Positions 1 through 64,000 of a stretch of DNA of 64,000 nucleotides are shown piece by piece (positions within the stretch are counted from its first letter, which is position 1; each line of letters begins with the position of its first letter). Location: the IMG/VR virus record IMGVR_UViG_3300001533_002564, positions 40,189 to 104,188 of that record. One strand, given 5' to 3'. Below the pieces are notes generated by a model, which searched no databases, was not told the DNA's origin, and saw only the letters and a list, made by a program, of their open reading frames with translations. Source of the stretch: a virus. Position numbers and translations under genes: made by a program.

Positions 1-1
1 A

Positions 2-37
2 ACATTTGCTGGTGGTGGTAGAAGTAGATTAGGATAA
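2..37 (+). CDS. 3' end of an unidentified gene (partial)
   Basis: The first bases read T-F-A-G-G-G-R-S-R-L-G then TAA, followed at once by a terminator hairpin. This looks like the last codons of a rightward gene whose body lies outside the window. A Gly/Arg-rich tail alone does not identify the product. Confidence 0.4.
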   Translation, partial: TFAGGGRSRLG

Positions 38-64
38 TAAAAATAATATTAAAATATAAAAAAA

Positions 65-90
65 CCGAAAATTAATTTTCGGTTTTTTTT
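65..90 (+). terminator. Rho-independent terminator
   Basis: The perfect palindrome CCGAAAATTAATTTTCGG (65-82) is followed by eight T. The A-run before it makes it potentially bidirectional. It ends the gene that enters from the left. Confidence 0.85.
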
Positions 91-119
91 GTAACATATA
101 GTTTAATTAGTCGTATAAT
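88..119 (+). promoter_or_regulatory. Putative early-type promoter (TTTGTAACAT..GTATAAT)
   Basis: TTTGTAACAT (88-97) lies exactly 25 bases, start to start, before GTATAAT (113-119). The same two boxes with the same spacing recur at 34631-34662. The next start codon is 18 bases downstream. The class (early or middle) is inferred from its difference from the GTATTTATA boxes. Confidence 0.5.
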
Positions 120-136
120 AATAAAAATGATTAATT

Positions 137-550
137 ATGATACATAGAACATTTGAAGGTTTTAAGTTAACAAGAATTTATCTTGGTGGTTCTAAGAAAA
201 AAGAAAAAGATATATTTTCAACTGTCCAAGATGTTGAAAATGATTATCTTGCTTGTGATTGGTTAGAATTTAGAAGAATTATTGTAAAATATTGGGACGA
301 TATATTACATGTAATACATTCATGGGAAATTATATTAAAATTAATTACATTATTTTTATTGATATCATCAATATTATTATTTAAATATCAACATACTTCC
401 TTGATATTGTTTAGTATTTCAATAATCTTTTTTTCTATTTATTCTTATATAAAACAAAGAAGAATTCATATATTAAAAATGTATGGTTTTACATTATCAA
501 TAACTAATGATAAAATAAAAGAATTATTTGGTTTTGATTCATTAGTTTAA
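137..550 (+). CDS. Small membrane protein, function unknown
   Basis: This 137-residue protein has a soluble N-terminal 60 residues and two adjacent hydrophobic segments (about residues 66-82 and 86-104). A short basic linker (K-Q-R-R) and a cytoplasmic-looking tail follow. The layout suggests a two-pass inner-membrane protein with both ends inside. It follows the TTTGTAACAT/GTATAAT promoter rather than a GTATTTATA box, so it is probably expressed apart from the virion genes. I do not recognise a family; phage membrane proteins of this size include superinfection-exclusion and lysis-control proteins, but nothing in the sequence decides this. Confidence 0.7.
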   Translation: MIHRTFEGFKLTRIYLGGSKKKEKDIFSTVQDVENDYLACDWLEFRRIIVKYWDDILHVIHSWEIILKLITLFLLISSILLFKYQHTSLILFSISIIFFSIYSYIKQRRIHILKMYGFTLSITNDKIKELFGFDSLV

Positions 551-559
551 GTATTTATA
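551..559 (+). promoter_or_regulatory. Late-type box GTATTTATA
   Basis: AAGTATTTATATTAAA stands 13 bases before the ATG at 573. It is one of the best matches to the box repeated across the window. Confidence 0.65.
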
Positions 560-572
560 TTAAAATCATATT

Positions 573-1058
573 ATGGATTACGATGAAAAAAATTTAAAGC
601 TAATTTATGTATTAAAAATTGGTTATAATGCAAAAGATGAAGGATTATATGAATTTATTTTTTCATTAGACCCAGAAAATATTGAAGTTGAAGATTGGTG
701 CTGGGATTTAAGTCCTGCGTGTGACAATGTGTTACCACCAACTGAAAATTATATTAATGGTATTTTTAATTTAAAAACAAGTTCATTTGATTTATTCTGT
801 TTGCATGAAGCTGTTGATAGAGAATATATGCATGGTTATCATACAATTCATGCATTAGCTTATGAAATTGAGAAAGAAGATGATAGTCCAGCACCTTTTA
901 GTGATTATGAAAGTATGTTCGAAAACAATAATGATGATATTCCATTATTAGTTTTTCATTATGGTATGACGCTTGAGAAAGTTAAGAATCTATTAATTTC
1001 AAGAAAGATGATTTTAAAAAACAATAGTTTTGTTGAAACTTCATCAATTGAATTATAA
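573..1058 (+). CDS. Hypothetical acidic protein
   Basis: This is a 161-residue soluble, acidic protein with clustered aromatic and Cys residues (E-D-W-C-W-D near residue 41) and no membrane segment. I recognise no family. It has its own GTATTTATA box and is closed by the hairpin at 1134-1165, so it appears to be a single-gene unit placed before the terminase. Confidence 0.7.
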   Translation: MDYDEKNLKLIYVLKIGYNAKDEGLYEFIFSLDPENIEVEDWCWDLSPACDNVLPPTENYINGIFNLKTSSFDLFCLHEAVDREYMHGYHTIHALAYEIEKEDDSPAPFSDYESMFENNNDDIPLLVFHYGMTLEKVKNLLISRKMILKNNSFVETSSIEL

Positions 1059-1133
1059 TTACTAATCTTATTATATAAAAAATTTAAATATTCAATAATT
1101 AAGTTCATCTTGCCGTTCAGAAGAAGGAAATCG

Positions 1134-1165
1134 AAACACGATATATTAAAATATATGTCGTGTTT
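1134..1165 (+). terminator. Hairpin terminator before the terminase
   Basis: AAACACGATATAT pairs with ATATATGTCGTGTTT around a short loop and ends in TTTT. It separates the 573-1058 gene from the terminase promoter that begins 12 bases later. Confidence 0.7.
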
Positions 1166-1176
1166 TGCTATTTATA

Positions 1177-1184
1177 GTATTTAT
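1177..1184 (+). promoter_or_regulatory. Late-type box before terminase
   Basis: AGTATTTATTTATAA lies 16 bases before the terminase ATG, directly after the hairpin terminator. Confidence 0.55.
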
Positions 1185-1200
1185 TTATAAATATTTATAA

Positions 1201-3621
1201 ATGACTGACGAACTTGATATTAATTTAGATTCTTCTGAAAAAAATGATGTTAGTTTAAATCTTAATTTAAATGAACAATCTAAAAGTGATGATTCTAATT
1301 TTCCAGAACACATTCCTTTAATACCTATTGATACACAAAGACAACAAGAAAAGGATGATGCAAGAAAATTAGCTAAAAAATTAAAAAAACAAGGAAAGAT
1401 TCAACCAATTATCATCACAAAAACTCGTGGTGTTAAAAAGGTTAGTGAATTAAATTTTACTGAACAAGAAGATGAAATTCTTCGTTGTGCAATGAATCCA
1501 ATTTATTTCATTGAAACATATTTAACAATTTTTGACCAAACACAAGGTGTTTCTGGTACAATTGTACCATTTAAATTATTTGACTTTCAAAAAGATTTAA
1601 TTAAATCATATCAAAACCATCGATTTGTTGTTGCTAATAAATATCGTCAGGCTGGTGTTAGTACAACAACATGTGCATATATTGCTTGGTATATAATGTT
1701 TAATCGAAATAGACAAGTTGCAATTGTTGCTGATAAATTAGAAACAGCCACTGGTGAATTAATGAGTGATGTTGTTGATTTTATTGATAGTTGTCCTGCG
1801 TGGCTTAGACCTAAAACTGGTAGAAATACTGAAAAGAATTTAAAAGATACTCAAAAACTTAAAATATATGATAATGATTCAAAATTAGGTGCATTCGCAT
1901 CTAAAAGTTTACGTGGTTATACACCAACATTATTATTTTGGGATGAAACTGCATGGGCAGAAAAAGGAAATGAATTTTGGACAGCAGCTTTACCATCATT
2001 AGTTACTGGTGGTCGTGCAATAATGGTTAGTACGCCTTCAGGACTTGATGCTGTTTTCTACAAAACATTTGATGGTGCAAGAAAAAATGAAAATAATTTC
2101 CATGCAGTTGAACTTTGGTGGTATAATGACCCAAGATATAATAAAGACTTGGTTTGGTTAAAAAATAAAGGTAAGAAAAATGAAATTACATTAGAAGATA
2201 ATGGTAGGTCTCATGAACAAAGAAAACAATTAGTTGAAGATGGTTGGGAAGCAAGTAACGCTTGGTTTGATATACAAGTGCGTAATGCTAATGGTGATAT
2301 GCGTAAAGTTGCACAAGAGTTATTGTGTGTTTATGGTAATGCATCATTAACTATTAGAAATAAAAAAACTGGTGAAATTGGAAAAATTAGTATTGAAAAT
2401 TTATATAAAAAATTAAAAGAGCAAAACAATTCTTCTGAGTATTTATATAAAAGTAAATTTATGAATAAAATAAAATTATTAAATAAGATATTATCGATTA
2501 ATATTGAAAAATATAGAATAAAAGGTGGGTTATCAATGTTTAATAAAGATTTTCCAAATTTAATTAATGTAGTTAATGAATATACTAAAGACATGCAAAT
2601 ATGTTCCATGAATAAAACATTATATGCAAAATTATTATTTTTAAAAAAATATTATTGTAATATTAACAATATCACAATAAATGATAAAATAATGGTTTTT
2701 GATAGAACCATAGGAGATTTTATTGAAAAATCAGATAACTCAGCAAAAAAATATTGGGATAATATAAATCAAACTATAAAAAACACCAATAAATTTTATA
2801 CTAAAGAAGAAACAATTGAACTCTTAAAAAATGATTATAAAAATTATTTAGGAAAATCAGGTAATAGAAAATTAATTTCCAAAGATATTAATTTATATTG
2901 TAGTGTTTATCATCACACCAAACACATGGATAATTTAAATAAAAATTTAAATAAATTTTCATATAGATTATTAATTTTAATTAATAATGTTAATATTTAT
3001 TGTGAAAAACACAATAAATTAAAACATTGGAAGTTCAATGCAGATAATGAATTGGTTATCGGGTGTGCACAATGTGAGCCTAAATATCCATCAAAAAATT
3101 GGTTTAAATTAAAATTTGGTGATGATTGGAGAAAGCATTATGAATTTAGAAAAAATAAGGTTAAATTAAATAAAACAAATAGTTTAGAATGGCATATTAA
3201 TAAATATGGTGATGTAGGCATTGAAAAATATGAAAAATATGTTTTAAAAAAAATGAAGACATTAACTAAATTAAAAGCAAATCGATATAGTAAAATTTCT
3301 CAAGAATTATTTTGGGAGTTATATGATTCAATTCCAGATAAAGAAGACACATATTTCCATAATTTAAATCATGAATATGTTATCCGAATACCAAAGAAAT
3401 ATAATCACGAAAATATAATAATGATGATAGATTTTAAACATAAAAATAAAATTATTGAATATAATGGAAATTATTGGCATAATAAAGAAAAGAATAATAT
3501 TAGATATTCAATTTTAAGAAAGATGGGTTATCAAATACTAATTATTACATCTGACGATTATAATCGAAATAAAAAACCTAAAGAAATTATCAATAAATGT
3601 CTTAAATTTTTAACATGTTAA
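1201..3621 (+). CDS. Terminase large subunit N-half + split-intein N-half + Vsr-like endonuclease
   Basis: Residues 1-375 are the ATPase half of a T4 gp17-type packaging motor. Visible motifs are a P-loop region K147-Y-R-Q-A-G-V-S-T155, Walker B L-L-F-W-D-E (244-249) and the coupling motif S-T-P-S-G (277-281). At Cys376 the reading frame enters an intein N-terminal block (C-V-Y-G-N-A-S-L...). After about 35 residues it runs on in frame into a roughly 395-residue endonuclease whose C-terminus resembles the Vsr fold (D744, I-E-Y-N-G-N-Y-W-H ending at H760, then G-Y-Q-I-L-I-I). The frame ends at a TAA that overlaps the start codon of the second half. The P-loop lacks the usual G-K-S/T lysine. 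By analogy with known split terminase inteins, the two polypeptides should be trans-spliced into a 700-residue terminase. Confidence 0.88.
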   Translation: MTDELDINLDSSEKNDVSLNLNLNEQSKSDDSNFPEHIPLIPIDTQRQQEKDDARKLAKKLKKQGKIQPIIITKTRGVKKVSELNFTEQEDEILRCAMNPIYFIETYLTIFDQTQGVSGTIVPFKLFDFQKDLIKSYQNHRFVVANKYRQAGVSTTTCAYIAWYIMFNRNRQVAIVADKLETATGELMSDVVDFIDSCPAWLRPKTGRNTEKNLKDTQKLKIYDNDSKLGAFASKSLRGYTPTLLFWDETAWAEKGNEFWTAALPSLVTGGRAIMVSTPSGLDAVFYKTFDGARKNENNFHAVELWWYNDPRYNKDLVWLKNKGKKNEITLEDNGRSHEQRKQLVEDGWEASNAWFDIQVRNANGDMRKVAQELLCVYGNASLTIRNKKTGEIGKISIENLYKKLKEQNNSSEYLYKSKFMNKIKLLNKILSINIEKYRIKGGLSMFNKDFPNLINVVNEYTKDMQICSMNKTLYAKLLFLKKYYCNINNITINDKIMVFDRTIGDFIEKSDNSAKKYWDNINQTIKNTNKFYTKEETIELLKNDYKNYLGKSGNRKLISKDINLYCSVYHHTKHMDNLNKNLNKFSYRLLILINNVNIYCEKHNKLKHWKFNADNELVIGCAQCEPKYPSKNWFKLKFGDDWRKHYEFRKNKVKLNKTNSLEWHINKYGDVGIEKYEKYVLKKMKTLTKLKANRYSKISQELFWELYDSIPDKEDTYFHNLNHEYVIRIPKKYNHENIIMMIDFKHKNKIIEYNGNYWHNKEKNNIRYSILRKMGYQILIITSDDYNRNKKPKEIINKCLKFLTC
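2326..2430 (+). other. Split intein N-fragment (IntN)
   Basis: It starts at Cys376 (C-V-Y-G-N) directly after the extein residues A-Q-E-L-L. The following region (K-I-S-I-E-N-L-Y-K-K-L) has the normal first-strand pattern of inteins and matches the length class (about 25-35 residues) of the atypically split AceL-TerL type. The 3' border is approximate. Block B is absent here and lies on the second polypeptide. Confidence 0.8.
2431..3621 (+). mobile_element. Vsr-like homing endonuclease region fused to IntN
   Basis: About 395 residues sit in frame behind IntN. A Cys pair zinc-like motif (C-A-Q-C near residue 626) is followed by a basic region and then by the Vsr-like nuclease end with Asp744, Glu753 and His760. 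Endonucleases of this family were described between the halves of fractured phage genes. Here the nuclease is not free-standing but continues the N-half frame. The 5' border is approximate. Confidence 0.65.
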
Positions 3622-3938
3622 TAAATACCGATTTTGAAATATTAAATTCGTCAGGTGAGTTCGTTGATTTTGCAGGTATTAGTAAAACAAAAAAAGATAT
3701 CGCATATAAGATTACTCTTGAAAATGATGATACAATTATTGTTAGTGAAGACCATGTATTTATTGCAGGTAATGTTAATGTTTTTGTTAAATCTATTGTA
3801 CCTTACGTATCATATTTAACTACAACTGATGGTGATTTTTTTGTTAAATCAATTGAGATTGTTGATGGGTGTGATTTTTATGATGTGATTGATACTGAAA
3901 ATGCTGAATATTTTGCAAATAATATATTAAATCATAAT
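3615..3938 (+). other. Split intein C-fragment (IntC)
   Basis: This is a 108-residue fragment with its own ATG, carrying block B (S-E-D-H), the C-terminal blocks (F-Y-D-V-I-D, Y-F-A-N-N-I-L) and the splice site H-N/C. The length is close to the 104-residue IntC of the AceL-TerL intein, and the insertion point in a terminase also agrees. Confidence 0.82.
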
Positions 3939-4916
3939 TGTTCTTTCCTTGGTTCAGGTGATAACTTTATTGCTAAAGAATATCTTAAAAGAATTCAAGA
4001 TAATGAAATTTTACCACCAATACGTCAAGAATATGTTGATAATAATATGTGGATTTGGGAAGAACCTGTTGTTGGAGAGAATTATATAATGGCAATGGAT
4101 GCTTCACCGGGTCATGGAGAAGATTTTTCAACATTAAATATGTTAAAAACTGTTGAAATTATTGAAGAAAAAGTTATTAATAAAAATGGTAAAATAAAAA
4201 AAGTAAAAATTAAACGACATAAAGTAGAACAGGTCGCTGAATATTATGGTAAAATAAGTCCACAATTACTTGCAGAAATTGCATATCAATATGGTAAAAG
4301 ATATAATAATGCATATGCTGTTATTGATATTACTGGTGGTCATGGTGTCCATACTGTTGAAAAGTTGCTTGAAATTGGTTATGATAATGTGCATCATGCT
4401 GAAATAACACATAAACCTACTAGAGATAGATTACAAGGTTATATCAAAAAAGGTCAAAAAACTATGTCTGATGGTGCTATATCGGCTGTTGATTTAATTC
4501 CCGGGTTTTACATCGGTAATAATCGTCCATCAATTTTACTTGAGATGCAAAGAGCAATTCATTTAGAAGATGTTATTATTAGGTCAAGTAGATTATTATC
4601 TGAATTAAAAACATTTATTACTGTCCCCGGAAATCGTGTAGCTGATCATAAACGTACATTTCATGATGATAGTATAATGGGTTTGGCAATTGGTTTATTT
4701 GTATTAAATTTTGATATGGCTAAATTCAAACAAAATAGAGGTATTAATGAAAAAATGATTAAAGGCATTCTTACCTTAAATGATATTGATGAAATAGGGA
4801 AAAATATAAAAAATTTAAAGAAACCAATGTTTGATAGAGATGAAGCAAATCCTCTAAATCCGTATGGTGCAAACTCATGGTTATTTAAAGAAATTAAAGA
4901 AACAAATAAAAGATAA
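3615..4916 (+). CDS. Split-intein C-half + terminase large subunit nuclease half
   Basis: This starts at an ATG that overlaps the stop of the first half by 7 bases in the -1 frame, so translation is probably coupled. Residues 1-108 are an intein C-part: N-T-D-F-E-I-L, block B S-E-D-H47, and the end N-I-L-N-H-N108, followed by Cys109 as the +1 extein residue. Residues 109-433 are the RNase-H-like nuclease domain of a gp17-type terminase. It shows M-A-M-D162 (first acidic residue), A-V-I-D-I-T-G-G and the C-terminal H-D-D-S-I-M-G. Joined to residues 1-375 of the first half, the junction reads A-Q-E-L-L/C-S-F-L-G-S-G, which fits the family. Confidence 0.88.
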   Translation: MLINTDFEILNSSGEFVDFAGISKTKKDIAYKITLENDDTIIVSEDHVFIAGNVNVFVKSIVPYVSYLTTTDGDFFVKSIEIVDGCDFYDVIDTENAEYFANNILNHNCSFLGSGDNFIAKEYLKRIQDNEILPPIRQEYVDNNMWIWEEPVVGENYIMAMDASPGHGEDFSTLNMLKTVEIIEEKVINKNGKIKKVKIKRHKVEQVAEYYGKISPQLLAEIAYQYGKRYNNAYAVIDITGGHGVHTVEKLLEIGYDNVHHAEITHKPTRDRLQGYIKKGQKTMSDGAISAVDLIPGFYIGNNRPSILLEMQRAIHLEDVIIRSSRLLSELKTFITVPGNRVADHKRTFHDDSIMGLAIGLFVLNFDMAKFKQNRGINEKMIKGILTLNDIDEIGKNIKNLKKPMFDRDEANPLNPYGANSWLFKEIKETNKR

Positions 4917-4955
4917 TTTGTATTTATATTTAACTGACTTTTCCAAAATATTAAA

Positions 4956-4964
4956 GTATTTATA
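4956..4964 (+). promoter_or_regulatory. Late-type box before portal gene
   Basis: AAAGTATTTATAAAAAA lies 24 bases before the portal ATG. The spacer is almost entirely A/T. Confidence 0.65.
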
Positions 4965-4987
4965 AAAAACTATAAAAAATTATAAAA

Positions 4988-6973
4988 ATGGCTGCCGAAA
5001 AAGAAAATAAAGGAACAATATACCAACAATTAAATAAGATGTTAAATCTTGATGGTTTTGGTCATCAAGAAGCATCACCAATTGCACCTGTAGCAAGTCC
5101 TGATAAATCAAAGATTGTTATTAAAGGGAATAGTCCTGAAGAAATACATAGAAAAGGATTAGAATTAGAACAAAAACGTGAACTTCAAAGTAAATTTTTC
5201 CGTACAACAGATAGGGGATTTCAAAAAGCACTTCAATATGAAGCAGCAAGACTTCCAGCATATATTGATTATGAAGGTATGGAGTATTATCCAATAATTA
5301 GTAGTGCATTGGATTTATTTATGGAAGAAGCAACTAGTATTGGTTTGAACGGTAAAATGATGAATATTTATTGCAATAAAGAAAGAATAAAACTATTATT
5401 AGAAGAATTCTTTTATGATATTGTAAATGTTAATGTTAATTTACCTTTCTGGGTAAGAAATGTTTGTAAATATGGTGATAATTTTGTTTTATTATATGGT
5501 GAACGTAAAAAAGGTATTACTCACGTAAAACAGTTGGTTAATTACGAAATTGAACGATTTGAAAGAATTCAAGACGGTAAACCAATGGTTAAGTTTAAAG
5601 AAAGAATGACTGGTGACGAATTTAATGTATTTGAAATTGCTCATTTTAGACTATTAGGTGATGATAAATATTTACCCTATGGTTCATCATTATTGAATAA
5701 GGTGCGTAGAGTATTTCGTCAATTAGTAATGGCTGAAGATGCTATGCTTACTTATCGTATTATTCGTGCAGGTGAGAAAAAAGTATTTAAAATTGATGTT
5801 GGAAATATTGATGAAGACGATATTGAAGATTACATCTATAAAGTTGCAACAACTTTTAAGAAAAAAGCACAAGTACAGCCAAATGATGGTCAAATTGATT
5901 ATCGTTTTAATATATTAGGTAATGATGAAGATTACTTTTTGCCTGTAAGAAATGCCAATACCGAAACAGGTATTGAAACGCTTCCGGGTGCTTCGAATCT
6001 TGACCAAATACACGATATTGAATATCTTAGAGATAATTTATTTATTGGTCTTGGTATCCCTAAACCATTTTTAAGTTTTCAAGATGCCACTGGTGGTGGA
6101 AAAAATATGGCACAATACGATATTAGATTTGCAAAAAAAATTAATCGTATTCAACAAGCAATGATTCAGGAACTTAATAAAATGGCGATGGTTCATCTTT
6201 ATTTATTAGGTTATAGTGGTGAAGATTTAAGTAGTTTTTCAATAACATTAACAAATCCTAGTACACAACAAGAATTATTGAAATCAGAATTACTTCGTGA
6301 TAAAGCACAAACATATACTGAATTAACTCGTGGTGAAGGAGGTATTGCAGCAATGTCACATACAACAGCAAAACGTATGATTTTCAATATGAGCGATAGA
6401 GAAATTGTTGATGATTTGAAACAACAAAAAATGGAAAAAGTTGTTATGCAGGAATTACAAGATTCTCCAGTTACAATTAAGAAATCTGGTTTATTTACTG
6501 ATATTGACAAGAGATTTGGTGAACCTATTGAAGATATGCCACTTACTGGTGATACTCAAGGTGGAATGCCACCAGAAGAAGGTGGTGAAGAAGGTGAAAT
6601 GCCACCATTAGGTGGTGGTGCTCCTCCTGCTCCTGTAGGTGGTGAAGAAGGTGAAATGCCACCATTAGGTGGTGGTGCTCCTGTTGGTAGTGGTGCTCCA
6701 CCTATGATGGAAAATATGAGCGAAGATGAATACATTAAACAAGTAGAGAAATTAGTTTATGGTAGTCCACAAGAACCTGAAAAAGATAAACAAGTTAAAG
6801 AAAAAGAAATAATTCAAGAAAATAATAATATTAATGATAAATTAAATAAAGGTGCTGAAAATATGATTAATGAGATTGATATTTTATTAAAATCAACTGA
6901 AAGCATTAATAAAACAGAAAAAATAAACGAAACTCAAGATATTGATATTGAAAATATTGACTTAGAAGAATAA
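4988..6973 (+). CDS. Portal protein (T4 gp20-like)
   Basis: This 661-residue protein follows the terminase as in T4. The core has the gp20 pattern: an early Y-E-G-M-E-Y-Y-P-I-I segment, the long stem region with R-V-F-R-Q-L-V-M-A-E-D-A, and the motif I-E-T-L-P-G-A-S-N-L-D-Q-I-H-D-I-E-Y before the crown. It would form the dodecameric ring at the capsid vertex through which DNA is packaged. After about residue 520 it carries a low-complexity Gly/Pro/Glu tail with a duplicated 15-residue unit, then a charged helical tail rich in Lys, Glu and Asn. Such a tail is absent from T4 gp20 and may be packed in the prohead core. Confidence 0.9.
   Translation: MAAEKENKGTIYQQLNKMLNLDGFGHQEASPIAPVASPDKSKIVIKGNSPEEIHRKGLELEQKRELQSKFFRTTDRGFQKALQYEAARLPAYIDYEGMEYYPIISSALDLFMEEATSIGLNGKMMNIYCNKERIKLLLEEFFYDIVNVNVNLPFWVRNVCKYGDNFVLLYGERKKGITHVKQLVNYEIERFERIQDGKPMVKFKERMTGDEFNVFEIAHFRLLGDDKYLPYGSSLLNKVRRVFRQLVMAEDAMLTYRIIRAGEKKVFKIDVGNIDEDDIEDYIYKVATTFKKKAQVQPNDGQIDYRFNILGNDEDYFLPVRNANTETGIETLPGASNLDQIHDIEYLRDNLFIGLGIPKPFLSFQDATGGGKNMAQYDIRFAKKINRIQQAMIQELNKMAMVHLYLLGYSGEDLSSFSITLTNPSTQQELLKSELLRDKAQTYTELTRGEGGIAAMSHTTAKRMIFNMSDREIVDDLKQQKMEKVVMQELQDSPVTIKKSGLFTDIDKRFGEPIEDMPLTGDTQGGMPPEEGGEEGEMPPLGGGAPPAPVGGEEGEMPPLGGGAPVGSGAPPMMENMSEDEYIKQVEKLVYGSPQEPEKDKQVKEKEIIQENNNINDKLNKGAENMINEIDILLKSTESINKTEKINETQDIDIENIDLEE
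6581..6682 (+). repeat. Two copies of a 45-base in-frame repeat in the portal tail
   Basis: The unit at 6581-6625 recurs identically at 6638-6682, separated by 12 bases. Each encodes G-G-E-E-G-E-M-P-P-L-G-G-G-A-P. The low-complexity segment likely varies in copy number between relatives by slippage or recombination. Confidence 0.85.
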
Positions 6974-7025
6974 TTCAAGTATTTATTAATAAATTACATG
7001 AAATAAATATTTGTAATTAATAATA

Positions 7026-7034
7026 GTATTTATA
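7026..7034 (+). promoter_or_regulatory. Late-type box GTATTTATA
   Basis: TAGTATTTATATTAAA lies 19 bases before the ATG at 7054. A second, weaker AGTATTTATT is at 6979. Confidence 0.65.
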
Positions 7035-7053
7035 TTAAATCAAATTATATAAT

Positions 7054-7833
7054 ATGAAAAACATCAACATAGGAATTGCTAATATAATAATTTCTAATAA
7101 ATTAAATGAATCATATCTAAATGATAAATTAATTGAAGAATCAAAAAAAATCGCATTTGATTTTTTTGATGTCATAAAAAAATCACCTGTTCTTCAATTA
7201 GAATTTAAAGTGTTTAATAATATTGAAAGTAAACACATAGATAATGATATTTTCGCTAAAGAATATATTGATAATAATATTAAATTATTTGAAGTTTATA
7301 CTATTGATGAAATTATTAAGGAACGTCAAAAATTAAATAAATTCATTAATGAAGATATTCTAAATGAAGATGATGAAAAGGTTCAATTATATAATGCAAT
7401 TAATAATCTAATTGATGAATCATTAAAAACTAATGATGATGTTGATGTTGATAAAATTCATGAATCATTTACATTCGTTTTTAATTATATTAAAACTCCA
7501 AAGAAAGCATTACTTGAAAATGTTGATGTCGAAGAAATAAATGAAGATGTTATTGAAATTGCTGTTAGTAAATTTAACGAAAAATATGAAAGTCTTGATG
7601 AAGGTGATAAAGAATTATTAAAAACACTAATTAAAGCAAGTACTAAGGAAAAAAAATCATTACTTGAAACTTATAAGAAAGACACACTCAATATTTTAGA
7701 AGGAATTGATAAAGCTAATATTCAAGACAATATTCAGAAAGCAATTGAGAAAATAAAAGAAATGGTTTATAATCAAAAAAATGTTGATGATAATATTATT
7801 GGACTCCATGATTTGAAGAAGGAATTATTATAA
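7054..7833 (+). CDS. Hypothetical acidic protein, possibly prohead core
   Basis: These 259 residues are predominantly helical, rich in Asp, Glu, Asn, Ile and Lys, with no membrane segment and no cysteine cluster. It lies between the portal gene and, beyond the inverted hub block, the prohead protease and scaffold. T4 has small core proteins (gp67, gp68) in the same interval. A role inside the prohead is an inference from place and composition only; I see no diagnostic motif. Confidence 0.7.
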   Translation: MKNINIGIANIIISNKLNESYLNDKLIEESKKIAFDFFDVIKKSPVLQLEFKVFNNIESKHIDNDIFAKEYIDNNIKLFEVYTIDEIIKERQKLNKFINEDILNEDDEKVQLYNAINNLIDESLKTNDDVDVDKIHESFTFVFNYIKTPKKALLENVDVEEINEDVIEIAVSKFNEKYESLDEGDKELLKTLIKASTKEKKSLLETYKKDTLNILEGIDKANIQDNIQKAIEKIKEMVYNQKNVDDNIIGLHDLKKELL

Positions 7834-7851
7834 ATTAATAAACGTTTTAAT

Positions 7852-7885
7852 AAAAAAGGTATGTATTATATTACATACCTTTTTT
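7852..7885. terminator. Bidirectional terminator between converging genes
   Basis: GGTATGTA/TACATACC forms the stem with A-runs on the left and T-runs on the right, so it can end both the rightward gene at 7833 and the leftward gene at 7888. Confidence 0.85.
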
Positions 7886-7887
7886 AT

Positions 7888-8727
7888 TTAACCAAGAGTA
7901 CCAAAAAATTTATCGAAATTTTTTGCTCCTTCTTCTGTTATATTAAGTTGTTTATAACCAAATCTATCATATAATAATTTAAATATTTTATATACATAGT
8001 TAATGCCTTCAAGCTCATAGTTTGGTTCATGTCTTTTTGCAGCATTTATCCAAATGGTATATGATGATGATGGTTCATTTAATAAATACGGTCCACGACT
8101 GTATCCAAATAACGTACAACTTGCTAAATCATCACATTTTTTTGAAATCTCATCCATATATACACACTGTGCTTTAATCATAATTTCAGGATTATCGATA
8201 ATGTTTTGAAAAATTATTATTCTATTTTCTAATCCTTCAGAATTGTTTTGAATGAATGATTTTTTTGATGGAATTTCGTCTGGTTTATATGTGTAATCAA
8301 TCATACCCTTTGTAATTGCTTTTATATCACTACCATTCATTCCTTTAAATTTGTTATCAATAATAACATCATAAATTGTTGGATATGTAAATTGACTAAT
8401 TCCAGATGCGCTACTAGGAAATGGAGCATAATTCCATACTTTATATCCTGATTCAATATATGCTTGTGCTGCTATAATATTTGCGTCAACATTATATAAT
8501 GCAGCATACTTATTATACCAATTAATTATTGCTTTAGCAAGTTCATCGTTGGTTTCAATACCACCATTAATATCTGGATTTGAAGTCCAATATCTATCTG
8601 GTGATATTGGTGTTGGAGTAAAAGGTAAAACATAATCATTTTTTCCTTTAAGATTTGAATTACCTTTCCCTTTACATTTTTCTTTAATATGTTCTTCACC
8701 TAATGTTGTTAATCTTTTATATGGCAT
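7888..8727 (-). CDS. Lytic transglycosylase-like peptidoglycan hydrolase
   Basis: This 279-residue protein has a goose-lysozyme/SLT-type core. A-A-Q-A-Y-I-E92-S-G-Y supplies the likely catalytic glutamate, and S-S-A-S-G-I-S-Q-F (105-113) matches the second conserved block. It has no signal peptide and starts only 4 bases after the stop of the large hub gene, so it is co-transcribed with it. It probably acts as the tail-borne enzyme that opens the cell wall, the role played in T4 by the lysozyme part of gp5. It could instead be the endolysin; the hub linkage argues for the tail. Confidence 0.75.
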   Translation of the reverse strand: MPYKRLTTLGEEHIKEKCKGKGNSNLKGKNDYVLPFTPTPISPDRYWTSNPDINGGIETNDELAKAIINWYNKYAALYNVDANIIAAQAYIESGYKVWNYAPFPSSASGISQFTYPTIYDVIIDNKFKGMNGSDIKAITKGMIDYTYKPDEIPSKKSFIQNNSEGLENRIIIFQNIIDNPEIMIKAQCVYMDEISKKCDDLASCTLFGYSRGPYLLNEPSSSYTIWINAAKRHEPNYELEGINYVYKIFKLLYDRFGYKQLNITEEGAKNFDKFFGTLG

Positions 8728-8731
8728 ATTA

Positions 8732-11700
8732 TTAAATTTTTAATGTAATTTCATTTTTATCATCAAAATTATTTGGGTACATTGCCAAATAATGTGTCTG
8801 AACATTATTACTAACAGTAATTTGACTTTGTTCAAAAGCAAGAGTAGCTGCATCTGCTCCGCTTAATCCATTATATCTACTTAAAGCATTTGCTTCTAAT
8901 ACTCTTGGTATTGGATATTCTAATAATTTTGTACCACTAAAACTTGTTATCATTTTATTTGGAGTTATATCATGTTCAACATTTAAGATAATATATGCCC
9001 CATTAAATAATGGAATATTTTCTAATTGAAAATATTGTGTTGGTTGAATCATTACATTTCCTAATCCAGTAACTGTTGCTTTATATGACCTGTTCTCATA
9101 TAAATTATAAAGATTTTGTCCAATTGGAACTTTAGCATCTGGACTATTATCACTAGCCAATCTTGATAAAATTTGAATACTTTCATTAGTTTCTGGATAT
9201 TCTTTACTATCAATTTTTATATCAGTAAACATTGATTGGTTTTGTTCTCCAAATCTAACTCTAAATGCTCTTACTTGACTCCAAGGAAAATTATCATTTT
9301 TTTTAACTTGATTAACATTTTCAGTATAACTTTCTTCATCAGTATTTCTTGAAAACCCACTAATATTTGGTTTACTAATATCGATAATCCCATCATTTTG
9401 AAAACCATTATTTGATATTGATGGATAACTTGATGACCCACCAACATACATACATACAAAATGTGTATTTTGAATATCATCATATCCACCATCATGTATT
9501 TTAAATGAATCAACCCAACTATTTTTTGTTTCAAAATTTAAAAAATTTTGTAATGGAAAAAATTCAAAACCATTTAATGATAATAATTGTGATAACACTG
9601 AAAACAGACTAATATTAGGGTCTTCTAACATTTCAGTTAAAATTTCACAATTAATGATTGTTTCACCAATTGGGTTCATTCCTCTATCAACAAATGCAAA
9701 TGAATCAATTAAATTTTTATTTTTATAATTAAATGGATATTTTTTATCACTATTTGATTGATTATACAACCATTTATCATTAATATTTTTAAATGAATAA
9801 TATAATTGATTTATAATGTGGTCATTTCCTTTTATTCTTTTTAATTCATCATTTTTATTATCAATCTCATCTTGAATTTCATTAAGATTTTTTTTTAAAT
9901 TTAAAAAAAAGTTTTTAAAATATTTTTCATTATATTTTTCATAAACAGAATTTTCTTCATTTAATGATTTAATTGAAGAATAATTAGTTGGGTATGTTTC
10001 TACCATCTTAAATGTTTGTTCTGAAAAATTAATTATATTTTTTCTTTCAATTAAATTACTTAAAATAGGATTAAAATATATTCCTTTATTACCAATATAA
10101 TTATATTCATCATATTTATTACCTATATTTGAGTCTAATAGATAAAGGTAAATCGAGATTTTACTATTATATTGAATTTCTTTCATTTTTGTTAAGCCTT
10201 CAATATCTTTACTATCAATATATTTTCCTTTATTTGTAACATTAACAGCGTCATACATATCTTTAATACTTAACACAATACCATTATGAATATTATTTTT
10301 ATATCTATTATATATTAATTTAAATTGTTCTTTATCATAATCAGATAAATACTTATTAACGTCATGTAAATCAGCTAAAACATAGAATCCACGATTTTCA
10401 AATTTACTACCAGTTTTTGTTGTAAAATATTCAAAAATATCATCATCCCATCCATCTTCAATCGCAGTGAGAAGTGCACCAATATATGGTGAATAAAATG
10501 CTGGAACTTGAAATACTGCTGCATTATTAAAAATTTGAGAATTTAATGAATTTTTATATACATTAAATGGACTAATTGTGTATCCAAAATTAGATAAAAT
10601 TAATAATCGACTTAAATTTTGTGTTGTTGAACCAATAATTGTATCAATTATTTCATTATCTAATTTACCAAAAATAGTTGCCCATATTGTAATAATATTA
10701 TTACCATAATCAAAAACATTATTTTCATCTAATTGTTTAAATGAAATATTACCAAGATCTCGTGCAATTGTTTGTCTTTCAGAATCAGTACCAGTTCCCG
10801 GGAAGTCGGTATTTTTTGTTGAGAAATCAAATTTTGGGTCTGGATAAGCATATTTTTCTCTTTCACTATAATAACTTAAGTATTCACCCTCTGCTAAATA
10901 CCTGCTATAAGTTTGTACACCACCAATAACGTTTTCATCTCTATCTTTACTCAAGAATGAGTCCGTAACAACATTAGTAACATCTAATATATATATTAAA
11001 TTTTCTGTTGTATATTTAAAATAATATTGAATATCATTTAATTTTAAATATTTAGTATACCAAGCATCAGTACCAAATGTATTTAACCAAGTATTGATTG
11101 ATGTTTCAGAAGATGTATCTCCTTGATAACTTATATTATTAACTTCCAAGTTTACACCCTTAAAATTGGGATTTTTTTTATCAACATAAACATCGCCATC
11201 ACCAATTTGAAAACTTTCTGGTTCATCTGAAAAATCATATATTGTACCATAATCAGTATTTATTTTACCCATTGCAGTATATAAATTATTAATTGATTTA
11301 GAATATTTATTAACCATATCAGTAAAAAGACCAATGTTTTTTTCAGTAATAAATGACATTAAATTAATTGCTTCGGCTTCAGAATATAAATCAATATTTG
11401 CGCTAGCTAATGAAATATATTCATCATTTATTGGGTAAAATGATTCTGTAAGTGTTCCTTGACTTAAAACATAAAAACGTTCAACTAATTTTTTTAATAC
11501 TTCATCATGAATGTTATCTGTTATTTCTAAGTATGGACTTTTTGATGATGCACCACCAAGTGTTGAATCATATGGAGATATTGGTATCCAATTATTAACA
11601 TTATCTTCATTTTTATCGTCTCTAGCAAAATATTGTTGAGTAAAAGTGATTTGGTCACTAAATGCATCAATAAATTTATCAACAAGATTAAGTTCAGGAA

Positions 11701-13372
11701 AAGGAACTTTTCTACTCAATTCTAGTGGTGCTACACGACTTTGTCTACCTGCTGTAGTGTTAACTATTAATGGAAATGGATAAATATGAGGATTATTTTC
11801 TTTATCTTCATTATATGAACTATCAGCTAAAATTATTCTTTTATTTGAACTTATATTATGTGACTCATCAGCAGTAGTTACTGTTGAATTTAATGTAAAA
11901 AAGAATTTATCTACATCATCTAATATTATTTTAAATATATTGTATATTGACGGGGTCATTCCCAATTTTTCTAGAGTTAATGCATTAATTTTTGTTGTTA
12001 ACTCTATTGCAATATTTCTATTTTTTATTTCTAATTTATCTTTTTGTTTATATAACTTAGTATAATATGTTGTAATATCAATACCATAATATTTTGTATT
12101 AGTTTTACTATTATTATCTCTAAAATCTTTTATATTATAAAATGATTCTGGTTTACCAATATCACTATCACTAATATTATCTAATAATACATTTTGATTT
12201 AGTAAAATTTTTCTATATTCAAGCAATGGTGTTTCAAATAATGAATTGTCTTCAGTTGTAAATTCCCAAAAAGATTCTTTGGGTTTATTTTCACTAATTG
12301 TTTTATTTGTTCCAGCAACATAAAGAATAAATAATTTTGTTGATGATAATGTTTCAATACCATTTGATTCTTGATTTTTAATTCTATTATTAATTACTGA
12401 TAAATCATTAATTTCTGTTATATCATTATCACTTAGAATACTGTTTTGAGTGTTATCTTGATTTTTTACATGATTCGTATCAACCATAACTAAATATGAT
12501 TCATTTTTATTTAATATTTCATTATTTTTAATATTTGAAGGATTTAACATTTCCATAACTGAATTAATTGATTTAATAATGTCAAGATTATTCTTTATAT
12601 CATTATTTTCTTGTTCAGTTTTCAATAAATCAGAAGTCGCACTATAAAGACTTTTTAATTGTAATATTAATTGAAAAGTGTTCTTTGGTATTTCTTTTGG
12701 TTCAGGGTTCATTGAGTTATTACCATCATCATTATTATCAATTAATGATGTATTAACAACATATCCAAATAAAATATCTGTTAATGGTGCAAATGTTAGT
12801 GCAACAAATTGTGCATCAATAACAAAATTACCATTAGCAGCATTAAATTCTGATGTATATTTAACTAAGTGTAAGTCATATGCTATTGGTTTTCCATAAT
12901 ATCCTTTAACTGTTAATTTAAATATTGGTGGTGGAAAATCAAATAGCATTTGATATGGTGAATCAGTTTGATTAAAAAATGCCAATCCTCTAATATCAAT
13001 AAATTGAATATTGACTTGTGGAATAAACGATGAATTTATTGTAATTTTTATATTATTAATACCGAAACCTTCATAATGCTGTCCATCTGGATTACTTCCA
13101 TCATAATAATTTGTAGTAAAATTTAAATGATTGGGGTCGTTCGTTTCATTATCTTGATTGTTACCAATAAAGTTAATTGGGGGTTTTGATTTAGTACTAC
13201 TTACATTATTATCAATGATAACAGTTCTTTCTTTACTTTTTGCAGTTAATTCAGCAAAAATATACATATTTTCATATTGAGGTATACCATTAACAATATT
13301 ATTATTAATATTTATTGTATTTGGGTCAATTAATATTACGTTACCATTATCATCTACATTCTCTTCAGCCAT
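8732..13372 (-). CDS. Large baseplate hub protein
   Basis: This 1546-residue protein is counted from Met-6 of the longest frame (M-A-E-E-N), because the GTATTTATA box overlaps the earlier ATG at 13387. The N-terminal part has a conserved structural stretch (about residues 110-190: I-D-I-R-G-L-A-F-F, K-G-Y-Y-G-K-P). The last 200 residues contain the hub-like pattern F-N-G-A-Y-I-I-L-N-V-E-H-D-I-T-P, as in gp27/gpD-type hub proteins that sit between tube and spike. The middle is Asn/Ser-rich with coiled-coil parts. It is coupled to the transglycosylase behind it. The hub assignment rests on the C-terminal pattern and the neighbour. Confidence 0.7.
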   Translation of the reverse strand: MAEENVDDNGNVILIDPNTININNNIVNGIPQYENMYIFAELTAKSKERTVIIDNNVSSTKSKPPINFIGNNQDNETNDPNHLNFTTNYYDGSNPDGQHYEGFGINNIKITINSSFIPQVNIQFIDIRGLAFFNQTDSPYQMLFDFPPPIFKLTVKGYYGKPIAYDLHLVKYTSEFNAANGNFVIDAQFVALTFAPLTDILFGYVVNTSLIDNNDDGNNSMNPEPKEIPKNTFQLILQLKSLYSATSDLLKTEQENNDIKNNLDIIKSINSVMEMLNPSNIKNNEILNKNESYLVMVDTNHVKNQDNTQNSILSDNDITEINDLSVINNRIKNQESNGIETLSSTKLFILYVAGTNKTISENKPKESFWEFTTEDNSLFETPLLEYRKILLNQNVLLDNISDSDIGKPESFYNIKDFRDNNSKTNTKYYGIDITTYYTKLYKQKDKLEIKNRNIAIELTTKINALTLEKLGMTPSIYNIFKIILDDVDKFFFTLNSTVTTADESHNISSNKRIILADSSYNEDKENNPHIYPFPLIVNTTAGRQSRVAPLELSRKVPFPELNLVDKFIDAFSDQITFTQQYFARDDKNEDNVNNWIPISPYDSTLGGASSKSPYLEITDNIHDEVLKKLVERFYVLSQGTLTESFYPINDEYISLASANIDLYSEAEAINLMSFITEKNIGLFTDMVNKYSKSINNLYTAMGKINTDYGTIYDFSDEPESFQIGDGDVYVDKKNPNFKGVNLEVNNISYQGDTSSETSINTWLNTFGTDAWYTKYLKLNDIQYYFKYTTENLIYILDVTNVVTDSFLSKDRDENVIGGVQTYSRYLAEGEYLSYYSEREKYAYPDPKFDFSTKNTDFPGTGTDSERQTIARDLGNISFKQLDENNVFDYGNNIITIWATIFGKLDNEIIDTIIGSTTQNLSRLLILSNFGYTISPFNVYKNSLNSQIFNNAAVFQVPAFYSPYIGALLTAIEDGWDDDIFEYFTTKTGSKFENRGFYVLADLHDVNKYLSDYDKEQFKLIYNRYKNNIHNGIVLSIKDMYDAVNVTNKGKYIDSKDIEGLTKMKEIQYNSKISIYLYLLDSNIGNKYDEYNYIGNKGIYFNPILSNLIERKNIINFSEQTFKMVETYPTNYSSIKSLNEENSVYEKYNEKYFKNFFLNLKKNLNEIQDEIDNKNDELKRIKGNDHIINQLYYSFKNINDKWLYNQSNSDKKYPFNYKNKNLIDSFAFVDRGMNPIGETIINCEILTEMLEDPNISLFSVLSQLLSLNGFEFFPLQNFLNFETKNSWVDSFKIHDGGYDDIQNTHFVCMYVGGSSSYPSISNNGFQNDGIIDISKPNISGFSRNTDEESYTENVNQVKKNDNFPWSQVRAFRVRFGEQNQSMFTDIKIDSKEYPETNESIQILSRLASDNSPDAKVPIGQNLYNLYENRSYKATVTGLGNVMIQPTQYFQLENIPLFNGAYIILNVEHDITPNKMITSFSGTKLLEYPIPRVLEANALSRYNGLSGADAATLAFEQSQITVSNNVQTHYLAMYPNNFDDKNEITLKI

Positions 13373-13386
13373 TATTATATTTTTCA

Positions 13387-13396
13387 TATAAATACC
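13387..13396 (-). promoter_or_regulatory. Late-type box before hub gene
   Basis: On the minus strand GGTATTTATA ends 15 bases before the ATG at 13372. Its position makes the upstream in-frame ATG (13387) an unlikely start. Confidence 0.65.
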
Positions 13397-13442
13397 TTAG
13401 AATAAAAAATATAATAATTACTACCAAATTGAATTATTTAAA

Positions 13443-13451
13443 CTATTTATA
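13443..13451 (+). promoter_or_regulatory. Late-type box variant CTATTTATA
   Basis: AACTATTTATATTAAA lies 11 bases before the ATG at 13462. Together with the leftward hub promoter it forms a divergent promoter region of only 90 bases. Confidence 0.55.
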
Positions 13452-13461
13452 TTAAACGAAA

Positions 13462-13878
13462 ATGATGTTATTAAAAGCAACAGAGATATTAAATCAAAAT
13501 ATTCATTCAATTTGGGAAAATATATTCTTCTATTTATTTATTGTAATAATATTATTTTTTTTAATATCAATATTTTTCCATATAAAAATTTTTAGAAAGA
13601 AGAATAATGAAATTAAATTATTACAACAACAAAATATAACACGAATAGATAATATTAGAAAAGAAAATTCAAGTGTTTTAGATAATCTTAGAGTTGAAAT
13701 GTTAAAACATGAAAATGAGAGAATCCGTCAATGGATGGAAAGTGAAAAAGAAACCCTTCATGTTTTAAATGGTGTTTCAACATTATTAGAATTAAGTGAT
13801 AAAGTTGATAAGGTTGAATTTAAAAATATTCGTGAAGCATTAAATGTAATTGAAAAATTAATAAAAGACCTTAAATAA
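13462..13878 (+). CDS. Membrane-anchored coiled-coil protein
   Basis: This 138-residue protein has one strong hydrophobic segment (about residues 20-43) and then a highly charged helical region, likely a coiled coil (residues 45-138, with K-K-N-N-E-I-K-L-L-Q-Q-Q). The layout resembles an inner-membrane spanin or a membrane tether, but there is no outer-membrane partner gene next to it. It lies before the prohead protease. Function unknown. Two ATGs stand in tandem (13462, 13465) and either could start it. Confidence 0.65.
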   Translation: MMLLKATEILNQNIHSIWENIFFYLFIVIILFFLISIFFHIKIFRKKNNEIKLLQQQNITRIDNIRKENSSVLDNLRVEMLKHENERIRQWMESEKETLHVLNGVSTLLELSDKVDKVEFKNIREALNVIEKLIKDLK

Positions 13879-13890
13879 AATAGAATTCTG

Positions 13891-14040
13891 ATGGGAAAAA
13901 TTAATAAACTTAAGGAAATTAATAAGAAAATAAGTAGAATATTAAATGACTTAGAGACGGATATATTTATAAAAAATATTGATATTGAAAACAATAGAAT
14001 CATTAAGAAATATAATCAAACCCTTATTAACTCAAAATAA
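13891..14040 (+). CDS. Small helical protein (49 aa)
   Basis: ATG at 13891 opens a 49-codon frame (M-G-K-I-N-K-L-K-E-I-N-K-K-I...) 13 bases after the stop of the membrane protein, ending just before the next late box. It is Lys/Ile/Asn-rich and would form a single helix. The tight spacing in an operon supports it as a real gene; product unknown. Confidence 0.5.
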   Translation: MGKINKLKEINKKISRILNDLETDIFIKNIDIENNRIIKKYNQTLINSK

Positions 14041-14049
14041 AATTATTAA

Positions 14050-14058
14050 CTATTTATT
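14050..14058 (+). promoter_or_regulatory. Late-type box variant CTATTTATT
   Basis: AACTATTTATTAAAAA lies 15 bases before the prohead protease ATG. Confidence 0.5.
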
Positions 14059-14072
14059 AAAAACAAATTAAT

Positions 14073-14789
14073 ATGTTTAAAAAAAAATTAAGCAGAATAT
14101 TAGAAGAAGGTGATACTGGTTTCGGTATTTTAATTGAACATGATGCTGGATTTATTAATTCTGAAATTAACAAAAATATCCTTAATGAAAATTTTGAATT
14201 AAAACCTAATGAACCCGTACTAGTTAATTGTATATTACAAAAATGGGGTGTAAAAAATAAAAATGGTAGGATTTATCCAAAGGAAGTATTATTACCACAA
14301 GTTAATATATATCAAGAATTAGTTAATACAAATAGTGCTGTATCTGAAGCAGACCATCCTGATTCATCAATAATATCATTAAATAATATATCACATATGA
14401 TAACTAAAATGTGGTGGGGTATTGGTGAACAAGAAAATGTATTATTTGGTCAATTAAAATTAATTGTATCACCGGGATACATTAATTTTGGTATTGTTTC
14501 AGTTATTGGTGATAAAATTGTATTGTATTTACAAAATAAAATTAAATTAGGTATTTCAAGTCGTGGAGTAGGAACTTTAAAAGAAATTAATGGTGAAAAT
14601 TTAGTTCAAGATGATTTTGAATTAATTGGGTTTGATTTAGTGGCAACGCCAAGTACACCGGGAGCATTTCTTTTTCCTGAAAAAAATGGTGATATGAGTT
14701 TCGGAGAAAATTATGTAAATAAAAACGGTATTTTATTAAAAGAAGATAACAATAAAATAATAACTGCAATAGATAAATTTTTATTATAA
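14073..14789 (+). CDS. Prohead maturation protease (T4 gp21-like)
   Basis: This 238-residue protein carries the conserved blocks of the gp21 serine protease family: N-G-R-I-Y-P (64-69), S-E-A-D-H95-P with the catalytic His, and G-I-S162-S-R-G-V-G with the catalytic Ser. The following block D-F-E-L-I-G-F-D-L-V-A-T-P-S is also typical. It should cleave scaffold and capsid proteins during head maturation. The position before scaffold and capsid genes is the T4 order (21-22-23). Confidence 0.9.
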   Translation: MFKKKLSRILEEGDTGFGILIEHDAGFINSEINKNILNENFELKPNEPVLVNCILQKWGVKNKNGRIYPKEVLLPQVNIYQELVNTNSAVSEADHPDSSIISLNNISHMITKMWWGIGEQENVLFGQLKLIVSPGYINFGIVSVIGDKIVLYLQNKIKLGISSRGVGTLKEINGENLVQDDFELIGFDLVATPSTPGAFLFPEKNGDMSFGENYVNKNGILLKEDNNKIITAIDKFLL

Positions 14790-14875
14790 AAGCGCATAAT
14801 ATAATGATAAAAAATTGTATATGCAAGAAAATTAGGTGTTTTTTATTAAAAATTACACTTTTTCATAATAAGAAT

Positions 14876-14884
14876 GTATTTATA
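14876..14884 (+). promoter_or_regulatory. Late-type box before scaffold gene
   Basis: ATGTATTTATATAAAA lies 35 bases before the ATG at 14919 and is likely to drive the scaffold and capsid genes together, since no box precedes the capsid gene. Confidence 0.6.
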
Positions 14885-14918
14885 TAAAAATTATAGTATT
14901 AGATATTACATATAAATA

Positions 14919-16445
14919 ATGAAAAACGATAAAAAAAAATCGGTAATTAAAGAAGCACTTGTTGAATATACTGAGATTCAAGAAGCTGCTATTGCTAATG
15001 CTAAAAAAAATTTAGCTGAAAAATATCCTGAAAAGTTTAATGATTTATTAAAGGAAGAATTAAATAAAAATAAAAAGACAAAAGAGTCATATAAAAAAAT
15101 AGACGAAAGTAAAGAATCTGAAAAAGATGATGTCGAAACTAATAAAGAAGATGATGTTATGAAAAAACAAACTAAAGAGACTAAAAAAGTTGTAAAAGAA
15201 GGTAAAGAAAAGAATCAACCATTTGATGAAAAAGCACCAGAAAACGGACCTGACGTTGTGAAAGAAGAACGTGAGAAAGATTTCATGGGAGATGTTGAAA
15301 AAGATACTCCTAATAAAGCTGATGGTAAAACCGAAGACGGTGATACTTACAGTGAAAAAATTACTACAAAAAAAGAAACTCTTGCGAATAAGACTTCTGT
15401 AAAAGAAGAGTTTGATATGACAGACCTTGACCAACAAGCTGTTGGTTCTGCAATCGAAGAAGCAGAAGATGATGATGAAATTATCACAATGAATGAAATT
15501 GAAAATGAAATTCAAGGGATGGACTCTTTAGAAGAAGAACTTAGCGACATGAGTGGATTGCCTCGTCCAGAATTAGAACCACGTGGTTCTGCTCAAGGTC
15601 AAGAAGGTGATGCATTTACTAAATTAGTTAAGATGAGAGAACAACTTGACGAAATGATAAGTGGAATGAATGTTGCCGAACAAAAAAATAATGGTGGACA
15701 GGGTGCTAATAAAGTAAATGCTGGCGGACCGACTCAATCAATGATTGATGAAGAAGATATTACTGATGCTGATGTTGAAGCAGTTTTAGGTTCTGCTCCA
15801 GAAATGGATGAACAAGAAATTGTTGATGAACAAGAAGTTGATGAAAATATGGAACATACTCAAACTCATCATAATGCAAGAAAAACAGGTTCTCATAACA
15901 ATACCAATTATGGTAAAGAAAATAGATTGCGTGACGCAATGAAAGAAAATGAAAATAAAAAGATTAGTAGTTTAATTAGTGAAAACAAAGGTTTAACAAA
16001 GAAATTGAACGAAACTAAGAAATTCAAGCAGTCAGTGACTACATTAGTAGAACAATATAAGTCTGCACTTGAAAAATATCGTAATCAACTTAAAGAAATG
16101 GCTACATTTAATACCAATTTGGCACATGTAAATAACCTATTGGTTAATGAAAGTCTTGCTTTAACTCAACAAGATAAAATTAAGATTATCAACGAGTTTA
16201 AAAAAGTAGATACAATTGCTGAATCACAGAAAAAGTATAAAACATTTTTATCAGAAATGAAAGAAAATAAACCTACTTTATCTGAAAGTATTGAAAAAAA
16301 GGTGAGTGCCTCTATCTCACCATCTTCAAAACAAAATATTGAGGAAGCAAAAGAAGTAACAGCATACGCAGATGATGAACACATCAATAAAATGAAAAGA
16401 TTAATCGAGTATGTTGAAAAAAGAGAGAATAAAAAAATAATTTAA
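14919..16445 (+). CDS. Prohead core/scaffold protein (T4 gp22-like position)
   Basis: This 508-residue protein is extremely charged: Lys/Glu-rich repeats in the first 160 residues, acidic stretches around 170-310 and a coiled-coil C-terminal half (from about residue 330, K-E-N-E-N-K-K-I-S-S-L-I). It lies between protease and capsid genes exactly where T4 has the scaffold gene 22. The last 180 residues (helical, ending K-R-E-N-K-K-I-I) resemble scaffold cores best. The length is about twice that of T4 gp22. Assignment is from position and composition. Confidence 0.7.
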   Translation: MKNDKKKSVIKEALVEYTEIQEAAIANAKKNLAEKYPEKFNDLLKEELNKNKKTKESYKKIDESKESEKDDVETNKEDDVMKKQTKETKKVVKEGKEKNQPFDEKAPENGPDVVKEEREKDFMGDVEKDTPNKADGKTEDGDTYSEKITTKKETLANKTSVKEEFDMTDLDQQAVGSAIEEAEDDDEIITMNEIENEIQGMDSLEEELSDMSGLPRPELEPRGSAQGQEGDAFTKLVKMREQLDEMISGMNVAEQKNNGGQGANKVNAGGPTQSMIDEEDITDADVEAVLGSAPEMDEQEIVDEQEVDENMEHTQTHHNARKTGSHNNTNYGKENRLRDAMKENENKKISSLISENKGLTKKLNETKKFKQSVTTLVEQYKSALEKYRNQLKEMATFNTNLAHVNNLLVNESLALTQQDKIKIINEFKKVDTIAESQKKYKTFLSEMKENKPTLSESIEKKVSASISPSSKQNIEEAKEVTAYADDEHINKMKRLIEYVEKRENKKII

Positions 16446-16467
16446 AAAACATAAAAAATATAAATAA

Positions 16468-18138
16468 ATGGGATTTTTAATGGAAAGTGCGGAAGTTGGT
16501 AATATTGGATTAAAACAACTCCGTGAACAAAGAGAAATAACATCTAATCGTTGGGAAAAGATTGGATTGTTAGAAGGATTAGAAGGAAATATAAAAGAAA
16601 ACTGTGCTCAATTATTTGAGAATCAGTTGTCACACATGATTAATGAATCATCAGATTCATCTAATAGTGGTCAATTTGAAACAGTTGCTTTTCCTGTAAT
16701 TCGAAGAGTATTCGCTAAATTATTAGCAAATGATATCGTGTCAGTACAAGCACTTAACTTACCTATTGGTAAATTGTACTATATTAACCCTAAAACTAGT
16801 GTTAGATCAGAACAAACTGCTGGCGTTCATACTTCACCTGATGGTGCTTATGGAAATGCTGCTGATAAAGCTGCTGATTCAAGAACTCAGTTCGAAACTC
16901 GTTCATTATATGATGCATTCTATGCAAGTAAATATGATGAAGAAGGTACATCATTATTTGACCGTTCAAAAGGTGATATTACTGTTGTAACTGGTGCAAC
17001 TACTGCTGAAACATTTACAATTGGTATTGATAAATATGTACAATTAACTGTTGGTGATATTTATAGTACTGCTGAAGGTAAATTGGTAGGACCTACTGGT
17101 GTTCCAATGGACACTGAATCATTCCTTGCTGGTTTAAGAGTTGTTGCTGACGTTGATTTAACTGCTCCAGCACCTTATACTGAAGAAGGTATTACTGCTG
17201 GTGATGCAATTCCTTTCAATGTAAAAGTACAGAAATACGGACAAGCTATTGTAAGTAAAGACGGTGAATTAATTTTACTTGTTGACCTTACTTATGCTGG
17301 TACTAATGGTTATCAACCACTTAGTGGTGCAAGTACACTTAATTTCAGTGTAACTTACAGAACATATTCTGACCTTGAAGAAGACTCAAGAATGGCTGAA
17401 GTTTCCTTCCAATTAGACCAAGTTCCTGTTTCTGTTGAAACACGTAAAATGCGTGCTATGTGGACACCTGAATTAGCCCAAGACGTTTCTGCATTCCATA
17501 ATATCGATGCTGAAGCAGAATTAACTGCTTTATTATCTGAACAAATGGCTGCTGAAATAGACCGTGAAATTCTTCGTGACTTACGTAAAGGTGCTGCTTG
17601 GACTGCTCGTTGGGATTATAATGGACTACGTAAACAAGGTAGTACTAATCAATATTACGGTGTACAAAAAGACTGGAATCAAACATTGGTTACTAAAATC
17701 AATCAGATTTCTGCACAAATTCACAAAGCAACACTTCGTGGTGGTGCATCTTGGGTAGTTGTTTCTCCTGAAGTATCTGCTGTATTTGATGACCTTGAAT
17801 ATTTCCACGTATCTAATGCTGCTCCAGAGCAGGATAAATACAACATGGGTATTGAGAAAATCGGTATTTTAAGTGGACGTTATTTAGTATATCGTGACCC
17901 ATATTCTCCAGCTAACACTGTGCTTATTGGTCATAAAGGAACTAGTATTCTTGAGACCGGTTACATATATGCGCCATACGTTCCTATGCAGTTAACTCCT
18001 GTAATGTATAATCCGTTTGATTTCACACCAATACGTGGTATCATGACTCGTTATGCTAAGAAAATGGTATTAAACCGTTACTATGGTAGAATCTATTGCG
18101 ATGGTCTTCAGACTTTCGGAATCGGTGACTTACAGTAA
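16468..18138 (+). CDS. Major capsid protein (T4 gp23-like)
   Basis: This 556-residue protein (T4 gp23 is 521) starts 22 bases after the scaffold gene. The N-terminal region matches gp23 in its pattern (E-N-C-A-Q-L-F-E-N-Q, then F-P-V-I-R-R-V-F-A-K-L-L-A-N-D, Q-A-L-N-L-P-I-G-K-L-Y-Y). It also has the late blocks E-L-A-Q-D and Y-A-P-Y-V-P. Codon use is richer in GC than the neighbours, as expected for the most highly expressed gene. The N-terminal 60 or so residues are likely removed by the protease. A strong terminator follows directly. Confidence 0.93.
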   Translation: MGFLMESAEVGNIGLKQLREQREITSNRWEKIGLLEGLEGNIKENCAQLFENQLSHMINESSDSSNSGQFETVAFPVIRRVFAKLLANDIVSVQALNLPIGKLYYINPKTSVRSEQTAGVHTSPDGAYGNAADKAADSRTQFETRSLYDAFYASKYDEEGTSLFDRSKGDITVVTGATTAETFTIGIDKYVQLTVGDIYSTAEGKLVGPTGVPMDTESFLAGLRVVADVDLTAPAPYTEEGITAGDAIPFNVKVQKYGQAIVSKDGELILLVDLTYAGTNGYQPLSGASTLNFSVTYRTYSDLEEDSRMAEVSFQLDQVPVSVETRKMRAMWTPELAQDVSAFHNIDAEAELTALLSEQMAAEIDREILRDLRKGAAWTARWDYNGLRKQGSTNQYYGVQKDWNQTLVTKINQISAQIHKATLRGGASWVVVSPEVSAVFDDLEYFHVSNAAPEQDKYNMGIEKIGILSGRYLVYRDPYSPANTVLIGHKGTSILETGYIYAPYVPMQLTPVMYNPFDFTPIRGIMTRYAKKMVLNRYYGRIYCDGLQTFGIGDLQ

Positions 18139-18160
18139 TCAATAAACTGAAATATTTTTA

Positions 18161-18191
18161 AAAAGAGTTGGAATGTTCCAACTCTTTTTTT
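18161..18191 (+). terminator. Terminator after major capsid gene
   Basis: AAAAGAGTTGGAA/TTCCAACTCTTTT is a 13-pair stem with a two-base loop and a T-tract, 22 bases after the capsid stop. The hairpin also rules out the in-frame ATG at 18173 as a start for the next gene. Confidence 0.92.
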
Positions 18192-18220
18192 ATTTTTGTA
18201 TTGCATTAACACATATCTTT

Positions 18221-19678
18221 ATGGAAGCATATCAATTTAAAATAAGAAAACAAAAATCTCAATCAGAAAAAATTGATTTTGATTTAAATCAAATTACGCT
18301 TAAAAATTCTGAAATTAAATTAATTGATAAAGAAACAGCAAAAAAAATAATTATTGAATATGAATGGTTAGAATCAATGCCATTTATAGTTAAATATTGT
18401 TTTGGTATTTATTTTAACGTTAATAATAAAAAACAAATTGGTGGTGTATTAGTTTTTAGTAATGATTATGCCGATAATACTGGTGTCTGGGATAAATATG
18501 GTTTTACTGATAAATTAATATTATTAAGTAGAGGAGTTTGTTTATGGTGGACACCAAAAAATACAGCATCATATTTTATATCAAAAGCTACTGATTGGTT
18601 AAAAAAGAATACTAAATATAGAATAATAACAGCAACAGTAGACCCTGCTGCTGGTGAAGTTGGAACAATATATCAATCATTAAATTGGAAATATGTTGGT
18701 GTTATGAGTGGAAATTATTATCATAAAAAAGAATCTAAGAGATTTGGAGTCATAATTGATGGAAAATTGAGAGGTAGTAGGTGGTGTAGAAGTAATTTAG
18801 GTTGTATGAAGAAAGAAGTTATTTTATCGAAATACCCTGATGCTAAGTTTGTTCATCAATATAGAAAAAAACGATATTTTTATTTTATCGATACTAAAGC
18901 AAATAATAAAAAACATCTAAATGCAATTAAACATCTTCTTTTACTCTATCCTAAAAGGAATCAAGATATAATTGGTATCATTTATTTAATTAGGAATAAA
19001 GTAAATGATAAAAAATATGTCGGTCAAACAATTCGTGCATTAAGTGATAGAATTAATGACTATAAAAGAGGTTTTGGTAATGATTATTTAAATAATTCAT
19101 TTAATAAATATGGTTGGGATAATTTCGAATTTTCAGTTATTGATTCAGCACAAACTATTGAAGAACTAAATTCGAAAGAAATTAAATACATTTTAAAATA
19201 TAATACAACTAACAAAGAATTTGGATATAATATTGAAATAGGTGGTTGTAATTCAATTCCAAATATCGAAACTTTAGAAAAAATGTCCAAATCTCATTTA
19301 GGTATTAAACAAACAGATGAATGGATTAATAAAAGAATAGCTAAAGCAGGAACTGATAATGCTAAAAAATATGGTAAAATAAAGACTGATGATGAAAAAC
19401 AAGAACTTAGTCTAAAATCACCAAAATATTGGTTAGGTAAAAATCATGATATTGAGACAAGAGAAAAAATAAGTAAAACAAAAAAAGAAAGGGGTTTATC
19501 TGTTAAACAAAAAGAAGTGTTATGTAAGAAAGTATATAAAATAAATATTATTGATAATAATACAATTGATTATGATTCAACAAAACATGCTTCAATAATT
19601 GAAGGTGTAAATCAATCAACAATATCAAGATGGTGTAAAAACAAAAAAACTATTAATGGATTTTTATGGAAATATTAA
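18221..19678 (+). CDS. Mom-like DNA-modification protein fused to a GIY-YIG endonuclease
   Basis: The start is set at M-E-A-Y-Q-F (18221), after the capsid terminator. Residues 1-240 resemble the Mom family of GNAT-like DNA adenine modifiers: E-Y-E-W-L near residue 42, G-G-V-L-V-F, L-S-R-G-V, and the signature V-G-T-I-Y-Q-S-L-N-W-K-Y-V-G. The Mom part ends near L-L-L-L-Y-P-K-R. The frame then continues without stop into a GIY-YIG nuclease (I-G-I-I-Y-L-I-R, K-Y-V-G-Q-T), NUMOD-type linkers and a C-terminal DNA-binding helix-turn-helix-like motif. The product would modify phage DNA against restriction. The fusion may be a homing insertion exactly at the gene end, or a bifunctional protein. Confidence 0.7.
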   Translation: MEAYQFKIRKQKSQSEKIDFDLNQITLKNSEIKLIDKETAKKIIIEYEWLESMPFIVKYCFGIYFNVNNKKQIGGVLVFSNDYADNTGVWDKYGFTDKLILLSRGVCLWWTPKNTASYFISKATDWLKKNTKYRIITATVDPAAGEVGTIYQSLNWKYVGVMSGNYYHKKESKRFGVIIDGKLRGSRWCRSNLGCMKKEVILSKYPDAKFVHQYRKKRYFYFIDTKANNKKHLNAIKHLLLLYPKRNQDIIGIIYLIRNKVNDKKYVGQTIRALSDRINDYKRGFGNDYLNNSFNKYGWDNFEFSVIDSAQTIEELNSKEIKYILKYNTTNKEFGYNIEIGGCNSIPNIETLEKMSKSHLGIKQTDEWINKRIAKAGTDNAKKYGKIKTDDEKQELSLKSPKYWLGKNHDIETREKISKTKKERGLSVKQKEVLCKKVYKINIIDNNTIDYDSTKHASIIEGVNQSTISRWCKNKKTINGFLWKY

Positions 19679-19689
19679 TTTACTTATTT

Positions 19690-19971
19690 TTATTCTTCTA
19701 AAGCAATCCATTTTAATACACTAAATCCTTTATTTAAATTTTCAAATTCATCAACTCTTTTATTCAGAATAAAAAGAACTTGTTCCATATTTTCTTGAAT
19801 ATCTTCTAATGAAATATCTAATTTATCATGAATAATTTTACTAAAAATTTCCCAATTATTTTTAGCTTTATATTCACCATTAAAAATGATTTTTTCATCA
19901 ATAGGATTAAATATTATTCGAATCCTTTTATTCTTGTTTTCTTCACCTTCTATTTTAACAATCCAATCCAT
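19690..19971 (-). CDS. Hypothetical protein (93 aa)
   Basis: This small soluble acidic protein begins with a beta-like segment (D-W-I-V-K-I-E-G-E) followed by helices. Its start overlaps the end of the GIY-YIG gene by 17 bases, so translation may be coupled. I recognise no family. Confidence 0.6.
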   Translation of the reverse strand: MDWIVKIEGEENKNKRIRIIFNPIDEKIIFNGEYKAKNNWEIFSKIIHDKLDISLEDIQENMEQVLFILNKRVDEFENLNKGFSVLKWIALEE

Positions 19972-20773
19972 GATTAACTTTTTTTATCCATTTATAATTA
20001 TTATATATCTGACTTTTACTTATATTACATGCATATCTTAACGCATTATCAGAAGTTTTATTAATTCTTGCTGCTTCTTTGTATGAATCATAGGTTTCTA
20101 CAATACGATTTGTTTTTATATCTATTTTATGAATCTTAATAGATTTTCTCTTATTAGACAAATGTTTTTCAGTTTCTTTAATTTTTCTTATTAAATTTTC
20201 AACATTAAATTCATTTTCATACATCCATATATATTCACCAGATGAATATCTTTTTCCTCTTAAACAATTACTTATTGATGAAATTGAAATATTAGAATAT
20301 ATCGATGCCTTTTTTATGGAAGAAAAATGTTTAATAAATTGACCATCGATTGTAAACATAATAATTTCTTTTCTATTTACAGCATTTTTACCATAATTAT
20401 AATGTTTTTCACCACGACATGCATCACCAATTTTCTTTTTATGACTTTCAGTAAATTCTCTTTTTTTAATAAAATTAATTCCACTACCTCCCTTAGTCAT
20501 ATTTTTTAAATCACTACCGTAGAATGATATCCAATATTTTTCTCTATTATTTAATAGTTCAATGTCAATTTCTTCAATTAATTCGATTATAGGTAATGAA
20601 TTTTTATCTAATAAACTATTAATCCATAAATATATATTTTGATTTTTAGTTTCTTCATACCTACAATTTCTAATGTGCTCATTAAGTCTCTTAATTAAAC
20701 TAAATTTAGTTTGACCAACATATTTAATTTTATTAGTTATAGGGTCTTTTAATGAATATATTTTTCCTTTCAT
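19955..20773 (-). CDS. GIY-YIG homing endonuclease with NUMOD domains
   Basis: This 272-residue protein has the GIY-YIG core at residues 1-90 (K-I-Y-S-L-K-D, K-Y-V-G-Q-T, R-L-N-E-H, E of N-R-E-K-Y-W). A NUMOD3-like segment follows (S-H-K-K-K-I-G-D-A), then two NUMOD1/HTH-like units (F-S-S-I-K-K-A-S-I-Y and Y-K-E-A-A-R-I-N). It is a free-standing gene inserted between the helicase and a small gene, with its own late-type box. It should cut a specific intergenic or gene-end site in related phages. Confidence 0.88.
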   Translation of the reverse strand: MKGKIYSLKDPITNKIKYVGQTKFSLIKRLNEHIRNCRYEETKNQNIYLWINSLLDKNSLPIIELIEEIDIELLNNREKYWISFYGSDLKNMTKGGSGINFIKKREFTESHKKKIGDACRGEKHYNYGKNAVNRKEIIMFTIDGQFIKHFSSIKKASIYSNISISSISNCLRGKRYSSGEYIWMYENEFNVENLIRKIKETEKHLSNKRKSIKIHKIDIKTNRIVETYDSYKEAARINKTSDNALRYACNISKSQIYNNYKWIKKVNHGLDC

Positions 20774-20785
20774 AACATCTTTTAA

Positions 20786-20795
20786 TGTAAATACT
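20786..20795 (-). promoter_or_regulatory. Late-type box variant AGTATTTACA
   Basis: Minus strand AGTATTTACATTAAA lies 12 bases before the GIY-YIG start, with one base differing from the common box. Confidence 0.45.
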
Positions 20796-20837
20796 AAGAA
20801 ATTATAAAAAGTTTGCTCATGTAAAGTCTAAGTAAAA

Positions 20838-23348
20838 TTAATCTTCATCTGACCAATTATGGTCATAAATTAAGTCTAAACGACTTCTTGTTATTGCGAC
20901 ATATTCCAAGTTTTTTTCTTGAGCAAATTGCCAAGGTTTTGCTGTTTGCATTGGTAATAAATCTGGTCTGATAATAAAAACTCTATCTGTTTCTAATCCT
21001 TTAATTTTATGTACTGTACTTAATACAATTCCCTGTATTTCATCAGTAAAAATTGTTTTTATTTTATATTTTAAATCCAATATGCTATCAGAAATTCTAG
21101 CAAGAAATAATAATGTCATTACTTTATCTTCAAGTGCTGTATATCCACTATGGTCATTTGGGTTTAAAATGCCTTCTTTTTTTAAATCTTTTCTAAATGA
21201 CTGAAGTTCTGTTTCCCAAAAACTTTTTAATTTTTCAATATTATTAATTTTACCAATTAATTCAATTAAATGAACTCCAATATCACTTCCCTTAATAATT
21301 GCTTTTTTACGTTGTGTAAGAAATTCAAAAAAGAGTTTTACTAGTGGCATTGTTGTTCTACAAAGTACAAAATCACCACTACGTGCTTCTTCTAAAACAT
21401 TACCATCTCTAACACTGCCTTCTGGAGCATCTGGAAGTGCTTTTATATTAGGAACAATCTCTTGCGCTTTTCTAATAACTGCTTGTGAACATCTAAATGA
21501 TACTGAAAGTGGTAATATTTTAGTATTAGGAAATTTCTCAAACCACTGAAAACTTTTTTCATCAGCAGCATTAAAACCATAAATTCCTTGAAAGAAATCT
21601 CCGACACTAATTAATCTACCTTCAAGTTTTTTTGTTGTTCGATTACGTTTTAAAACCTTTTCAATTATTCTAATCTGACAACGATTTAAATCCTGTACTT
21701 CATCAACAAAAACATAGTCTTGTGGAAAAAACCAAATACTATTATCAATTGCAGGTAGAAAAACCATATCTGTATAATCAAATGTTTTTCTATCTGTTGT
21801 CATAAAATCCAATACTTTTAAGATACGTTTAATATCTTTTGGTTTATTAAGTGGAATATCATAGCGTTCTGATATATATGGAATAAATTCTGGTTTTATT
21901 GTTAAAGTCAATCTACATAAATTACAGAGTTTCTTCATGTTATTGAGGTATATCGAAATTTCTTCTTCAGATTTTAATTCATCATCCAATCCCCATGATT
22001 TCGATTTTTTTAAAATAACCTTATCTGCCTTAAATTCATCAAATTGGATTTTATCACCATATTTTCTTTTAATTGCACCCATACCCAAACCATATGTAGT
22101 ATAACATCTAACGTGTTTAGGTAATTTTGTACCAAGTTCTTCTTTAATATGTTTATTAAACGCCAAAAACATTATTGATTTATCAACAGGTAATAATTTA
22201 ACTGCTTCAACAATTGTACTAGTATTGTGTGTTATTGTGAAATCACCTAATAAAAATCTTCCATTACCGTCTAATGTAAAACCATAATATTTTCCAATAC
22301 CAATATTTTTAACCTTAAATCCTGTTCTTAAAACAGATTTTATTTGTTTTCTTGCTTCACATTTCTTTCTAACTAATAAACAAGGTAGATTTTCAAATGA
22401 ACCTGTTATTATTATTCTCCAATAATTACCAATAAAGTTTAGTAATTTAATTCTCCCCTTTTTAGGTATGATATATGCACCAAAACCCAAACTTCTTGCA
22501 AGAAATAATAAATCTTTTGCAAATTCAGTATGTTTTGTTGTAATCTCATAATATTTATTATTTGAATGTCCATCACTATCAATGATTCCAGCCAATAGTT
22601 TTAATCTATTCTCTTTTGAATTAATTAAATAATTTTTAGGTATTGAAAAACTACCATTAGTATTTAAGCATTTCTTAAACTCATCTCTTACTATATTATT
22701 TACTTTTCTCCCGTTAAAATTAGGTGTGGTTAATGAGACAGTTATTAATTTTTTTTGATATTCATTGAATTTTGGTGTAATATTTTTATATTTAATATTA
22801 CCTAAATATTCTAAGATGGGTTTTTCATTAACATTTACTGAAATTGTCGGTGACCCATTTTTTTTTGTTCCATCACCTAACCATAAACCCATTAAATATG
22901 GGTCAATTTTTATTGTCTGTGTCTTAAAATCAACCCCAACTCTTTGTAGTCTTGCATACTTGAAATTACCGTTTGGGTATTTAGGGTAATTTAATTCATT
23001 TAATGGAATATCCAATAATTTCTTTTTTTGTTCATGATGGTGAGTTAAAACATGAACATCATTACATACCCATTCATCCCCTTTTGTTGGTATCACCTTA
23101 AATAAATCACCAAAACCATTATTAGTTTTTAATACTTTTCTCGGTGTTGAATCATCACCAATTAATAAATCACCAATTTTAATATCTTGAACAAATTTAA
23201 TTGTACCATCATACATTAATATTGGAGTATTAATTCCTAGACATTTTCCTGTACCTGCGTATGCCTTAATCAAAATATTTTCAGGTCTTTTTCTCGTGAA
23301 CATGAATATTCTTTCCTGTTCTGGTGTTGCTATAATCATACTATCCAA
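20838..23348 (-). CDS. UvrD/Dda-type SF1 DNA helicase interrupted by an intein
   Basis: The 836-residue precursor consists of extein residues 1-35 ending in the Walker A start A-G-T-G-K35, an intein at residues 36-375, and extein residues 376-836 resuming with T-S-T. The spliced helicase would be 496 residues, close to T4 Dda (439). Further helicase motifs are V-F-V-D-E-V-Q-D (motif II), F-R-C-S (motif IV), T-V-H-K-I-K-G-L-E (motif V) and Y-V-A-I-T-R-S-R (motif VI). It would unwind DNA in replication or recombination. Without splicing the P-loop is destroyed, so activity depends on it. Confidence 0.9.
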   Translation of the reverse strand: MDSMIIATPEQERIFMFTRKRPENILIKAYAGTGKCLGINTPILMYDGTIKFVQDIKIGDLLIGDDSTPRKVLKTNNGFGDLFKVIPTKGDEWVCNDVHVLTHHHEQKKKLLDIPLNELNYPKYPNGNFKYARLQRVGVDFKTQTIKIDPYLMGLWLGDGTKKNGSPTISVNVNEKPILEYLGNIKYKNITPKFNEYQKKLITVSLTTPNFNGRKVNNIVRDEFKKCLNTNGSFSIPKNYLINSKENRLKLLAGIIDSDGHSNNKYYEITTKHTEFAKDLLFLARSLGFGAYIIPKKGRIKLLNFIGNYWRIIITGSFENLPCLLVRKKCEARKQIKSVLRTGFKVKNIGIGKYYGFTLDGNGRFLLGDFTITHNTSTIVEAVKLLPVDKSIMFLAFNKHIKEELGTKLPKHVRCYTTYGLGMGAIKRKYGDKIQFDEFKADKVILKKSKSWGLDDELKSEEEISIYLNNMKKLCNLCRLTLTIKPEFIPYISERYDIPLNKPKDIKRILKVLDFMTTDRKTFDYTDMVFLPAIDNSIWFFPQDYVFVDEVQDLNRCQIRIIEKVLKRNRTTKKLEGRLISVGDFFQGIYGFNAADEKSFQWFEKFPNTKILPLSVSFRCSQAVIRKAQEIVPNIKALPDAPEGSVRDGNVLEEARSGDFVLCRTTMPLVKLFFEFLTQRKKAIIKGSDIGVHLIELIGKINNIEKLKSFWETELQSFRKDLKKEGILNPNDHSGYTALEDKVMTLLFLARISDSILDLKYKIKTIFTDEIQGIVLSTVHKIKGLETDRVFIIRPDLLPMQTAKPWQFAQEKNLEYVAITRSRLDLIYDHNWSDED
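22224..23243 (-). mobile_element. LAGLIDADG intein in the helicase P-loop
   Basis: This 340-residue intein has Cys1 (C-L-G-I-N-T-P-I-L-M), a block B region with H-H-H around residue 103 of the precursor, two LAGLIDADG motifs (L-M-G-L-W-L-G-D-G, 152-160, and L-A-G-I-I-D-S-D-G, 252-260) and the end T-I-T-H-N375 followed by Thr376. All splice residues are present, so both splicing and homing activity look intact. Confidence 0.92.
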
Positions 23349-23592
23349 TTATTTCAATATTTGTTTCACGTATATCTAATTCATCATGTGTCATTTTGGG
23401 GTATTCAATACTTTTAGTTAAGAATCTTCTACTACTTAAATGCAATATATTATCTAATTCTATTAAAGATATTGTATTATTTAAATCACATTCATAAATA
23501 TTTTTTGTAAATAATTCTAAAATTAAAGAATATTCTTTTCGTGATAATCCCTGCACATCCAATTGGATATTAAATTTAATATTATTTATCAT
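23341..23592 (-). CDS. Hypothetical protein (83 aa)
   Basis: This small acidic protein without membrane segments overlaps the helicase start by 8 bases and the preceding gene end by 11 bases, so it belongs to a leftward operon ending in the helicase. No family recognised. Confidence 0.65.
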   Translation of the reverse strand: MINNIKFNIQLDVQGLSRKEYSLILELFTKNIYECDLNNTISLIELDNILHLSSRRFLTKSIEYPKMTHDELDIRETNIEIIG

Positions 23593-24136
23593 TTCTATCT
23601 AATTTTTCATTAATTTCTTCAGTACTTAATTTAACCCAATGGTCATTAGTTATTCCATCAACTAATTCATATATTTCAATAATTGGTGAGAAATCATGTT
23701 GTCTATAAAAATATTTATTTTCACCACGTGGGTCACTATTAAGTTGAACACGTAATCCTTCTACCCTATCAAATAGTTTACCATTAAAAAAAATTTCTTT
23801 ATTAGGTAATGCGTCTCTTTCTTCAATAGATTTTACATTAATATGATATAACTTATCTAACATCATATTTAATTCTCCTTGTGCCTTCATATTACCGTAT
23901 AATAGTCCAGCTACTTCATCACCTATTTGTCCAATTACTCTTTCAGACTCATCAATTGCCGTTATAATTTGTTGGTCTAAGTCTTGTATTCTTCGTGTAA
24001 GTAAATCTTGTAACATCCATCTTGCTATTTCAATTACAAAAAAACGGTCTTCGGGTTGGTGTTCATAATCTTCAGGTAATTCAATATAAGGTCTTCCTTG
24101 TTCGTTTAATCCAATATTATATTCGATTTTATACAT
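23582..24136 (-). CDS. Hypothetical protein (184 aa), first gene of helicase operon
   Basis: The protein has a central helical region (residues 25-110, with D-L-D-Q-Q-I-I-T-A-I-D-E-S-E-R-V) and a beta-like C-terminal third. A Bacteroidota-type promoter (TATATTTG) lies just upstream. No recognised domain. It is likely to be expressed with the helicase and hence to belong to the DNA-metabolism set. Confidence 0.65.
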   Translation of the reverse strand: MYKIEYNIGLNEQGRPYIELPEDYEHQPEDRFFVIEIARWMLQDLLTRRIQDLDQQIITAIDESERVIGQIGDEVAGLLYGNMKAQGELNMMLDKLYHINVKSIEERDALPNKEIFFNGKLFDRVEGLRVQLNSDPRGENKYFYRQHDFSPIIEIYELVDGITNDHWVKLSTEEINEKLDRNDK

Positions 24137-24161
24137 AATACATAATTTACGTTAATAACTA

Positions 24162-24191
24162 CAAATATATAATAAACTTTTGATATTGAAA
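24162..24191 (-). promoter_or_regulatory. Bacteroidota-type promoter (TTTC..TATATTTG)
   Basis: Minus strand TATATTTG (24169-24162) matches the -7 consensus TAnnTTTG. TTTC lies 18-19 bases before it, where TTTG is expected. The predicted leader is about 20 bases before the ATG at 24136. Confidence 0.45.
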
Positions 24192-24214
24192 CCCTTTTTT
24201 AAAAAAACTTTATA

Positions 24215-24223
24215 GTATTTATA
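24215..24223 (+). promoter_or_regulatory. Late-type box before neck genes
   Basis: TAGTATTTATATTAAA lies 15 bases before the ATG at 24239. The divergent leftward operon has a different promoter type, so the two directions are probably expressed at different times. Confidence 0.65.
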
Positions 24224-24238
24224 TTAAACATTTAAATA

Positions 24239-25363
24239 ATGGCACTAATAACTGTAGCAGAAAAGAATAAATTATACCTTAAAGTTAAACATGAATTAGG
24301 GTATCCGTTAAGACCATGCATAATAAAAGATAAAATGATGGATTCTTATTTAGAAATGGTTGTTGAAGATTATTCTTCAATTGTTAATCAATGGTTAATT
24401 CATCAACAATGGATTGGTTTAGAAGGAATGAATAAAGAAACAGGTGATTTTCTTGCAGCATTCACAACTAAATCAAATGCATATATGGAGAATTTTACTT
24501 ATGCATATAGTCATCAAGTTGGTTTAGGTACAAATGCTCCAGCAGCAAGAGGCTGGGAGCTTAAAAGAGACTTTATTATTACTTCAGCACATACTCAACA
24601 TTATATTATACCTGCTGGTAGAGAAGTTAATGAAGTACTTTGGGAAACACCACCACCAATTGATGGTGGATTAGTTGACCCGTTTGCATTAAATGCTTGG
24701 AGTGCTGGTATGATGGGAATGTCTTATCTTGGTCGTCCTGCATTATATGTTCAACCAACATATTCAACATTATTATCAGCACAAGACCGAATGACAAAAA
24801 GAAGAATTTTACAATCAATATTAACTTATCGTATAACTGGTTTGGCTTCTGGTGAGAAAATGTTACATCTATATCCAGTACCTAATGACCGTCACGAAAT
24901 AGCAAATAGTTGGGGAAAACATTATAGTGGTAGAAAAGTCTGGTATTGGTATTATGATACTGATGGTACTGATGAAAGTAGAGAAAAATGTTTAAATGAT
25001 AATAAAGATGTCGTTAAGTTACCATCAGACCCACCAACAACAATATTAGAATGGAGTAAAATGAATGATGTGGCGAAGCAACAAATCAGAAATTTTTTAA
25101 TTGCTAAAGTAAAAATGGTAGTTGGTGGTATTAGAGGTTTTTATGGTGGTGAACTCGGTGTTACCGAAAAACAACTAACAATGGATTATCGTCATTTACT
25201 TGATGAAGGAACTAAATTAAAAGAAGAAACTGAAAAAATCATACTTGACCAATTAACAAAAATTAGTCAAGCTAATTTAACTAAAGAACGTGCAGAAATT
25301 GCTGAAAACGTTAATAAAGAACGTGGTTATCAACCACCAATGTTCCCAATTATACCGATTTAA
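24239..25363 (+). CDS. Neck protein (T4 gp13-like)
   Basis: This 374-residue virion-type protein is followed after 14 bases by a gp14-like gene, the same pairing as T4 genes 13 and 14, whose products close the head at the portal. It begins with a helical region and has a Gly/Pro-rich middle (W-E-T-P-P-P-I-D-G-G). The long helical C-terminus (residues 300-360) has alternating Lys and Glu. Individual motifs are not decisive; the order supports the call. Confidence 0.6.
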   Translation: MALITVAEKNKLYLKVKHELGYPLRPCIIKDKMMDSYLEMVVEDYSSIVNQWLIHQQWIGLEGMNKETGDFLAAFTTKSNAYMENFTYAYSHQVGLGTNAPAARGWELKRDFIITSAHTQHYIIPAGREVNEVLWETPPPIDGGLVDPFALNAWSAGMMGMSYLGRPALYVQPTYSTLLSAQDRMTKRRILQSILTYRITGLASGEKMLHLYPVPNDRHEIANSWGKHYSGRKVWYWYYDTDGTDESREKCLNDNKDVVKLPSDPPTTILEWSKMNDVAKQQIRNFLIAKVKMVVGGIRGFYGGELGVTEKQLTMDYRHLLDEGTKLKEETEKIILDQLTKISQANLTKERAEIAENVNKERGYQPPMFPIIPI

Positions 25364-25377
25364 TATTCTAATTACTA

Positions 25378-25941
25378 ATGAAAAAGAAAAAACAGTTCAA
25401 AAATATTGAAGATGAAAGAATGGGGTTATTTATGAATAATAATTCTTTTGATTTGGATATTATGTATGGTAGAAATTTTTTACAAACAGATAATGCACAA
25501 ACAGTTATTATTCATAAAATAAATCTTATTGAAACTAAATCACATGCTTTATATGGTCAATCAAAAACTAAAGATAAAAAATTTATGACACCAGTAACTA
25601 TAAATGTTATGGTTAATATTGAAGATAGTAAACAAGAATATTATGGTAATAGTCAGGGTGGAATATCACGTGATGATAGTGGAAGTATTAGTTTTGGTGT
25701 TTATCTCGAAGAATTAAAAGAAAAACAGATTGAAATTGATAGAGGTGATATTATTGAATACAATATGAGTGGTGAAAAAAATAGATATTACGAAGTTGAA
25801 AATGCAAATAATGTTACTGATGAAACAAAAAAAACAATTGGAGGATTCAAAAGTTACTGGAAAAAAGTTACTGGAGTTCCCGTAAAATCCGATTCAGTCC
25901 CATTTTATGATAATGAAGAAACTGGTGAATCAATGGTCTAA
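25378..25941 (+). CDS. Neck protein (T4 gp14-like)
   Basis: The 187 residues include H-A-L-Y-G-Q-S, V-N-I-E-D, S-I-S-F-G-V-Y-L-E-E-L and a G-D-I-I-E-Y...Y-Y-E-V-E segment, which fit the gp14 neck-protein pattern. It would form the ring to which the tail attaches. Its last 12 bases overlap tail-to-tail with a GIY-YIG gene, and a second, diverged copy of its C-terminal end lies beyond that gene at 26997-27071. The present C-terminus may therefore have been brought in with the endonuclease. Confidence 0.65.
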   Translation: MKKKKQFKNIEDERMGLFMNNNSFDLDIMYGRNFLQTDNAQTVIIHKINLIETKSHALYGQSKTKDKKFMTPVTINVMVNIEDSKQEYYGNSQGGISRDDSGSISFGVYLEELKEKQIEIDRGDIIEYNMSGEKNRYYEVENANNVTDETKKTIGGFKSYWKKVTGVPVKSDSVPFYDNEETGESMV

Positions 25942-26970
25942 ATATATGTAATTAGTGAAATTATTACTTCTTAATCTATCCCAAATTAATTGTTGTTTCA
26001 ATTTAAGTTTATTTGATGCATCAGTTAATGAATGATATTTAACATCATCAATTTTAAACGGTTTATTATTTAATGCGTAATTATTACCCTTATTTTTTTT
26101 TGATATTTTTTTATTTATTTCTTCAATTGTTATTAATTCATTAATATTTTTTGGTTTGTTTTTATAAAAATAATTCATAAATGTTATAGTATTACTATTA
26201 ATACGATAAATTAGTGTTGCGTATTTAATTTTCAATTTTTGTGATGCTATTTTAGGGTTAATATATTCAACATCATTAATGACAACAGGATTGTTTTTAT
26301 ATGTTTGTTTCTGATTTTTTTTACGACAATCTTTATGATATTTAGCATATTTACTAATTTCTTTTCCGCATCCGCATATACAATAATATTTTTTCTTAAT
26401 AAATGGTTTATAAAAATATATTTTATGTTTTATAGAATCATATTCACCTATTTTTGGATTGTTTTCGTAATACCAGTTTTTATTTTTCCAATTTTTAAGT
26501 TTACTTGAAATTGATTTAATATCAACACATAATTCATTAGCAGCATCTTGTAATTTATCATATCTAATATTATTAATATAAAATGGTTTAGTGTGTTTAC
26601 CTAAATTACCAACACTCATTTTAAGACGAATTTCTTTTTGATTTGGATGTATTGATAAATCATAATTATTTCCTGAAGCAATTCGTGAAATATTATATAC
26701 GTTTTTCCAATTACTTATATTATTTAAATAATTTTGTTCTATCAATAAAACATCACTTTTTTTACACTTTTCTAATAATTCAACAATAAAAACATTTTTA
26801 CCATATTTATTATATGCATTTTGTAAATGTATACTATGATGACAATTTCTTTTTAATAATTCAAAATGTTTACGTATTCTTATTTTTATGTTATATGATG
26901 AACCAACATAATATTTATTATTGATAACATTAGTTATTTTATAAATTCCAGACACATTTAAATCTTTCAT
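25930..26970 (-). CDS. GIY-YIG homing endonuclease with zinc-finger-like motif
   Basis: The 346 residues comprise the GIY-YIG core (G-I-Y-K-I-T-N-V, Y-Y-V-G-S-S, then H-L-Q-N-A-Y-N-K-Y-G and the catalytic E in F-I-V-E-L-L-E). A basic linker and a Cys/His cluster follow (Y-Y-C-I-C-G-C-G, K-D-C), then three repeats of a DNA-binding motif (V-I-N-D-V-E-Y-I-N type). It lies antisense at the end of the gp14-like gene with its own late box. A stub of the old gp14 end remains on its far side. Confidence 0.88.
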   Translation of the reverse strand: MKDLNVSGIYKITNVINNKYYVGSSYNIKIRIRKHFELLKRNCHHSIHLQNAYNKYGKNVFIVELLEKCKKSDVLLIEQNYLNNISNWKNVYNISRIASGNNYDLSIHPNQKEIRLKMSVGNLGKHTKPFYINNIRYDKLQDAANELCVDIKSISSKLKNWKNKNWYYENNPKIGEYDSIKHKIYFYKPFIKKKYYCICGCGKEISKYAKYHKDCRKKNQKQTYKNNPVVINDVEYINPKIASQKLKIKYATLIYRINSNTITFMNYFYKNKPKNINELITIEEINKKISKKNKGNNYALNNKPFKIDDVKYHSLTDASNKLKLKQQLIWDRLRSNNFTNYIYLDH

Positions 26971-26983
26971 ATCACTAATTTAA

Positions 26984-26992
26984 TATAAATAC
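26984..26992 (-). promoter_or_regulatory. Late-type box before GIY-YIG gene
   Basis: Minus strand AAGTATTTATATTAAA lies 14 bases before the endonuclease ATG at 26970. The mobile gene carries the same box as the virion genes. Confidence 0.6.
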
Positions 26993-26996
26993 TTAG

Positions 26997-27071
26997 AAAT
27001 GGAAAAGAATTGTTGAAGTTCCTATTAAGGAAGATGTTGTTCCATTTTTAAGTGAAACAAAAGGGAGTTAA
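26997..27071 (+). pseudogene. Stub: old C-terminus of the gp14-like gene
   Basis: A 24-codon open stretch, K-W-K-R-I-V-E-V-P-I-K-E-D-V-V-P-F-L then S-E-T-K-G-S and TAA, has no start codon and is preceded by TAG. It aligns with the intact gp14-like end (Y-W-K-K-V-T-G-V-P-V-K-S-D-S-V-P-F): W, K, V-P, K, D and V-P-F agree. The original terminator follows immediately, so this is the ancestral gene end. Confidence 0.7.
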
Positions 27072-27090
27072 TTAACTCCCTTCATTTTTT
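27061..27090 (+). terminator. Terminator after the neck gene stub
   Basis: AAGGGAGTTAATTAACTCCCTT is a perfect palindrome followed by CATTTTTT. It contains the stop codon of the stub and overlaps the end of the converging gene at 27072. Confidence 0.7.
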
Positions 27091-27320
27091 AAGTGTTTTT
27101 TCTTAATCTTTTCTAATTCTTCAACAAGTTTTTTATGTTGGTCTTTAGATTGGATTCCTAAGTCATCACCATATTCTTTAAAAATATCTATAACAAAAAT
27201 AATAAATTCTTTTTCTTTTTTAGATAAATATATTGATTTTTTAGCAAATAAATATAATGCCATTGCAAGCAATAGTATAACTACTACTAATAGTAAAATA
27301 ACTATATACGACATCGGCAT
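27072..27320 (-). CDS. Small membrane-anchored protein
   Basis: The 82 residues start with one long hydrophobic segment (residues 4-25, I-V-I-L-L-L-V-V-V-I-L-L-L) and continue with a Lys/Glu-rich helix. This is a single-pass inner-membrane protein with a cytoplasmic tail. It is the last gene of the thyX operon; function unknown. Met-3 (27314) is an equally good start. Confidence 0.6.
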   Translation of the reverse strand: MPMSYIVILLLVVVILLLAMALYLFAKKSIYLSKKEKEFIIFVIDIFKEYGDDLGIQSKDQHKKLVEELEKIKKKHLKNEGS

Positions 27321-27325
27321 TCAAT

Positions 27326-27598
27326 TTATTTAAGTATTTTTTCTCTAACTAATGCGATATGTGCTTCACCCATTATTTTACTCCAAGGAATTGGAACACC
27401 ATTTTCAACAAAATCATTATAATAATCTTGCATTTTTAAAAACCAACGTGTTTCTTGATTCATACCATTATAAACTAAACCACGTTCTTTCCAAGTATCA
27501 CCCCAACGCTTTTCATCATCTGATAATTGGTCTTCTACATCGCAAAATGTTTGACCTAATTCATTAATTAAATCAATATCCTTTAATCTTTCGTCCAT
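27326..27598 (-). CDS. Hypothetical protein (90 aa)
   Basis: This soluble, acidic protein with several Trp (W-G-D-T-W-K-E-R-G, residues 32-40) starts 3 bases after the thyX stop and so is translated in the same operon. I recognise no family. Confidence 0.65.
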   Translation of the reverse strand: MDERLKDIDLINELGQTFCDVEDQLSDDEKRWGDTWKERGLVYNGMNQETRWFLKMQDYYNDFVENGVPIPWSKIMGEAHIALVREKILK

Positions 27599-27601
27599 AA
27601 T

Positions 27602-28243
27602 TTAATATTTTATATCATCAAAAATTATTGGTAATAAATCTTTGATTTCTTCAAGTAATGGTATTGCCAATTCTCTCATTTGTGGGTGTGCTGCCTTTGA
27701 ACATCTTAATTTTAAAAAATGTCTCCATTCCCTTAAATTCATTTTTACATTTATTTCTGTTTTTAATCCATTTGGTAATATATATCTTGCTTCTTGTGGT
27801 GATGCACCTAAATCGATTAATTTATTATATGCTTTTTCAATATCAATTAAAACTTGTTTTAAAATTGCATATTTTTCACAATCATCATCAGATTCAGGAC
27901 AATTTGACCAAAAATTGGGTTGAATGTAAGTAATTTGATTTCCAAACTTATCTTTTGAATAATTACAATATCTTGTACTTTCTTCTGCATAACTTGCTAA
28001 TCTATGTCTAACAATTTCATGTGAAACACCTCTATCACATATGAATTTAACTGTAATATCAAAAAATTCAATCATTGCTTCATGACCACTATTAATTAAT
28101 CGTGTAATTAATTTTTTTGATGATTCATTATCAATTTTATCTTCTGACTTATAACAAGTTCTTGCTATTTTTTCAATTGTTTTTAAAATTTCATCACCAT
28201 TAATTGTTGTTAAAATTTCATAATTTGGTTTAATAATTTTCAT
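27602..28243 (-). CDS. thyX: Flavin-dependent thymidylate synthase
   Basis: The 213 residues have the diagnostic ThyX motif RHRxxSxxxxSxRY in full: R79-H-R-L-A-S-Y-A-E-E-S-T-R-Y92. The enzyme makes dTMP from dUMP with FADH2 and methylene-tetrahydrofolate. Length agrees with the family. Together with the dUTPase at 29.6 kb it supplies dTMP for a very AT-rich genome. A GIY-YIG gene sits just upstream of it in the operon. Confidence 0.95.
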   Translation of the reverse strand: MKIIKPNYEILTTINGDEILKTIEKIARTCYKSEDKIDNESSKKLITRLINSGHEAMIEFFDITVKFICDRGVSHEIVRHRLASYAEESTRYCNYSKDKFGNQITYIQPNFWSNCPESDDDCEKYAILKQVLIDIEKAYNKLIDLGASPQEARYILPNGLKTEINVKMNLREWRHFLKLRCSKAAHPQMRELAIPLLEEIKDLLPIIFDDIKY

Positions 28244-28254
28244 AATTTTTAATT

Positions 28255-28941
28255 TTATTGTTTATATTTCCATTTATATCCAAATGCTGTTTTATTTCGT
28301 TTTCTTAAACATTGCATTATACCACTACGACCATAATTAAGAATTCTTGATGCTTCACTAATTGATTCAAATTTATTAATTATATTCTCATTTAAATCTA
28401 ATTGTAATATTGGTTTTTTATTAACCACATTACGTTTCATATTTAAATAATCAATTTTTCTATTTTTTATTGATTTCTTCCATGAAACCCAATCAGTATT
28501 TTCTTTAATTTTTCTTAATCTTTCTGGATTATTATAATCAATTTTTAATGTTCTATTTTTTATAAATAACTTCTTTTCCTCTTCAGATGAAAAATTATTT
28601 AAATGTTTACTTCTTTCAAAAGTATGAAATATTTGTTTATTATAATCAATATATTTTGAAGTGTCACCACCATCACCATTTTCAATTCGTAAATTTGCCC
28701 AAACTTTAGATTCTACCACATTATATTTTAAACTAAATTCAATTCCTTTTTCTATTAATGTTTTTTCATTATCAGTTTCTAATATAATTTCTGTTTGAAT
28801 GTCGATAGATTTTAAATTATGTTTTTTTAAATGTCTTTTCCATAATTCACCACTACCATTATATTTAAACGGATTTTTTGTTGTTTTACCTAAATATTTT
28901 AATCCTAACGGACTTGTTTTAACATACAAATAGTATTTCAT
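28255..28941 (-). CDS. GIY-YIG homing endonuclease
   Basis: The 228 residues belong to the phage-type GIY-YIG variant (Y-Y-L-Y-V-K-T, K-Y-L-G-K-T-T, Y-N-G-S-G-E-L-W-K-R-H). A basic NUMOD-like region follows, then a C-terminal helix-turn-helix motif (S-I-S-E-A-S-R-I-L-N-Y-G-R-S). It is a free-standing gene with its own late box, placed 11 bases before thyX. Confidence 0.85.
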   Translation of the reverse strand: MKYYLYVKTSPLGLKYLGKTTKNPFKYNGSGELWKRHLKKHNLKSIDIQTEIILETDNEKTLIEKGIEFSLKYNVVESKVWANLRIENGDGGDTSKYIDYNKQIFHTFERSKHLNNFSSEEEKKLFIKNRTLKIDYNNPERLRKIKENTDWVSWKKSIKNRKIDYLNMKRNVVNKKPILQLDLNENIINKFESISEASRILNYGRSGIMQCLRKRNKTAFGYKWKYKQ

Positions 28942-28954
28942 AACTTAATTTTAT

Positions 28955-28963
28955 TATAAATAC
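28955..28963 (-). promoter_or_regulatory. Late-type box before GIY-YIG gene
   Basis: Minus strand TAGTATTTATAATAAA lies 13 bases before the ATG at 28941. Confidence 0.6.
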
Positions 28964-28991
28964 TATGGTGATGGATATTGGTGTTACTTTT

Positions 28992-29177
28992 TTATACTCT
29001 TTTATTTAAAACTTCAATTTGATTATTAATGCGTTTTTTATCTCCATCGGTTAATGGAATTTTTTTGGTTGTTGTTTTACCATCATTTTTTTCAGGTTTT
29101 AAACCTGTTTTAAGTTGTGCTTCTAATTGTTCTAAAGCACTATTTCTTCTTAATCTATGTCCTGATTTACCTTTCAT
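28992..29177 (-). CDS. Small basic protein (61 aa)
   Basis: It starts M-K-G-K-S-G-H-R-L-R-R-N and is Lys/Arg-rich throughout, so it may bind nucleic acid. The sequence around its start (29165-29199) is repeated 375 bases upstream, where it opens the truncated frame M-K-G-K-L-G-K-stop. No family recognised. Confidence 0.6.
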   Translation of the reverse strand: MKGKSGHRLRRNSALEQLEAQLKTGLKPEKNDGKTTTKKIPLTDGDKKRINNQIEVLNKRV

Positions 29178-29574
29178 AATTATTTAATTTAGAATTTAAT
29201 TATTTTTATTTTAATTCCTTCTATCCAATATTGATTCATATAATTTCATTTTCTGATTATATATATTAACATTTTTATTTTCATATGATAATATTATGAT
29301 TTTTATTATTTCATTAAATATATTAATATTTTTATTATAATCATTCACATCTATTAACGAATTCATTAATATCATTTTTGCTAGTTCTTCATATGAACTA
29401 GGGTTTATATATTCTACAATATCGATAACTTCAGACATCTTTATTTTAGGTTTAACTAAATTTAAACAATCGAAAACCCATAAATCAAAATCATAATAAT
29501 TTAAATATTTTATTTTTTTCATATGGATTTATTTTCCTAATTTACCTTTCATAATTATTTAATTTAGAATTTAA
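29165..29574. repeat. 35-base direct repeat around a gene start
   Basis: The sequences at 29165-29199 and 29540-29574 are identical over about 35 bases. Each copy contains a leftward start M-K-G-K. The right copy gives only M-K-G-K-L-G-K then TAA. The gene at 29211-29522 lies exactly between the copies. Confidence 0.8.
29211..29522 (-). CDS. Hypothetical protein (103 aa)
   Basis: This mostly helical protein has alternating Ile/Asn/Lys and no recognised domain. It is bracketed by the 35-base direct repeat, so it may be a recent insertion into the start of the small basic gene. Confidence 0.6.
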   Translation of the reverse strand: MKKIKYLNYYDFDLWVFDCLNLVKPKIKMSEVIDIVEYINPSSYEELAKMILMNSLIDVNDYNKNINIFNEIIKIIILSYENKNVNIYNQKMKLYESILDRRN

Positions 29575-29582
29575 GTATATAT

Positions 29583-30056
29583 TTATTTTCCTGAACTACC
29601 AAAACCACCTCTATTTTTAAATTTTAAACTATTAGTTTCAATAAATTTAATTTTATTATCAATTAACCATTTTAATTTAATATACCAAGGTGCTTTCATT
29701 ATTAATCTAATTTCAAATTGACAAATTCTATCGCCAGTATTGACTTCAGTATTTTTTAAAGCAATTGCATTAAACATCCAAATATCATTATTGCCCGAAT
29801 ATCCATCAGAAACATTGTCAGGTCCATCCACAACACCATAATGATTTGCCTGAATTAACGAATATTTTTTATATGTTCCACTTCTGGGTACTATATTTGC
29901 TTGATAATATTTAGGTAAGCGTATTGAAACACCTAACGGAATTAATTTATTTTCAAATTTTTTAAATTGAATATTTTCTGATGATTTTAAATCAATCCAA
30001 TTACCGTGTTGTTCTAAATAACAATTTTTATTATGATATTTAACTAATATATTCAT
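29583..30056 (-). CDS. dUTPase
   Basis: The 157 residues show the five trimeric-dUTPase blocks: D22 in W-I-D-L-K, P-R-S-G-T (57-61), Y-G-V-V-D-G (73-78), G-D-R-I-C-Q-F (108-114), and the C-terminal R-G-G-F-G-S-S-G-K. It hydrolyses dUTP to dUMP, keeping uracil out of DNA and feeding ThyX. Its start overlaps the end of the HNH gene by 17 bases. Confidence 0.93.
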   Translation of the reverse strand: MNILVKYHNKNCYLEQHGNWIDLKSSENIQFKKFENKLIPLGVSIRLPKYYQANIVPRSGTYKKYSLIQANHYGVVDGPDNVSDGYSGNNDIWMFNAIALKNTEVNTGDRICQFEIRLIMKAPWYIKLKWLIDNKIKFIETNSLKFKNRGGFGSSGK

Positions 30057-30668
30057 TAATATTTTCTTTTTGTTTAATAATATTTAATGGTAATAATTTT
30101 TTTGCTTTTTCAGGATTTTTACACCAAGAACATAATTCTTCTAAAGATACTTTATTATGACAATATGCCCATAATGTTGCATTTCCAAAATTTTTATGTA
30201 ACCATCTATGATTACTCCAAGTAATTAGTAATAAATTTTCTTCCGAATTATTAGTAATTTCACAATCCCTATGATGAACACAATAATTTTCAGGTAATTT
30301 ATTAATATCTAAATATTCAAATACTACTTTATGATGTAATTTTATTCTACCAAATCTAGGTAAATTACTCAATAAATATTCATTATCATGTGTTGTGTTT
30401 CTAAAATTAGGATTTTTATCACCAAAATATGCTTTTTTTCTAAAATTAGCAACACATTTGGTTGAACAAAAATAGCCATGAGTTCTTTTGTATCTTTTTT
30501 GGAAGATTCTTTTAAATGAAATAATTCACCACATTCAGTACAAACAGTATTTAATTCACCTTTTAATTTTTCGTTTGCACAAACTTTAGAACAATATTTA
30601 GCACTATCTTCTCTACTATTAATAACTTCGAATCTATTACCACAATTTAAACATTTTTTCTCAACCAT
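30040..30668 (-). pseudogene. HNH endonuclease with zinc fingers, broken by a frameshift
   Basis: The first part starts at M-V-E-K-K-C-L-N-C-G-N (30668), directly behind a late box. It has two C-x2-C treble-clef-like fingers (C-L-N-C...C, C-T-E-C...). The frame is lost at an A6 run (30495-30500). In the neighbouring frame the sequence continues sensibly (H-G-Y-F-C-S-T-K-C, completing the second finger). It then gives an HNH domain: I-K-L-H-H-K-V-V-F, N-Y-C-V-H-H-R-D-C, L-L-L-I-T-W-S-N-H-R-W-L-H. One extra A restores a single open frame of about 209 codons. It is either a real decay event or a homopolymer sequencing error. Confidence 0.75.
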
Positions 30669-30682
30669 AATATTTACATTAG

Positions 30683-30691
30683 AATAAATAC
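30683..30691 (-). promoter_or_regulatory. Late-type box before HNH gene
   Basis: Minus strand GAGTATTTATTCTAATG lies 14 bases before the ATG at 30668. It lies inside the longer open frame that starts at 30749, which argues against that earlier start. Confidence 0.55.
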
Positions 30692-30735
30692 TCGGTGTTA
30701 TTGAAAATAACAATAAACACAAGATTATTTTATAT

Positions 30736-31026
30736 TTAATCTGTATCATTAATTTCTTTAATTTTATTAATTATATTTATAATATTTTCAGGAGTTTCTT
30801 CTTTTTCTACATTGTTAATAATTTCATCATAATCAGACTCAATTTTTTTATTAATCTTATCTAATTCATTAATAGTTTTTAATACAAATCTTGCTTGATG
30901 ACCATTATCTATTGCAACTGGAGCATCTCTATTTTTATAAAACAAATAATTTTCTTCATTAGCATAAAATAATAATGCTTGTTTTAATAATTCAATAGTA
31001 TTTAAATAATTTTCTTCATTAATCAT
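30736..31026 (-). CDS. Hypothetical acidic helical protein
   Basis: The start is chosen at M-I-N-E-E-N-Y-L (31026), whose ATG overlaps the stop of the KTSC gene by 8 bases, rather than the in-frame ATG at 31050 within that gene. It has 96 residues, is helical with an acidic tail, and no family is recognised. Confidence 0.6.
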   Translation of the reverse strand: MINEENYLNTIELLKQALLFYANEENYLFYKNRDAPVAIDNGHQARFVLKTINELDKINKKIESDYDEIINNVEKEETPENIINIINKIKEINDTD

Positions 31027-31351
31027 CTTCTTCAGATTTATTTTCAACAATATTTTTTAATTCATTTATTTCATTAGGATAAAGTGTAAATTCTTTACGA
31101 TAAGGATATTCGTCTTTCTTATTTATATTTTTATAAAAAAATTTACCATGTGATTCAGCATCTTCAAATTCTTCATAAAATTCAGGTGTAATATTTTCAT
31201 AAGAATATGTATGACCACGACTAAATGCAATATATAATCGCTGCATTTTTGGGAAATATGTTGTTTTTAATATATTATCTGATTTAAAAACAGATTCAAT
31301 ATATCCTATTGACTTGTCTTCATTTAATATTTCTTTTCTTTCTACTATCAT
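31019..31351 (-). CDS. KTSC-domain protein
   Basis: The 110 residues contain in the middle L-Y-I-A-F-S-R-G-H-T-Y-S-Y-E-N-I-T-P, and later E-D-A-E-S-H-G-K-F-F. This is the pattern of the KTSC family of small proteins found in phages and bacteria; the molecular role is not established. A Bacteroidota-type promoter lies directly upstream, so it heads a leftward non-virion unit. Confidence 0.75.
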   Translation of the reverse strand: MIVERKEILNEDKSIGYIESVFKSDNILKTTYFPKMQRLYIAFSRGHTYSYENITPEFYEEFEDAESHGKFFYKNINKKDEYPYRKEFTLYPNEINELKNIVENKSEEDD

Positions 31352-31358
31352 AATTGAG

Positions 31359-31389
31359 CAAATATAATTAATTAATAATTAAAATCAAA
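31359..31389 (-). promoter_or_regulatory. Bacteroidota-type promoter TTTG-N19-TATATTTG
   Basis: Minus strand TTTG (31389-31386), 19 bases, then TATATTTG (31366-31359) matches the Bacteroidota housekeeping consensus (TTTG, 19-21 bases, TAnnTTTG). The ATG follows 7 bases after the -7 box, so the mRNA is nearly leaderless. Confidence 0.65.
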
Positions 31390-31391
31390 GA

Positions 31392-31400
31392 GTATTTATA
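31392..31400 (+). promoter_or_regulatory. Late-type box before tail terminator gene
   Basis: GAGTATTTATATAAAA lies 14 bases before the ATG at 31414, overlapping the divergent host-type promoter region by only a few bases. Confidence 0.65.
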
Positions 31401-31413
31401 TAAAAAAGTTTAA

Positions 31414-32181
31414 ATGGCACTTCCTAAAAAGAAAAATAAATTAACATTGGATATTAATCCACCTGAAGTAGGTACTAAATACTTGAAATATGGTTTTGAC
31501 AGAATTGAAGAACTTATGGGAAAAACAGATGTCAATACTAAGTATCTACCAAGAACAATTTTATTAGAAGACCTCGACCAAGCACTTTTTAATTATATTA
31601 ATGAAGAAGGTATGGAATTAACCCTCGATGGTAAATTAGTTCCTAATTTTTATCTTGATAATGACCGTTGGGGTGAATTTAGTAAGACATGGAAGTTTAT
31701 GGATAATGATAAAAATGTACCAACACCATATATTACTGTTAGACGTATTGATAAACAAGCAGGTACAAGGCTTGGTACTAAATATAGGATACCACAACCA
31801 CGTAGTTTTAGATATATTAATGTTCCAATTATGGATGAAGGTCAATTAATTTATTTACAAATTAAAATACCTGAACCAGTAAACGTTGATATGATTTATG
31901 AAGTTGCTTTATTTACAAAATATCGTGTTGATGTAAATCTATATGATGAACAAGTACTAAAGAATTTCGCAAGTCGTCAAGAATATGTTTGGGTTAAAGG
32001 AAATCCATTACCATTACTTTTCGAAGGATTTGCTGAGTCTAATCCAATTGAAAATATTGATGGTGATAGATTCTTTGTATCAAAATATGCGTTAAAAATA
32101 TTAGGTTTTATTCAAGATGAAAAAGAATTTGAAATTGTTAAAACTATTAGAGTTCCTAGAGTTGGTTATAATGTTTCATAA
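31414..32181 (+). CDS. Tail terminator / tail completion protein (T4 gp15-like)
   Basis: The 255 residues share gp15 blocks. V-D-M-I-Y-E-V-A-L-F-T-K-Y (T4: I-K-M-I-Y-E-L-S-I-F-T-R-Y) is followed by a helix with V-L-K-N-F and later D-G-D-R-F-F-V-S-K-Y-A-L-K-I-L-G-F. gp15 caps the head-proximal end of the finished tail and joins it to the neck. The gene ends in overlap with a converging structural gene. Confidence 0.75.
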   Translation: MALPKKKNKLTLDINPPEVGTKYLKYGFDRIEELMGKTDVNTKYLPRTILLEDLDQALFNYINEEGMELTLDGKLVPNFYLDNDRWGEFSKTWKFMDNDKNVPTPYITVRRIDKQAGTRLGTKYRIPQPRSFRYINVPIMDEGQLIYLQIKIPEPVNVDMIYEVALFTKYRVDVNLYDEQVLKNFASRQEYVWVKGNPLPLLFEGFAESNPIENIDGDRFFVSKYALKILGFIQDEKEFEIVKTIRVPRVGYNVS

Positions 32182-32996
32182 TCACCATTTTCAGGATTAA
32201 ATATATTACCATCTGGATATTCTTGTTGTTTATTATCAAATTTCTCAACACTATCATTAATTTTATTTGAATATAAATTATTTAATGGAATTTGATATGC
32301 TTTTTGAAATGAACCTTCATCAAAATACCATGTCATGTTTAATAAATCTAATTTTACTTTAAAATATAATTTTTCGGCAGTACTAAGACTTTCATTATAT
32401 TTATTATAAAATAATGAAATCTGACCTGTTTTAGCATTATAAAAACTGAATTTAATATAACCTTCTGCAATTATATTTCCAGATAATAAATTATTGTCAA
32501 TAAATCTTTTAGGTACATACCAATAATTAAATTGATTTATTTTATTATCAGATAACCTATATTTTGGTATTGGAATGTAATTACTTACTTCACTATTTAA
32601 TATTTGTGTGTTGTAAATGGTAAAGAACTTATTTTGGTCATAATAATTGAAATTATCATAAAAATCCATAATAAAGAAACTTTTTCTTAAATTAATACTT
32701 TTATCAGAAATTTCTTTTGATGTAAAATTAGCTGCACCTGAAAGAAAAGAATTATCATATGAATTACCATTAGTAATGAAGTAAAAAATGATATTACTTG
32801 TGAAAATTGTAGATGTTTTATATTTAAATCTTCTAACTTCATTATCAATAATTGGATTAGTTAAATCTACTTTAACTTGTTCAGTTAATTTGTCAATTTC
32901 TTGTTGATAACCAATATGATTAGTATTTCTATCTAAAGTAATTTTTAGATTAATATCTTGATTAGTTGATTTTATTCTTTCTTTAATTATTGACAT
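32166..32996 (-). CDS. Structural-type protein, function unknown
   Basis: The 276 residues are rich in Asn, Tyr, Phe and Ile, a composition typical of beta-rich virion proteins. There is a stretch with the look of a receptor-binding or tail accessory fold, but no motif I can name. Its start overlaps the end of the next upstream gene by 10 bases, so the two form an operon. Confidence 0.6.
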   Translation of the reverse strand: MSIIKERIKSTNQDINLKITLDRNTNHIGYQQEIDKLTEQVKVDLTNPIIDNEVRRFKYKTSTIFTSNIIFYFITNGNSYDNSFLSGAANFTSKEISDKSINLRKSFFIMDFYDNFNYYDQNKFFTIYNTQILNSEVSNYIPIPKYRLSDNKINQFNYWYVPKRFIDNNLLSGNIIAEGYIKFSFYNAKTGQISLFYNKYNESLSTAEKLYFKVKLDLLNMTWYFDEGSFQKAYQIPLNNLYSNKINDSVEKFDNKQQEYPDGNIFNPENGDYETL

Positions 32997-34597
32997 GGTT
33001 TTCCTATATTATCTAACTCAGTTATTGGTGTTTTATCGATAATTGTTGCATCATCACTAAATGATATTTCATTAAATACATTAATGGTATTTGTATGTTT
33101 TTCAAAACTTTCATTACTTAAATTCGGAACAACACTAAATGTTATTGGTGAAAATAAATATCTTTTTCCATTAAAAAATGGATAGTCAACACCTAAATTA
33201 GAAATTGGTTCGGTATATCCTTGTTGAACAATATCACGCCAAACATATTTACCATCATTTTCAATAATCGTTGCAAAATCAGGTATTATTTCTAATTTTC
33301 TTTCATTTGGATTTGGAATAAGACCAACTCTTATTCTTATGTAATCACCAGAATTATAATATTTTTCAATTATAACTCCTTCAGTTGAATTTGTTTCAAG
33401 ATATTTTCTAGTTGTATTTGGTATTTTAACCCAACTAGTTCCATTAGTTGATTTTTCTAAATATGTTTCTGCTAAATATTTGTCAGTACCATCAGATAAA
33501 TATATTTGTGTTTTAAAATTAATTTTATATGTTCTAGAATTTAAAAATTTAAGTGTACCTGTATTGGCATTAAAATTAAAATATGTATTTGTTTGAGTGT
33601 CCCAATTAGTAATTGTTCTTGTTATTGTATTAAGATTTTGTTTTAAACTTTTAGTTGCGTTAATCTTATTTTTTGAACTATCATCTATTTTATATACATC
33701 AAGAGTTGTTGTGTTTTCGACAATTTTACTTAATTTAGCTGTACTAAGTACGCCATCAAAATATCTTAATTTAAACGGAATTAATGGATTATAACTCCAT
33801 TCAAGATATTTCGTTGTACTACCTACTTTATATGGTGTTCTTATATAATATTTTTGATTTTCAATTTGGTTTTGTGAATATTCACTATCATTATATTCTA
33901 TAAAATCATTAATTAATCCACCGTTTACTTGAGCAAGATTATCACCAATATTTATATGTGCTGATGGTCTTCCAACATAACTACTTTTAAAATGATTACC
34001 TCTTGATGACCACTTAATATATGACATTGATTCGGAAGTAATTTTCTTATATTGAGCATATAAAAATAATTCAGTTATTGGAAATCCAAAGGCATCATAT
34101 AAATTATTAACATCAAAATCTAAATTAAAACTAAATGCGTAACTTTGTTCACCAAATACATTATTACTAAATCCTGCATTATATATTTCAAAATTATTTG
34201 GTTTTGCCAGTACTTTAAAACTTCTTTTATATTTATTAGTATTTCTTCCTATCTTAATATAACCAGTATCTGATGGTGCTACTAAATAAAAATCAAATGA
34301 ATTAAATATATCTTTAAAACTTCCAGTCTTTTTAGGGTTAAAAAAATCTTCTAATTTATCATAACCTGATTTTAATCCATTTAATAATGATAAATATTCA
34401 ATTCTACCATATATTCTATATATAGCATTAGCTTCTCTTTCATTATCAAATTGTTCTGTAGCATTTACAACATCATTAACAGTAAACTCAGTTATTCTAC
34501 TTTCTTTTTTTGTTAATTCAATTTTATTGTAGTTGTCAACATTAACACTATTAATATTTTTCTCACTACCAAGTAATATTTTTAATTTATTATCCAT
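32987..34597 (-). CDS. Structural-type protein (536 aa), possibly tail fibre or baseplate
   Basis: This large Asn/Tyr/Thr-rich protein with beta-type alternation has a late box directly upstream and is coupled to the 276-residue gene. The composition and late promoter suggest a virion component exposed at the tail. I see no diagnostic motif. Several repeats of a G-x-Y-I-R-I-R-V-G type strand occur in the C-terminal half. Confidence 0.6.
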   Translation of the reverse strand: MDNKLKILLGSEKNINSVNVDNYNKIELTKKESRITEFTVNDVVNATEQFDNEREANAIYRIYGRIEYLSLLNGLKSGYDKLEDFFNPKKTGSFKDIFNSFDFYLVAPSDTGYIKIGRNTNKYKRSFKVLAKPNNFEIYNAGFSNNVFGEQSYAFSFNLDFDVNNLYDAFGFPITELFLYAQYKKITSESMSYIKWSSRGNHFKSSYVGRPSAHINIGDNLAQVNGGLINDFIEYNDSEYSQNQIENQKYYIRTPYKVGSTTKYLEWSYNPLIPFKLRYFDGVLSTAKLSKIVENTTTLDVYKIDDSSKNKINATKSLKQNLNTITRTITNWDTQTNTYFNFNANTGTLKFLNSRTYKINFKTQIYLSDGTDKYLAETYLEKSTNGTSWVKIPNTTRKYLETNSTEGVIIEKYYNSGDYIRIRVGLIPNPNERKLEIIPDFATIIENDGKYVWRDIVQQGYTEPISNLGVDYPFFNGKRYLFSPITFSVVPNLSNESFEKHTNTINVFNEISFSDDATIIDKTPITELDNIGKPCQ

Positions 34598-34601
34598 TTA
34601 A

Positions 34602-34610
34602 CATAAATAC
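34602..34610 (-). promoter_or_regulatory. Late-type box variant GTATTTATG
   Basis: Minus strand ATGTATTTATGTTAAA ends 5 bases before the ATG at 34597. Confidence 0.5.
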
Positions 34611-34630
34611 ATTTATTTTTTTTTCTGATT

Positions 34631-34662
34631 TTTGTAACATATTAATTTTTATACCGTATAAT
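34631..34662 (+). promoter_or_regulatory. Putative early-type promoter (TTTGTAACAT..GTATAAT)
   Basis: TTTGTAACAT (34631-34640) and GTATAAT (34656-34662) have the same sequence and the same 25-base offset as at 88-119. It precedes the lipoprotein gene. Confidence 0.5.
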
Positions 34663-34720
34663 GAGTATGTTTAACTAAAAACTTATAAAAATAAAAAAAT
34701 TAACTTATTTATTATTAGCA

Positions 34721-35182
34721 ATGTTCGCAGTTGTACTTATGAGTACAAGTTGTGAAGAAGAAAATGTTACTCCTGATGAACTTACTGAAACACCAAAAAT
34801 TACATTAGAAGAATTCGAAGATTTATGGAATTTTGTTCAAGCCGAATATGATGATAAAACTTATTATAGTTGTGCTGATGTTGAAGATGACCCTGATGCC
34901 GATTCAAGATTACGACTTGTTGAGATTAGAATTGAATTGATTCCATCTAATTATATTGTTGAAGAATATAATTGTAAAATATATTATAACCCTATTTGTC
35001 AAGATGGAAATGTTTGGGGTATTTATTGTAACTTAGATGAAACACAAAATACTTTTAAATTAGAAGGTGGGATGGTATTTAAAATATTAGAATATAATAA
35101 ATCAACAGAAGAATTAAAAGGAGAATTAATTGAAGGTTCGGGATATAATCTAGTTGGAGTAAAATATGTTTGGCAAAAATAA
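34721..35182 (+). CDS. Phage lipoprotein, probably surface-exposed
   Basis: A lipoprotein signal ends in V-L-M-S-T-S-C. The mature part begins C-E-E-E-N, an acidic stretch as in Bacteroidota lipoprotein export signals that send proteins to the cell surface. From the ATG the signal lacks a basic n-region. Reading upstream in frame gives K-K-L-T-Y-L-L-L-A-M-F, a perfect signal peptide, preceded only by ATA (34691), so the true start may be an unusual AUA. The mature domain has four further Cys. It has its own promoter and terminator. Phage lipoproteins often block receptors against superinfection; that role is an inference. Confidence 0.75.
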   Translation: MFAVVLMSTSCEEENVTPDELTETPKITLEEFEDLWNFVQAEYDDKTYYSCADVEDDPDADSRLRLVEIRIELIPSNYIVEEYNCKIYYNPICQDGNVWGIYCNLDETQNTFKLEGGMVFKILEYNKSTEELKGELIEGSGYNLVGVKYVWQK

Positions 35183-35202
35183 TTTATTAAATTATAAATT
35201 TT

Positions 35203-35228
35203 AAACCCACCTAATTGGTGGGTTTTTT
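35203..35228. terminator. Bidirectional terminator
   Basis: AAACCCACCTAATTGGTGGGTTT is a near-perfect palindrome with a T-tract. It lies between the lipoprotein gene and the converging gene at 35230. Confidence 0.88.
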
Positions 35229-35229
35229 A

Positions 35230-37320
35230 TTAAATATTTAATATTGATGCAACAAATTTAATTGAATCTGCTGAGTCAAATCCTTTGTAAAAATAAAATT
35301 TATCATCTTTAGAATTAGTATTACTCACAGGATTGCCATTATTACCACCCCCTTTTATTGGGCATGGGTCTCCACCCCAAGAAGGTGGTGTTTTACCATT
35401 TCGATAATCACCTTTTAAGTTATTATCTGCTAAATAATTATCTGTTGTATTATCAAATCCTTTTTTATTAAAATTATTTAATATTTTTATGTCGGTTTTA
35501 GGTACTTTAATAAAATCAGTCCAATGTAAATCAGAACGTAAATACCATTTATTATTAACAATTCCATCAGCAATTAATCTTTCATTATTATTAGTAAAAA
35601 AATCATTATAACTACCATTATATCTTTGAAAATATGAATTAGTTTTCATATTACCAAAATCACTCGTGACAACATAACCGATGTTAGGTAAATAAATTGA
35701 AAAATTTAACCAATTTGAACCAAAAGCCTTCGTAGTTGAAACATTAGTAGTACCATTACTTGGAAATTCATTATCATCATCAATTACTACAACACCAACA
35801 TTCCAATTTGGGTCAAATTGTAATTTATTTATAGTATCACTGTTTTCAAAACCATTATCTGGTGTTCCTGTTTCAGACCCACTAGTATTTGCTACAAGAC
35901 CGTTAAATTTTGCAACACTATATACTTCATTTGCTTTAAATGTATAATGTTGATTATTCCATTTAAATGCATGTGGATAATACGAAAAATCCTTATTTCT
36001 TGGTGCGTGTTGAGGAATTTTTATTCTTGTTCTAAAAACAGTAACTGAATTATTATTACTGCCAATAGCATTATCATATTTTTTATTTGGGGTTGATAAA
36101 TCTTCTTCGGTTATTTCTAAGGTTATGAATCCTTTAAACTCAGTATATACACCACCATCATATGAATCATCAACTTCTATTGGGTCGCCTACTTCATTCT
36201 CAATTATTTTTTTCCGATTACAATTGATAATAAAAACAAATTCACCATCATTTTTATGAATAGTATATTGGCTTTTATCTAAAACTAACATTTTTTTTGC
36301 TAGTTCTTCAGTATAATAATTTTCATTTATTTCAGTATCACTAATATTGTTTGGATAATAATATATTTTTTCAGTAATATTACCAATTCGCTTACTACTA
36401 ATTTTATAATTATCACCTTTATTAATTCTATATAATTGTTCAACAGCATGAACTTCATTATCACTTTCCCAATTAGCCGCCCATCTTGATTCATATGCAT
36501 CAGTAAATATACTTCCAAAAATAGTAAATGTATTGTTTAGTTCAGCACGAATTCTAAAATCTTGTCTTGTAATACCTATTTCAAAATTTTCAACATCACC
36601 CCAAAACGGAATAATATCAACACTAATTTCTTGTGTTTCAATATGTGGTAAATCAACTAAATCTTTACTTGGTTTTATTCTAGTATTATTGTTTGTAAAT
36701 AAATTAGGTGAATAACCTAGATTAATAACCATTGCAGCAGGTGTCATACTATATTCTCCAATATCTGTAATATCAACACTCAAATGAACAGTTTGTGTAC
36801 CAACAGGTACTCCAAAAATCATATAATCACCATTACTATTGGTTAATGCAGTATATTTATAATATTTTTTATATATATCAAGATATTGTTTATTAGCTAA
36901 TATTTCTTCTTTAGTTGGAAAACTCCCAAATGATTGTTGTGGTGTTATAAGTTCAGTATTGGGGTCTTTAGTTGAGACTCTCGGTAATAAATTATATTTT
37001 TTACCTTCATTATTTTTTATTCTCGGAGTACTATATGGATATATACTATATATATCTGAATTTAATGCATCTTCTTCTGTTAGTGGTATAAATATACTGA
37101 TTTTAGCATTAGGAATTCCAATCCCTTTATTTGCAATCACTCTACCAACTAAAACACCATAATCTGAATTAAAATTTTGATATATATCAGCAGTTCCTAT
37201 TTTTAAAGACATGAACTCAAGTGTTTCAACATCTTGGTCAAGCTTGACTTTAATATATTTATCTTGATTTCGGTTACCAGTATCACCTGTACTCAAATAA
37301 ATTCGTTGTGATTTGTTCAT
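35230..37320 (-). CDS. Tail/baseplate protein with a carboxypeptidase-regulatory-like (Ig-like) domain
   Basis: In the 696 residues, positions about 55-185 look like a CarboxypepD_reg fold: V-G-R-V-I-A-N-K-G-I-G-I-P-N-A-K-I, then T-N-S-N-G-D-Y-M-I-F-G-V-P-V-G-T. This is a domain common in Bacteroidota surface proteins and phage adhesins. The rest is beta-rich with a Gly/Asn-rich end. It has its own late box. It probably sits at the baseplate or fibre and contacts the host or glycans. Confidence 0.65.
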   Translation of the reverse strand: MNKSQRIYLSTGDTGNRNQDKYIKVKLDQDVETLEFMSLKIGTADIYQNFNSDYGVLVGRVIANKGIGIPNAKISIFIPLTEEDALNSDIYSIYPYSTPRIKNNEGKKYNLLPRVSTKDPNTELITPQQSFGSFPTKEEILANKQYLDIYKKYYKYTALTNSNGDYMIFGVPVGTQTVHLSVDITDIGEYSMTPAAMVINLGYSPNLFTNNNTRIKPSKDLVDLPHIETQEISVDIIPFWGDVENFEIGITRQDFRIRAELNNTFTIFGSIFTDAYESRWAANWESDNEVHAVEQLYRINKGDNYKISSKRIGNITEKIYYYPNNISDTEINENYYTEELAKKMLVLDKSQYTIHKNDGEFVFIINCNRKKIIENEVGDPIEVDDSYDGGVYTEFKGFITLEITEEDLSTPNKKYDNAIGSNNNSVTVFRTRIKIPQHAPRNKDFSYYPHAFKWNNQHYTFKANEVYSVAKFNGLVANTSGSETGTPDNGFENSDTINKLQFDPNWNVGVVVIDDDNEFPSNGTTNVSTTKAFGSNWLNFSIYLPNIGYVVTSDFGNMKTNSYFQRYNGSYNDFFTNNNERLIADGIVNNKWYLRSDLHWTDFIKVPKTDIKILNNFNKKGFDNTTDNYLADNNLKGDYRNGKTPPSWGGDPCPIKGGGNNGNPVSNTNSKDDKFYFYKGFDSADSIKFVASILNI

Positions 37321-37334
37321 TTTAAAATGTTTAC

Positions 37335-37343
37335 TATAAATAC
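37335..37343 (-). promoter_or_regulatory. Late-type box GTATTTATA
   Basis: Minus strand TAGTATTTATAGTAAA lies 15 bases before the ATG at 37320. It is divergent from the sheath promoter at 37540; the 200 bases between the two boxes hold nothing else that I can identify. Confidence 0.6.
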
Positions 37344-37539
37344 TAATACGAAAAAAACTAAAAAATATTGATTTTTTTTATTTTAAAATTTAAAGAAATT
37401 GAAACAAATTTAAACTAAAAAATCTCATTTTTTTTAAAATTAACACATAAAAATTAAAAAAACAATAAAATCAGGTCTTATTGATAAGAATAGCAATATT
37501 ATAATAATTAAATCAAAACTTCTTTTCGATATTTTTTAA

Positions 37540-37548
37540 GTATTTATT
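37540..37548 (+). promoter_or_regulatory. Late-type box before sheath gene
   Basis: AAGTATTTATTGAAAA lies 54 bases before the sheath ATG, giving one of the longest leaders in the window. That leader is a run of A/T repeats (AAAATAATAAAAT). Confidence 0.55.
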
Positions 37549-37601
37549 GAAAAGAACGAGCATAATAAAATAAAAATAATAAAATTTAAAATAAAAATAA
37601 T

Positions 37602-40358
37602 ATGGCAGATTTCGTATTCACCTCTCCGGGTGTAAAATTTAAAGAACGTGACCTTACTTTTGTAACACGTAATGTGGGTATAACAACATTAGGTCTAGTT
37701 GGTGAAACATTGAAGGGTCCTGCATTTGAACCTGTTTTCATTCAAGACCAAGGACAATTTTCAGATAAATTTGGAACGCAAAGCACAAAAAGATTTCAGA
37801 ATAAAACATTACAATATCAATTACCTTATATTGCAAATGCATATTTAGGTGAAGCACAACAACTTTGGGTAACCAGAGTTCTAGGACTTAGTGGTTATCA
37901 GGCAGGAACTGCTTGGAACATTACTTTAGATGCTGGTGTTGATACTTCTACTAGTGGTGTTACTAATACAATTACAAATACAGGTATTGCGTTTACAGAT
38001 AATACATATTTAGGTGTACCATTAACAGACACAGATGCAACTGGTTCATTAGAATCTGGTTATACAAAAAATGGAAGTACTTTTACTCAGGTTGTTCATG
38101 AATTTACTGCAACAACATATAATGGTACTACAGGTGATGGTGAAGTTACAGATAAAGAAACTACTTATACAGCATCATCATATGTTGAATATGAAAATAT
38201 GGTTCTTGCTACAATTAGAAGTAGAGCTGATTCAAAAACACCAATTGATAGTGCTCCTGTTACGACATTCATAACAGATAGTCTTGAAATAACAGCTAAC
38301 ACTACTTCTGGTGCAATGAATCCAACGGGTGATTTATTTAGTAATTTTACTTTACTTGCAAAAGATACTGGTGGAACAACTATTGGAACATATAAGGCAT
38401 CATTAAATCCAAATGATAGTAATTATTTACCAAATGTAATTGGTAATGAACCAAAAGATAAAAATACTGCTATTTGGGTACAAGCAATTTATCCTGACTT
38501 AATAAAAAAACTTGATGAAGATGGTATTGCATATGCAATCAATACTAAAATGATTACTGGTTCTACTGATGTATTTACTGATTATCAAATTGGATTTCAA
38601 ACACCTGAAACACCTTGGGTTGTTTCACAATTAAAAGGTAATGGTGTTGAAAGATTGTTTAAATTCATTAGTATATCTGATGGAGATAGTGCTAATCAAG
38701 AAATTAAAATTACAATTGGTAATATTGACTCATATACTGGTGAATTTGATGTTGCTATTCGTAATTTTTATGATACTGATGCAAATCCTATTACATTAGA
38801 AACATATACTAAGTGTAGTATGCTTAAAAGTGCTTCAAATTATGTTGGTCAGCGTATTGGTACAAGTGATGGTGAATTTACTCTTAAAAGTGATTATGTG
38901 ATGCTTGAAATGGCAGAAGACATTTCATTAGATGTATATCCAGCAGGTTTTGAAGGTTATATGTTTAATAATTATGCTAGTTCAGCTACAGGTGATGGTA
39001 CTACAACAGGTATTGCACCAAAAATATTCTATAAAACCGAATATGAAGATACAGATAAAGTTTCTAAAACATATTTAGGTATTTCTGAACTTGCACATAC
39101 TAATGATGGTATTAATCAAAACATGTTTAACTTTAATAATTGGTATAATGGTCAAGATTCAGATGATTTTAGTAAATCTAAAGGTTTTCATATGGATTCT
39201 GGAGCAACTAGTATATTAATTGATGGTAATATTACTGGTGAATTTGAAGTGGGTGAAGGAACATTTGGAGCAGTAAGTGATATTAATACAGATAATCCTT
39301 ATTTTGATAAAAAGAAAAGAAAATTTACTTTAGTTCCTGCTGGTGGTTTTGATGGATGGGATGTTCATAGAAAAGAACGTTCATATGGTGATATGTTTGT
39401 GCAGGGTGGTAGACAGAGTGGTCATCCGGGTGAGCCATTAGTGATTCCAACTAATGATTTTCAAGCATGGGAAATGGCAGTTGATACTTTTGCTAATCCT
39501 GAAAATATTACAATTAACCTTTTTGCAACTCCGGGTATTAATTGGGCATATCAAACTACATTAGTTCAGAACACAATTGATATGATTGAACAACAAAGAA
39601 CTGATACATTATATGTGATTGATTCACCTCAAGGTTCTGTTGAACCAACTGTTGCTGATGGTGGTAAGGCTGATGTTAATGCAGCAGATGATATTGTCGG
39701 ATTACTTGGTGATACTGAAATCGATAGTAGTTATGCTTGTACTTATTATCCTTGGATTCAAATGAGAGACGTTCAAAATAATGTTAATGTTTATATTCCA
39801 CCTACTGGTGAAGTAGTAAAAGCAATGGCATTCACTGATAATATTTCATTCCCTTGGTTTGCACCTGCTGGTTTAAATCGTGGTGTAACTAATGCAAGAA
39901 AATCACAATATAAATTATCGTTAGAAGCACGTGATATTCTTTATGAAGCAAGAATTAACCCAATGGCAGATTTTGCAGATAGTGGTACTGCAATTTTCGG
40001 ACAGAAAACACTTCAAGTTAGAGAAAGTGCACTTGATAGAATTAATGTTCGTAGATTATTGCTTCAGATTAAAGTTCTTATTTCAAATATTGCAGTTAGA
40101 CTTTTATTTGAACAAAATGACCAAGCAACAATTGACCAATTCTTAAATAAAGCAAATCCTATTCTTGATAGTATTAAAAGAGAACGAGGCTTAACTGATT
40201 TTAGAATAACTATGGATAATACAAATAATACTCCAGAAACTAGAGATAGAAACGAATTATATGGAGAGATATTTTTAAAACCAACTAGAGCAGTTGAATT
40301 TATTGGAATTACGTTTACTATTACTCCTTCAGGAGCATCATTTGATGATGTATCATAA
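37602..40358 (+). CDS. Tail sheath protein (T4 gp18-like)
   Basis: This 918-residue protein (T4 gp18 is 659) has the sheath N-terminus (F-T-S-P-G-V-K-F-K-E-R-D) and the conserved C-terminal domain (R-R-L-L-L-Q-I-K-V-L-I, then L-Y-G-E-I-F-L-K-P-T-R-A-V-E-F-I). Sheath subunits stack around the tube and contract at infection. The extra 250 residues lie in the variable surface domains between about residues 90 and 480, rich in Thr, Gly and Asp. A strong terminator follows. Confidence 0.93.
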   Translation: MADFVFTSPGVKFKERDLTFVTRNVGITTLGLVGETLKGPAFEPVFIQDQGQFSDKFGTQSTKRFQNKTLQYQLPYIANAYLGEAQQLWVTRVLGLSGYQAGTAWNITLDAGVDTSTSGVTNTITNTGIAFTDNTYLGVPLTDTDATGSLESGYTKNGSTFTQVVHEFTATTYNGTTGDGEVTDKETTYTASSYVEYENMVLATIRSRADSKTPIDSAPVTTFITDSLEITANTTSGAMNPTGDLFSNFTLLAKDTGGTTIGTYKASLNPNDSNYLPNVIGNEPKDKNTAIWVQAIYPDLIKKLDEDGIAYAINTKMITGSTDVFTDYQIGFQTPETPWVVSQLKGNGVERLFKFISISDGDSANQEIKITIGNIDSYTGEFDVAIRNFYDTDANPITLETYTKCSMLKSASNYVGQRIGTSDGEFTLKSDYVMLEMAEDISLDVYPAGFEGYMFNNYASSATGDGTTTGIAPKIFYKTEYEDTDKVSKTYLGISELAHTNDGINQNMFNFNNWYNGQDSDDFSKSKGFHMDSGATSILIDGNITGEFEVGEGTFGAVSDINTDNPYFDKKKRKFTLVPAGGFDGWDVHRKERSYGDMFVQGGRQSGHPGEPLVIPTNDFQAWEMAVDTFANPENITINLFATPGINWAYQTTLVQNTIDMIEQQRTDTLYVIDSPQGSVEPTVADGGKADVNAADDIVGLLGDTEIDSSYACTYYPWIQMRDVQNNVNVYIPPTGEVVKAMAFTDNISFPWFAPAGLNRGVTNARKSQYKLSLEARDILYEARINPMADFADSGTAIFGQKTLQVRESALDRINVRRLLLQIKVLISNIAVRLLFEQNDQATIDQFLNKANPILDSIKRERGLTDFRITMDNTNNTPETRDRNELYGEIFLKPTRAVEFIGITFTITPSGASFDDVS

Positions 40359-40382
40359 CAATAATGATAACAAATAAATATA

Positions 40383-40410
40383 AAAAAACCTGCAAATTTG
40401 CAGGTTTTTT
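40383..40410 (+). terminator. Terminator after sheath gene
   Basis: AAAAAACCTGCAAATTTGCAGGTTTTTT is a perfect palindrome 25 bases after the sheath stop. Confidence 0.92.
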
Positions 40411-40419
40411 ATTTTACAA

Positions 40420-40428
40420 GTATTTAGA
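40420..40428 (+). promoter_or_regulatory. Weak late-type box GTATTTAGA
   Basis: AAGTATTTAGATATAAA lies 32 bases before the ATG at 40461, between the sheath terminator and the interrupted small gene. It has one mismatch to the common box. Confidence 0.35.
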
Positions 40429-40460
40429 TATAAATTATAGTAATTAAAATTTAAATAATT

Positions 40461-40922
40461 ATGATTAGAAAAAAGAAAAATGTTCTTAATCAAAATATAA
40501 AAAAGGAACCAATAATCGAAAAAGAGAATATTGAAGAAGAAGAATTAAAATATAATGAAGATTATGTTGAAAATACTGAATCAAATAAAAATAGATGAGA
40601 AAATTCACCTTATTTACTGGGTTTAAATGGTAATACTGATGAATCAAAAACAAAATTATTTGAAGCAACTCCAAAACAACGAGTACCTGAAAATAATGAA
40701 TTAAATAATCAAGATTCATTAACTGGTTTAAAAAATGATGAACAACCACAATATCCATTACAAGATGAAAATATTGAAGAAGCTCCTGAAGAAATTGTTC
40801 AACAAATATTAGAATATTATCCAAAAAAAGATAAAGTGGAAGAAAAACCATAAAGAACATTAAAGAGTCTTAGTAAATCAGAACTTAGATTTTATCAAAG
40901 AACAGGTATTATGCCTAAATAA
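40461..40922 (+). pseudogene. Acidic small protein interrupted by in-frame TGA and TAA
   Basis: From ATG 40461 one frame runs 153 codons to the TAA at 40920, interrupted only by TGA (40596-40598) and TAA (40851-40853). Both flanks read as the same kind of Glu/Asn/Pro-rich protein. The last segment (S-L-S-K-S-E-L-R-F-Y-Q-R-T-G-I-M-P-K) looks like a conserved C-terminus. CGA to TGA and CAA to TAA would each be a single C-to-T change. It lies between sheath and tube, so an accessory virion role is possible. It is either decayed or decoded by readthrough. Confidence 0.6.
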
Positions 40923-40962
40923 CATTTATTAATAATATTCAGTATTGTTTTCAAATACACGA

Positions 40963-40971
40963 GTATTTATT
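40963..40971 (+). promoter_or_regulatory. Late-type box before tube gene
   Basis: GAGTATTTATTATTAAA lies 42 bases before the tube ATG. Confidence 0.6.
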
Positions 40972-41013
40972 ATTAAACGTAAAAATAAATAAAACAAATT
41001 AAATTTAGATAAA

Positions 41014-41511
41014 ATGGCAGCAGAAGAAACAATGATAAGAACGATGCCTTTTGATTACGAACCAAAAAGAGTCAATAGATTCTTTGCAGTTTTTAATGAT
41101 TCATTAGGAATTCAGGTTTGGAAGGTTCAAAAGTTTAAAAGACCTTCAATGAAAATAAATAGTGTTCCAATTCAATATATGAACGAGCAAAACTATGTTG
41201 CTGGTAGATATACTTGGGATACTATGTCGATTACATTTCTTGACCCAATCGGTCCGTCTACTTCACAACAATTAATGGAATGGGTTCGTTTACATGCAGA
41301 ATCACTTACTGGACGTATGGGTTACGCAGCAGGTTATAAAAAAAACATAACACTTAAATCATTAGACCCAACAGGTGTTGAAGTTGAAAAATGGTTTTTA
41401 GAACAATGTATGATAACAAGTATTGATTTTGGTGAAAATGATTATACTAATGATGAATTAACTAATATAACATTAGAGATTCAGCCGTGGAGATGTATTT
41501 TAAATCTGTAA
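41014..41511 (+). CDS. Tail tube protein (T4 gp19-like)
   Basis: This 165-residue protein (T4 gp19 is 163) shows gp19 features: an N-terminal N-R-F-F-A-V-F, a beta-strand P-S-M-K-I-N-S-V, and W-D-T-M-S-I-T-F-L-D-P-I near the middle. The end has I-T-S-I-D-F-G-E-N-D-Y and L-E-I-Q-P-W-R-C. It polymerises into the inner tube. The sheath-tube order is that of T4 genes 18-19. Confidence 0.92.
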   Translation: MAAEETMIRTMPFDYEPKRVNRFFAVFNDSLGIQVWKVQKFKRPSMKINSVPIQYMNEQNYVAGRYTWDTMSITFLDPIGPSTSQQLMEWVRLHAESLTGRMGYAAGYKKNITLKSLDPTGVEVEKWFLEQCMITSIDFGENDYTNDELTNITLEIQPWRCILNL

Positions 41512-41540
41512 TAATCAAATATTTAAAATTATTTATTTAA

Positions 41541-41562
41541 AGCCACCAATATTGGTGGTTTT
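41541..41562 (+). terminator. Hairpin after tube gene
   Basis: CCACCAATATTGGTGG forms a perfect stem followed by TTTTAAAT, 30 bases after the tube stop. The U-tract is short, so it may terminate only in part or act as an mRNA 3' end. Confidence 0.6.
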
Positions 41563-41598
41563 AAATAAATTAATAATGGGAAACGTAAACAAATTAAT

Positions 41599-42261
41599 AT
41601 GAAAAATCAAAAAGTAAATGCAATTGATTTTAAAGAAATTAAAACATTAGCACATGCATATATCCTTGGGTTGTTATGGGCAGATGGAACAGTAATTTTT
41701 GCAAATAATAATGCTAAAACACCACAAATAAAACACTCTGCAAAAAAAGATGACAATATATCATTTAGAAAAATTTTTTAAATGACTGGTGATTGGGGTT
41801 TATATAAAACAAGAAATCAGGGGTCATTTACTAAAAAAAATAATATTCTTGAAGTAAATTGGACATCTAATAGAGAATTAGGTGAATTTTTAATTCAAAA
41901 TGATTATAGAAATAAAATAAAATCACCAAATAAAATATTAAATAAGTTAGGTGTATTAGAAAAACAATTATGGTTTAGAGGTTTTTTTGATGGTGATGGT
42001 TCAATTACTATTATACCTAATGGACATCATTCAATAGCATTTACTGGTTCAAAATTTCAAAATTGGGAGTTTATTAAAAATTTATTTAATGAAATTGGAA
42101 TTGAGCGATATAAGGAAAGAATTATTAAAAGTAGAAATGCGTTTTCTTCACAGATAAGAATAACTAATAAAAAAGATATTAATATATTCTATAATTATCT
42201 ATATCAAAATTCGTTAAATATTGGATTAATGAGAAAACAAGAAAAATTTATATTACTTTAA
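41599..42261 (+). pseudogene. LAGLIDADG homing endonuclease with one in-frame TAA
   Basis: The frame from 41599 has the first LAGLIDADG helix (I-L-G-L-L-W-A-D-G, about residues 24-32). After a single TAA (41779-41781) it continues in the same frame with F-R-G-F-F-D-G-D-G-S-I, the second motif, and a normal C-terminus. Read through with Gln or Lys at the stop it is a complete 220-residue enzyme similar in plan to the one at 61013-62035. It is inserted after the tube gene and ends in overlap with a converging nuclease gene. Confidence 0.8.
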
Positions 42262-43033
42262 TTTCATCAATTCTTTTACTTATAATAAGATTTACATAAT
42301 ATGATAAATCTTTCATCTTAATAATTTTATATGATGAATTATTATGAGAATACCAAATAATATATGATTTTCCGAGCTTAATTCCTGTAACTTTCTCTAT
42401 AATATATTTATATATTCCTAATTGTAATGAATATATATTTAAATCAGAATCATCTAACATAAAAAGTTCATTATTCATTTTCCTTTCAGAACTTAATGAT
42501 AGTTTTTTGTTTGTTTTATGGTCCCAAATTTGAAATTCTTTGGCTTTAACGTTATAAAATAACATATCAAGCATTCCTCCAATCAATGATTCTTTATCAT
42601 AAACAATCATTTCTGTTCGAATTGGTATTAACTTACCTTTAACGTCTTTATGAAATTTATCAACATGTTTTTTTGTAATATTATATTCTTCTAAAATAGG
42701 GTCAAAACCAAATTCATTTAATATTTGTTGTTTTGGGTATGGGAATATTTTATTTAAAAAAAGATTTTCAGCATAATCATGAATTGCTGAACCTTTCATT
42801 GTTCCTTTTTTATTAATAAATCTCCAAGCACGTATAACTTCTTTTTGTGAAATACCGTATTCCTGACTTTTAACTTTTGACCAATATTCTTCATTAAATT
42901 CTTCTTTATATTTATGAAGTATTGTTGTTACACTTATTAATTCTTTATTATTAATATAATATTTATGTGGTTCATCATGATAAACCACATTATTAAAGGA
43001 AGTATATAAAATATTAGGTATTTCGATATTCAT
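42248..43033 (-). CDS. PD-(D/E)XK nuclease, RecB-like
   Basis: The 261 residues contain the motif set of the RecB/Cas4-like exonuclease family: K-G-S-A-I-H85, E141 in R-T-E-M-I-V-Y, G-G-M-L-D156, and D171-H-K173-T. It would be a metal-dependent DNA nuclease for recombination, replication or host DNA degradation. A Bacteroidota-type promoter lies directly upstream and it stands alone, unlike the neighbouring virion genes. Confidence 0.85.
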   Translation of the reverse strand: MNIEIPNILYTSFNNVVYHDEPHKYYINNKELISVTTILHKYKEEFNEEYWSKVKSQEYGISQKEVIRAWRFINKKGTMKGSAIHDYAENLFLNKIFPYPKQQILNEFGFDPILEEYNITKKHVDKFHKDVKGKLIPIRTEMIVYDKESLIGGMLDMLFYNVKAKEFQIWDHKTNKKLSLSSERKMNNELFMLDDSDLNIYSLQLGIYKYIIEKVTGIKLGKSYIIWYSHNNSSYKIIKMKDLSYYVNLIISKRIDEIKVI

Positions 43034-43037
43034 TAAG

Positions 43038-43067
43038 CAAATATATGAAAAATTAATTAATTACAAT
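43038..43067 (-). promoter_or_regulatory. Bacteroidota-type promoter ATTG-N18-TATATTTG
   Basis: Minus strand TATATTTG ends 4 bases before the ATG at 43033. ATTG lies 18 bases before it. As at 31359, the predicted transcript is almost leaderless. The promoter lies over the end of the spike gene. Confidence 0.5.
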
Positions 43068-43946
43068 ATTATTTTGCATTATTTGTTCAAATTGAATTGA
43101 TTCGAGTTTATTAATAATATCATTTTTATCTGCAGAAATACCAGAATATCCATGTATATGATTAATTAAGGCAAGTCTTATTATTTCCAATGCTTCAACA
43201 AGTACATCAGCACGTGCCATAGGATGTCCTTGTTCAAATATTCTTTTTCTATCTTCTGATGATAATTTTGCTGCTTTAAAATTAGGAATTCCATCATGAC
43301 TAATTATTGCTATTTTATCACTTTGAATAACAGTATTACTATAATAATTATCATTATTTTCTTCAGTTGGTTCAAAAACCATATTAATTGAAGCAGGATT
43401 TTCAGTATTAAGTTTTAAAATATTATTATTTTCATGTTTACCTGCTCTAATATGGACTTCATTAACTCTTAAAATAACATCAGTATTAACTTTTCCAACA
43501 ATAGCAATATCTGATTTTAATGGAAATACACCTTCGGCATCAGGATATGTTGATGGTGCTTTTTCTGGTCTGGTTAAACCAAGATTAGTTGTTGAAAGTG
43601 CAGTAAATTTAGAATCAAAACCAATTTTTTGTGGTTGAGAAATTATACTTCCAATCCAAAATCTACTTCTTTCAGGGAATTTGTTATCTTCAATAAGAAT
43701 TCTAACCATTTCACCAACTTGTGGATAAACATGAAAAAACTTAGGTAATAATGGATATGCCCAAGGTAAATGATTATTTGCTGTTTGATTATCTAGTTCA
43801 GGTATTTTAACTTTTATTCTACCACCATCACTATCATCAGTAATACTTATTACTTCACCATAAAAAATCGTTCTATTCCTAACAATACTTGCATATTCTT
43901 TTTTATTAGGATTACTTGTTTGTATTATCGGTTTATCAAATCCCAT
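43053..43946 (-). CDS. Baseplate spike protein with gp5/VgrG-type OB fold
   Basis: Of the 297 residues, about 25-115 form an OB-fold domain as in T4 gp5: Y-G-E-V-I-S-I, G-G-R-I-K-V-K-I-P-E-L-D, L-P-W-A-Y-P-L-L, Q-V-G-E-M-V-R-I-L-I, R-F-W-I-G-S-I. No lysozyme domain follows, so cell-wall digestion must come from another protein (likely that at 7888-8727). The C-terminus has the H-I-H-G motif common at the ends of these spikes. It is part of a leftward baseplate operon. Confidence 0.8.
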   Translation of the reverse strand: MGFDKPIIQTSNPNKKEYASIVRNRTIFYGEVISITDDSDGGRIKVKIPELDNQTANNHLPWAYPLLPKFFHVYPQVGEMVRILIEDNKFPERSRFWIGSIISQPQKIGFDSKFTALSTTNLGLTRPEKAPSTYPDAEGVFPLKSDIAIVGKVNTDVILRVNEVHIRAGKHENNNILKLNTENPASINMVFEPTEENNDNYYSNTVIQSDKIAIISHDGIPNFKAAKLSSEDRKRIFEQGHPMARADVLVEALEIIRLALINHIHGYSGISADKNDIINKLESIQFEQIMQNNIVIN

Positions 43947-44149
43947 TATTCTACTAGTTTTTCAATAATCATTACATATTTTTTTTCAAGGTCTTCTAAA
44001 TTTTTTATTTTAACATTAATTTTATCTTCAAGTTCTTGCATTTCATATGTATGGTCAATAATTTCTTTTTTCAAGGCATCATGTTGTGCTTTGATATCAT
44101 TACCCATTTTTTGAAGTTGTATTGCTGTATATTTATCTAAATCTTTCAT
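43946..44149 (-). CDS. Small coiled-coil protein (67 aa)
   Basis: It is helical over nearly the whole length with heptad-like Leu/Ile/Lys spacing (L-K-K-E-I-I-D-H-T-Y-E-M-Q-E-L-E). Its stop and start overlap both neighbours by one base, so it is firmly within the baseplate operon. No family recognised; perhaps a spike or hub chaperone. Confidence 0.7.
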   Translation of the reverse strand: MKDLDKYTAIQLQKMGNDIKAQHDALKKEIIDHTYEMQELEDKINVKIKNLEDLEKKYVMIIEKLVE

Positions 44150-44556
44150 TATTGTGCTATACCATATGCTTTAGTTAATGTTATTGTTGAGCCAAATACG
44201 GATACAGGTCCAGCAGCCGAAACTCCTGCTGCAGTTAATGTTATACCCGGGGGAATTGCAACACTTATAATCATATCTTGTTGTATTGCTTTAATAATTT
44301 CTTCAACTCTAATTCTTTCCATTATTTCATCAGGATTAATTCCACCCGATGGTAATGCGCCAATTGGTAAACCTGCTTCAGATTTCCTTGAAATTATATT
44401 TGATGCGATTTTAGTTGGTGATAATCCAGTACGAGTAGGTACACCAACTAAAATAAGTGGTGTTGGTATGGAAGGTGGTCCTCCAATCGATGAAAGACTT
44501 AATACTTTAGTAAATCCTCCAATAATCCCATCAATACTACTAAAATCAATTGCCAT
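44149..44556 (-). CDS. Baseplate-operon protein, Gly/Pro/Ser-rich
   Basis: The 135 residues have a Gly/Pro/Ser-rich first half (G-G-P-P-S-I-P-T-P-L-I-L-V-G-V-P-T), a central helix with E-R-I-R-V-E-E-I-I-K-A-I and a hydrophobic Ala/Gly-rich end. The composition is reminiscent of small spike-tip or baseplate proteins, but I see no PAAR signature. It overlaps its downstream neighbour by one base. Confidence 0.6.
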   Translation of the reverse strand: MAIDFSSIDGIIGGFTKVLSLSSIGGPPSIPTPLILVGVPTRTGLSPTKIASNIISRKSEAGLPIGALPSGGINPDEIMERIRVEEIIKAIQQDMIISVAIPPGITLTAAGVSAAGPVSVFGSTITLTKAYGIAQ

Positions 44557-44557
44557 A

Positions 44558-44731
44558 TTATTTCATTTTTAATTTTTTTATATCAATCCATTTCCAACCT
44601 AAGAATAATTTCATGCATAATCTCCTAAACCAATTTGGCTTAGAAGTAGTTACAAGTTGAGTACCTTCTTTTTTTCCATCGATAAGATATACTCCAACAA
44701 ACGGTTTATTTAATTTTTGGTCTATTATCAT
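44558..44731 (-). CDS. Small protein (57 aa)
   Basis: ATG at 44731 opens a 57-codon frame: K-P-F-V-G-V-Y-L-I-D-G-K-K-E-G-T, then F-R-R-L-C-M-K-L-F-L-G-W-K-W-I. It fills the 187-base gap between two operon genes almost completely. A beta-like half precedes a basic, Trp-containing amphipathic helix that may touch membrane. No family recognised. Confidence 0.6.
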   Translation of the reverse strand: MIIDQKLNKPFVGVYLIDGKKEGTQLVTTSKPNWFRRLCMKLFLGWKWIDIKKLKMK

Positions 44732-44742
44732 AATTTTATGTT

Positions 44743-46053
44743 TTAAATACTAACTGGTATTAAACTTTTTAAAAGGTCAATATATTGTTTTACCTTTTCT
44801 TTAATAACCCTTTTTATTACTGGTTTTAATAATTTAATTAAATATGAAACAGCTAATAAAAATAAAAACTCAGATATTAGTGTTTTTATTTCTTTTGATA
44901 AACATTTAATTAATGTTTTAAAATTTTTTGCTGTATCAACAACATTATTTGATAAACTTCCAATTCCACCTTGAAGTTTATCCATTATCGCAAATAATAC
45001 TAATATTTGAGGTGCTGCTGTTAATGCTTCAATTATTTTAAGAATAAATGTATTAATTAATAATTCAAAAAACCCATTCTTTACAGTTTCTTTATTTTGA
45101 TTTGTTGTTTCAGGTGAAGTACTACTTTCATCAATTGTTGATTCAAGCTGGTCACCAACATAATATGGGTCTGTTGACCCAGAAATATTTTTTATTAATT
45201 TATCAAAATCATCAAAATTTAATTTAGATGAAATTAAACCACAACCCATATCATAATTAATAATTCCTTTAGATATTTCCTGTGCTTTATTAAGTAATTT
45301 ATCATTATCTTCAGGTGATATTTCAAAAGAGTCATCGCCTTCAATAACTTGTTTTAAACTTTGTTCAAGAACTAATTCATTATATATTTGTTCTGATGTT
45401 TTATTTTGGTTATTACTTAATGTTCCATAAACACTATCCATAACTGAACTAATTATTTCTTTTTCATTTAATATTTCAGTATTGTCAATATAACTATTAA
45501 AAAATTCTCCAACATTTTGATTTCCTAAACTTGAATTAGGTTTAATTTGAAAACTATCACTACTTTCAATATATTTAATTGATAGATTATTATATGTTTC
45601 AAAATTTCCTGAATTTTGAATTGCATCATATGCTGTTGCATCAAAACTATCTGATGGTGAACCGTAAATTAAACTTCCAGTATTTGAATTTGGATTAGTT
45701 TTAAATTTATTTTTATTGTCAATTGATTTAACTGATGTAGTTATACCATTAGTTTTAAATGTACTTGAAAATTCTTGGTCTGAATTTGATTGTGTTAATT
45801 GTTTCTTTAGTGATGTTTTTAATTTTGGTTCAACTTCTTTTATTAAACCAGAAAATATTTTACCTATGGTAGATTTAACTGCTTCAGTACCTGCAATAGA
45901 ATTCATTACATTAATAATAAAAGAAAAACTATTGTCTTTATTATTAATTGATGAAAACGTATCATTTAGTAATGCAGGTTTTTGTTCTTCATCTAAAGAC
46001 TTATATACACCAACCTGATTTATAACACTTCTTTTATCATCAGCAATACTCAT
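44743..46053 (-). CDS. Baseplate-operon protein with hydrophobic C-terminal segments
   Basis: The first 300 of 436 residues are Ser/Asn/Lys-rich and probably helical. The C-terminal 120 residues contain two or three hydrophobic stretches (L-L-I-N-T-F-I-L-K-I-I, L-I-S-E-F-L-F-L-L-A-V-S-Y-L-I) between basic helices. In a tail operon such segments suggest a protein that inserts into the host membrane at DNA injection. That is inference; no family recognised. Confidence 0.6.
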   Translation of the reverse strand: MSIADDKRSVINQVGVYKSLDEEQKPALLNDTFSSINNKDNSFSFIINVMNSIAGTEAVKSTIGKIFSGLIKEVEPKLKTSLKKQLTQSNSDQEFSSTFKTNGITTSVKSIDNKNKFKTNPNSNTGSLIYGSPSDSFDATAYDAIQNSGNFETYNNLSIKYIESSDSFQIKPNSSLGNQNVGEFFNSYIDNTEILNEKEIISSVMDSVYGTLSNNQNKTSEQIYNELVLEQSLKQVIEGDDSFEISPEDNDKLLNKAQEISKGIINYDMGCGLISSKLNFDDFDKLIKNISGSTDPYYVGDQLESTIDESSTSPETTNQNKETVKNGFFELLINTFILKIIEALTAAPQILVLFAIMDKLQGGIGSLSNNVVDTAKNFKTLIKCLSKEIKTLISEFLFLLAVSYLIKLLKPVIKRVIKEKVKQYIDLLKSLIPVSI

Positions 46054-46436
46054 TATTTTTTACCTTTTTTTTCAAGTTCTTCATGAACAAAACTTAATAA
46101 CTCATTTCTTCTGTCAGTACCAACTTCACCAGTTTCATCATCACCACCTGATACATTTTTTATTGTACCTTCACCTTTTTTATCAAAAACAACTTCTTTT
46201 AAATAACGTAATAACATAATTTTTTGGTCTTGATTTTTTGCTTCTGCTGATATAAGTTTAACTATTTGATCGCCAATTGCAGCAACTTCACCAGTTTCTT
46301 TTATTTTAGTTTCCCATTTAGTAAATAATCTAGTGATTTTTGCTTTCTGATTATGACTCTCATCATAGATTTCTTGAAGAAGTTTATTAACACTTTCTTC
46401 ATCAAATTTTAATTTTTTTCTTTTTGGTCTACTCAT
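46053..46436 (-). CDS. Hypothetical charged protein (127 aa)
   Basis: Its N-terminus is very basic (S-R-P-K-R-K-K-L-K-F) and is followed by helices and an acidic Gly-rich stretch (S-G-G-D-D-E-T-G-E). It overlaps the next gene by one base and the broken GIY-YIG gene by 8 bases. No family recognised; operon position suggests a tail or chaperone role. Confidence 0.6.
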   Translation of the reverse strand: MSRPKRKKLKFDEESVNKLLQEIYDESHNQKAKITRLFTKWETKIKETGEVAAIGDQIVKLISAEAKNQDQKIMLLRYLKEVVFDKKGEGTIKNVSGGDDETGEVGTDRRNELLSFVHEELEKKGKK

Positions 46437-47046
46437 TGTCGTATAATATTAGTCTTTTTTTATAATTTATGATATCACTAATATGTGATGGGTCAACATT
46501 ATACATATTAGCTAATATACATTGTTTTATATTATCATTTTCATATAATAATCTAATCTTCTTCACATCATTATTTAACAATTTTCTTTTATAATTATGT
46601 AAACCAATTAATCTTTTTGCTTCAGAACTATGTTTTTTATTATAAAAATTATTTCCTTTACCACTCATTCTTCTTTTTTTATCTTCAATACCCCTTTGAT
46701 GTTTAGAACCTAAGTTATTTTTTGCTAAAGGGCAGATATTATAACCATATTTATTATTAAATGATTTATATTTATTAATATAGTTTTGTTCAATTAATAC
46801 TAAATTATCAATATTGTTTATTATTTCAATAACACCAAATATAAACATATTTTCGCCATATTTATTCCATGCATTTTATAAATGCCTAGAATGATATTTA
46901 TTATTATTTAATAAAAATCGATGACTTGATAATCTACTAATTAAACATTTAGCACTTCCAATATAGACTTTACCATTATATAAATTTTTTATTAAGTAAA
47001 CACCCGAATCTTTTATATTTATTCCATATTTACTTGATCGTGCCAT
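46429..47046 (-). pseudogene. GIY-YIG homing endonuclease with one in-frame TAA
   Basis: From ATG 47046, directly after a late box, the frame reads a GIY-YIG core (G-V-Y-L-I-K-N, K-V-Y-I-G-S-A). It then reads Y-H-S-R-H-L-stop-N-A-W-N-K-Y-G. The intact relative at 25930 has H-L-Q-N-A-Y-N-K-Y-G at the same place, so the TAA (46876-46878) replaces a glutamine codon CAA by one C-to-T change. The frame then continues undisturbed through a NUMOD3-like region and a C-terminal DNA-binding domain to 46429. Confidence 0.85.
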
Positions 47047-47059
47047 ACTTTTTATTTAT

Positions 47060-47068
47060 TATAAATAC
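47060..47068 (-). promoter_or_regulatory. Late-type box before broken GIY-YIG gene
   Basis: Minus strand TTAGTATTTATAATAAA lies 13 bases before the ATG at 47046. It supports that ATG as the true start of the interrupted gene. Confidence 0.6.
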
Positions 47069-47071
47069 TAA

Positions 47072-47203
47072 TCATTCTAAAAGATATTCACTAATAATTG
47101 ATTTTCTATAATTTAAATTAAATGATGATTTTATTGATGTTTTAAATTCTTTATTAAGTTCAGGGTTAAATTTAATTATTAAATATGATTCAATAATATG
47201 CAT
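47072..47203 (-). CDS. Possible small protein (43 aa)
   Basis: ATG at 47203 opens 43 codons (M-H-I-I-E-S-Y-L-I-I-K-F-N-P-E-L...), ending 4 bases before the late box of the broken GIY-YIG gene. No promoter is visible. It may be a small gene or the remnant of one displaced by the insertion. Confidence 0.3.
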   Translation of the reverse strand: MHIIESYLIIKFNPELNKEFKTSIKSSFNLNYRKSIISEYLLE

Positions 47204-47277
47204 GTTTGAAATATTTTTTAATTCAAAAATTTAAATCTTATTAAACATTTTATTTACAGTGTATTATTTAATAAGTT

Positions 47278-47409
47278 TTAATCATCTAAATTGTAATTAA
47301 TAAAAATTCTCTTATCATAAAAATCATTACCGTGTATATGTATAATATATGCAAGTTTCAATAATTTTAATTATTTAATTAAATAATTAATATCGTCTTC
47401 TTTTATTTT
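47278..47409 (-). pseudogene. Remnant resembling a spike-protein C-terminus
   Basis: Directly after the sigma-factor stop, in the same frame, lies K-I-K-E-D-D-I-N-Y-L-I-K-stop-L-K-L-L-K-L-A-Y-I-I, then H-I-H-G-N-D-F, ending in a TAA. There is no start codon. L-A-Y-I-I-H-I-H-G recalls the end of the spike protein (L-A-L-I-N-H-I-H-G). The internal stop is TAA at a position where Gln would fit. The rest of the 47204-47412 gap is otherwise empty to my eye. Confidence 0.35.
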
Positions 47410-47412
47410 TTA

Positions 47413-48288
47413 TTAATCATCTAAATAATCTAATTTTTCAAAAAAATAAATTTCCTTAAATGGTTTAATGCCGATTCTAATTTCTTTTGTTGTTAAACCT
47501 GTTTGTTCTTTTAAATATAATAAAATTTTATTTTTTGCAAATTTATTGGTAACACGTTTTTCATAATTACCTTCAGGACTATCTTCCATAAATAATATTT
47601 GCCAATTTTTTAAAATATTAGCAATTGCATCACCAACAAGAATTTCATTTTTTTTCATTGTTGAATTATTATCTATGAGGTCTTCAATTTTTTTAACAAC
47701 ACAATTAATTAATTTTTCAAGTTGATGCTGATTTTCCATTTCCATCTCATAAGTATATTCAGTATTACTATTAATTTCATCAACATAATTATCAAAATTT
47801 AAATTAGTCTTTTTTTCATTATAACTTTTTTTACTATGGTCTTTATAATAATTTCGAATAATTGTTTGACAATAACTAAATGCTTTAGATTTGAAAATTC
47901 TATAAGTATATCCATCATCAGATTTATTAATTTCTTTTAATTTTTTATTAGCGTCTTCAATATAAATAAATCGATAATCATTACCTAGTTTATACCACTT
48001 ATCATCAGTAGAATTATTTTTTTTACGTTCAATTATATATAATTTATACTTAATCATGTGTTCAATTAAGTGTGTGAGTGCATTAGATTCAACCTCTTCC
48101 ATATCGTAATTACCGATATGGATGGGGTATCTTCTTAATATTGATTGTATCATTTTTCTAAATGGTTCAATCAATATTTCATTATAGATTTTATTTTTTT
48201 CTTCAAATGAATCAGAATTAATATAATCTATAACTGCTTGTTCTTCTTTCTCTGCAAAATATTGCGTTGTGATTTCGGGTTTCTTCAT
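47413..48288 (-). CDS. Late sigma factor-like protein (T4 gp55-like)
   Basis: The 291 residues have a central part that resembles the sigma region 2 remnant of gp55: Y-R-I-F-K-S-K-A-F-S-Y-C-Q-T-I-I-R-N-Y-Y-K-D-H (T4: H-A-Y-I-T-Q-A-C-F-N-A-F). A Lys-rich stretch and an Asp/Asn-rich segment follow. An N-terminal helical pair and a longer C-terminal part have no T4 counterpart. It would direct host RNA polymerase to the GTATTTATA boxes, the analogue of T4 late promoters. The match is a pattern judgement and is only moderate. Confidence 0.55.
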   Translation of the reverse strand: MKKPEITTQYFAEKEEQAVIDYINSDSFEEKNKIYNEILIEPFRKMIQSILRRYPIHIGNYDMEEVESNALTHLIEHMIKYKLYIIERKKNNSTDDKWYKLGNDYRFIYIEDANKKLKEINKSDDGYTYRIFKSKAFSYCQTIIRNYYKDHSKKSYNEKKTNLNFDNYVDEINSNTEYTYEMEMENQHQLEKLINCVVKKIEDLIDNNSTMKKNEILVGDAIANILKNWQILFMEDSPEGNYEKRVTNKFAKNKILLYLKEQTGLTTKEIRIGIKPFKEIYFFEKLDYLDD

Positions 48289-48310
48289 TCATATGTTATA
48301 AACTATATAG

Positions 48311-49123
48311 TTATTCAGCTATTACAATTTTTTTGATTTTAGACAAATCAATTGGTCTGTCATTCATAAAATTAGATTCTTTTGTTGCTGTTTCAAACCA
48401 GAATTTCCTTTCATCAATACTCATATTTTTTTGATATTCACCAAATAAACTATCTTCACGAGTTGCAAGATGTTTATAACCGATTTTTGGTATAGTAAAT
48501 ATTTTAGATGCATTATTTAATGCTCTAAGTAAAAATTCATACATAAATGCTAATTTTATGTTTGATTTATATTTACCAATATTTTCGAATTCAGATTTTT
48601 TTATAATTGCACCACTTAATTTAAAATCGGTATATTGTTTTAATATATTAATATTTAAATAACCAATTTCACCATTTTCGCCAACAAATTGTTGTGCCCA
48701 AACAGTTTCATTTGTTAATTTAATACCTTCATTTTTCTCATTTACTTCAATCATCATAGTTAAAAATATATCGATTTCAGGATAATTTTTAATATAATTT
48801 TCACCGTTTTTTATAAATGTTGAACTTAATTCATCATCAAATTCAACTACAGTAAAATATTCGGTAGTTACTGAATCAACAGCAAGATTAACTTGTGATT
48901 GATAATCAGTATTACCTTCATTTTTAATAAATGATATATTTGATTGAGTTTTACCAGAAAATTTAGATTTTATTTCATTCATCACTGATTCTGGTGATAC
49001 AATTAATATTTGTGGTAATTCTTTATTACCAACTTGTTTTGATATAGATTCAACTGCTTTATCCAAATATTTTTCAACAGTTTCATTAAATTCATGTATT
49101 GGAATTATTATTGATATATTCAT
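48311..49123 (-). CDS. Glycosyltransferase, GT-A (family 2-like)
   Basis: The 270 residues begin with S-I-I-I-P-I-H-E-F-N, the start of GT2 folds, and have a D-x-D-like E-F-D-D-E near residue 104. An acceptor-side helical region follows. It should transfer a sugar from a nucleotide sugar. It lies in a leftward cluster with a GT-B enzyme. Possible targets are modified phage DNA, virion proteins or host glycans; nothing here decides. Confidence 0.75.
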   Translation of the reverse strand: MNISIIIPIHEFNETVEKYLDKAVESISKQVGNKELPQILIVSPESVMNEIKSKFSGKTQSNISFIKNEGNTDYQSQVNLAVDSVTTEYFTVVEFDDELSSTFIKNGENYIKNYPEIDIFLTMMIEVNEKNEGIKLTNETVWAQQFVGENGEIGYLNINILKQYTDFKLSGAIIKKSEFENIGKYKSNIKLAFMYEFLLRALNNASKIFTIPKIGYKHLATREDSLFGEYQKNMSIDERKFWFETATKESNFMNDRPIDLSKIKKIVIAE

Positions 49124-49147
49124 TTTAATTTAATTTAAAATTTATTA

Positions 49148-50296
49148 TTATTTTTCTTCAGTAACAGGTAATTCAAGTGATTTTTCTAATAAACTAATTC
49201 TTTTATCAGTTAATTCAGTATATATATCAATTATTTGAGATTCACTGTTATTTTGAGTATATTTAGCTACAACATTATTCATTGATTCATAAATTTCAGG
49301 TGAAATGTCATCATCTAAAAATTTCATAATTGTATTTCCAAGTAAAATAGGTAAATCATAATAATTTTCACTCCAAATACCAGCATTATCATTTGCTTTA
49401 ATTGGTTTATCATTTTCATCTCGTTCAATCATGTATTCAGGCATAATATCTGGTTTTAAACAAATAGGTATTGTTCCTGATTTCATACATTCTAAAGGAA
49501 ATGTTCCAAAAGAAGAAATTCTGTCAATCCAGATTGCTGCAAAATTATTTTGTAGTCTTTTTGCAAAATCTACTCTACGCATTGGTTGTGGTGGTTTACT
49601 TTTTGTTAACATAGTATCAAAAGTAATCCAATTATATTCAGGAAATTTATTAAAAAATAATTTTACAAATTTTGAAATTTCATTAGCATTTCTACCAATA
49701 ACAGAAATTACTGGTTTTTGTGGTTTATCTGTTTTTTCAAAATATTCAGGAATACCAATATCATATGTTTTAATATTAAATCTATTTTCACCATAATATA
49801 TTTCAAATAATTTTTTTAATGTTTCTGATGTAGTTATAACATCTTGAATACCAAAAGACGACCAATCAGTACCGGGAATCAAGGAATTCGTCATATAATC
49901 AATCGACTGTAATAAACCTACTCTCAAACAAGGTAAATTTTTTGTTTGTTCCATTATGTTTGAATATACTTCTGGAATTATCATCACATCTTCAGGACCG
50001 ACCATCAATTTAGGGTCTGCCATTGACATATGTACGTGGTCGGTAAGTTCTTTTTCAATCCAAGTTGGTACGACATAATCACCTTTTTCAACCATTACAA
50101 TTACTTCATAACCTAAATTTTTTACAACTGTTGCATGAAAATAAATCTCATATATACTTGCAACAGGACTTTGTGATTCAGGCACAATAAATAAAAATTT
50201 TGATTTCTTATTTTTTAACTTATCGAGACTAGTTTTAATTTTCTCGATTTTTTCTACTTCAGCATTTTGTGCTGCATTTGTTAATTCTTCACTCAT
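49148..50296 (-). CDS. Glycosyltransferase, GT-B (family 4-like)
   Basis: The 382 residues comprise an N-terminal Rossmann half (F-L-F-I-V-P-E-S-Q-S-P-V-A) and a C-terminal half with I-S-V-I-G-R-N. The nucleotide-sugar site is F-G-T-F-P-L-E-C-M-K-S-G-T-I-P-I (GT4 E-x7-E-like). The second half is the better preserved. It ends 25 bases before the next gene of the cluster. Confidence 0.72.
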   Translation of the reverse strand: MSEELTNAAQNAEVEKIEKIKTSLDKLKNKKSKFLFIVPESQSPVASIYEIYFHATVVKNLGYEVIVMVEKGDYVVPTWIEKELTDHVHMSMADPKLMVGPEDVMIIPEVYSNIMEQTKNLPCLRVGLLQSIDYMTNSLIPGTDWSSFGIQDVITTSETLKKLFEIYYGENRFNIKTYDIGIPEYFEKTDKPQKPVISVIGRNANEISKFVKLFFNKFPEYNWITFDTMLTKSKPPQPMRRVDFAKRLQNNFAAIWIDRISSFGTFPLECMKSGTIPICLKPDIMPEYMIERDENDKPIKANDNAGIWSENYYDLPILLGNTIMKFLDDDISPEIYESMNNVVAKYTQNNSESQIIDIYTELTDKRISLLEKSLELPVTEEK

Positions 50297-50297
50297 T

Positions 50298-51038
50298 TTA
50301 TTTTTTCCTTTTATATTTAATTATTTTTTCAAAATCACTATTATTAATTAAATCAGCAATTTGTAAGACTTCTAATGAACCTGCTTTAATATTTTCATTA
50401 TAAGGTCTTTTTATTTTTATAATCTTCTTACCCCAAGGAGCACCGATTTTTAAAATTTCTGGGTCTGTTGTTATTAAAATATCAACATGTTTCCACATAT
50501 CTGTTGATTTATTAACAAATTTATAATTATTAAATCTCGATGATATTTTACTTAAAAAGAATAATGTCGGTGGTATACTAAATCTGTTTTCAACAGATAA
50601 TACAGTATAATCAACCTTATTTTCATATTTTTGTAAAAAATTATTTACATCTAAATCTAATTGCGGATACATTTTAGGAGCAGCACCATGAATTTCAAAA
50701 AGAAAATCTTCATACATAAATCTATTATATACTTCTTTTGCACTTAATTTAACTTTTTTAACTGGCTTAAATAACATAAAATCAGCAGGTGCTTCACCAT
50801 TTTTATCTAATTGATAATCAATCGGATTAATTTCTTCAGGTGTGTCTTCTGGTTCACGCATTTCTTTTATTTCTTCAACAACATCCTTCCAAGGATAATT
50901 ATTAAAAAAATCATAAACATATGGTTGTTCTTCTGGGATATCTTTATCACCAAATTCTTGTACATAGAATCTATCAAATTGTAACCATTTTGCTCTTAAT
51001 ATTTCATCAATATCAATACCTATTTTTTTCTTACTCAT
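50298..51038 (-). CDS. HAD-like phosphatase/nucleotidase-type protein
   Basis: The 246 residues start with K-I-G-I-D-I-D-E-I-L, the first HAD motif (D-x-D) of the 5'(3')-deoxyribonucleotidase type. Later come T-V-L-S-V-E-N-R-F and a conserved D-I-L-I-T-T-D-P segment like the acidic last motif. It may be a nucleotide phosphatase or act in sugar metabolism with the adjacent transferases. It is coupled to both neighbours (8-base overlap upstream, one base downstream). Confidence 0.55.
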   Translation of the reverse strand: MSKKKIGIDIDEILRAKWLQFDRFYVQEFGDKDIPEEQPYVYDFFNNYPWKDVVEEIKEMREPEDTPEEINPIDYQLDKNGEAPADFMLFKPVKKVKLSAKEVYNRFMYEDFLFEIHGAAPKMYPQLDLDVNNFLQKYENKVDYTVLSVENRFSIPPTLFFLSKISSRFNNYKFVNKSTDMWKHVDILITTDPEILKIGAPWGKKIIKIKRPYNENIKAGSLEVLQIADLINNSDFEKIIKYKRKK

Positions 51039-51312
51039 TATTATCTTTTTTTAATTCTTTCAATTGATGTTGAAGTTCTTCTTCTAACTTTTCCATCAAT
51101 TTAGTATGTTTATTAATTAAGTTTTTTCTTGTAATATATTCTGGATTAATACATTCAATTCTAGTATCAGATGATTGTACAGGTATAACAATTATTTCAC
51201 CTTGAAATGTTGAAGGAATAATTTTTTTTGCAATTTTATTTGTGTAATACTCAATATCTTCAATTCTGATACCTTGAACACCAATATATATAACTAATAT
51301 TTTATTTTTCAT
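51031..51312 (-). CDS. Hypothetical protein (93 aa)
   Basis: The first 60 residues look like a small alpha/beta fold (K-I-L-V-I-Y-I-G-V-Q-G-I, I-I-V-I-P-V-Q-S-S-D-T-R) and the end is a charged helix. It lies 2 bases after the PhoH-like gene and overlaps the HAD-like gene. No family recognised. Confidence 0.65.
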   Translation of the reverse strand: MKNKILVIYIGVQGIRIEDIEYYTNKIAKKIIPSTFQGEIIVIPVQSSDTRIECINPEYITRKNLINKHTKLMEKLEEELQHQLKELKKDNNE

Positions 51313-51314
51313 AA

Positions 51315-52121
51315 TTAACTATTTAATAATTGTCTTCTATGATTTTTTTCTTTTATATCAACATTATCAAAATACTCATTATATTTATCTTCAATGACAC
51401 TTATTAATGGATTTCTGATGTTTGTATCGGCTTCTGACATCTTGATAACACCTATCTTCGAAACGTCTTCAAATAGGCTTAAAAGTACTTCTAATGAACT
51501 TTCTTTTTTATTTCTAATATCAATTTGATTAGTATCTCCAAGTAATATTATTTTTGAATTATTACCGATTCTAGTAAGTAATGTTCTTGAATTATCTAAA
51601 CTTACATTTTGCATCTCATCAGCAATAATAATACAATCATCAAGACTAGCACCTCTAATATATGCTAAAGGACAAGGTCTGATAATTTCTTTTTCAATTA
51701 ATGACTTTATTGAACTTTCTAATACAAGTTTTTCCATATTAAGATAAAAACTCCACATTATAGGTTCTAATTTTTCTTTTAAATCACCTTTAAGAAAACC
51801 AACTTCTTCATTTTTTAATGTAGTAACTGATTTTACTAAATATATTTTTTTAAATCTATTATTTGCTTTTCTTAATAAACTTAAAGCATATGCCATTGCA
51901 ACATAGGTTTTACCAGTACCTGCTGGACCGGCAGCAATCGTAATTTCATTATTTTTTATAGATTTTATTAAATTTTTTTGACTTTCATTTTTTGATACAA
52001 TTTTAATATCTTTTGCTAATAATGAACTAACTTCTTTTTTTATTTTAGAAATTTCCATTTCACTATTAACAGAAATTATTTCTTCAAATTCTTTATCTTC
52101 TTTATATCTATCTCTACCCAT
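51315..52121 (-). CDS. phoH: PhoH-like ATPase
   Basis: The start is placed at M-G-R-D-R-Y-K (52121); the in-frame ATG at 52169 would add 16 atypical residues. The P-loop is G-P-A-G-T-G-K-T, Walker B is C-I-I-I-A-D-E-M-Q-N, and L-L-G-D-T-N-Q-I-D is typical of PhoH. It has about 268 residues, normal for phage PhoH. Such proteins are widespread in large phages as putative RNA or nucleotide-linked ATPases. It heads the leftward cluster with glycosyltransferases and sigma factor. Confidence 0.9.
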   Translation of the reverse strand: MGRDRYKEDKEFEEIISVNSEMEISKIKKEVSSLLAKDIKIVSKNESQKNLIKSIKNNEITIAAGPAGTGKTYVAMAYALSLLRKANNRFKKIYLVKSVTTLKNEEVGFLKGDLKEKLEPIMWSFYLNMEKLVLESSIKSLIEKEIIRPCPLAYIRGASLDDCIIIADEMQNVSLDNSRTLLTRIGNNSKIILLGDTNQIDIRNKKESSLEVLLSLFEDVSKIGVIKMSEADTNIRNPLISVIEDKYNEYFDNVDIKEKNHRRQLLNS

Positions 52122-52235
52122 ATAATATTTAATGTTATTATTTAAATAATTTTTATAATTAAAACACATTCACATATATATGTTAATACGAAAAAAATAT
52201 TTTTTTCTTGAATTATGTATAAAAATTTTTTCATA

Positions 52236-52244
52236 GTATTTATG
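52236..52244 (+). promoter_or_regulatory. Late-type box variant GTATTTATG
   Basis: ATAGTATTTATGGAAAA lies 34 bases before the ATG at 52278. Confidence 0.55.
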
Positions 52245-52277
52245 GAAAATGATAATAAAATATAAAATATTATAAAA

Positions 52278-53249
52278 ATGGAAAATAATCAAGTACCTTC
52301 AAAAGAACCAATTGGTGATTTATTAAAAAAATATAAACAAATGCATAATGACGGAACATTACCACCACCAGAATCAGTACAATCTGTACCGATTGATAAT
52401 GTACCAACAGAACCACCTGTGTCTGCACCCTTACCTTCATCATCAATTCCATCAGCAGCATCAACTTTTAATGCTGAAGAATATGAAAATATTATGAATA
52501 AAGAAACCGACCCAGATTTAATGACTTCATATGAAATAGTTAAATTACCATCAAAAGGATTATTTTATAAAAATAGAATTTCAGAAGTAAGTGTTGAATA
52601 CATGACATCTAAAGATGAAGATTTACTTACTACACCATCACTAATTGAAAATGGTACTGTTATAGATGTTTTATTAAAGAGAAAAATTAAAACAAAAGGT
52701 GTTGATATTAATAATTTACTTGCTGGTGATAGAAATGCTATAATATTATTTTTACGTAGTTCAAGTTATGGTTCAGAATATACTGTACAAGTACCTGACC
52801 CAAGAACAAATAAATCATTTAAAACAACTGTTGATTTACTTAAATTAAAATATAAAAAAGTTAATGAATTACCTGATGAAGAAGGACATTTTACAATAAA
52901 AATTCCAATGCGAAAGAAAACTGTTAAATTTAAATTATTAACTTCTGGTGAAGAAAACATTTTACTTAAACAAGCTGAAGCACATAAAGATGCTTATAAT
53001 CAAGAATTTAGTGAATACACCACTCTTAAATTAAAATCACATATAGTTAGTATTGATGGTAAAACTGACAGAACTTATATAAGTAAATTTGTTGATGCTA
53101 TGCCAGCAATGGATGCTTTAACTATTCGTACAAAAATATTAGATATAAGTCCTGATGTCGATATGAATTATGAATTTACAGCTAAAGACGGTTATAAATT
53201 TAATGCTGAATTATCTGTTGGTATAGATTTTTTTTTCCCAAACATCTAG
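52278..53249 (+). CDS. Baseplate hub/tape-measure assembly protein (T4 gp26-like), zero frame
   Basis: The 323 residues comprise a Pro/Ser-rich linker to about residue 72, then the gp26-type domain: I-V-K-L-P-S-K-G-L-F-Y, S-V-E-Y-M-T-S-K-D-E-D-L-L-T, G-D-R-N-A-I-I-L-F-L-R-S-S-S-Y-G. The frame ends D-F-F-F-P-N-I-TAG. Just before that stop is the slippery heptamer T-TTT-TTC (53231-53237) in the correct phase. A -1 shift would append a 63-residue tail. It stands immediately before the tape measure gene, where phages encode frameshifted tail chaperones. Confidence 0.8.
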   Translation: MENNQVPSKEPIGDLLKKYKQMHNDGTLPPPESVQSVPIDNVPTEPPVSAPLPSSSIPSAASTFNAEEYENIMNKETDPDLMTSYEIVKLPSKGLFYKNRISEVSVEYMTSKDEDLLTTPSLIENGTVIDVLLKRKIKTKGVDINNLLAGDRNAIILFLRSSSYGSEYTVQVPDPRTNKSFKTTVDLLKLKYKKVNELPDEEGHFTIKIPMRKKTVKFKLLTSGEENILLKQAEAHKDAYNQEFSEYTTLKLKSHIVSIDGKTDRTYISKFVDAMPAMDALTIRTKILDISPDVDMNYEFTAKDGYKFNAELSVGIDFFFPNI

Positions 53250-53255
53250 CAGGTG
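53231..53255 (+). promoter_or_regulatory. Programmed -1 ribosomal frameshift site
   Basis: The heptamer T TTT TTC is read as TTT TTC in frame zero and TTT TTT after slipping back one base. Five bases later a small stem (CATCT/AGGTG, loop AGC, 53243-53255) may add a stimulus, though it is weak. The zero-frame TAG follows within 10 bases. Confidence 0.65.
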
Positions 53256-53428
53256 AATATAAAAAAATGGTCGATGAAGAAATTTATATATTGACCAATC
53301 ATGCTAATTTTCAAGCAGAATATATTGAAAGAATTCCTATATATAGAAGAAGACATTTTTTATTTTTATTAAATAAAGAAAATGAAGAAATAGAAAAAAT
53401 AAGAGATAGAGAAAAAAATAAAAGATAA
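53237..53428 (+). CDS. -1 frame extension of the gp26-like protein
   Basis: After the shift the sequence reads P-K-H-L-A-G-E-Y-K-K-M-V-D-E-E-I-Y-I-L-T, then a helical charged end (Y-R-R-R-H-F-L-F-L-L) and stops at TAA 53426-53428. It recalls short gp51-type hub assembly proteins. The fused product would have about 383 residues. An internal ATG (53267) could also give a free 53-residue protein, so frameshift and reinitiation are both possible. Confidence 0.65.
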   Translation, partial: PKHLAGEYKKMVDEEIYILTNHANFQAEYIERIPIYRRRHFLFLLNKENEEIEKIRDREKNKR

Positions 53429-53440
53429 AAAATAAATACA

Positions 53441-53470
53441 AAAAACTGAGATAATAAAACTCAGTTTTTT
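53441..53470 (+). terminator. Terminator before tape measure gene
   Basis: AAAAACTGAG pairs with CTCAGTTTTT around a 9-base loop, with a T-tract. The last T directly abuts the next late promoter box. Confidence 0.82.
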
Positions 53471-53479
53471 GTATTTATA
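53471..53479 (+). promoter_or_regulatory. Late-type box before tape measure gene
   Basis: TTGTATTTATATTATAA starts at the base after the terminator's T-tract and lies 18 bases before the ATG at 53498. Confidence 0.65.
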
Positions 53480-53497
53480 TTATAAACAAGAAATAAA

Positions 53498-56026
53498 ATG
53501 GCTGATAAAATAGATGCTAAATATTTACAAGAACTTTTAAAATATCAAAAGAAACTAAATAATTCAATGGGTAGTGCTATAAATATCCAAGATAAAATTA
53601 GAATAAATGAAGAATTAATTAGTAATGAAAAACGTATTCAAAATGAATATGAAAATGCATCTAAATTATCAAAAAAAGAAATATCTAATTTAACTAATGA
53701 TGAACAGAAATTATTAAATGATATTATTAATAAAGAAAAGTCCATTAATTCCGAATTAGATAAACAAATAAAAAGAAGACAGAATACTGTTAATTTAGCA
53801 AAACTATTAACTCAACAATTAAAAATAGGTTGGAAATATCTTCAAGACCAAGATAAAATAATTAAAAGTACTAATCTTAGTCTTGGTATGTCAGGAGCAA
53901 AAGCAGTTGCAATGCGTGATGCATTTGAAAAATCTGCTGGATACGTTACTAGATTAGGTGGAACAATAGGTGATATTCAAAGTGTTATGCAGGGATATGC
54001 CGATGAAACTGGTCGTGCTCGTGTAATGAGTGCTGAAATGGTTAAAGATATAACTAATATTGGAAAAGGTACTACACTTGGAATTGAAAACGCAACTAAA
54101 TTAGGAGCACAATTTGAATTAATGGGATATGATGCCAGAAGAACAATGGAATTTGTTCAAGGTGTTGTTGATACAACAGAAAGAATGGGTGTTAATACTA
54201 CAAAAGTACTTAAAGTAGTTAATGATAATTTTAAAAAATTAAATACATATACTTTTCAACAAGGTGTTAAAGGTTTTGCTGAAATGGCAAGCTATGCCGA
54301 AAAATTTAAAATTGATATTTCAGATGCACTTAATGCTGCTGATGTTGCACGTAGTCTTGAAGGTGCAATTGATTTAGCTGCACAACTACAGGTAATGGGT
54401 GGTGAATTTGCAAAAACAGACCCATTTGAAATGTTATTCCTTAGTCGTAATGACCCAGCAAAATTTACTGAAAAAATTGCTGATATGACTAAAGGTGTTG
54501 TTAGTTTTAGAAAAGTAACTGATAGTGCTGGAAAAACAGTATTTGAAAAATTTATTAGTCCTGCTGACCGTGATAGACTTGCTGCTGTTGCAAAATCATT
54601 AGGTATGGAAGCCAGTGCTTTAACTGAAATAGCACAAAGACAGGCTGAAATTCAAAAAATGCGTCAACAAATGAGTGGTTTAGGTTTATCTAAAGAACAA
54701 AAAGAAATTATTGAAGGCGCAGCACATTTTGATACAAAATCAGGTAAATTTCAAGTACAACTTGGTCAGACTATGCATAATATTGGTGAATTAACATCAA
54801 AACAAGCAGAAAAATTTAAAGTTGAACAAAAATTATTAGAAGAACGTGCTAAACAAGCAATGACATTTGACGAAACCTTTAAAGCAACAATTGAAACACT
54901 AAAAGCAAGTCTCTTACCATTATTAAAACAAGTAAATTGGTTACTTGACCATACAATCAAACCAATTGCTGACCTTGCATCAAAAGGTTGGGGTGTAGGT
55001 GGTGCTGCTGTTGCATTAATTAGTGCAGCACTTGTATGGAAAGGAGTAACTAATAAATTAGGAAATGTTGTTAGTAAATGGGTTCAAAATAGTGGTGGAA
55101 AAGGTATTGCTGGTGCTTTTGGTAAAGTCAATCGTGGTGGTAGTTTAACTGAAACATTATCTACTCAAGGAAGTGAATCAGGACTATTCGAACAACGAAA
55201 AGGTATTGGAATGGGTGCTGCTGCAAAAGGACAGGGTATGGAAAGTCTTGGTAAAGGTGTTGGTATTGGTGCTGCTGGAGCAGGTGTTGGTGCTGGTATT
55301 ATGATGGGAGCAAAAGGTATTGGTGAATTAGCTCAAGCAATTAAAAATGTTGATGTTGATAAATTAAAGGTAATGAATGGTACTATAGCAATATTAGGTG
55401 TAACAATGGTAGGAATATTAGTACCAGCAATCTTTGCAATGGGTGGTGCAGGTACTGCTGGTGCAGTAGGTTTACTTGCAGTAGGTGCAGCAGCAGTTGG
55501 AATTGGTTTCGGTATTAATCTTGCAACAAAAGGTATTGGTAAAATGAGTGAAGGTATTGCTAAAATGAATAAAACTGGTGGAGGTGCTGGTAAAGAATTA
55601 CTTGCTATTGCTGGTGGTATTGGTGCAATTACTGTTGCTATGGCTGGTGGTGGTATATTAGGTATTGCTATATTTAATAGACAATTGAAAAAAATGAATG
55701 AAAATATTGGTGGAATTCAAAAAATTGGTGCTGCATTTGCTAATATTGAAGCAGTATTATCTGGAAGTAAAGATGATTTTATTGCTGTTCAAAATGCAGT
55801 TACTGCAATTGGAAATACTAATATTAAAAGTGGTGGAATGTTTTCAGAATTAGCTAAATTATTAAAAAATCCACTTCAAGTAGAATTCAAAGATAAAAAT
55901 GTTGCCGTTGTTAGTAATATTACAATGGAAATTGATGGTAAAAAATTATTTAATCAATCATATAGTGTTTCTGGTGCAGTTCAAAAAGAACAAAATCTAA
56001 GACATAATAAAGGAGATTTATCATAA
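53498..56026 (+). CDS. Tail tape measure protein
   Basis: The 842 residues have an N-terminal charged coiled coil (residues 1-110), a long helical middle, and a Gly/Ala-rich hydrophobic C-terminal half with several membrane-like stretches (about residues 500-530, 585-610, 620-680 and 700-730: A-A-V-A-L-I-S-A-A-L-V, M-V-G-I-L-V-P-A-I-F). This combination, and its position after the frameshifted gp26-like gene, mark the protein that sets tail length and passes into the host envelope at injection. At 0.15 nm per residue it predicts a tail of about 125 nm. Confidence 0.85.
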   Translation: MADKIDAKYLQELLKYQKKLNNSMGSAINIQDKIRINEELISNEKRIQNEYENASKLSKKEISNLTNDEQKLLNDIINKEKSINSELDKQIKRRQNTVNLAKLLTQQLKIGWKYLQDQDKIIKSTNLSLGMSGAKAVAMRDAFEKSAGYVTRLGGTIGDIQSVMQGYADETGRARVMSAEMVKDITNIGKGTTLGIENATKLGAQFELMGYDARRTMEFVQGVVDTTERMGVNTTKVLKVVNDNFKKLNTYTFQQGVKGFAEMASYAEKFKIDISDALNAADVARSLEGAIDLAAQLQVMGGEFAKTDPFEMLFLSRNDPAKFTEKIADMTKGVVSFRKVTDSAGKTVFEKFISPADRDRLAAVAKSLGMEASALTEIAQRQAEIQKMRQQMSGLGLSKEQKEIIEGAAHFDTKSGKFQVQLGQTMHNIGELTSKQAEKFKVEQKLLEERAKQAMTFDETFKATIETLKASLLPLLKQVNWLLDHTIKPIADLASKGWGVGGAAVALISAALVWKGVTNKLGNVVSKWVQNSGGKGIAGAFGKVNRGGSLTETLSTQGSESGLFEQRKGIGMGAAAKGQGMESLGKGVGIGAAGAGVGAGIMMGAKGIGELAQAIKNVDVDKLKVMNGTIAILGVTMVGILVPAIFAMGGAGTAGAVGLLAVGAAAVGIGFGINLATKGIGKMSEGIAKMNKTGGGAGKELLAIAGGIGAITVAMAGGGILGIAIFNRQLKKMNENIGGIQKIGAAFANIEAVLSGSKDDFIAVQNAVTAIGNTNIKSGGMFSELAKLLKNPLQVEFKDKNVAVVSNITMEIDGKKLFNQSYSVSGAVQKEQNLRHNKGDLS

Positions 56027-56382
56027 TTAAAAATATTTTTTAATAATATTATAAAAATACTTGTTTCTTAATTTATTTTTTTATAACTTTGACAAGTTTT
56101 TCAAATATTCAAAACTCTTACTTCGTCTCTTCGAAACAAAGTACAAAGATTATAAGTTTATCTTTAAATTCTTCGAATATAAATAAAACTTAATATTAAG
56201 GGATAACTATATTTATTTCTAAACGAAATAAATTAAATAATCTAGTGTTATTATTTAATAAATTAACTTAATTTTATTTAACATTATCCAAAAATTTTTT
56301 AATCGTAAGATATATTATCACGTTTTTCAGTTGACATAGTTTTTGGCAAGGTAAAAATATACATTATAAAATTATTATACAA
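56027..56382. other. Long gene-free stretch
   Basis: About 355 bases between the tape measure stop and the next late box contain no open frame of note, no tRNA-like fold that I can see and no strong hairpin. The DNA is A/T-rich with scattered CTTCG and TTCGAA motifs. It might hold a small RNA or a decayed gene, but nothing supports either. Confidence 0.5.
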
Positions 56383-56391
56383 GTATTTATT
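56383..56391 (+). promoter_or_regulatory. Late-type box before large baseplate gene
   Basis: AAGTATTTATTAAAAA lies 13 bases before the ATG at 56405. Confidence 0.6.
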
Positions 56392-56404
56392 AAAAAACTT
56401 TTAA

Positions 56405-59400
56405 ATGTCAAGATTATTAGATGGAAATATTGAGTATAACGGTAGAACAATTTCTATTGAAGAATATCGTGAAAAAATATCTGCACGTAGTTTATATAGT
56501 ATTGATAATGAATATGAAAATACTAATTTATTTTCATTAAATAATAAAGGTAATGTTGCAAGTAGTATTTCCACAGTATTAAATGTAATTCCACAATATA
56601 ATAGAATGCAAGTTAATACCAATTTATTAGGTAATACATTTGATGTATTAAGAGATGATGGTTCAGCATTAGCCAAAATAGGTTTAATCATGTTAGGTAA
56701 ACATATGGCATATAATTCAGCAATGAATTTATCTGTTAAATATATTCCTAGTGTTGATTTATCTCAAGCACTTAAAGGTAATCTTAAAGATGTTTTTACT
56801 ATTAATCATAATAATACTATTACTGTAAAAGATTCTGATAATAATACTTTTTTAGATAATGTCGGAAATACTGCAAGTAATATTTTAGGTATTGATACTT
56901 ATGATGTATTTGGTAATGCAAATCCATTTTCAAAAAATCCAAGTAATATTGATTATTTAGAAAATACAGGAAAAGCACAATTATCACGTTTTTTAGGTGC
57001 AGTAAGTTTAAATATTTATAAACCATTAAATAATCTCACTAATTCACAATATTCTCAAGTATTAACAGAGAAAATGAATACGGTAGGTCCTAAACTACTT
57101 TCATCTGCAAAAACAATATTTTCTGATAATAATTCTGGTCAATATAGACCAATTTTTAATTTTGATGATAATAAAGCACATCCTTATTTTAATAGATTTT
57201 TATCATTTAAATTAAGTATTGCTAATGTTGAAGCAAGTGAAAATATGATTTTAAGTTATAGTGTTACTGGCGATACTGTACAAGAATATGCACCTACTTC
57301 TGAATATATTAGATTTAACTTTGGTGATACTACAAAAAAAAGACCTGAAGATGATATTAATGAAATCGTTAAGGATATTTCAAATTTTAGTGGCGAAGAT
57401 TTAAATAATCAAATTGTTTGGGGTCGTGATGGTGTTGGTGATGAAGCTAAAAATTATATTAATAATTTAAGAGGTAATAATGACTCGGCTGATAATCATC
57501 CTGATAGTAATATTTTTAATACTAATAATATACGAAAAGGTATATTAGAATATACAAGAAATCTTTTAAATGCTAGTGAAGGTAATTTTGTTGACATGAC
57601 GAGAAAAGTATTTAAAAATGGTAATCATATTATTGGTTTTAATGGTTCACCATTATGGACAGGTAATAATTCTGAATATTCAAGTGGTAGTAGAAATGAT
57701 GGTAAAACTGGTATAAGACAACATACAATATTAGACCCATATGATAAAGTAAGTAAATTAATAAGATTTAAAGGAAATACTGTATATAATAATGATAGCG
57801 GAAATAAATATTCTGTAATATATAAAAATGTTTTACCAAGAATTCATCCAACAGATGATGAAAATAGTAATAAAAACTTAATGTTTAGTCTTGAAAATCT
57901 TGCAATTGGAACAATTAGAAGAGATAGATTTGGTATTATTGATGATGAATTTGGAACACCAATTCCATTAAGTGAAGTAGGACAATTTGGTGGACGTAAA
58001 ATGTGGTTTCCACCATATAATATTCAACTTAATGAAGTATCTACTGCTAAATATGAGTCAACTGTGATGGTTGGTAGAAATGAACCAATGTATAATTATC
58101 AGAACTCTGAAAGAAGTGCAGTACTTAGTTTTTCATTATTAGTTGATTATCCCGAACAATTAAGAAATTTAATTGGTAAAAATAAAAATAAAGAAATTGC
58201 TGATTTTTTTGCTTTTGGTGGTGATAAATTACCATTAGAATCAGATTTACAACAAATTGAGAAAAAAATTGATAAATTAAAAAAACAATTGGACGATGAT
58301 AGTCCAACAGAACCAAGTGATTTATCTTCAAAATCAGATAAATCTGTAAATATTTATTTTCAAAACAATAAACCAGCAAAAGGTGAAGAATCAGTAGTTA
58401 TTCAAACAATGTATGATAACCCAAATCATTATGAAATTATTGAAGGTTTATTATCTGCTAATGATGAAAATGGTTTTGGACTTAATAATGATATTTATTA
58501 TGTTCAAGGTGTAGTTGAAAAATCTAATAGTATAAATGCTAATGATAAATATATATTAATTGGTGGTGTTAATCAATATGATAAAGGAATTAATGATAAT
58601 TTTGGTAATGTTAATAGATTAACTGAATATTTAAAAGATTTTTTTGATGACGAAGATAATAGAAAATATTATAATATAACTATTTCGGGTTATGCATCAA
58701 AATTATTTTTAGTCGAAGGTGGATCAACATACAATAAAAAAATTGCTGAAAGACGTATTAATGCAGCAATTGTGTTAATAAAAGCAAGATTAACTGCTTT
58801 ATATGATGCAACTGTTGCTAATGATATTATTAATAATAATATACAAACAATTAATTATGGTGATAGTCGTGCCAATCCTATATCAGCAGACCCTAAAAAT
58901 ATTCATGATAAAGAAGTAAAAGAAGAAAGAAGAGTAACTATAAAATTTGCTAGAAATAGTGTACCAGTTGATAAAAAAGAACAATTAAAATCAGCAAGTG
59001 ATATAGAAAGAGAAGAGAAAATAAAAAAAGAAATTAATATTCTTGAAAATGAACGTAAAATTATTGAAAATGATATTAAAGAAAATATTTTTAAAGAAAG
59101 AGATGAAGTTATTTTAAATAGTTTTGAATCAATAAGTAAAAATAAATATTATCCAGTATTTCATTCACAAACACCTGAAGATTTTCATAGAAGATTAACA
59201 TTTTTACAACAATGTACAAGACAAGGTGCTGCAAAACGATATGATGTTGTTGATGAAAACGGTGTTTTAAGAGCTAAAAATTCTGTTTTTGGTAAACAAC
59301 CAATATGTATTTTAAGAGTTGGTGATTTTTTTAATACTAAAGTTATTATTGAAAGCGTTACTATTGATTATAATGATACTACTTGGGATTTAAATCCTGA

Positions 59401-59683
59401 AGGATTTGGATTACAACCAATGATTGCAAATATAACATTACAAATGAAATTAATTGGTGGTCAATCATTGAAAGCACCAATTGACGCACTTCAAAATGCA
59501 GTTAGTTTTAATTATTATGCTAATTCAACATTTACTGATAGAGGTGTTTATAAAGCTGCAACAGAAGTAGCAAATGATAATTATTCTTATTTAAAAGGTG
59601 TTGTTATTAAAGAAAAAAATGAAAAATTAAATGCTGCATATGAAACATTAATTAATGATAAAGTAAAGGAAGGAGATGAATAA
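56405..59683 (+). CDS. Large baseplate / tail-tube-initiation protein with OmpA-like domain
   Basis: In the 1092 residues, the C-terminal block at about 915-1040 (I-C-I-L-R-V-G-D-F-F-N-T-K-V-I-I, then P-M-I-A-N-I-T-L-Q-M-K-L-I-G-G) resembles proteins that cap the baseplate and start the tube (T4 gp48/gp54 type). Between about residues 735 and 860 there is an OmpA-like domain: I-T-I-S-G-Y-A-S, A-E-R-R-I-N-A-A-I-V, and the end E-R-R-V-T-I-K-F. That domain binds peptidoglycan in cell-envelope proteins. The first 600 residues are structural with no named domain. The start of the next gene overlaps its stop by one base. Confidence 0.7.
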   Translation: MSRLLDGNIEYNGRTISIEEYREKISARSLYSIDNEYENTNLFSLNNKGNVASSISTVLNVIPQYNRMQVNTNLLGNTFDVLRDDGSALAKIGLIMLGKHMAYNSAMNLSVKYIPSVDLSQALKGNLKDVFTINHNNTITVKDSDNNTFLDNVGNTASNILGIDTYDVFGNANPFSKNPSNIDYLENTGKAQLSRFLGAVSLNIYKPLNNLTNSQYSQVLTEKMNTVGPKLLSSAKTIFSDNNSGQYRPIFNFDDNKAHPYFNRFLSFKLSIANVEASENMILSYSVTGDTVQEYAPTSEYIRFNFGDTTKKRPEDDINEIVKDISNFSGEDLNNQIVWGRDGVGDEAKNYINNLRGNNDSADNHPDSNIFNTNNIRKGILEYTRNLLNASEGNFVDMTRKVFKNGNHIIGFNGSPLWTGNNSEYSSGSRNDGKTGIRQHTILDPYDKVSKLIRFKGNTVYNNDSGNKYSVIYKNVLPRIHPTDDENSNKNLMFSLENLAIGTIRRDRFGIIDDEFGTPIPLSEVGQFGGRKMWFPPYNIQLNEVSTAKYESTVMVGRNEPMYNYQNSERSAVLSFSLLVDYPEQLRNLIGKNKNKEIADFFAFGGDKLPLESDLQQIEKKIDKLKKQLDDDSPTEPSDLSSKSDKSVNIYFQNNKPAKGEESVVIQTMYDNPNHYEIIEGLLSANDENGFGLNNDIYYVQGVVEKSNSINANDKYILIGGVNQYDKGINDNFGNVNRLTEYLKDFFDDEDNRKYYNITISGYASKLFLVEGGSTYNKKIAERRINAAIVLIKARLTALYDATVANDIINNNIQTINYGDSRANPISADPKNIHDKEVKEERRVTIKFARNSVPVDKKEQLKSASDIEREEKIKKEINILENERKIIENDIKENIFKERDEVILNSFESISKNKYYPVFHSQTPEDFHRRLTFLQQCTRQGAAKRYDVVDENGVLRAKNSVFGKQPICILRVGDFFNTKVIIESVTIDYNDTTWDLNPEGFGLQPMIANITLQMKLIGGQSLKAPIDALQNAVSFNYYANSTFTDRGVYKAATEVANDNYSYLKGVVIKEKNEKLNAAYETLINDKVKEGDE

Positions 59684-59994
59684 TGCCATATAGAGATTAT
59701 AATAGATATGAAATATTAAAAAATAGTAATGGTACAACCGATGCAATGCCATTTATTAATTTACCTGTGAATACAAGTGATAAATATGAATATTGGAATT
59801 TGGGTTTTAGTAGAATGGATAAAATCGCTCAAAAATATTACGGAAATCCATTTTATGATTTTCTAATTTTATATGCAAACAAAATTTATTTAAATGAATT
59901 TGATATACCTGATAGCGCACTTATTCGTATACCATTTCCTTTAAACAAAGCTAAAGCAGATTATGAAGCACTTCTAACTAACTTTAAAAAATAA
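59683..59994 (+). CDS. Baseplate wedge protein (T4 gp53-like)
   Basis: The 103 residues show the gp53 pattern: a N-terminal strand, Y-E-Y-W-N-L-G-F-S-R-M-D-K-I-A-Q-K-Y-Y-G-N-P, then a LysM-like helix F-L-I-L-Y-A-N and R-I-P-F-P. gp53 joins wedges in the baseplate. The one-base overlap with the large baseplate gene agrees with stoichiometric expression. Confidence 0.8.
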   Translation: MPYRDYNRYEILKNSNGTTDAMPFINLPVNTSDKYEYWNLGFSRMDKIAQKYYGNPFYDFLILYANKIYLNEFDIPDSALIRIPFPLNKAKADYEALLTNFKK

Positions 59995-60026
59995 ATTCCT
60001 TGTATTTCTCATAATAAATTATTAGG

Positions 60027-60058
60027 TTTGCAGTTACACAAATTGTAAATATGATAAT
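60027..60058 (+). promoter_or_regulatory. Possible early-type promoter (TTTG..GATAAT)
   Basis: TTTGCAGTTA (60027-60036) and TGATAAT (60052-60058) stand at the same 25-base offset as the boxes at 88 and 34631, but both are imperfect. It lies just before the BRO-type gene, which lacks a GTATTTATA box. Confidence 0.3.
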
Positions 60059-60061
60059 ATC

Positions 60062-60859
60062 ATGAAATTTAATGAAATTGTACATCAATTCCAACACAAT
60101 GTTTTTGGAAATCTTACAACAATAAGGAGTTTTAAAGATAAAAATAAAATTTGGTTTCTTGGTGCAGAAGTTCAAAAGTTTATTGGTCACAGTAATTTAA
60201 CACAAGCAATTAAAGATGCAAATTTAAATTTTGATGAATTTTTTAAATTTAAAAAACTATCTAATCCTCAGTTCTTTACAGAGGTGACTAAGCAGTCCTT
60301 AGTCGGCTATGGAAAGTATTCATCATCAATTACTTTCATTTCAGAGAGTGGACTTTATAAACTAATCCTTCGTTCAAATAAACCTGAAGCACAAAAATTC
60401 GCAGATTGGATAACTAGAGAAATTCTCCCTAAATTAAGACAAGCAGTTGAAGAAGATTTAGTATTTAAAAATACTTCTGTTGAAATTAGCAGACATCTTG
60501 ATATCTTACATCAAAAGCAAGAATCAAAAAATATTAATGGGTTTAATTTTCGAACTGGCGGTGTAAATAAAGCAGTAAAATATAATCGAAATAGTTGTTT
60601 AGACCATTCAGGACAAACACCTAGTGAATAAAAAAAATGGGCAGAAGAAAATGGTATACCTTCATCAAAAAGAACGTCAGGTAAAAAAGTTTTAAGATTA
60701 GTGAATATGCCTGTAGCAGCATCAATGTCATTAACTGATAGTTTGGTTTCAAATGGTATTTCATATGAAAAAGCATTACCAATAAGTAAATGTGCTGGAA
60801 AAGAATTATTTAAACAATTAATTGAAATAGGTGTAAAATCTAAAGAATTAGAATTATGA
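60062..60859 (+). pseudogene. BRO-N antirepressor-like protein with one in-frame TAA
   Basis: Residues 1-140 form a BRO-N domain: D-K-N-K-I-W-F-L-G-A-E-V, L-T-Q-A-I, S-S-I-T-F-I-S-E-S-G-L-Y-K-L-I-L-R-S, W-I-T-R-E-I-L-P-K-L-R. After residue 189 the frame meets TAA (60629-60631) and continues open for 75 codons (K-K-W-A-E-E-N-G-I-P, ...G-K-E-L-F-K-Q-L-I-E) to a TGA that overlaps the next ATG. P-S-E-Q-K-K-W-A-E-E-N-G would be a natural reading. The short form keeps the whole BRO-N domain, so it could still be active. Confidence 0.7.
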
Positions 60860-60987
60860 AAAATAACATCGTAGTAATATTTTCTTCACATCTGAGCGAA
60901 GAAGAAAACCAAAAATTCATAAAACATATTGATAATACAATTGGTGTTAAACATAAAGTAGTTTGTTATCCTAATTTTAATAATTAA
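60856..60987 (+). pseudogene. Stub: first 43 codons of a glycosyltransferase gene
   Basis: The ATG overlaps the BRO gene stop (ATGA). The stub reads I-V-V-I-F-S-S-H-L-S-E-E-E-N-Q-K-F, then T-I-G-V-K-H-K-V-V-C-Y, and stops at TAA. The complete gene at 62016 begins with the same sequence at about two-thirds identity (I-V-V-I-F-S-S-H-L-G-D-E...). The stub ends exactly where the LAGLIDADG cassette begins. Confidence 0.8.
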
Positions 60988-60996
60988 GTATTTATA
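60988..60996 (+). promoter_or_regulatory. Late-type box before LAGLIDADG gene
   Basis: TTAAGTATTTATATAAAA overlaps the stop codon region of the glycosyltransferase stub and lies 17 bases before the ATG at 61013. It travels with the mobile gene. Confidence 0.6.
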
Positions 60997-61012
60997 TAAA
61001 AAATACTATAAA

Positions 61013-62035
61013 ATGAAAATATGGACGAATGAAGAAAAAGAATTTTTAACCAATTATTTTTCAATAAGTGGAACTAATTTTTGTATAAATGAACTAAATA
61101 GGAGTTGGTCATCGGTTATTGGAATGGCTACTAAATTAGGATTAAAAGCAAAAAAATCTAATTCATATACTAATAATGAATTAGATTTTTTAATAAGAAA
61201 TTATTCATCTCATGGTGTTGAATATTGTATGAATTATTTAGGAAGAACAAAACAAGGAATATGTGCGAAAGCACATAAATTAAATTTATATGTTGATGAT
61301 AATACTAAATCACAAAATATTAGTGAGAAAAGGAAAATTAATAACTATAAAAAATATGATGTTAATAATATAATTAATATTAATGATAAATATGTTATTT
61401 ATTTTTTAGGTTATTTGTGGGCAGATGGTAATTTAAATAAAACAAATTCATATTTAACATCAATTAATTTAATTAAAGATGATGCTGAGTTTTTGTATGA
61501 AATAATTAATTTATTTAGTTCTGGGTGGACAATTGGTGGTGAAATAAAAAAATATTGGAAAAACGATAAAGGTAAAATCAAACAAGCAAAAAATCAAAGA
61601 ACAATACGATGTTATTCACAAGAATTATATAAATTTTTATCCGAAAATGATTATAAAAATAAATCTGATGTTAATTTTTATAAAATTTGGAATAAATTTC
61701 CAAATAAATTTAAGTCATATTTTTTGTTAGGCTTATTTGATGGTGATGGTCATTTTAATTATCAATTTAGAAAAAACAAATATCATTCTGGAGAATTTGT
61801 AGTTAGTGGTTTATATAATTATGATTGGAGTATTTTAGAAAATTATTTTAATAATAATAATATTAAATATTCAATATATAGACTTAATGTTAAATTAGGT
61901 CAAGTATCAAGAATTATAGTAAGAAAGAAAGAATCATTAATTATATTATTTGATTTACTTTATCCTAATGAATTTCATGGTTTAGAAAGAAAATATTTAA
62001 AATTTTTAAAATATTATGAAAAAACGAAAAAATAA
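61013..62035 (+). CDS. LAGLIDADG homing endonuclease
   Basis: The 340 residues have two N-terminal HTH-like repeats (W-T-N-E-E-K-E-F-L and Y-T-N-N-E-L-D-F-L, each followed by S-x-x-G-x-x-Y/F-C) that probably bind DNA. The catalytic part carries two LAGLIDADG helices: Y-F-L-G-Y-L-W-A-D-G and F-L-L-G-L-F-D-G-D-G. It looks intact. Its last 20 bases overlap the start of the complete glycosyltransferase gene, and a stub of that gene lies on its left. Confidence 0.9.
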   Translation: MKIWTNEEKEFLTNYFSISGTNFCINELNRSWSSVIGMATKLGLKAKKSNSYTNNELDFLIRNYSSHGVEYCMNYLGRTKQGICAKAHKLNLYVDDNTKSQNISEKRKINNYKKYDVNNIININDKYVIYFLGYLWADGNLNKTNSYLTSINLIKDDAEFLYEIINLFSSGWTIGGEIKKYWKNDKGKIKQAKNQRTIRCYSQELYKFLSENDYKNKSDVNFYKIWNKFPNKFKSYFLLGLFDGDGHFNYQFRKNKYHSGEFVVSGLYNYDWSILENYFNNNNIKYSIYRLNVKLGQVSRIIVRKKESLIILFDLLYPNEFHGLERKYLKFLKYYEKTKK

Positions 62036-63644
62036 AATTGTTGTAATATTTTCATCACATTTAGGTGATGAGAAAAATAATAAATTTATTAATCATATAC
62101 ATGAGACAATTGGGGTAAAACATGATGTTGTTTGTTACACGAATTATAATCAATATAGTCTTACTGAAATATATAATGATGCAATTGATAAATATAATAA
62201 TGAAAATGTAATTATGGTATTTTGTCATCCAGATATAATAATAAAAACAAAAAATTGGGGTAAGATTTTATTAATAAAATTTAATAGTACTTATTTAGAT
62301 ATAATTGGTGTTGCTGGAAGCACGTTTCTACCTGAATCAGGTACGTGGTGGGAAGACCGAAGTAAAATGTGTGGTATTGTTGAACATACAAATGAAATAA
62401 ATACTTGGGTTAATGAATATAGTCCAGAAATTCGTGGAATTAAGGAAGTAGTTATAATTGACGGATTATTTATGGCAGTTGATTGTAATAAGATTGTTCA
62501 TAAATTTGATATAAATTATAAGGGATTTCATTTTTATGAGATTTCAATGGTAGTTCCTAATTATCTGGATGGTTGTAATATAGGAGTAAGTACTTCAATA
62601 AGAATTTTACATAAGTCCGTTGGTCAAACTAATCAAGAATGGGAAAATAATAGACAGCAATTTGCAAAACAATATGCTGATGAACTTCCAATAAAACATG
62701 TTAGTGAAGATAAATTAAAGGTGTTAATCTGTTGTCAATTCTTTAAAAATTATACTGGTTCTGAAGTCAGTAATTATGAATTATCAAAGGAATTAGTTAA
62801 ATTAGGTTGTGATGTTACAATTATTTCATCAATGATAGGTGAACCATTATTAAGTAAAGCACAAAAAAATGGTGTTAAAGTTTATGGATTTAATAATTTA
62901 CCTAATCATAAATTAGTTGATGGAAAATTTAATTTTTATCAAAATGAAGTTGATTTTGATATTATTCATATTAATCATAAACCAATTGGTGAAATAATAT
63001 TACAACTTTATCCAAATACACCTGCTGTAATGCATGTTAGAAGTGAAGTAATACCAAGATTTGAAGAACCAATTATTAATCCAGTAATTAAACGTTATAT
63101 TAGTATTAGAGAAAGTATTACCGAATATATTAAGACATTTGGAATTGCTGATAATAAAATTATTGAAATTGACAATCCTTTTGACTCAACACGTTTTAAT
63201 ACTGATTATAAACCAGTAAAAAATAAAAAAGAAATTATATTATTTATTGGAACATTGGATTATTTACGGGAAATGATTTTACATGATTTAGCCAAAATGG
63301 TTAGAGAAAATAATCAAGAACTCTGGATTATCGGTGCTGATAATGGTGGGTATTCTGGTGAATTTACAAATCAGGAAAATATAAAATATCTTGGTGTTAA
63401 ATCAAATGTTGAAGATTATATTAAAAAATGTGATTATACTGCTGGTATTTTTAAAGGTAGAACAACAATTGAAGGATTTCTATGTGGAAAAAAAGGTTGG
63501 ATATATTATGTTGATAAAGACGGTAAGATTTTAGATAAAAAATTAACAGATGTTCCAGAAGATATTGAAAAATATAAATCGGAGTTTTCAGCAAACCAAG
63601 TATTTAAATTATATAATGATGTACTTGACGAAACTTGGTTATGA
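62016..63644 (+). CDS. Two-domain glycosyltransferase
   Basis: Of the 542 residues, 1-215 resemble a GT-A-like domain (I-V-V-I-F-S-S-H, I-M-V-F-C-H-P-D, then F-H-F-Y-E-I-S near residue 170). Residues 228-542 form a GT-B/GT4-like domain (V-L-I-C-C-Q-F-F, G-S-E-V-S-N-Y-E-L-S-K-E-L, and I-L-F-I-G-T-L-D-Y-L-R). A double enzyme could build a disaccharide. The end overlaps the next gene as ATGA. The start overlaps the homing endonuclease end. Confidence 0.75.
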   Translation: MKKRKNKIVVIFSSHLGDEKNNKFINHIHETIGVKHDVVCYTNYNQYSLTEIYNDAIDKYNNENVIMVFCHPDIIIKTKNWGKILLIKFNSTYLDIIGVAGSTFLPESGTWWEDRSKMCGIVEHTNEINTWVNEYSPEIRGIKEVVIIDGLFMAVDCNKIVHKFDINYKGFHFYEISMVVPNYLDGCNIGVSTSIRILHKSVGQTNQEWENNRQQFAKQYADELPIKHVSEDKLKVLICCQFFKNYTGSEVSNYELSKELVKLGCDVTIISSMIGEPLLSKAQKNGVKVYGFNNLPNHKLVDGKFNFYQNEVDFDIIHINHKPIGEIILQLYPNTPAVMHVRSEVIPRFEEPIINPVIKRYISIRESITEYIKTFGIADNKIIEIDNPFDSTRFNTDYKPVKNKKEIILFIGTLDYLREMILHDLAKMVRENNQELWIIGADNGGYSGEFTNQENIKYLGVKSNVEDYIKKCDYTAGIFKGRTTIEGFLCGKKGWIYYVDKDGKILDKKLTDVPEDIEKYKSEFSANQVFKLYNDVLDETWL

Positions 63645-64000
63645 AAAGTAAGAAACGTAATGTAAAAAAAATAATAAAAAAAAGAATTGAATTACAACAA
63701 ACAAAAATGGGTATAAGAGACAAAATAAGAATATCTAGAACTCCACCAAGACCAATGCCTGTTGATTTAGTAAGTAGAAGTGAAATAAGGAGTAATATAG
63801 TTGTTATTGGTAAAAAAACCCTACCTTTACCAGAAGAAAGAAAACCAATAAGTATTATTATTACTGCATATAAATCAGAAGAATTTATTGAAGAAACATT
63901 AGATTCAATTGAAAACCAAACATATTTCATTAATAATGACAATTATGAGGTGTTAATTGGGGTTGATGCATGCGAAGAAACCTTACAAAAAATACTTGAA
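63641..64000 (+). CDS. Glycosyltransferase, GT2-type (partial, runs off the window)
   Basis: The start ATG overlaps the previous stop (ATGA). After a basic leader of about 45 residues the GT-A core begins: P-I-S-I-I-I-T-A-Y-K-S-E-E-F-I, then D-S-I-E-N-Q-T, then V-L-I-G-V-D-A-C. The sequence ends at about residue 120. It forms an operon with the two-domain transferase. Confidence 0.8.
   Translation, partial: MKSKKRNVKKIIKKRIELQQTKMGIRDKIRISRTPPRPMPVDLVSRSEIRSNIVVIGKKTLPLPEERKPISIIITAYKSEEFIEETLDSIENQTYFINNDNYEVLIGVDACEETLQKILE

Follow-up and report, generated by a model that had tools for sequence, protein, structure and literature searches.

The window analysed here, a stretch of 64,000 nt forming part of a 104-kb viral contig, carries on its forward strand a gp26-like ORF of 323 aa (52278..53249, ATG at 52278) that ends in the zero frame as GGT ATA GAT TTT TTT TTC CCA AAC ATC TAG (53220-53249). 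Its terminal T tract contains the heptamer T_TTT_TTC (53231..53237, forward strand), which, as the original prediction had it, stands in the correct phase for a tandem -1 slip when counted from the ATG at 52278. The nearby zero-frame stop that was part of that prediction is also present, as TAG (53247..53249, forward strand), although it follows the heptamer by 9 nt rather than by the 10 originally given. After a slip, the sequence would be read as CCC AAA CAT CTA GCA GGT GAA TAT AAA AAA ATG..., bypassing the TAG and continuing for 63 codons and a stop (53237..53428, forward strand; the last codon ends at 53425 and the stop occupies 53426-53428), so that the -1 frame is open as far as a putative tape-measure gene of 842 aa (53498..56026, forward strand). 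The predicted long form, which joins the zero-frame part to the -1 extension, has 383 aa; the residues predicted across the junction are D-F-F-F-P-K-H-L, and the junction peptide falls in the region DFFFPKHLAGEYK.

A search of viral contigs yielded 77 loci, and the 74 sequences that span the junction, that of the window included, reduce to 54 that are non-redundant. These relatives are jumbo phages, up to 366 kb in size, from many metagenomes. None of the 54 non-redundant relatives (74 loci) has lost the slippery run or the near stop, and the junction consensus is GAY TTT TTT T(TC/CC/CT) CC... throughout. The run reads TTT-TTT-TTC in 51 of the 54 and TTT-TTT-TCN in the other three (L037, L038 and L062, the third codon being TCC in two and TCT in one); in these exceptions T_TTT_TTT, one codon upstream, permits the same -1 slip, the same frame is reached, and a near-identical protein, D-F-F-F-(P/S), is encoded. 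Conservation of the heptamer among relatives had been proposed as a check on the original prediction, and it is found to be kept, or moved by one codon, in 54 of 54. Counted from the third codon of the run, the distance to the zero-frame stop is 9 nt in 53 of these and 12 nt in one. Phe codon usage would lead one to expect TTT TTT TTC at a frequency of 0.125 per lineage; 51 of the 54 have TTC as third codon, yet these genes use TTT four times as often as TTC (535 vs 126).

Past the zero-frame stop, the -1 frame of the relatives extends for 57-71 codons. Over 48 ungapped sequences and 40 codons it contains no stop at all, whereas the zero frame has 91 and the +1 frame 224, and in the same set the synonymous share of codon differences is 64% in the -1 frame, 12% in the zero frame and 6% in the +1 frame. 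Pairwise differences per site at codon positions 1, 2 and 3 of the -1 frame are 0.19, 0.06 and 0.42. By these comparative measures the region beyond the zero-frame stop is coding and is read in the -1 frame, and the earlier impression that its 63 codons look coding has held up, in that 53237-53425 is free of stops in the window and under purifying selection among relatives.

Since a homopolymer sits at the junction, an error of sequencing or assembly might be suspected, or a gene in decay that an indel in the homopolymer has split; this account is refuted by the comparison, with the same junction recurring across many separate data sets, at 74 loci, and strong purifying selection acting on the -1 frame, and we give it a negligible chance. 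The downstream ORF might otherwise be a separate gene, started at the internal ATG that encodes residue 14 of the -1 ORF (53267..53269, forward strand). This codon is ATG in 48 of the 54 relatives, and a stretch AGGTGA stands about 10 nt 5' of it. However, the model of the -1 domain is a confident one of three helices (pLDDT 92.5), the first spanning residues 5-25, so that a start at residue 14, inside that helix, would cut the domain. Conservation in the -1 frame sets in at the slip site and takes in the residues ahead of the ATG, two members have no NTG codon of any kind up to residue 16, and the conserved slippery run would be left unexplained by a separate gene. Furthermore, the first 8 codons of the -1 ORF include no ATG, GTG or TTG in any of the 54 relatives, which argues that the whole extra domain is obtainable only by fusion. 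We consider independent initiation very improbable as the source of the domain, while an additional minor product may arise from the ATG at 53267. What the clade displays is the combination characteristic of frameshifted chaperones, namely a conserved slippery site near the 3' end of the gene and an open alternative frame that has no start of its own.

The same fusion could in principle be obtained from an edited mRNA, if RNA polymerase were to add a T on the T9 tract or drop two. Homopolymers of 8-9 T can slip, and with tracts of T9 in 49 and T8 in five of the 54 relatives there is room for a transcriptional share. On the other hand, the T run at the homologous site of cyanophage-type loci is only 6 in 81 of 82, with the ribosomal heptamer in phase in all 82; at the present locus the heptamer and the encoded amino acids suffice to explain the conserved bases, and the outermost T, that of GAT, is replaced (GAC) in 2 of the 54. 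Because of the in-phase heptamer kept with a 6-T run in cyanophage-type loci, and because heptamer and amino acids account for the conserved bases here, we prefer a ribosomal slip and infer that it is the ribosome, not RNA polymerase, that slips; transcriptional slippage is an unlikely explanation of the fusion. The programmed -1 frameshift originally predicted thus has comparative support from the run, the near stop, the selected -1 frame and the lack of an early start codon, and we regard it as highly probable, from the sequences compared, that a T4-type tail assembly chaperone is made here in a short (323 aa) and a long (383 aa) form by -1 ribosomal frameshifting.

A short hairpin beginning five bases downstream had been included in the original prediction as well. 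A weak 5-bp hairpin can indeed be drawn 5 nt past the heptamer (53243..53255, forward strand), and it pairs in 83% of cells among relatives, but its covariation among them is no better than that of shuffles, and it is unsupported as a conserved element. RNAalifold predicted no consensus structure for the junction of the relatives, and an Rfam scan of the junction returned a single match at chance level (24.9 bits vs a gathering score of 41.2). A second possible hairpin (53268..53297, forward strand), 30 nt past the heptamer and overlapping the internal ATG, has C-G replaced by U-A in 15 sequences, with none of 500 shuffles as high in a comparison that leaves relatedness uncontrolled; this exchange falls at synonymous positions. 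Consensus folding and covariation revealed no convincing conserved hairpin downstream that might serve as a stimulator. Not every bacterial frameshift site requires a stimulatory structure.

The N part of the protein is a member of Pfam PF12322 (T4_baseplate, gp26), with an E value of 3.8e-9 and 37 bits against a curated cut-off of 24.5, in agreement with the gp26-type domain that had been proposed, and it also matches PHROG 150 (baseplate hub; E 1.7e-9). An AlphaFold2 model of residues 76-323 (pLDDT 90.5) retrieves many phage baseplate-hub/gp26 models. When the N-part fold was compared with 350,542 PDB chains, the first match was the HK97 tail assembly chaperone 2ob9, at a weak level (E 1.2, prob 0.54); a sequence search for solved structures found none.

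The extra domain required more sensitive comparisons, as tBLASTn of the -1 domain in annotated phages gave nothing credible and profile methods were needed. PHROG 634 ('baseplate hub assembly catalyst', gp51) is matched by 2 of 14 members of the -1 domain (best E 0.00057). T4 gp51 consists of a gp26-like domain followed by a C-terminal domain, and its N part matches T4 gp26 by profile at 99.7%. The -1 domain of cyanophages matches the C-terminus of T4 gp51 at 97.4%, and the -1 domain of this clade matches the corresponding domain of the Mel-JY01 group, likewise by profile, at 97.4%. A joint profile, compared with the set formed by cyanophages and the T4 gp51 C-terminus, reaches 95.9% probability, against 0.3% for a reversed-sequence control. 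The link to gp51 rests on these intermediate families, because in a pairwise profile comparison the extra domain of this clade alone reaches only 27% against T4 gp51. By way of PHROG 634 and the joint profile, the gp51-like tail of the original prediction is nevertheless sustained, the extra domain matching the T4 gp51 C-terminus as a putative homologue.

The placement of the gene just before a tape measure is also supported. The next ORF adjoins the chaperone gene in relatives, and its assignment as a putative tape measure is made from this position and from a family profile: that of the neighbouring proteins matches, at 97.1%, a set in which tape measures annotated in Flavobacterium and SP-15 phages are included and in which the window's own row is a 1092-aa ORF and not the 842-aa one. 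The 842-aa protein alone gave no PHROG match and no Pfam match above cut-off. Past the -1 stop and ahead of the tape-measure gene, a terminator-like hairpin with a 17-bp stem and a 9-nt loop can be read from the sequence (53434..53476, forward strand); in most relatives only its right arm, CTCGGTCTTTT, is found in the intergenic stretch examined. A promoter-like motif, GTATTTATA, is located 27 nt 5' of the tape-measure start (53471..53479, forward strand). With these two elements between them, the chaperone and tape-measure genes may be transcribed separately.

The motif in its form GTATTTATAnnAAA recurs in the window, for example at 551, 7026, 24215, 31392 and 53471 on the forward strand and at 37343, 28963 and 26992 on the reverse strand. 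Exact GTATTTATA stands 12-60 nt upstream of 11 of the 61 ORFs of at least 90 aa, a placement seen for 0.4% of random positions, and the copies lie mostly 22-28 nt ahead of an ATG; GTATTTATAnnAAA is probably a late promoter of the phage. A copy of the GTATTTAT type also precedes the tape-measure gene in those relatives whose intergenic stretch was examined. As judged by eye from the translations, the window contains, in addition, many apparent intein and homing-endonuclease insertions (1201-4916, 20838-23348, 18173-19678, 25930-26970 and 61013-62035, among others), including insertions in the terminase gene and in one helicase gene.

Outside this clade, all 82 cyanophage-type loci have T_TTT_TTY ahead of the -1 domain, and the two occur together in S-RIM8, a KVP40-type phage, PhiW-14, ZPAH1, Melnitz and Pseudomonas MIJ3. 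Two of these, the KVP40-type phage and PhiW-14, have an ATG that overlaps the stop, and a coupled separate start is therefore possible there. Among cultured relatives the extension locus is unannotated or only partly annotated. Cyanophage S-RIM8 (a Synechococcus phage, L103) resembles the present locus in having T_TTT_TTC just ahead of the gp26 stop, with a T run of 6 rather than 9; its annotated 'gp51' (2732-2869) starts from an internal ATG, leaves out the beginning of the -1 domain, and covers the -1 ORF in its inner part alone.

The domain is found in the +1 frame in the Mel-JY01 group, where TTT TTT TGG CCT is exact in 75 of 82 loci (one of the seven others being an incomplete locus). The +1 site of this sister clade, TTT/CTT-TGG-C, is exemplified by Microcystis Mel-JY01 and Flavobacterium immuto, the latter with CTT TGG C, and the extension is likewise in the +1 frame in SP-15, LIS04 and GXN1. 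We also considered a -2 slip in the sister clade; re-pairing after such a slip would be poor at the CTT TGG C of immuto. A shift of +1 fits these sequences better than one of -2 and is the more probable, since the immuto site resembles CTT TGA C, the site of the bacterial RF2 gene. In the sister-type chaperones (L080-L083, L085, L086 and L193-L272), with TTT TTT TGG CCT or CTT TGG C in the Mel-JY01 group, the gp51-like extension in the +1 frame is unannotated or only partly covered.

Separate genes with no slippery run, an arrangement that would speak against a programmed shift, are absent from the clade of the window and occur only in far relatives. Thus, the heptamer was not found in the Ackermannviridae loci, which have separate genes (with a TAATG overlap in VAP7), and in T4 the short and long forms are separate paralogous genes, gp26 and gp51, with no frameshift. 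A tree of the N part places this clade inside the +1 lineages, as the sister of the Mel-JY01 group; deep branches are uncertain, and the well-supported ones require a minimum of two changes for '+1' and of three for '-1'. The nesting of a -1 clade among +1 lineages would imply that the direction of the shift has flipped, and it seems probable that a single family of T4-type chaperones has repeatedly changed the mode by which short and long forms are made, through -1 shifts, +1 shifts, separate genes and duplicated genes. In the part of the literature covered, no report of a change of direction within the family was found.

The events at the junction can be pictured as follows. Most ribosomes would terminate at the TAG at 53247 and release the short form, TAC-N, of 323 aa. 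A minority, with TTT in the P site and TTC in the A site of T_TTT_TTC, would slip back by one base, the slipped tRNAs re-pairing with TTT TTT, and would bypass the stop and add the 63-residue three-helix domain to give the long form, TAC-NC, of 383 aa. On the model of lambda gpG/gpGT, the N domain might coat the tape-measure protein encoded by the next gene, the few long molecules might recruit tail-tube subunits through their extra domain, and both forms would depart before the tail is completed. This division of labour between the two forms is suggested by the analogy, and the efficiency of slippage and the binding partners are likewise what we infer.

The frameshift in lambda gpG/gpGT and other siphovirus chaperones was described by Xu 2004 and is reviewed in PMC5009743, where tail chaperone frameshifting is called widely conserved 'except T4'. 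As cited in PMC10885494 and PMC12846349, Vladimirov, Gautam and Davidson 2022 (Virology 566:9-15) identified T4-like chaperone genes; the former source attributes to that study T4-like phages with one short gene and one long fusion gene, and the latter poly-T runs as known -1 signals in T4-like TAC-N genes. The concept of a frameshifted chaperone is already published for T4-like phages, and the present locus is a new example rather than a new mechanism. It shares with T4 gp26/gp51 the Pfam family of its N part, a putatively homologous C-terminal domain and a proposed role, but here one gene would yield both forms, whereas T4 uses two paralogous genes and no frameshift. From lambda gpG/gpGT it differs in its slippery site; it is likened to that system by gene position and frameshift layout, and the fold match to the HK97 chaperone is weak. 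In Pseudomonas phage Adele (Vandenendeviridae/Andersonviridae, GTTTTT; PMC12846349), a myovirus chaperone likewise combines a -1 site of the poly-T kind with a C-terminal extension that is unannotated; that locus belongs to other phage families and is likened to ours by site and layout.

These findings add an uncharacterised clade of jumbo phages to those with frameshifted chaperones, and its junction is conserved enough for the long product to be annotated with confidence; in related genes, current annotations give the short product, as 'baseplate hub'. From this perspective T4 looks less exceptional than it does in PMC5009743, with its gp26 and gp51 corresponding to the short and long forms, respectively. 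The adjacent sister clades with -1 and +1 shifts provide a natural test of how the direction of a recoding signal can change while its product is kept.
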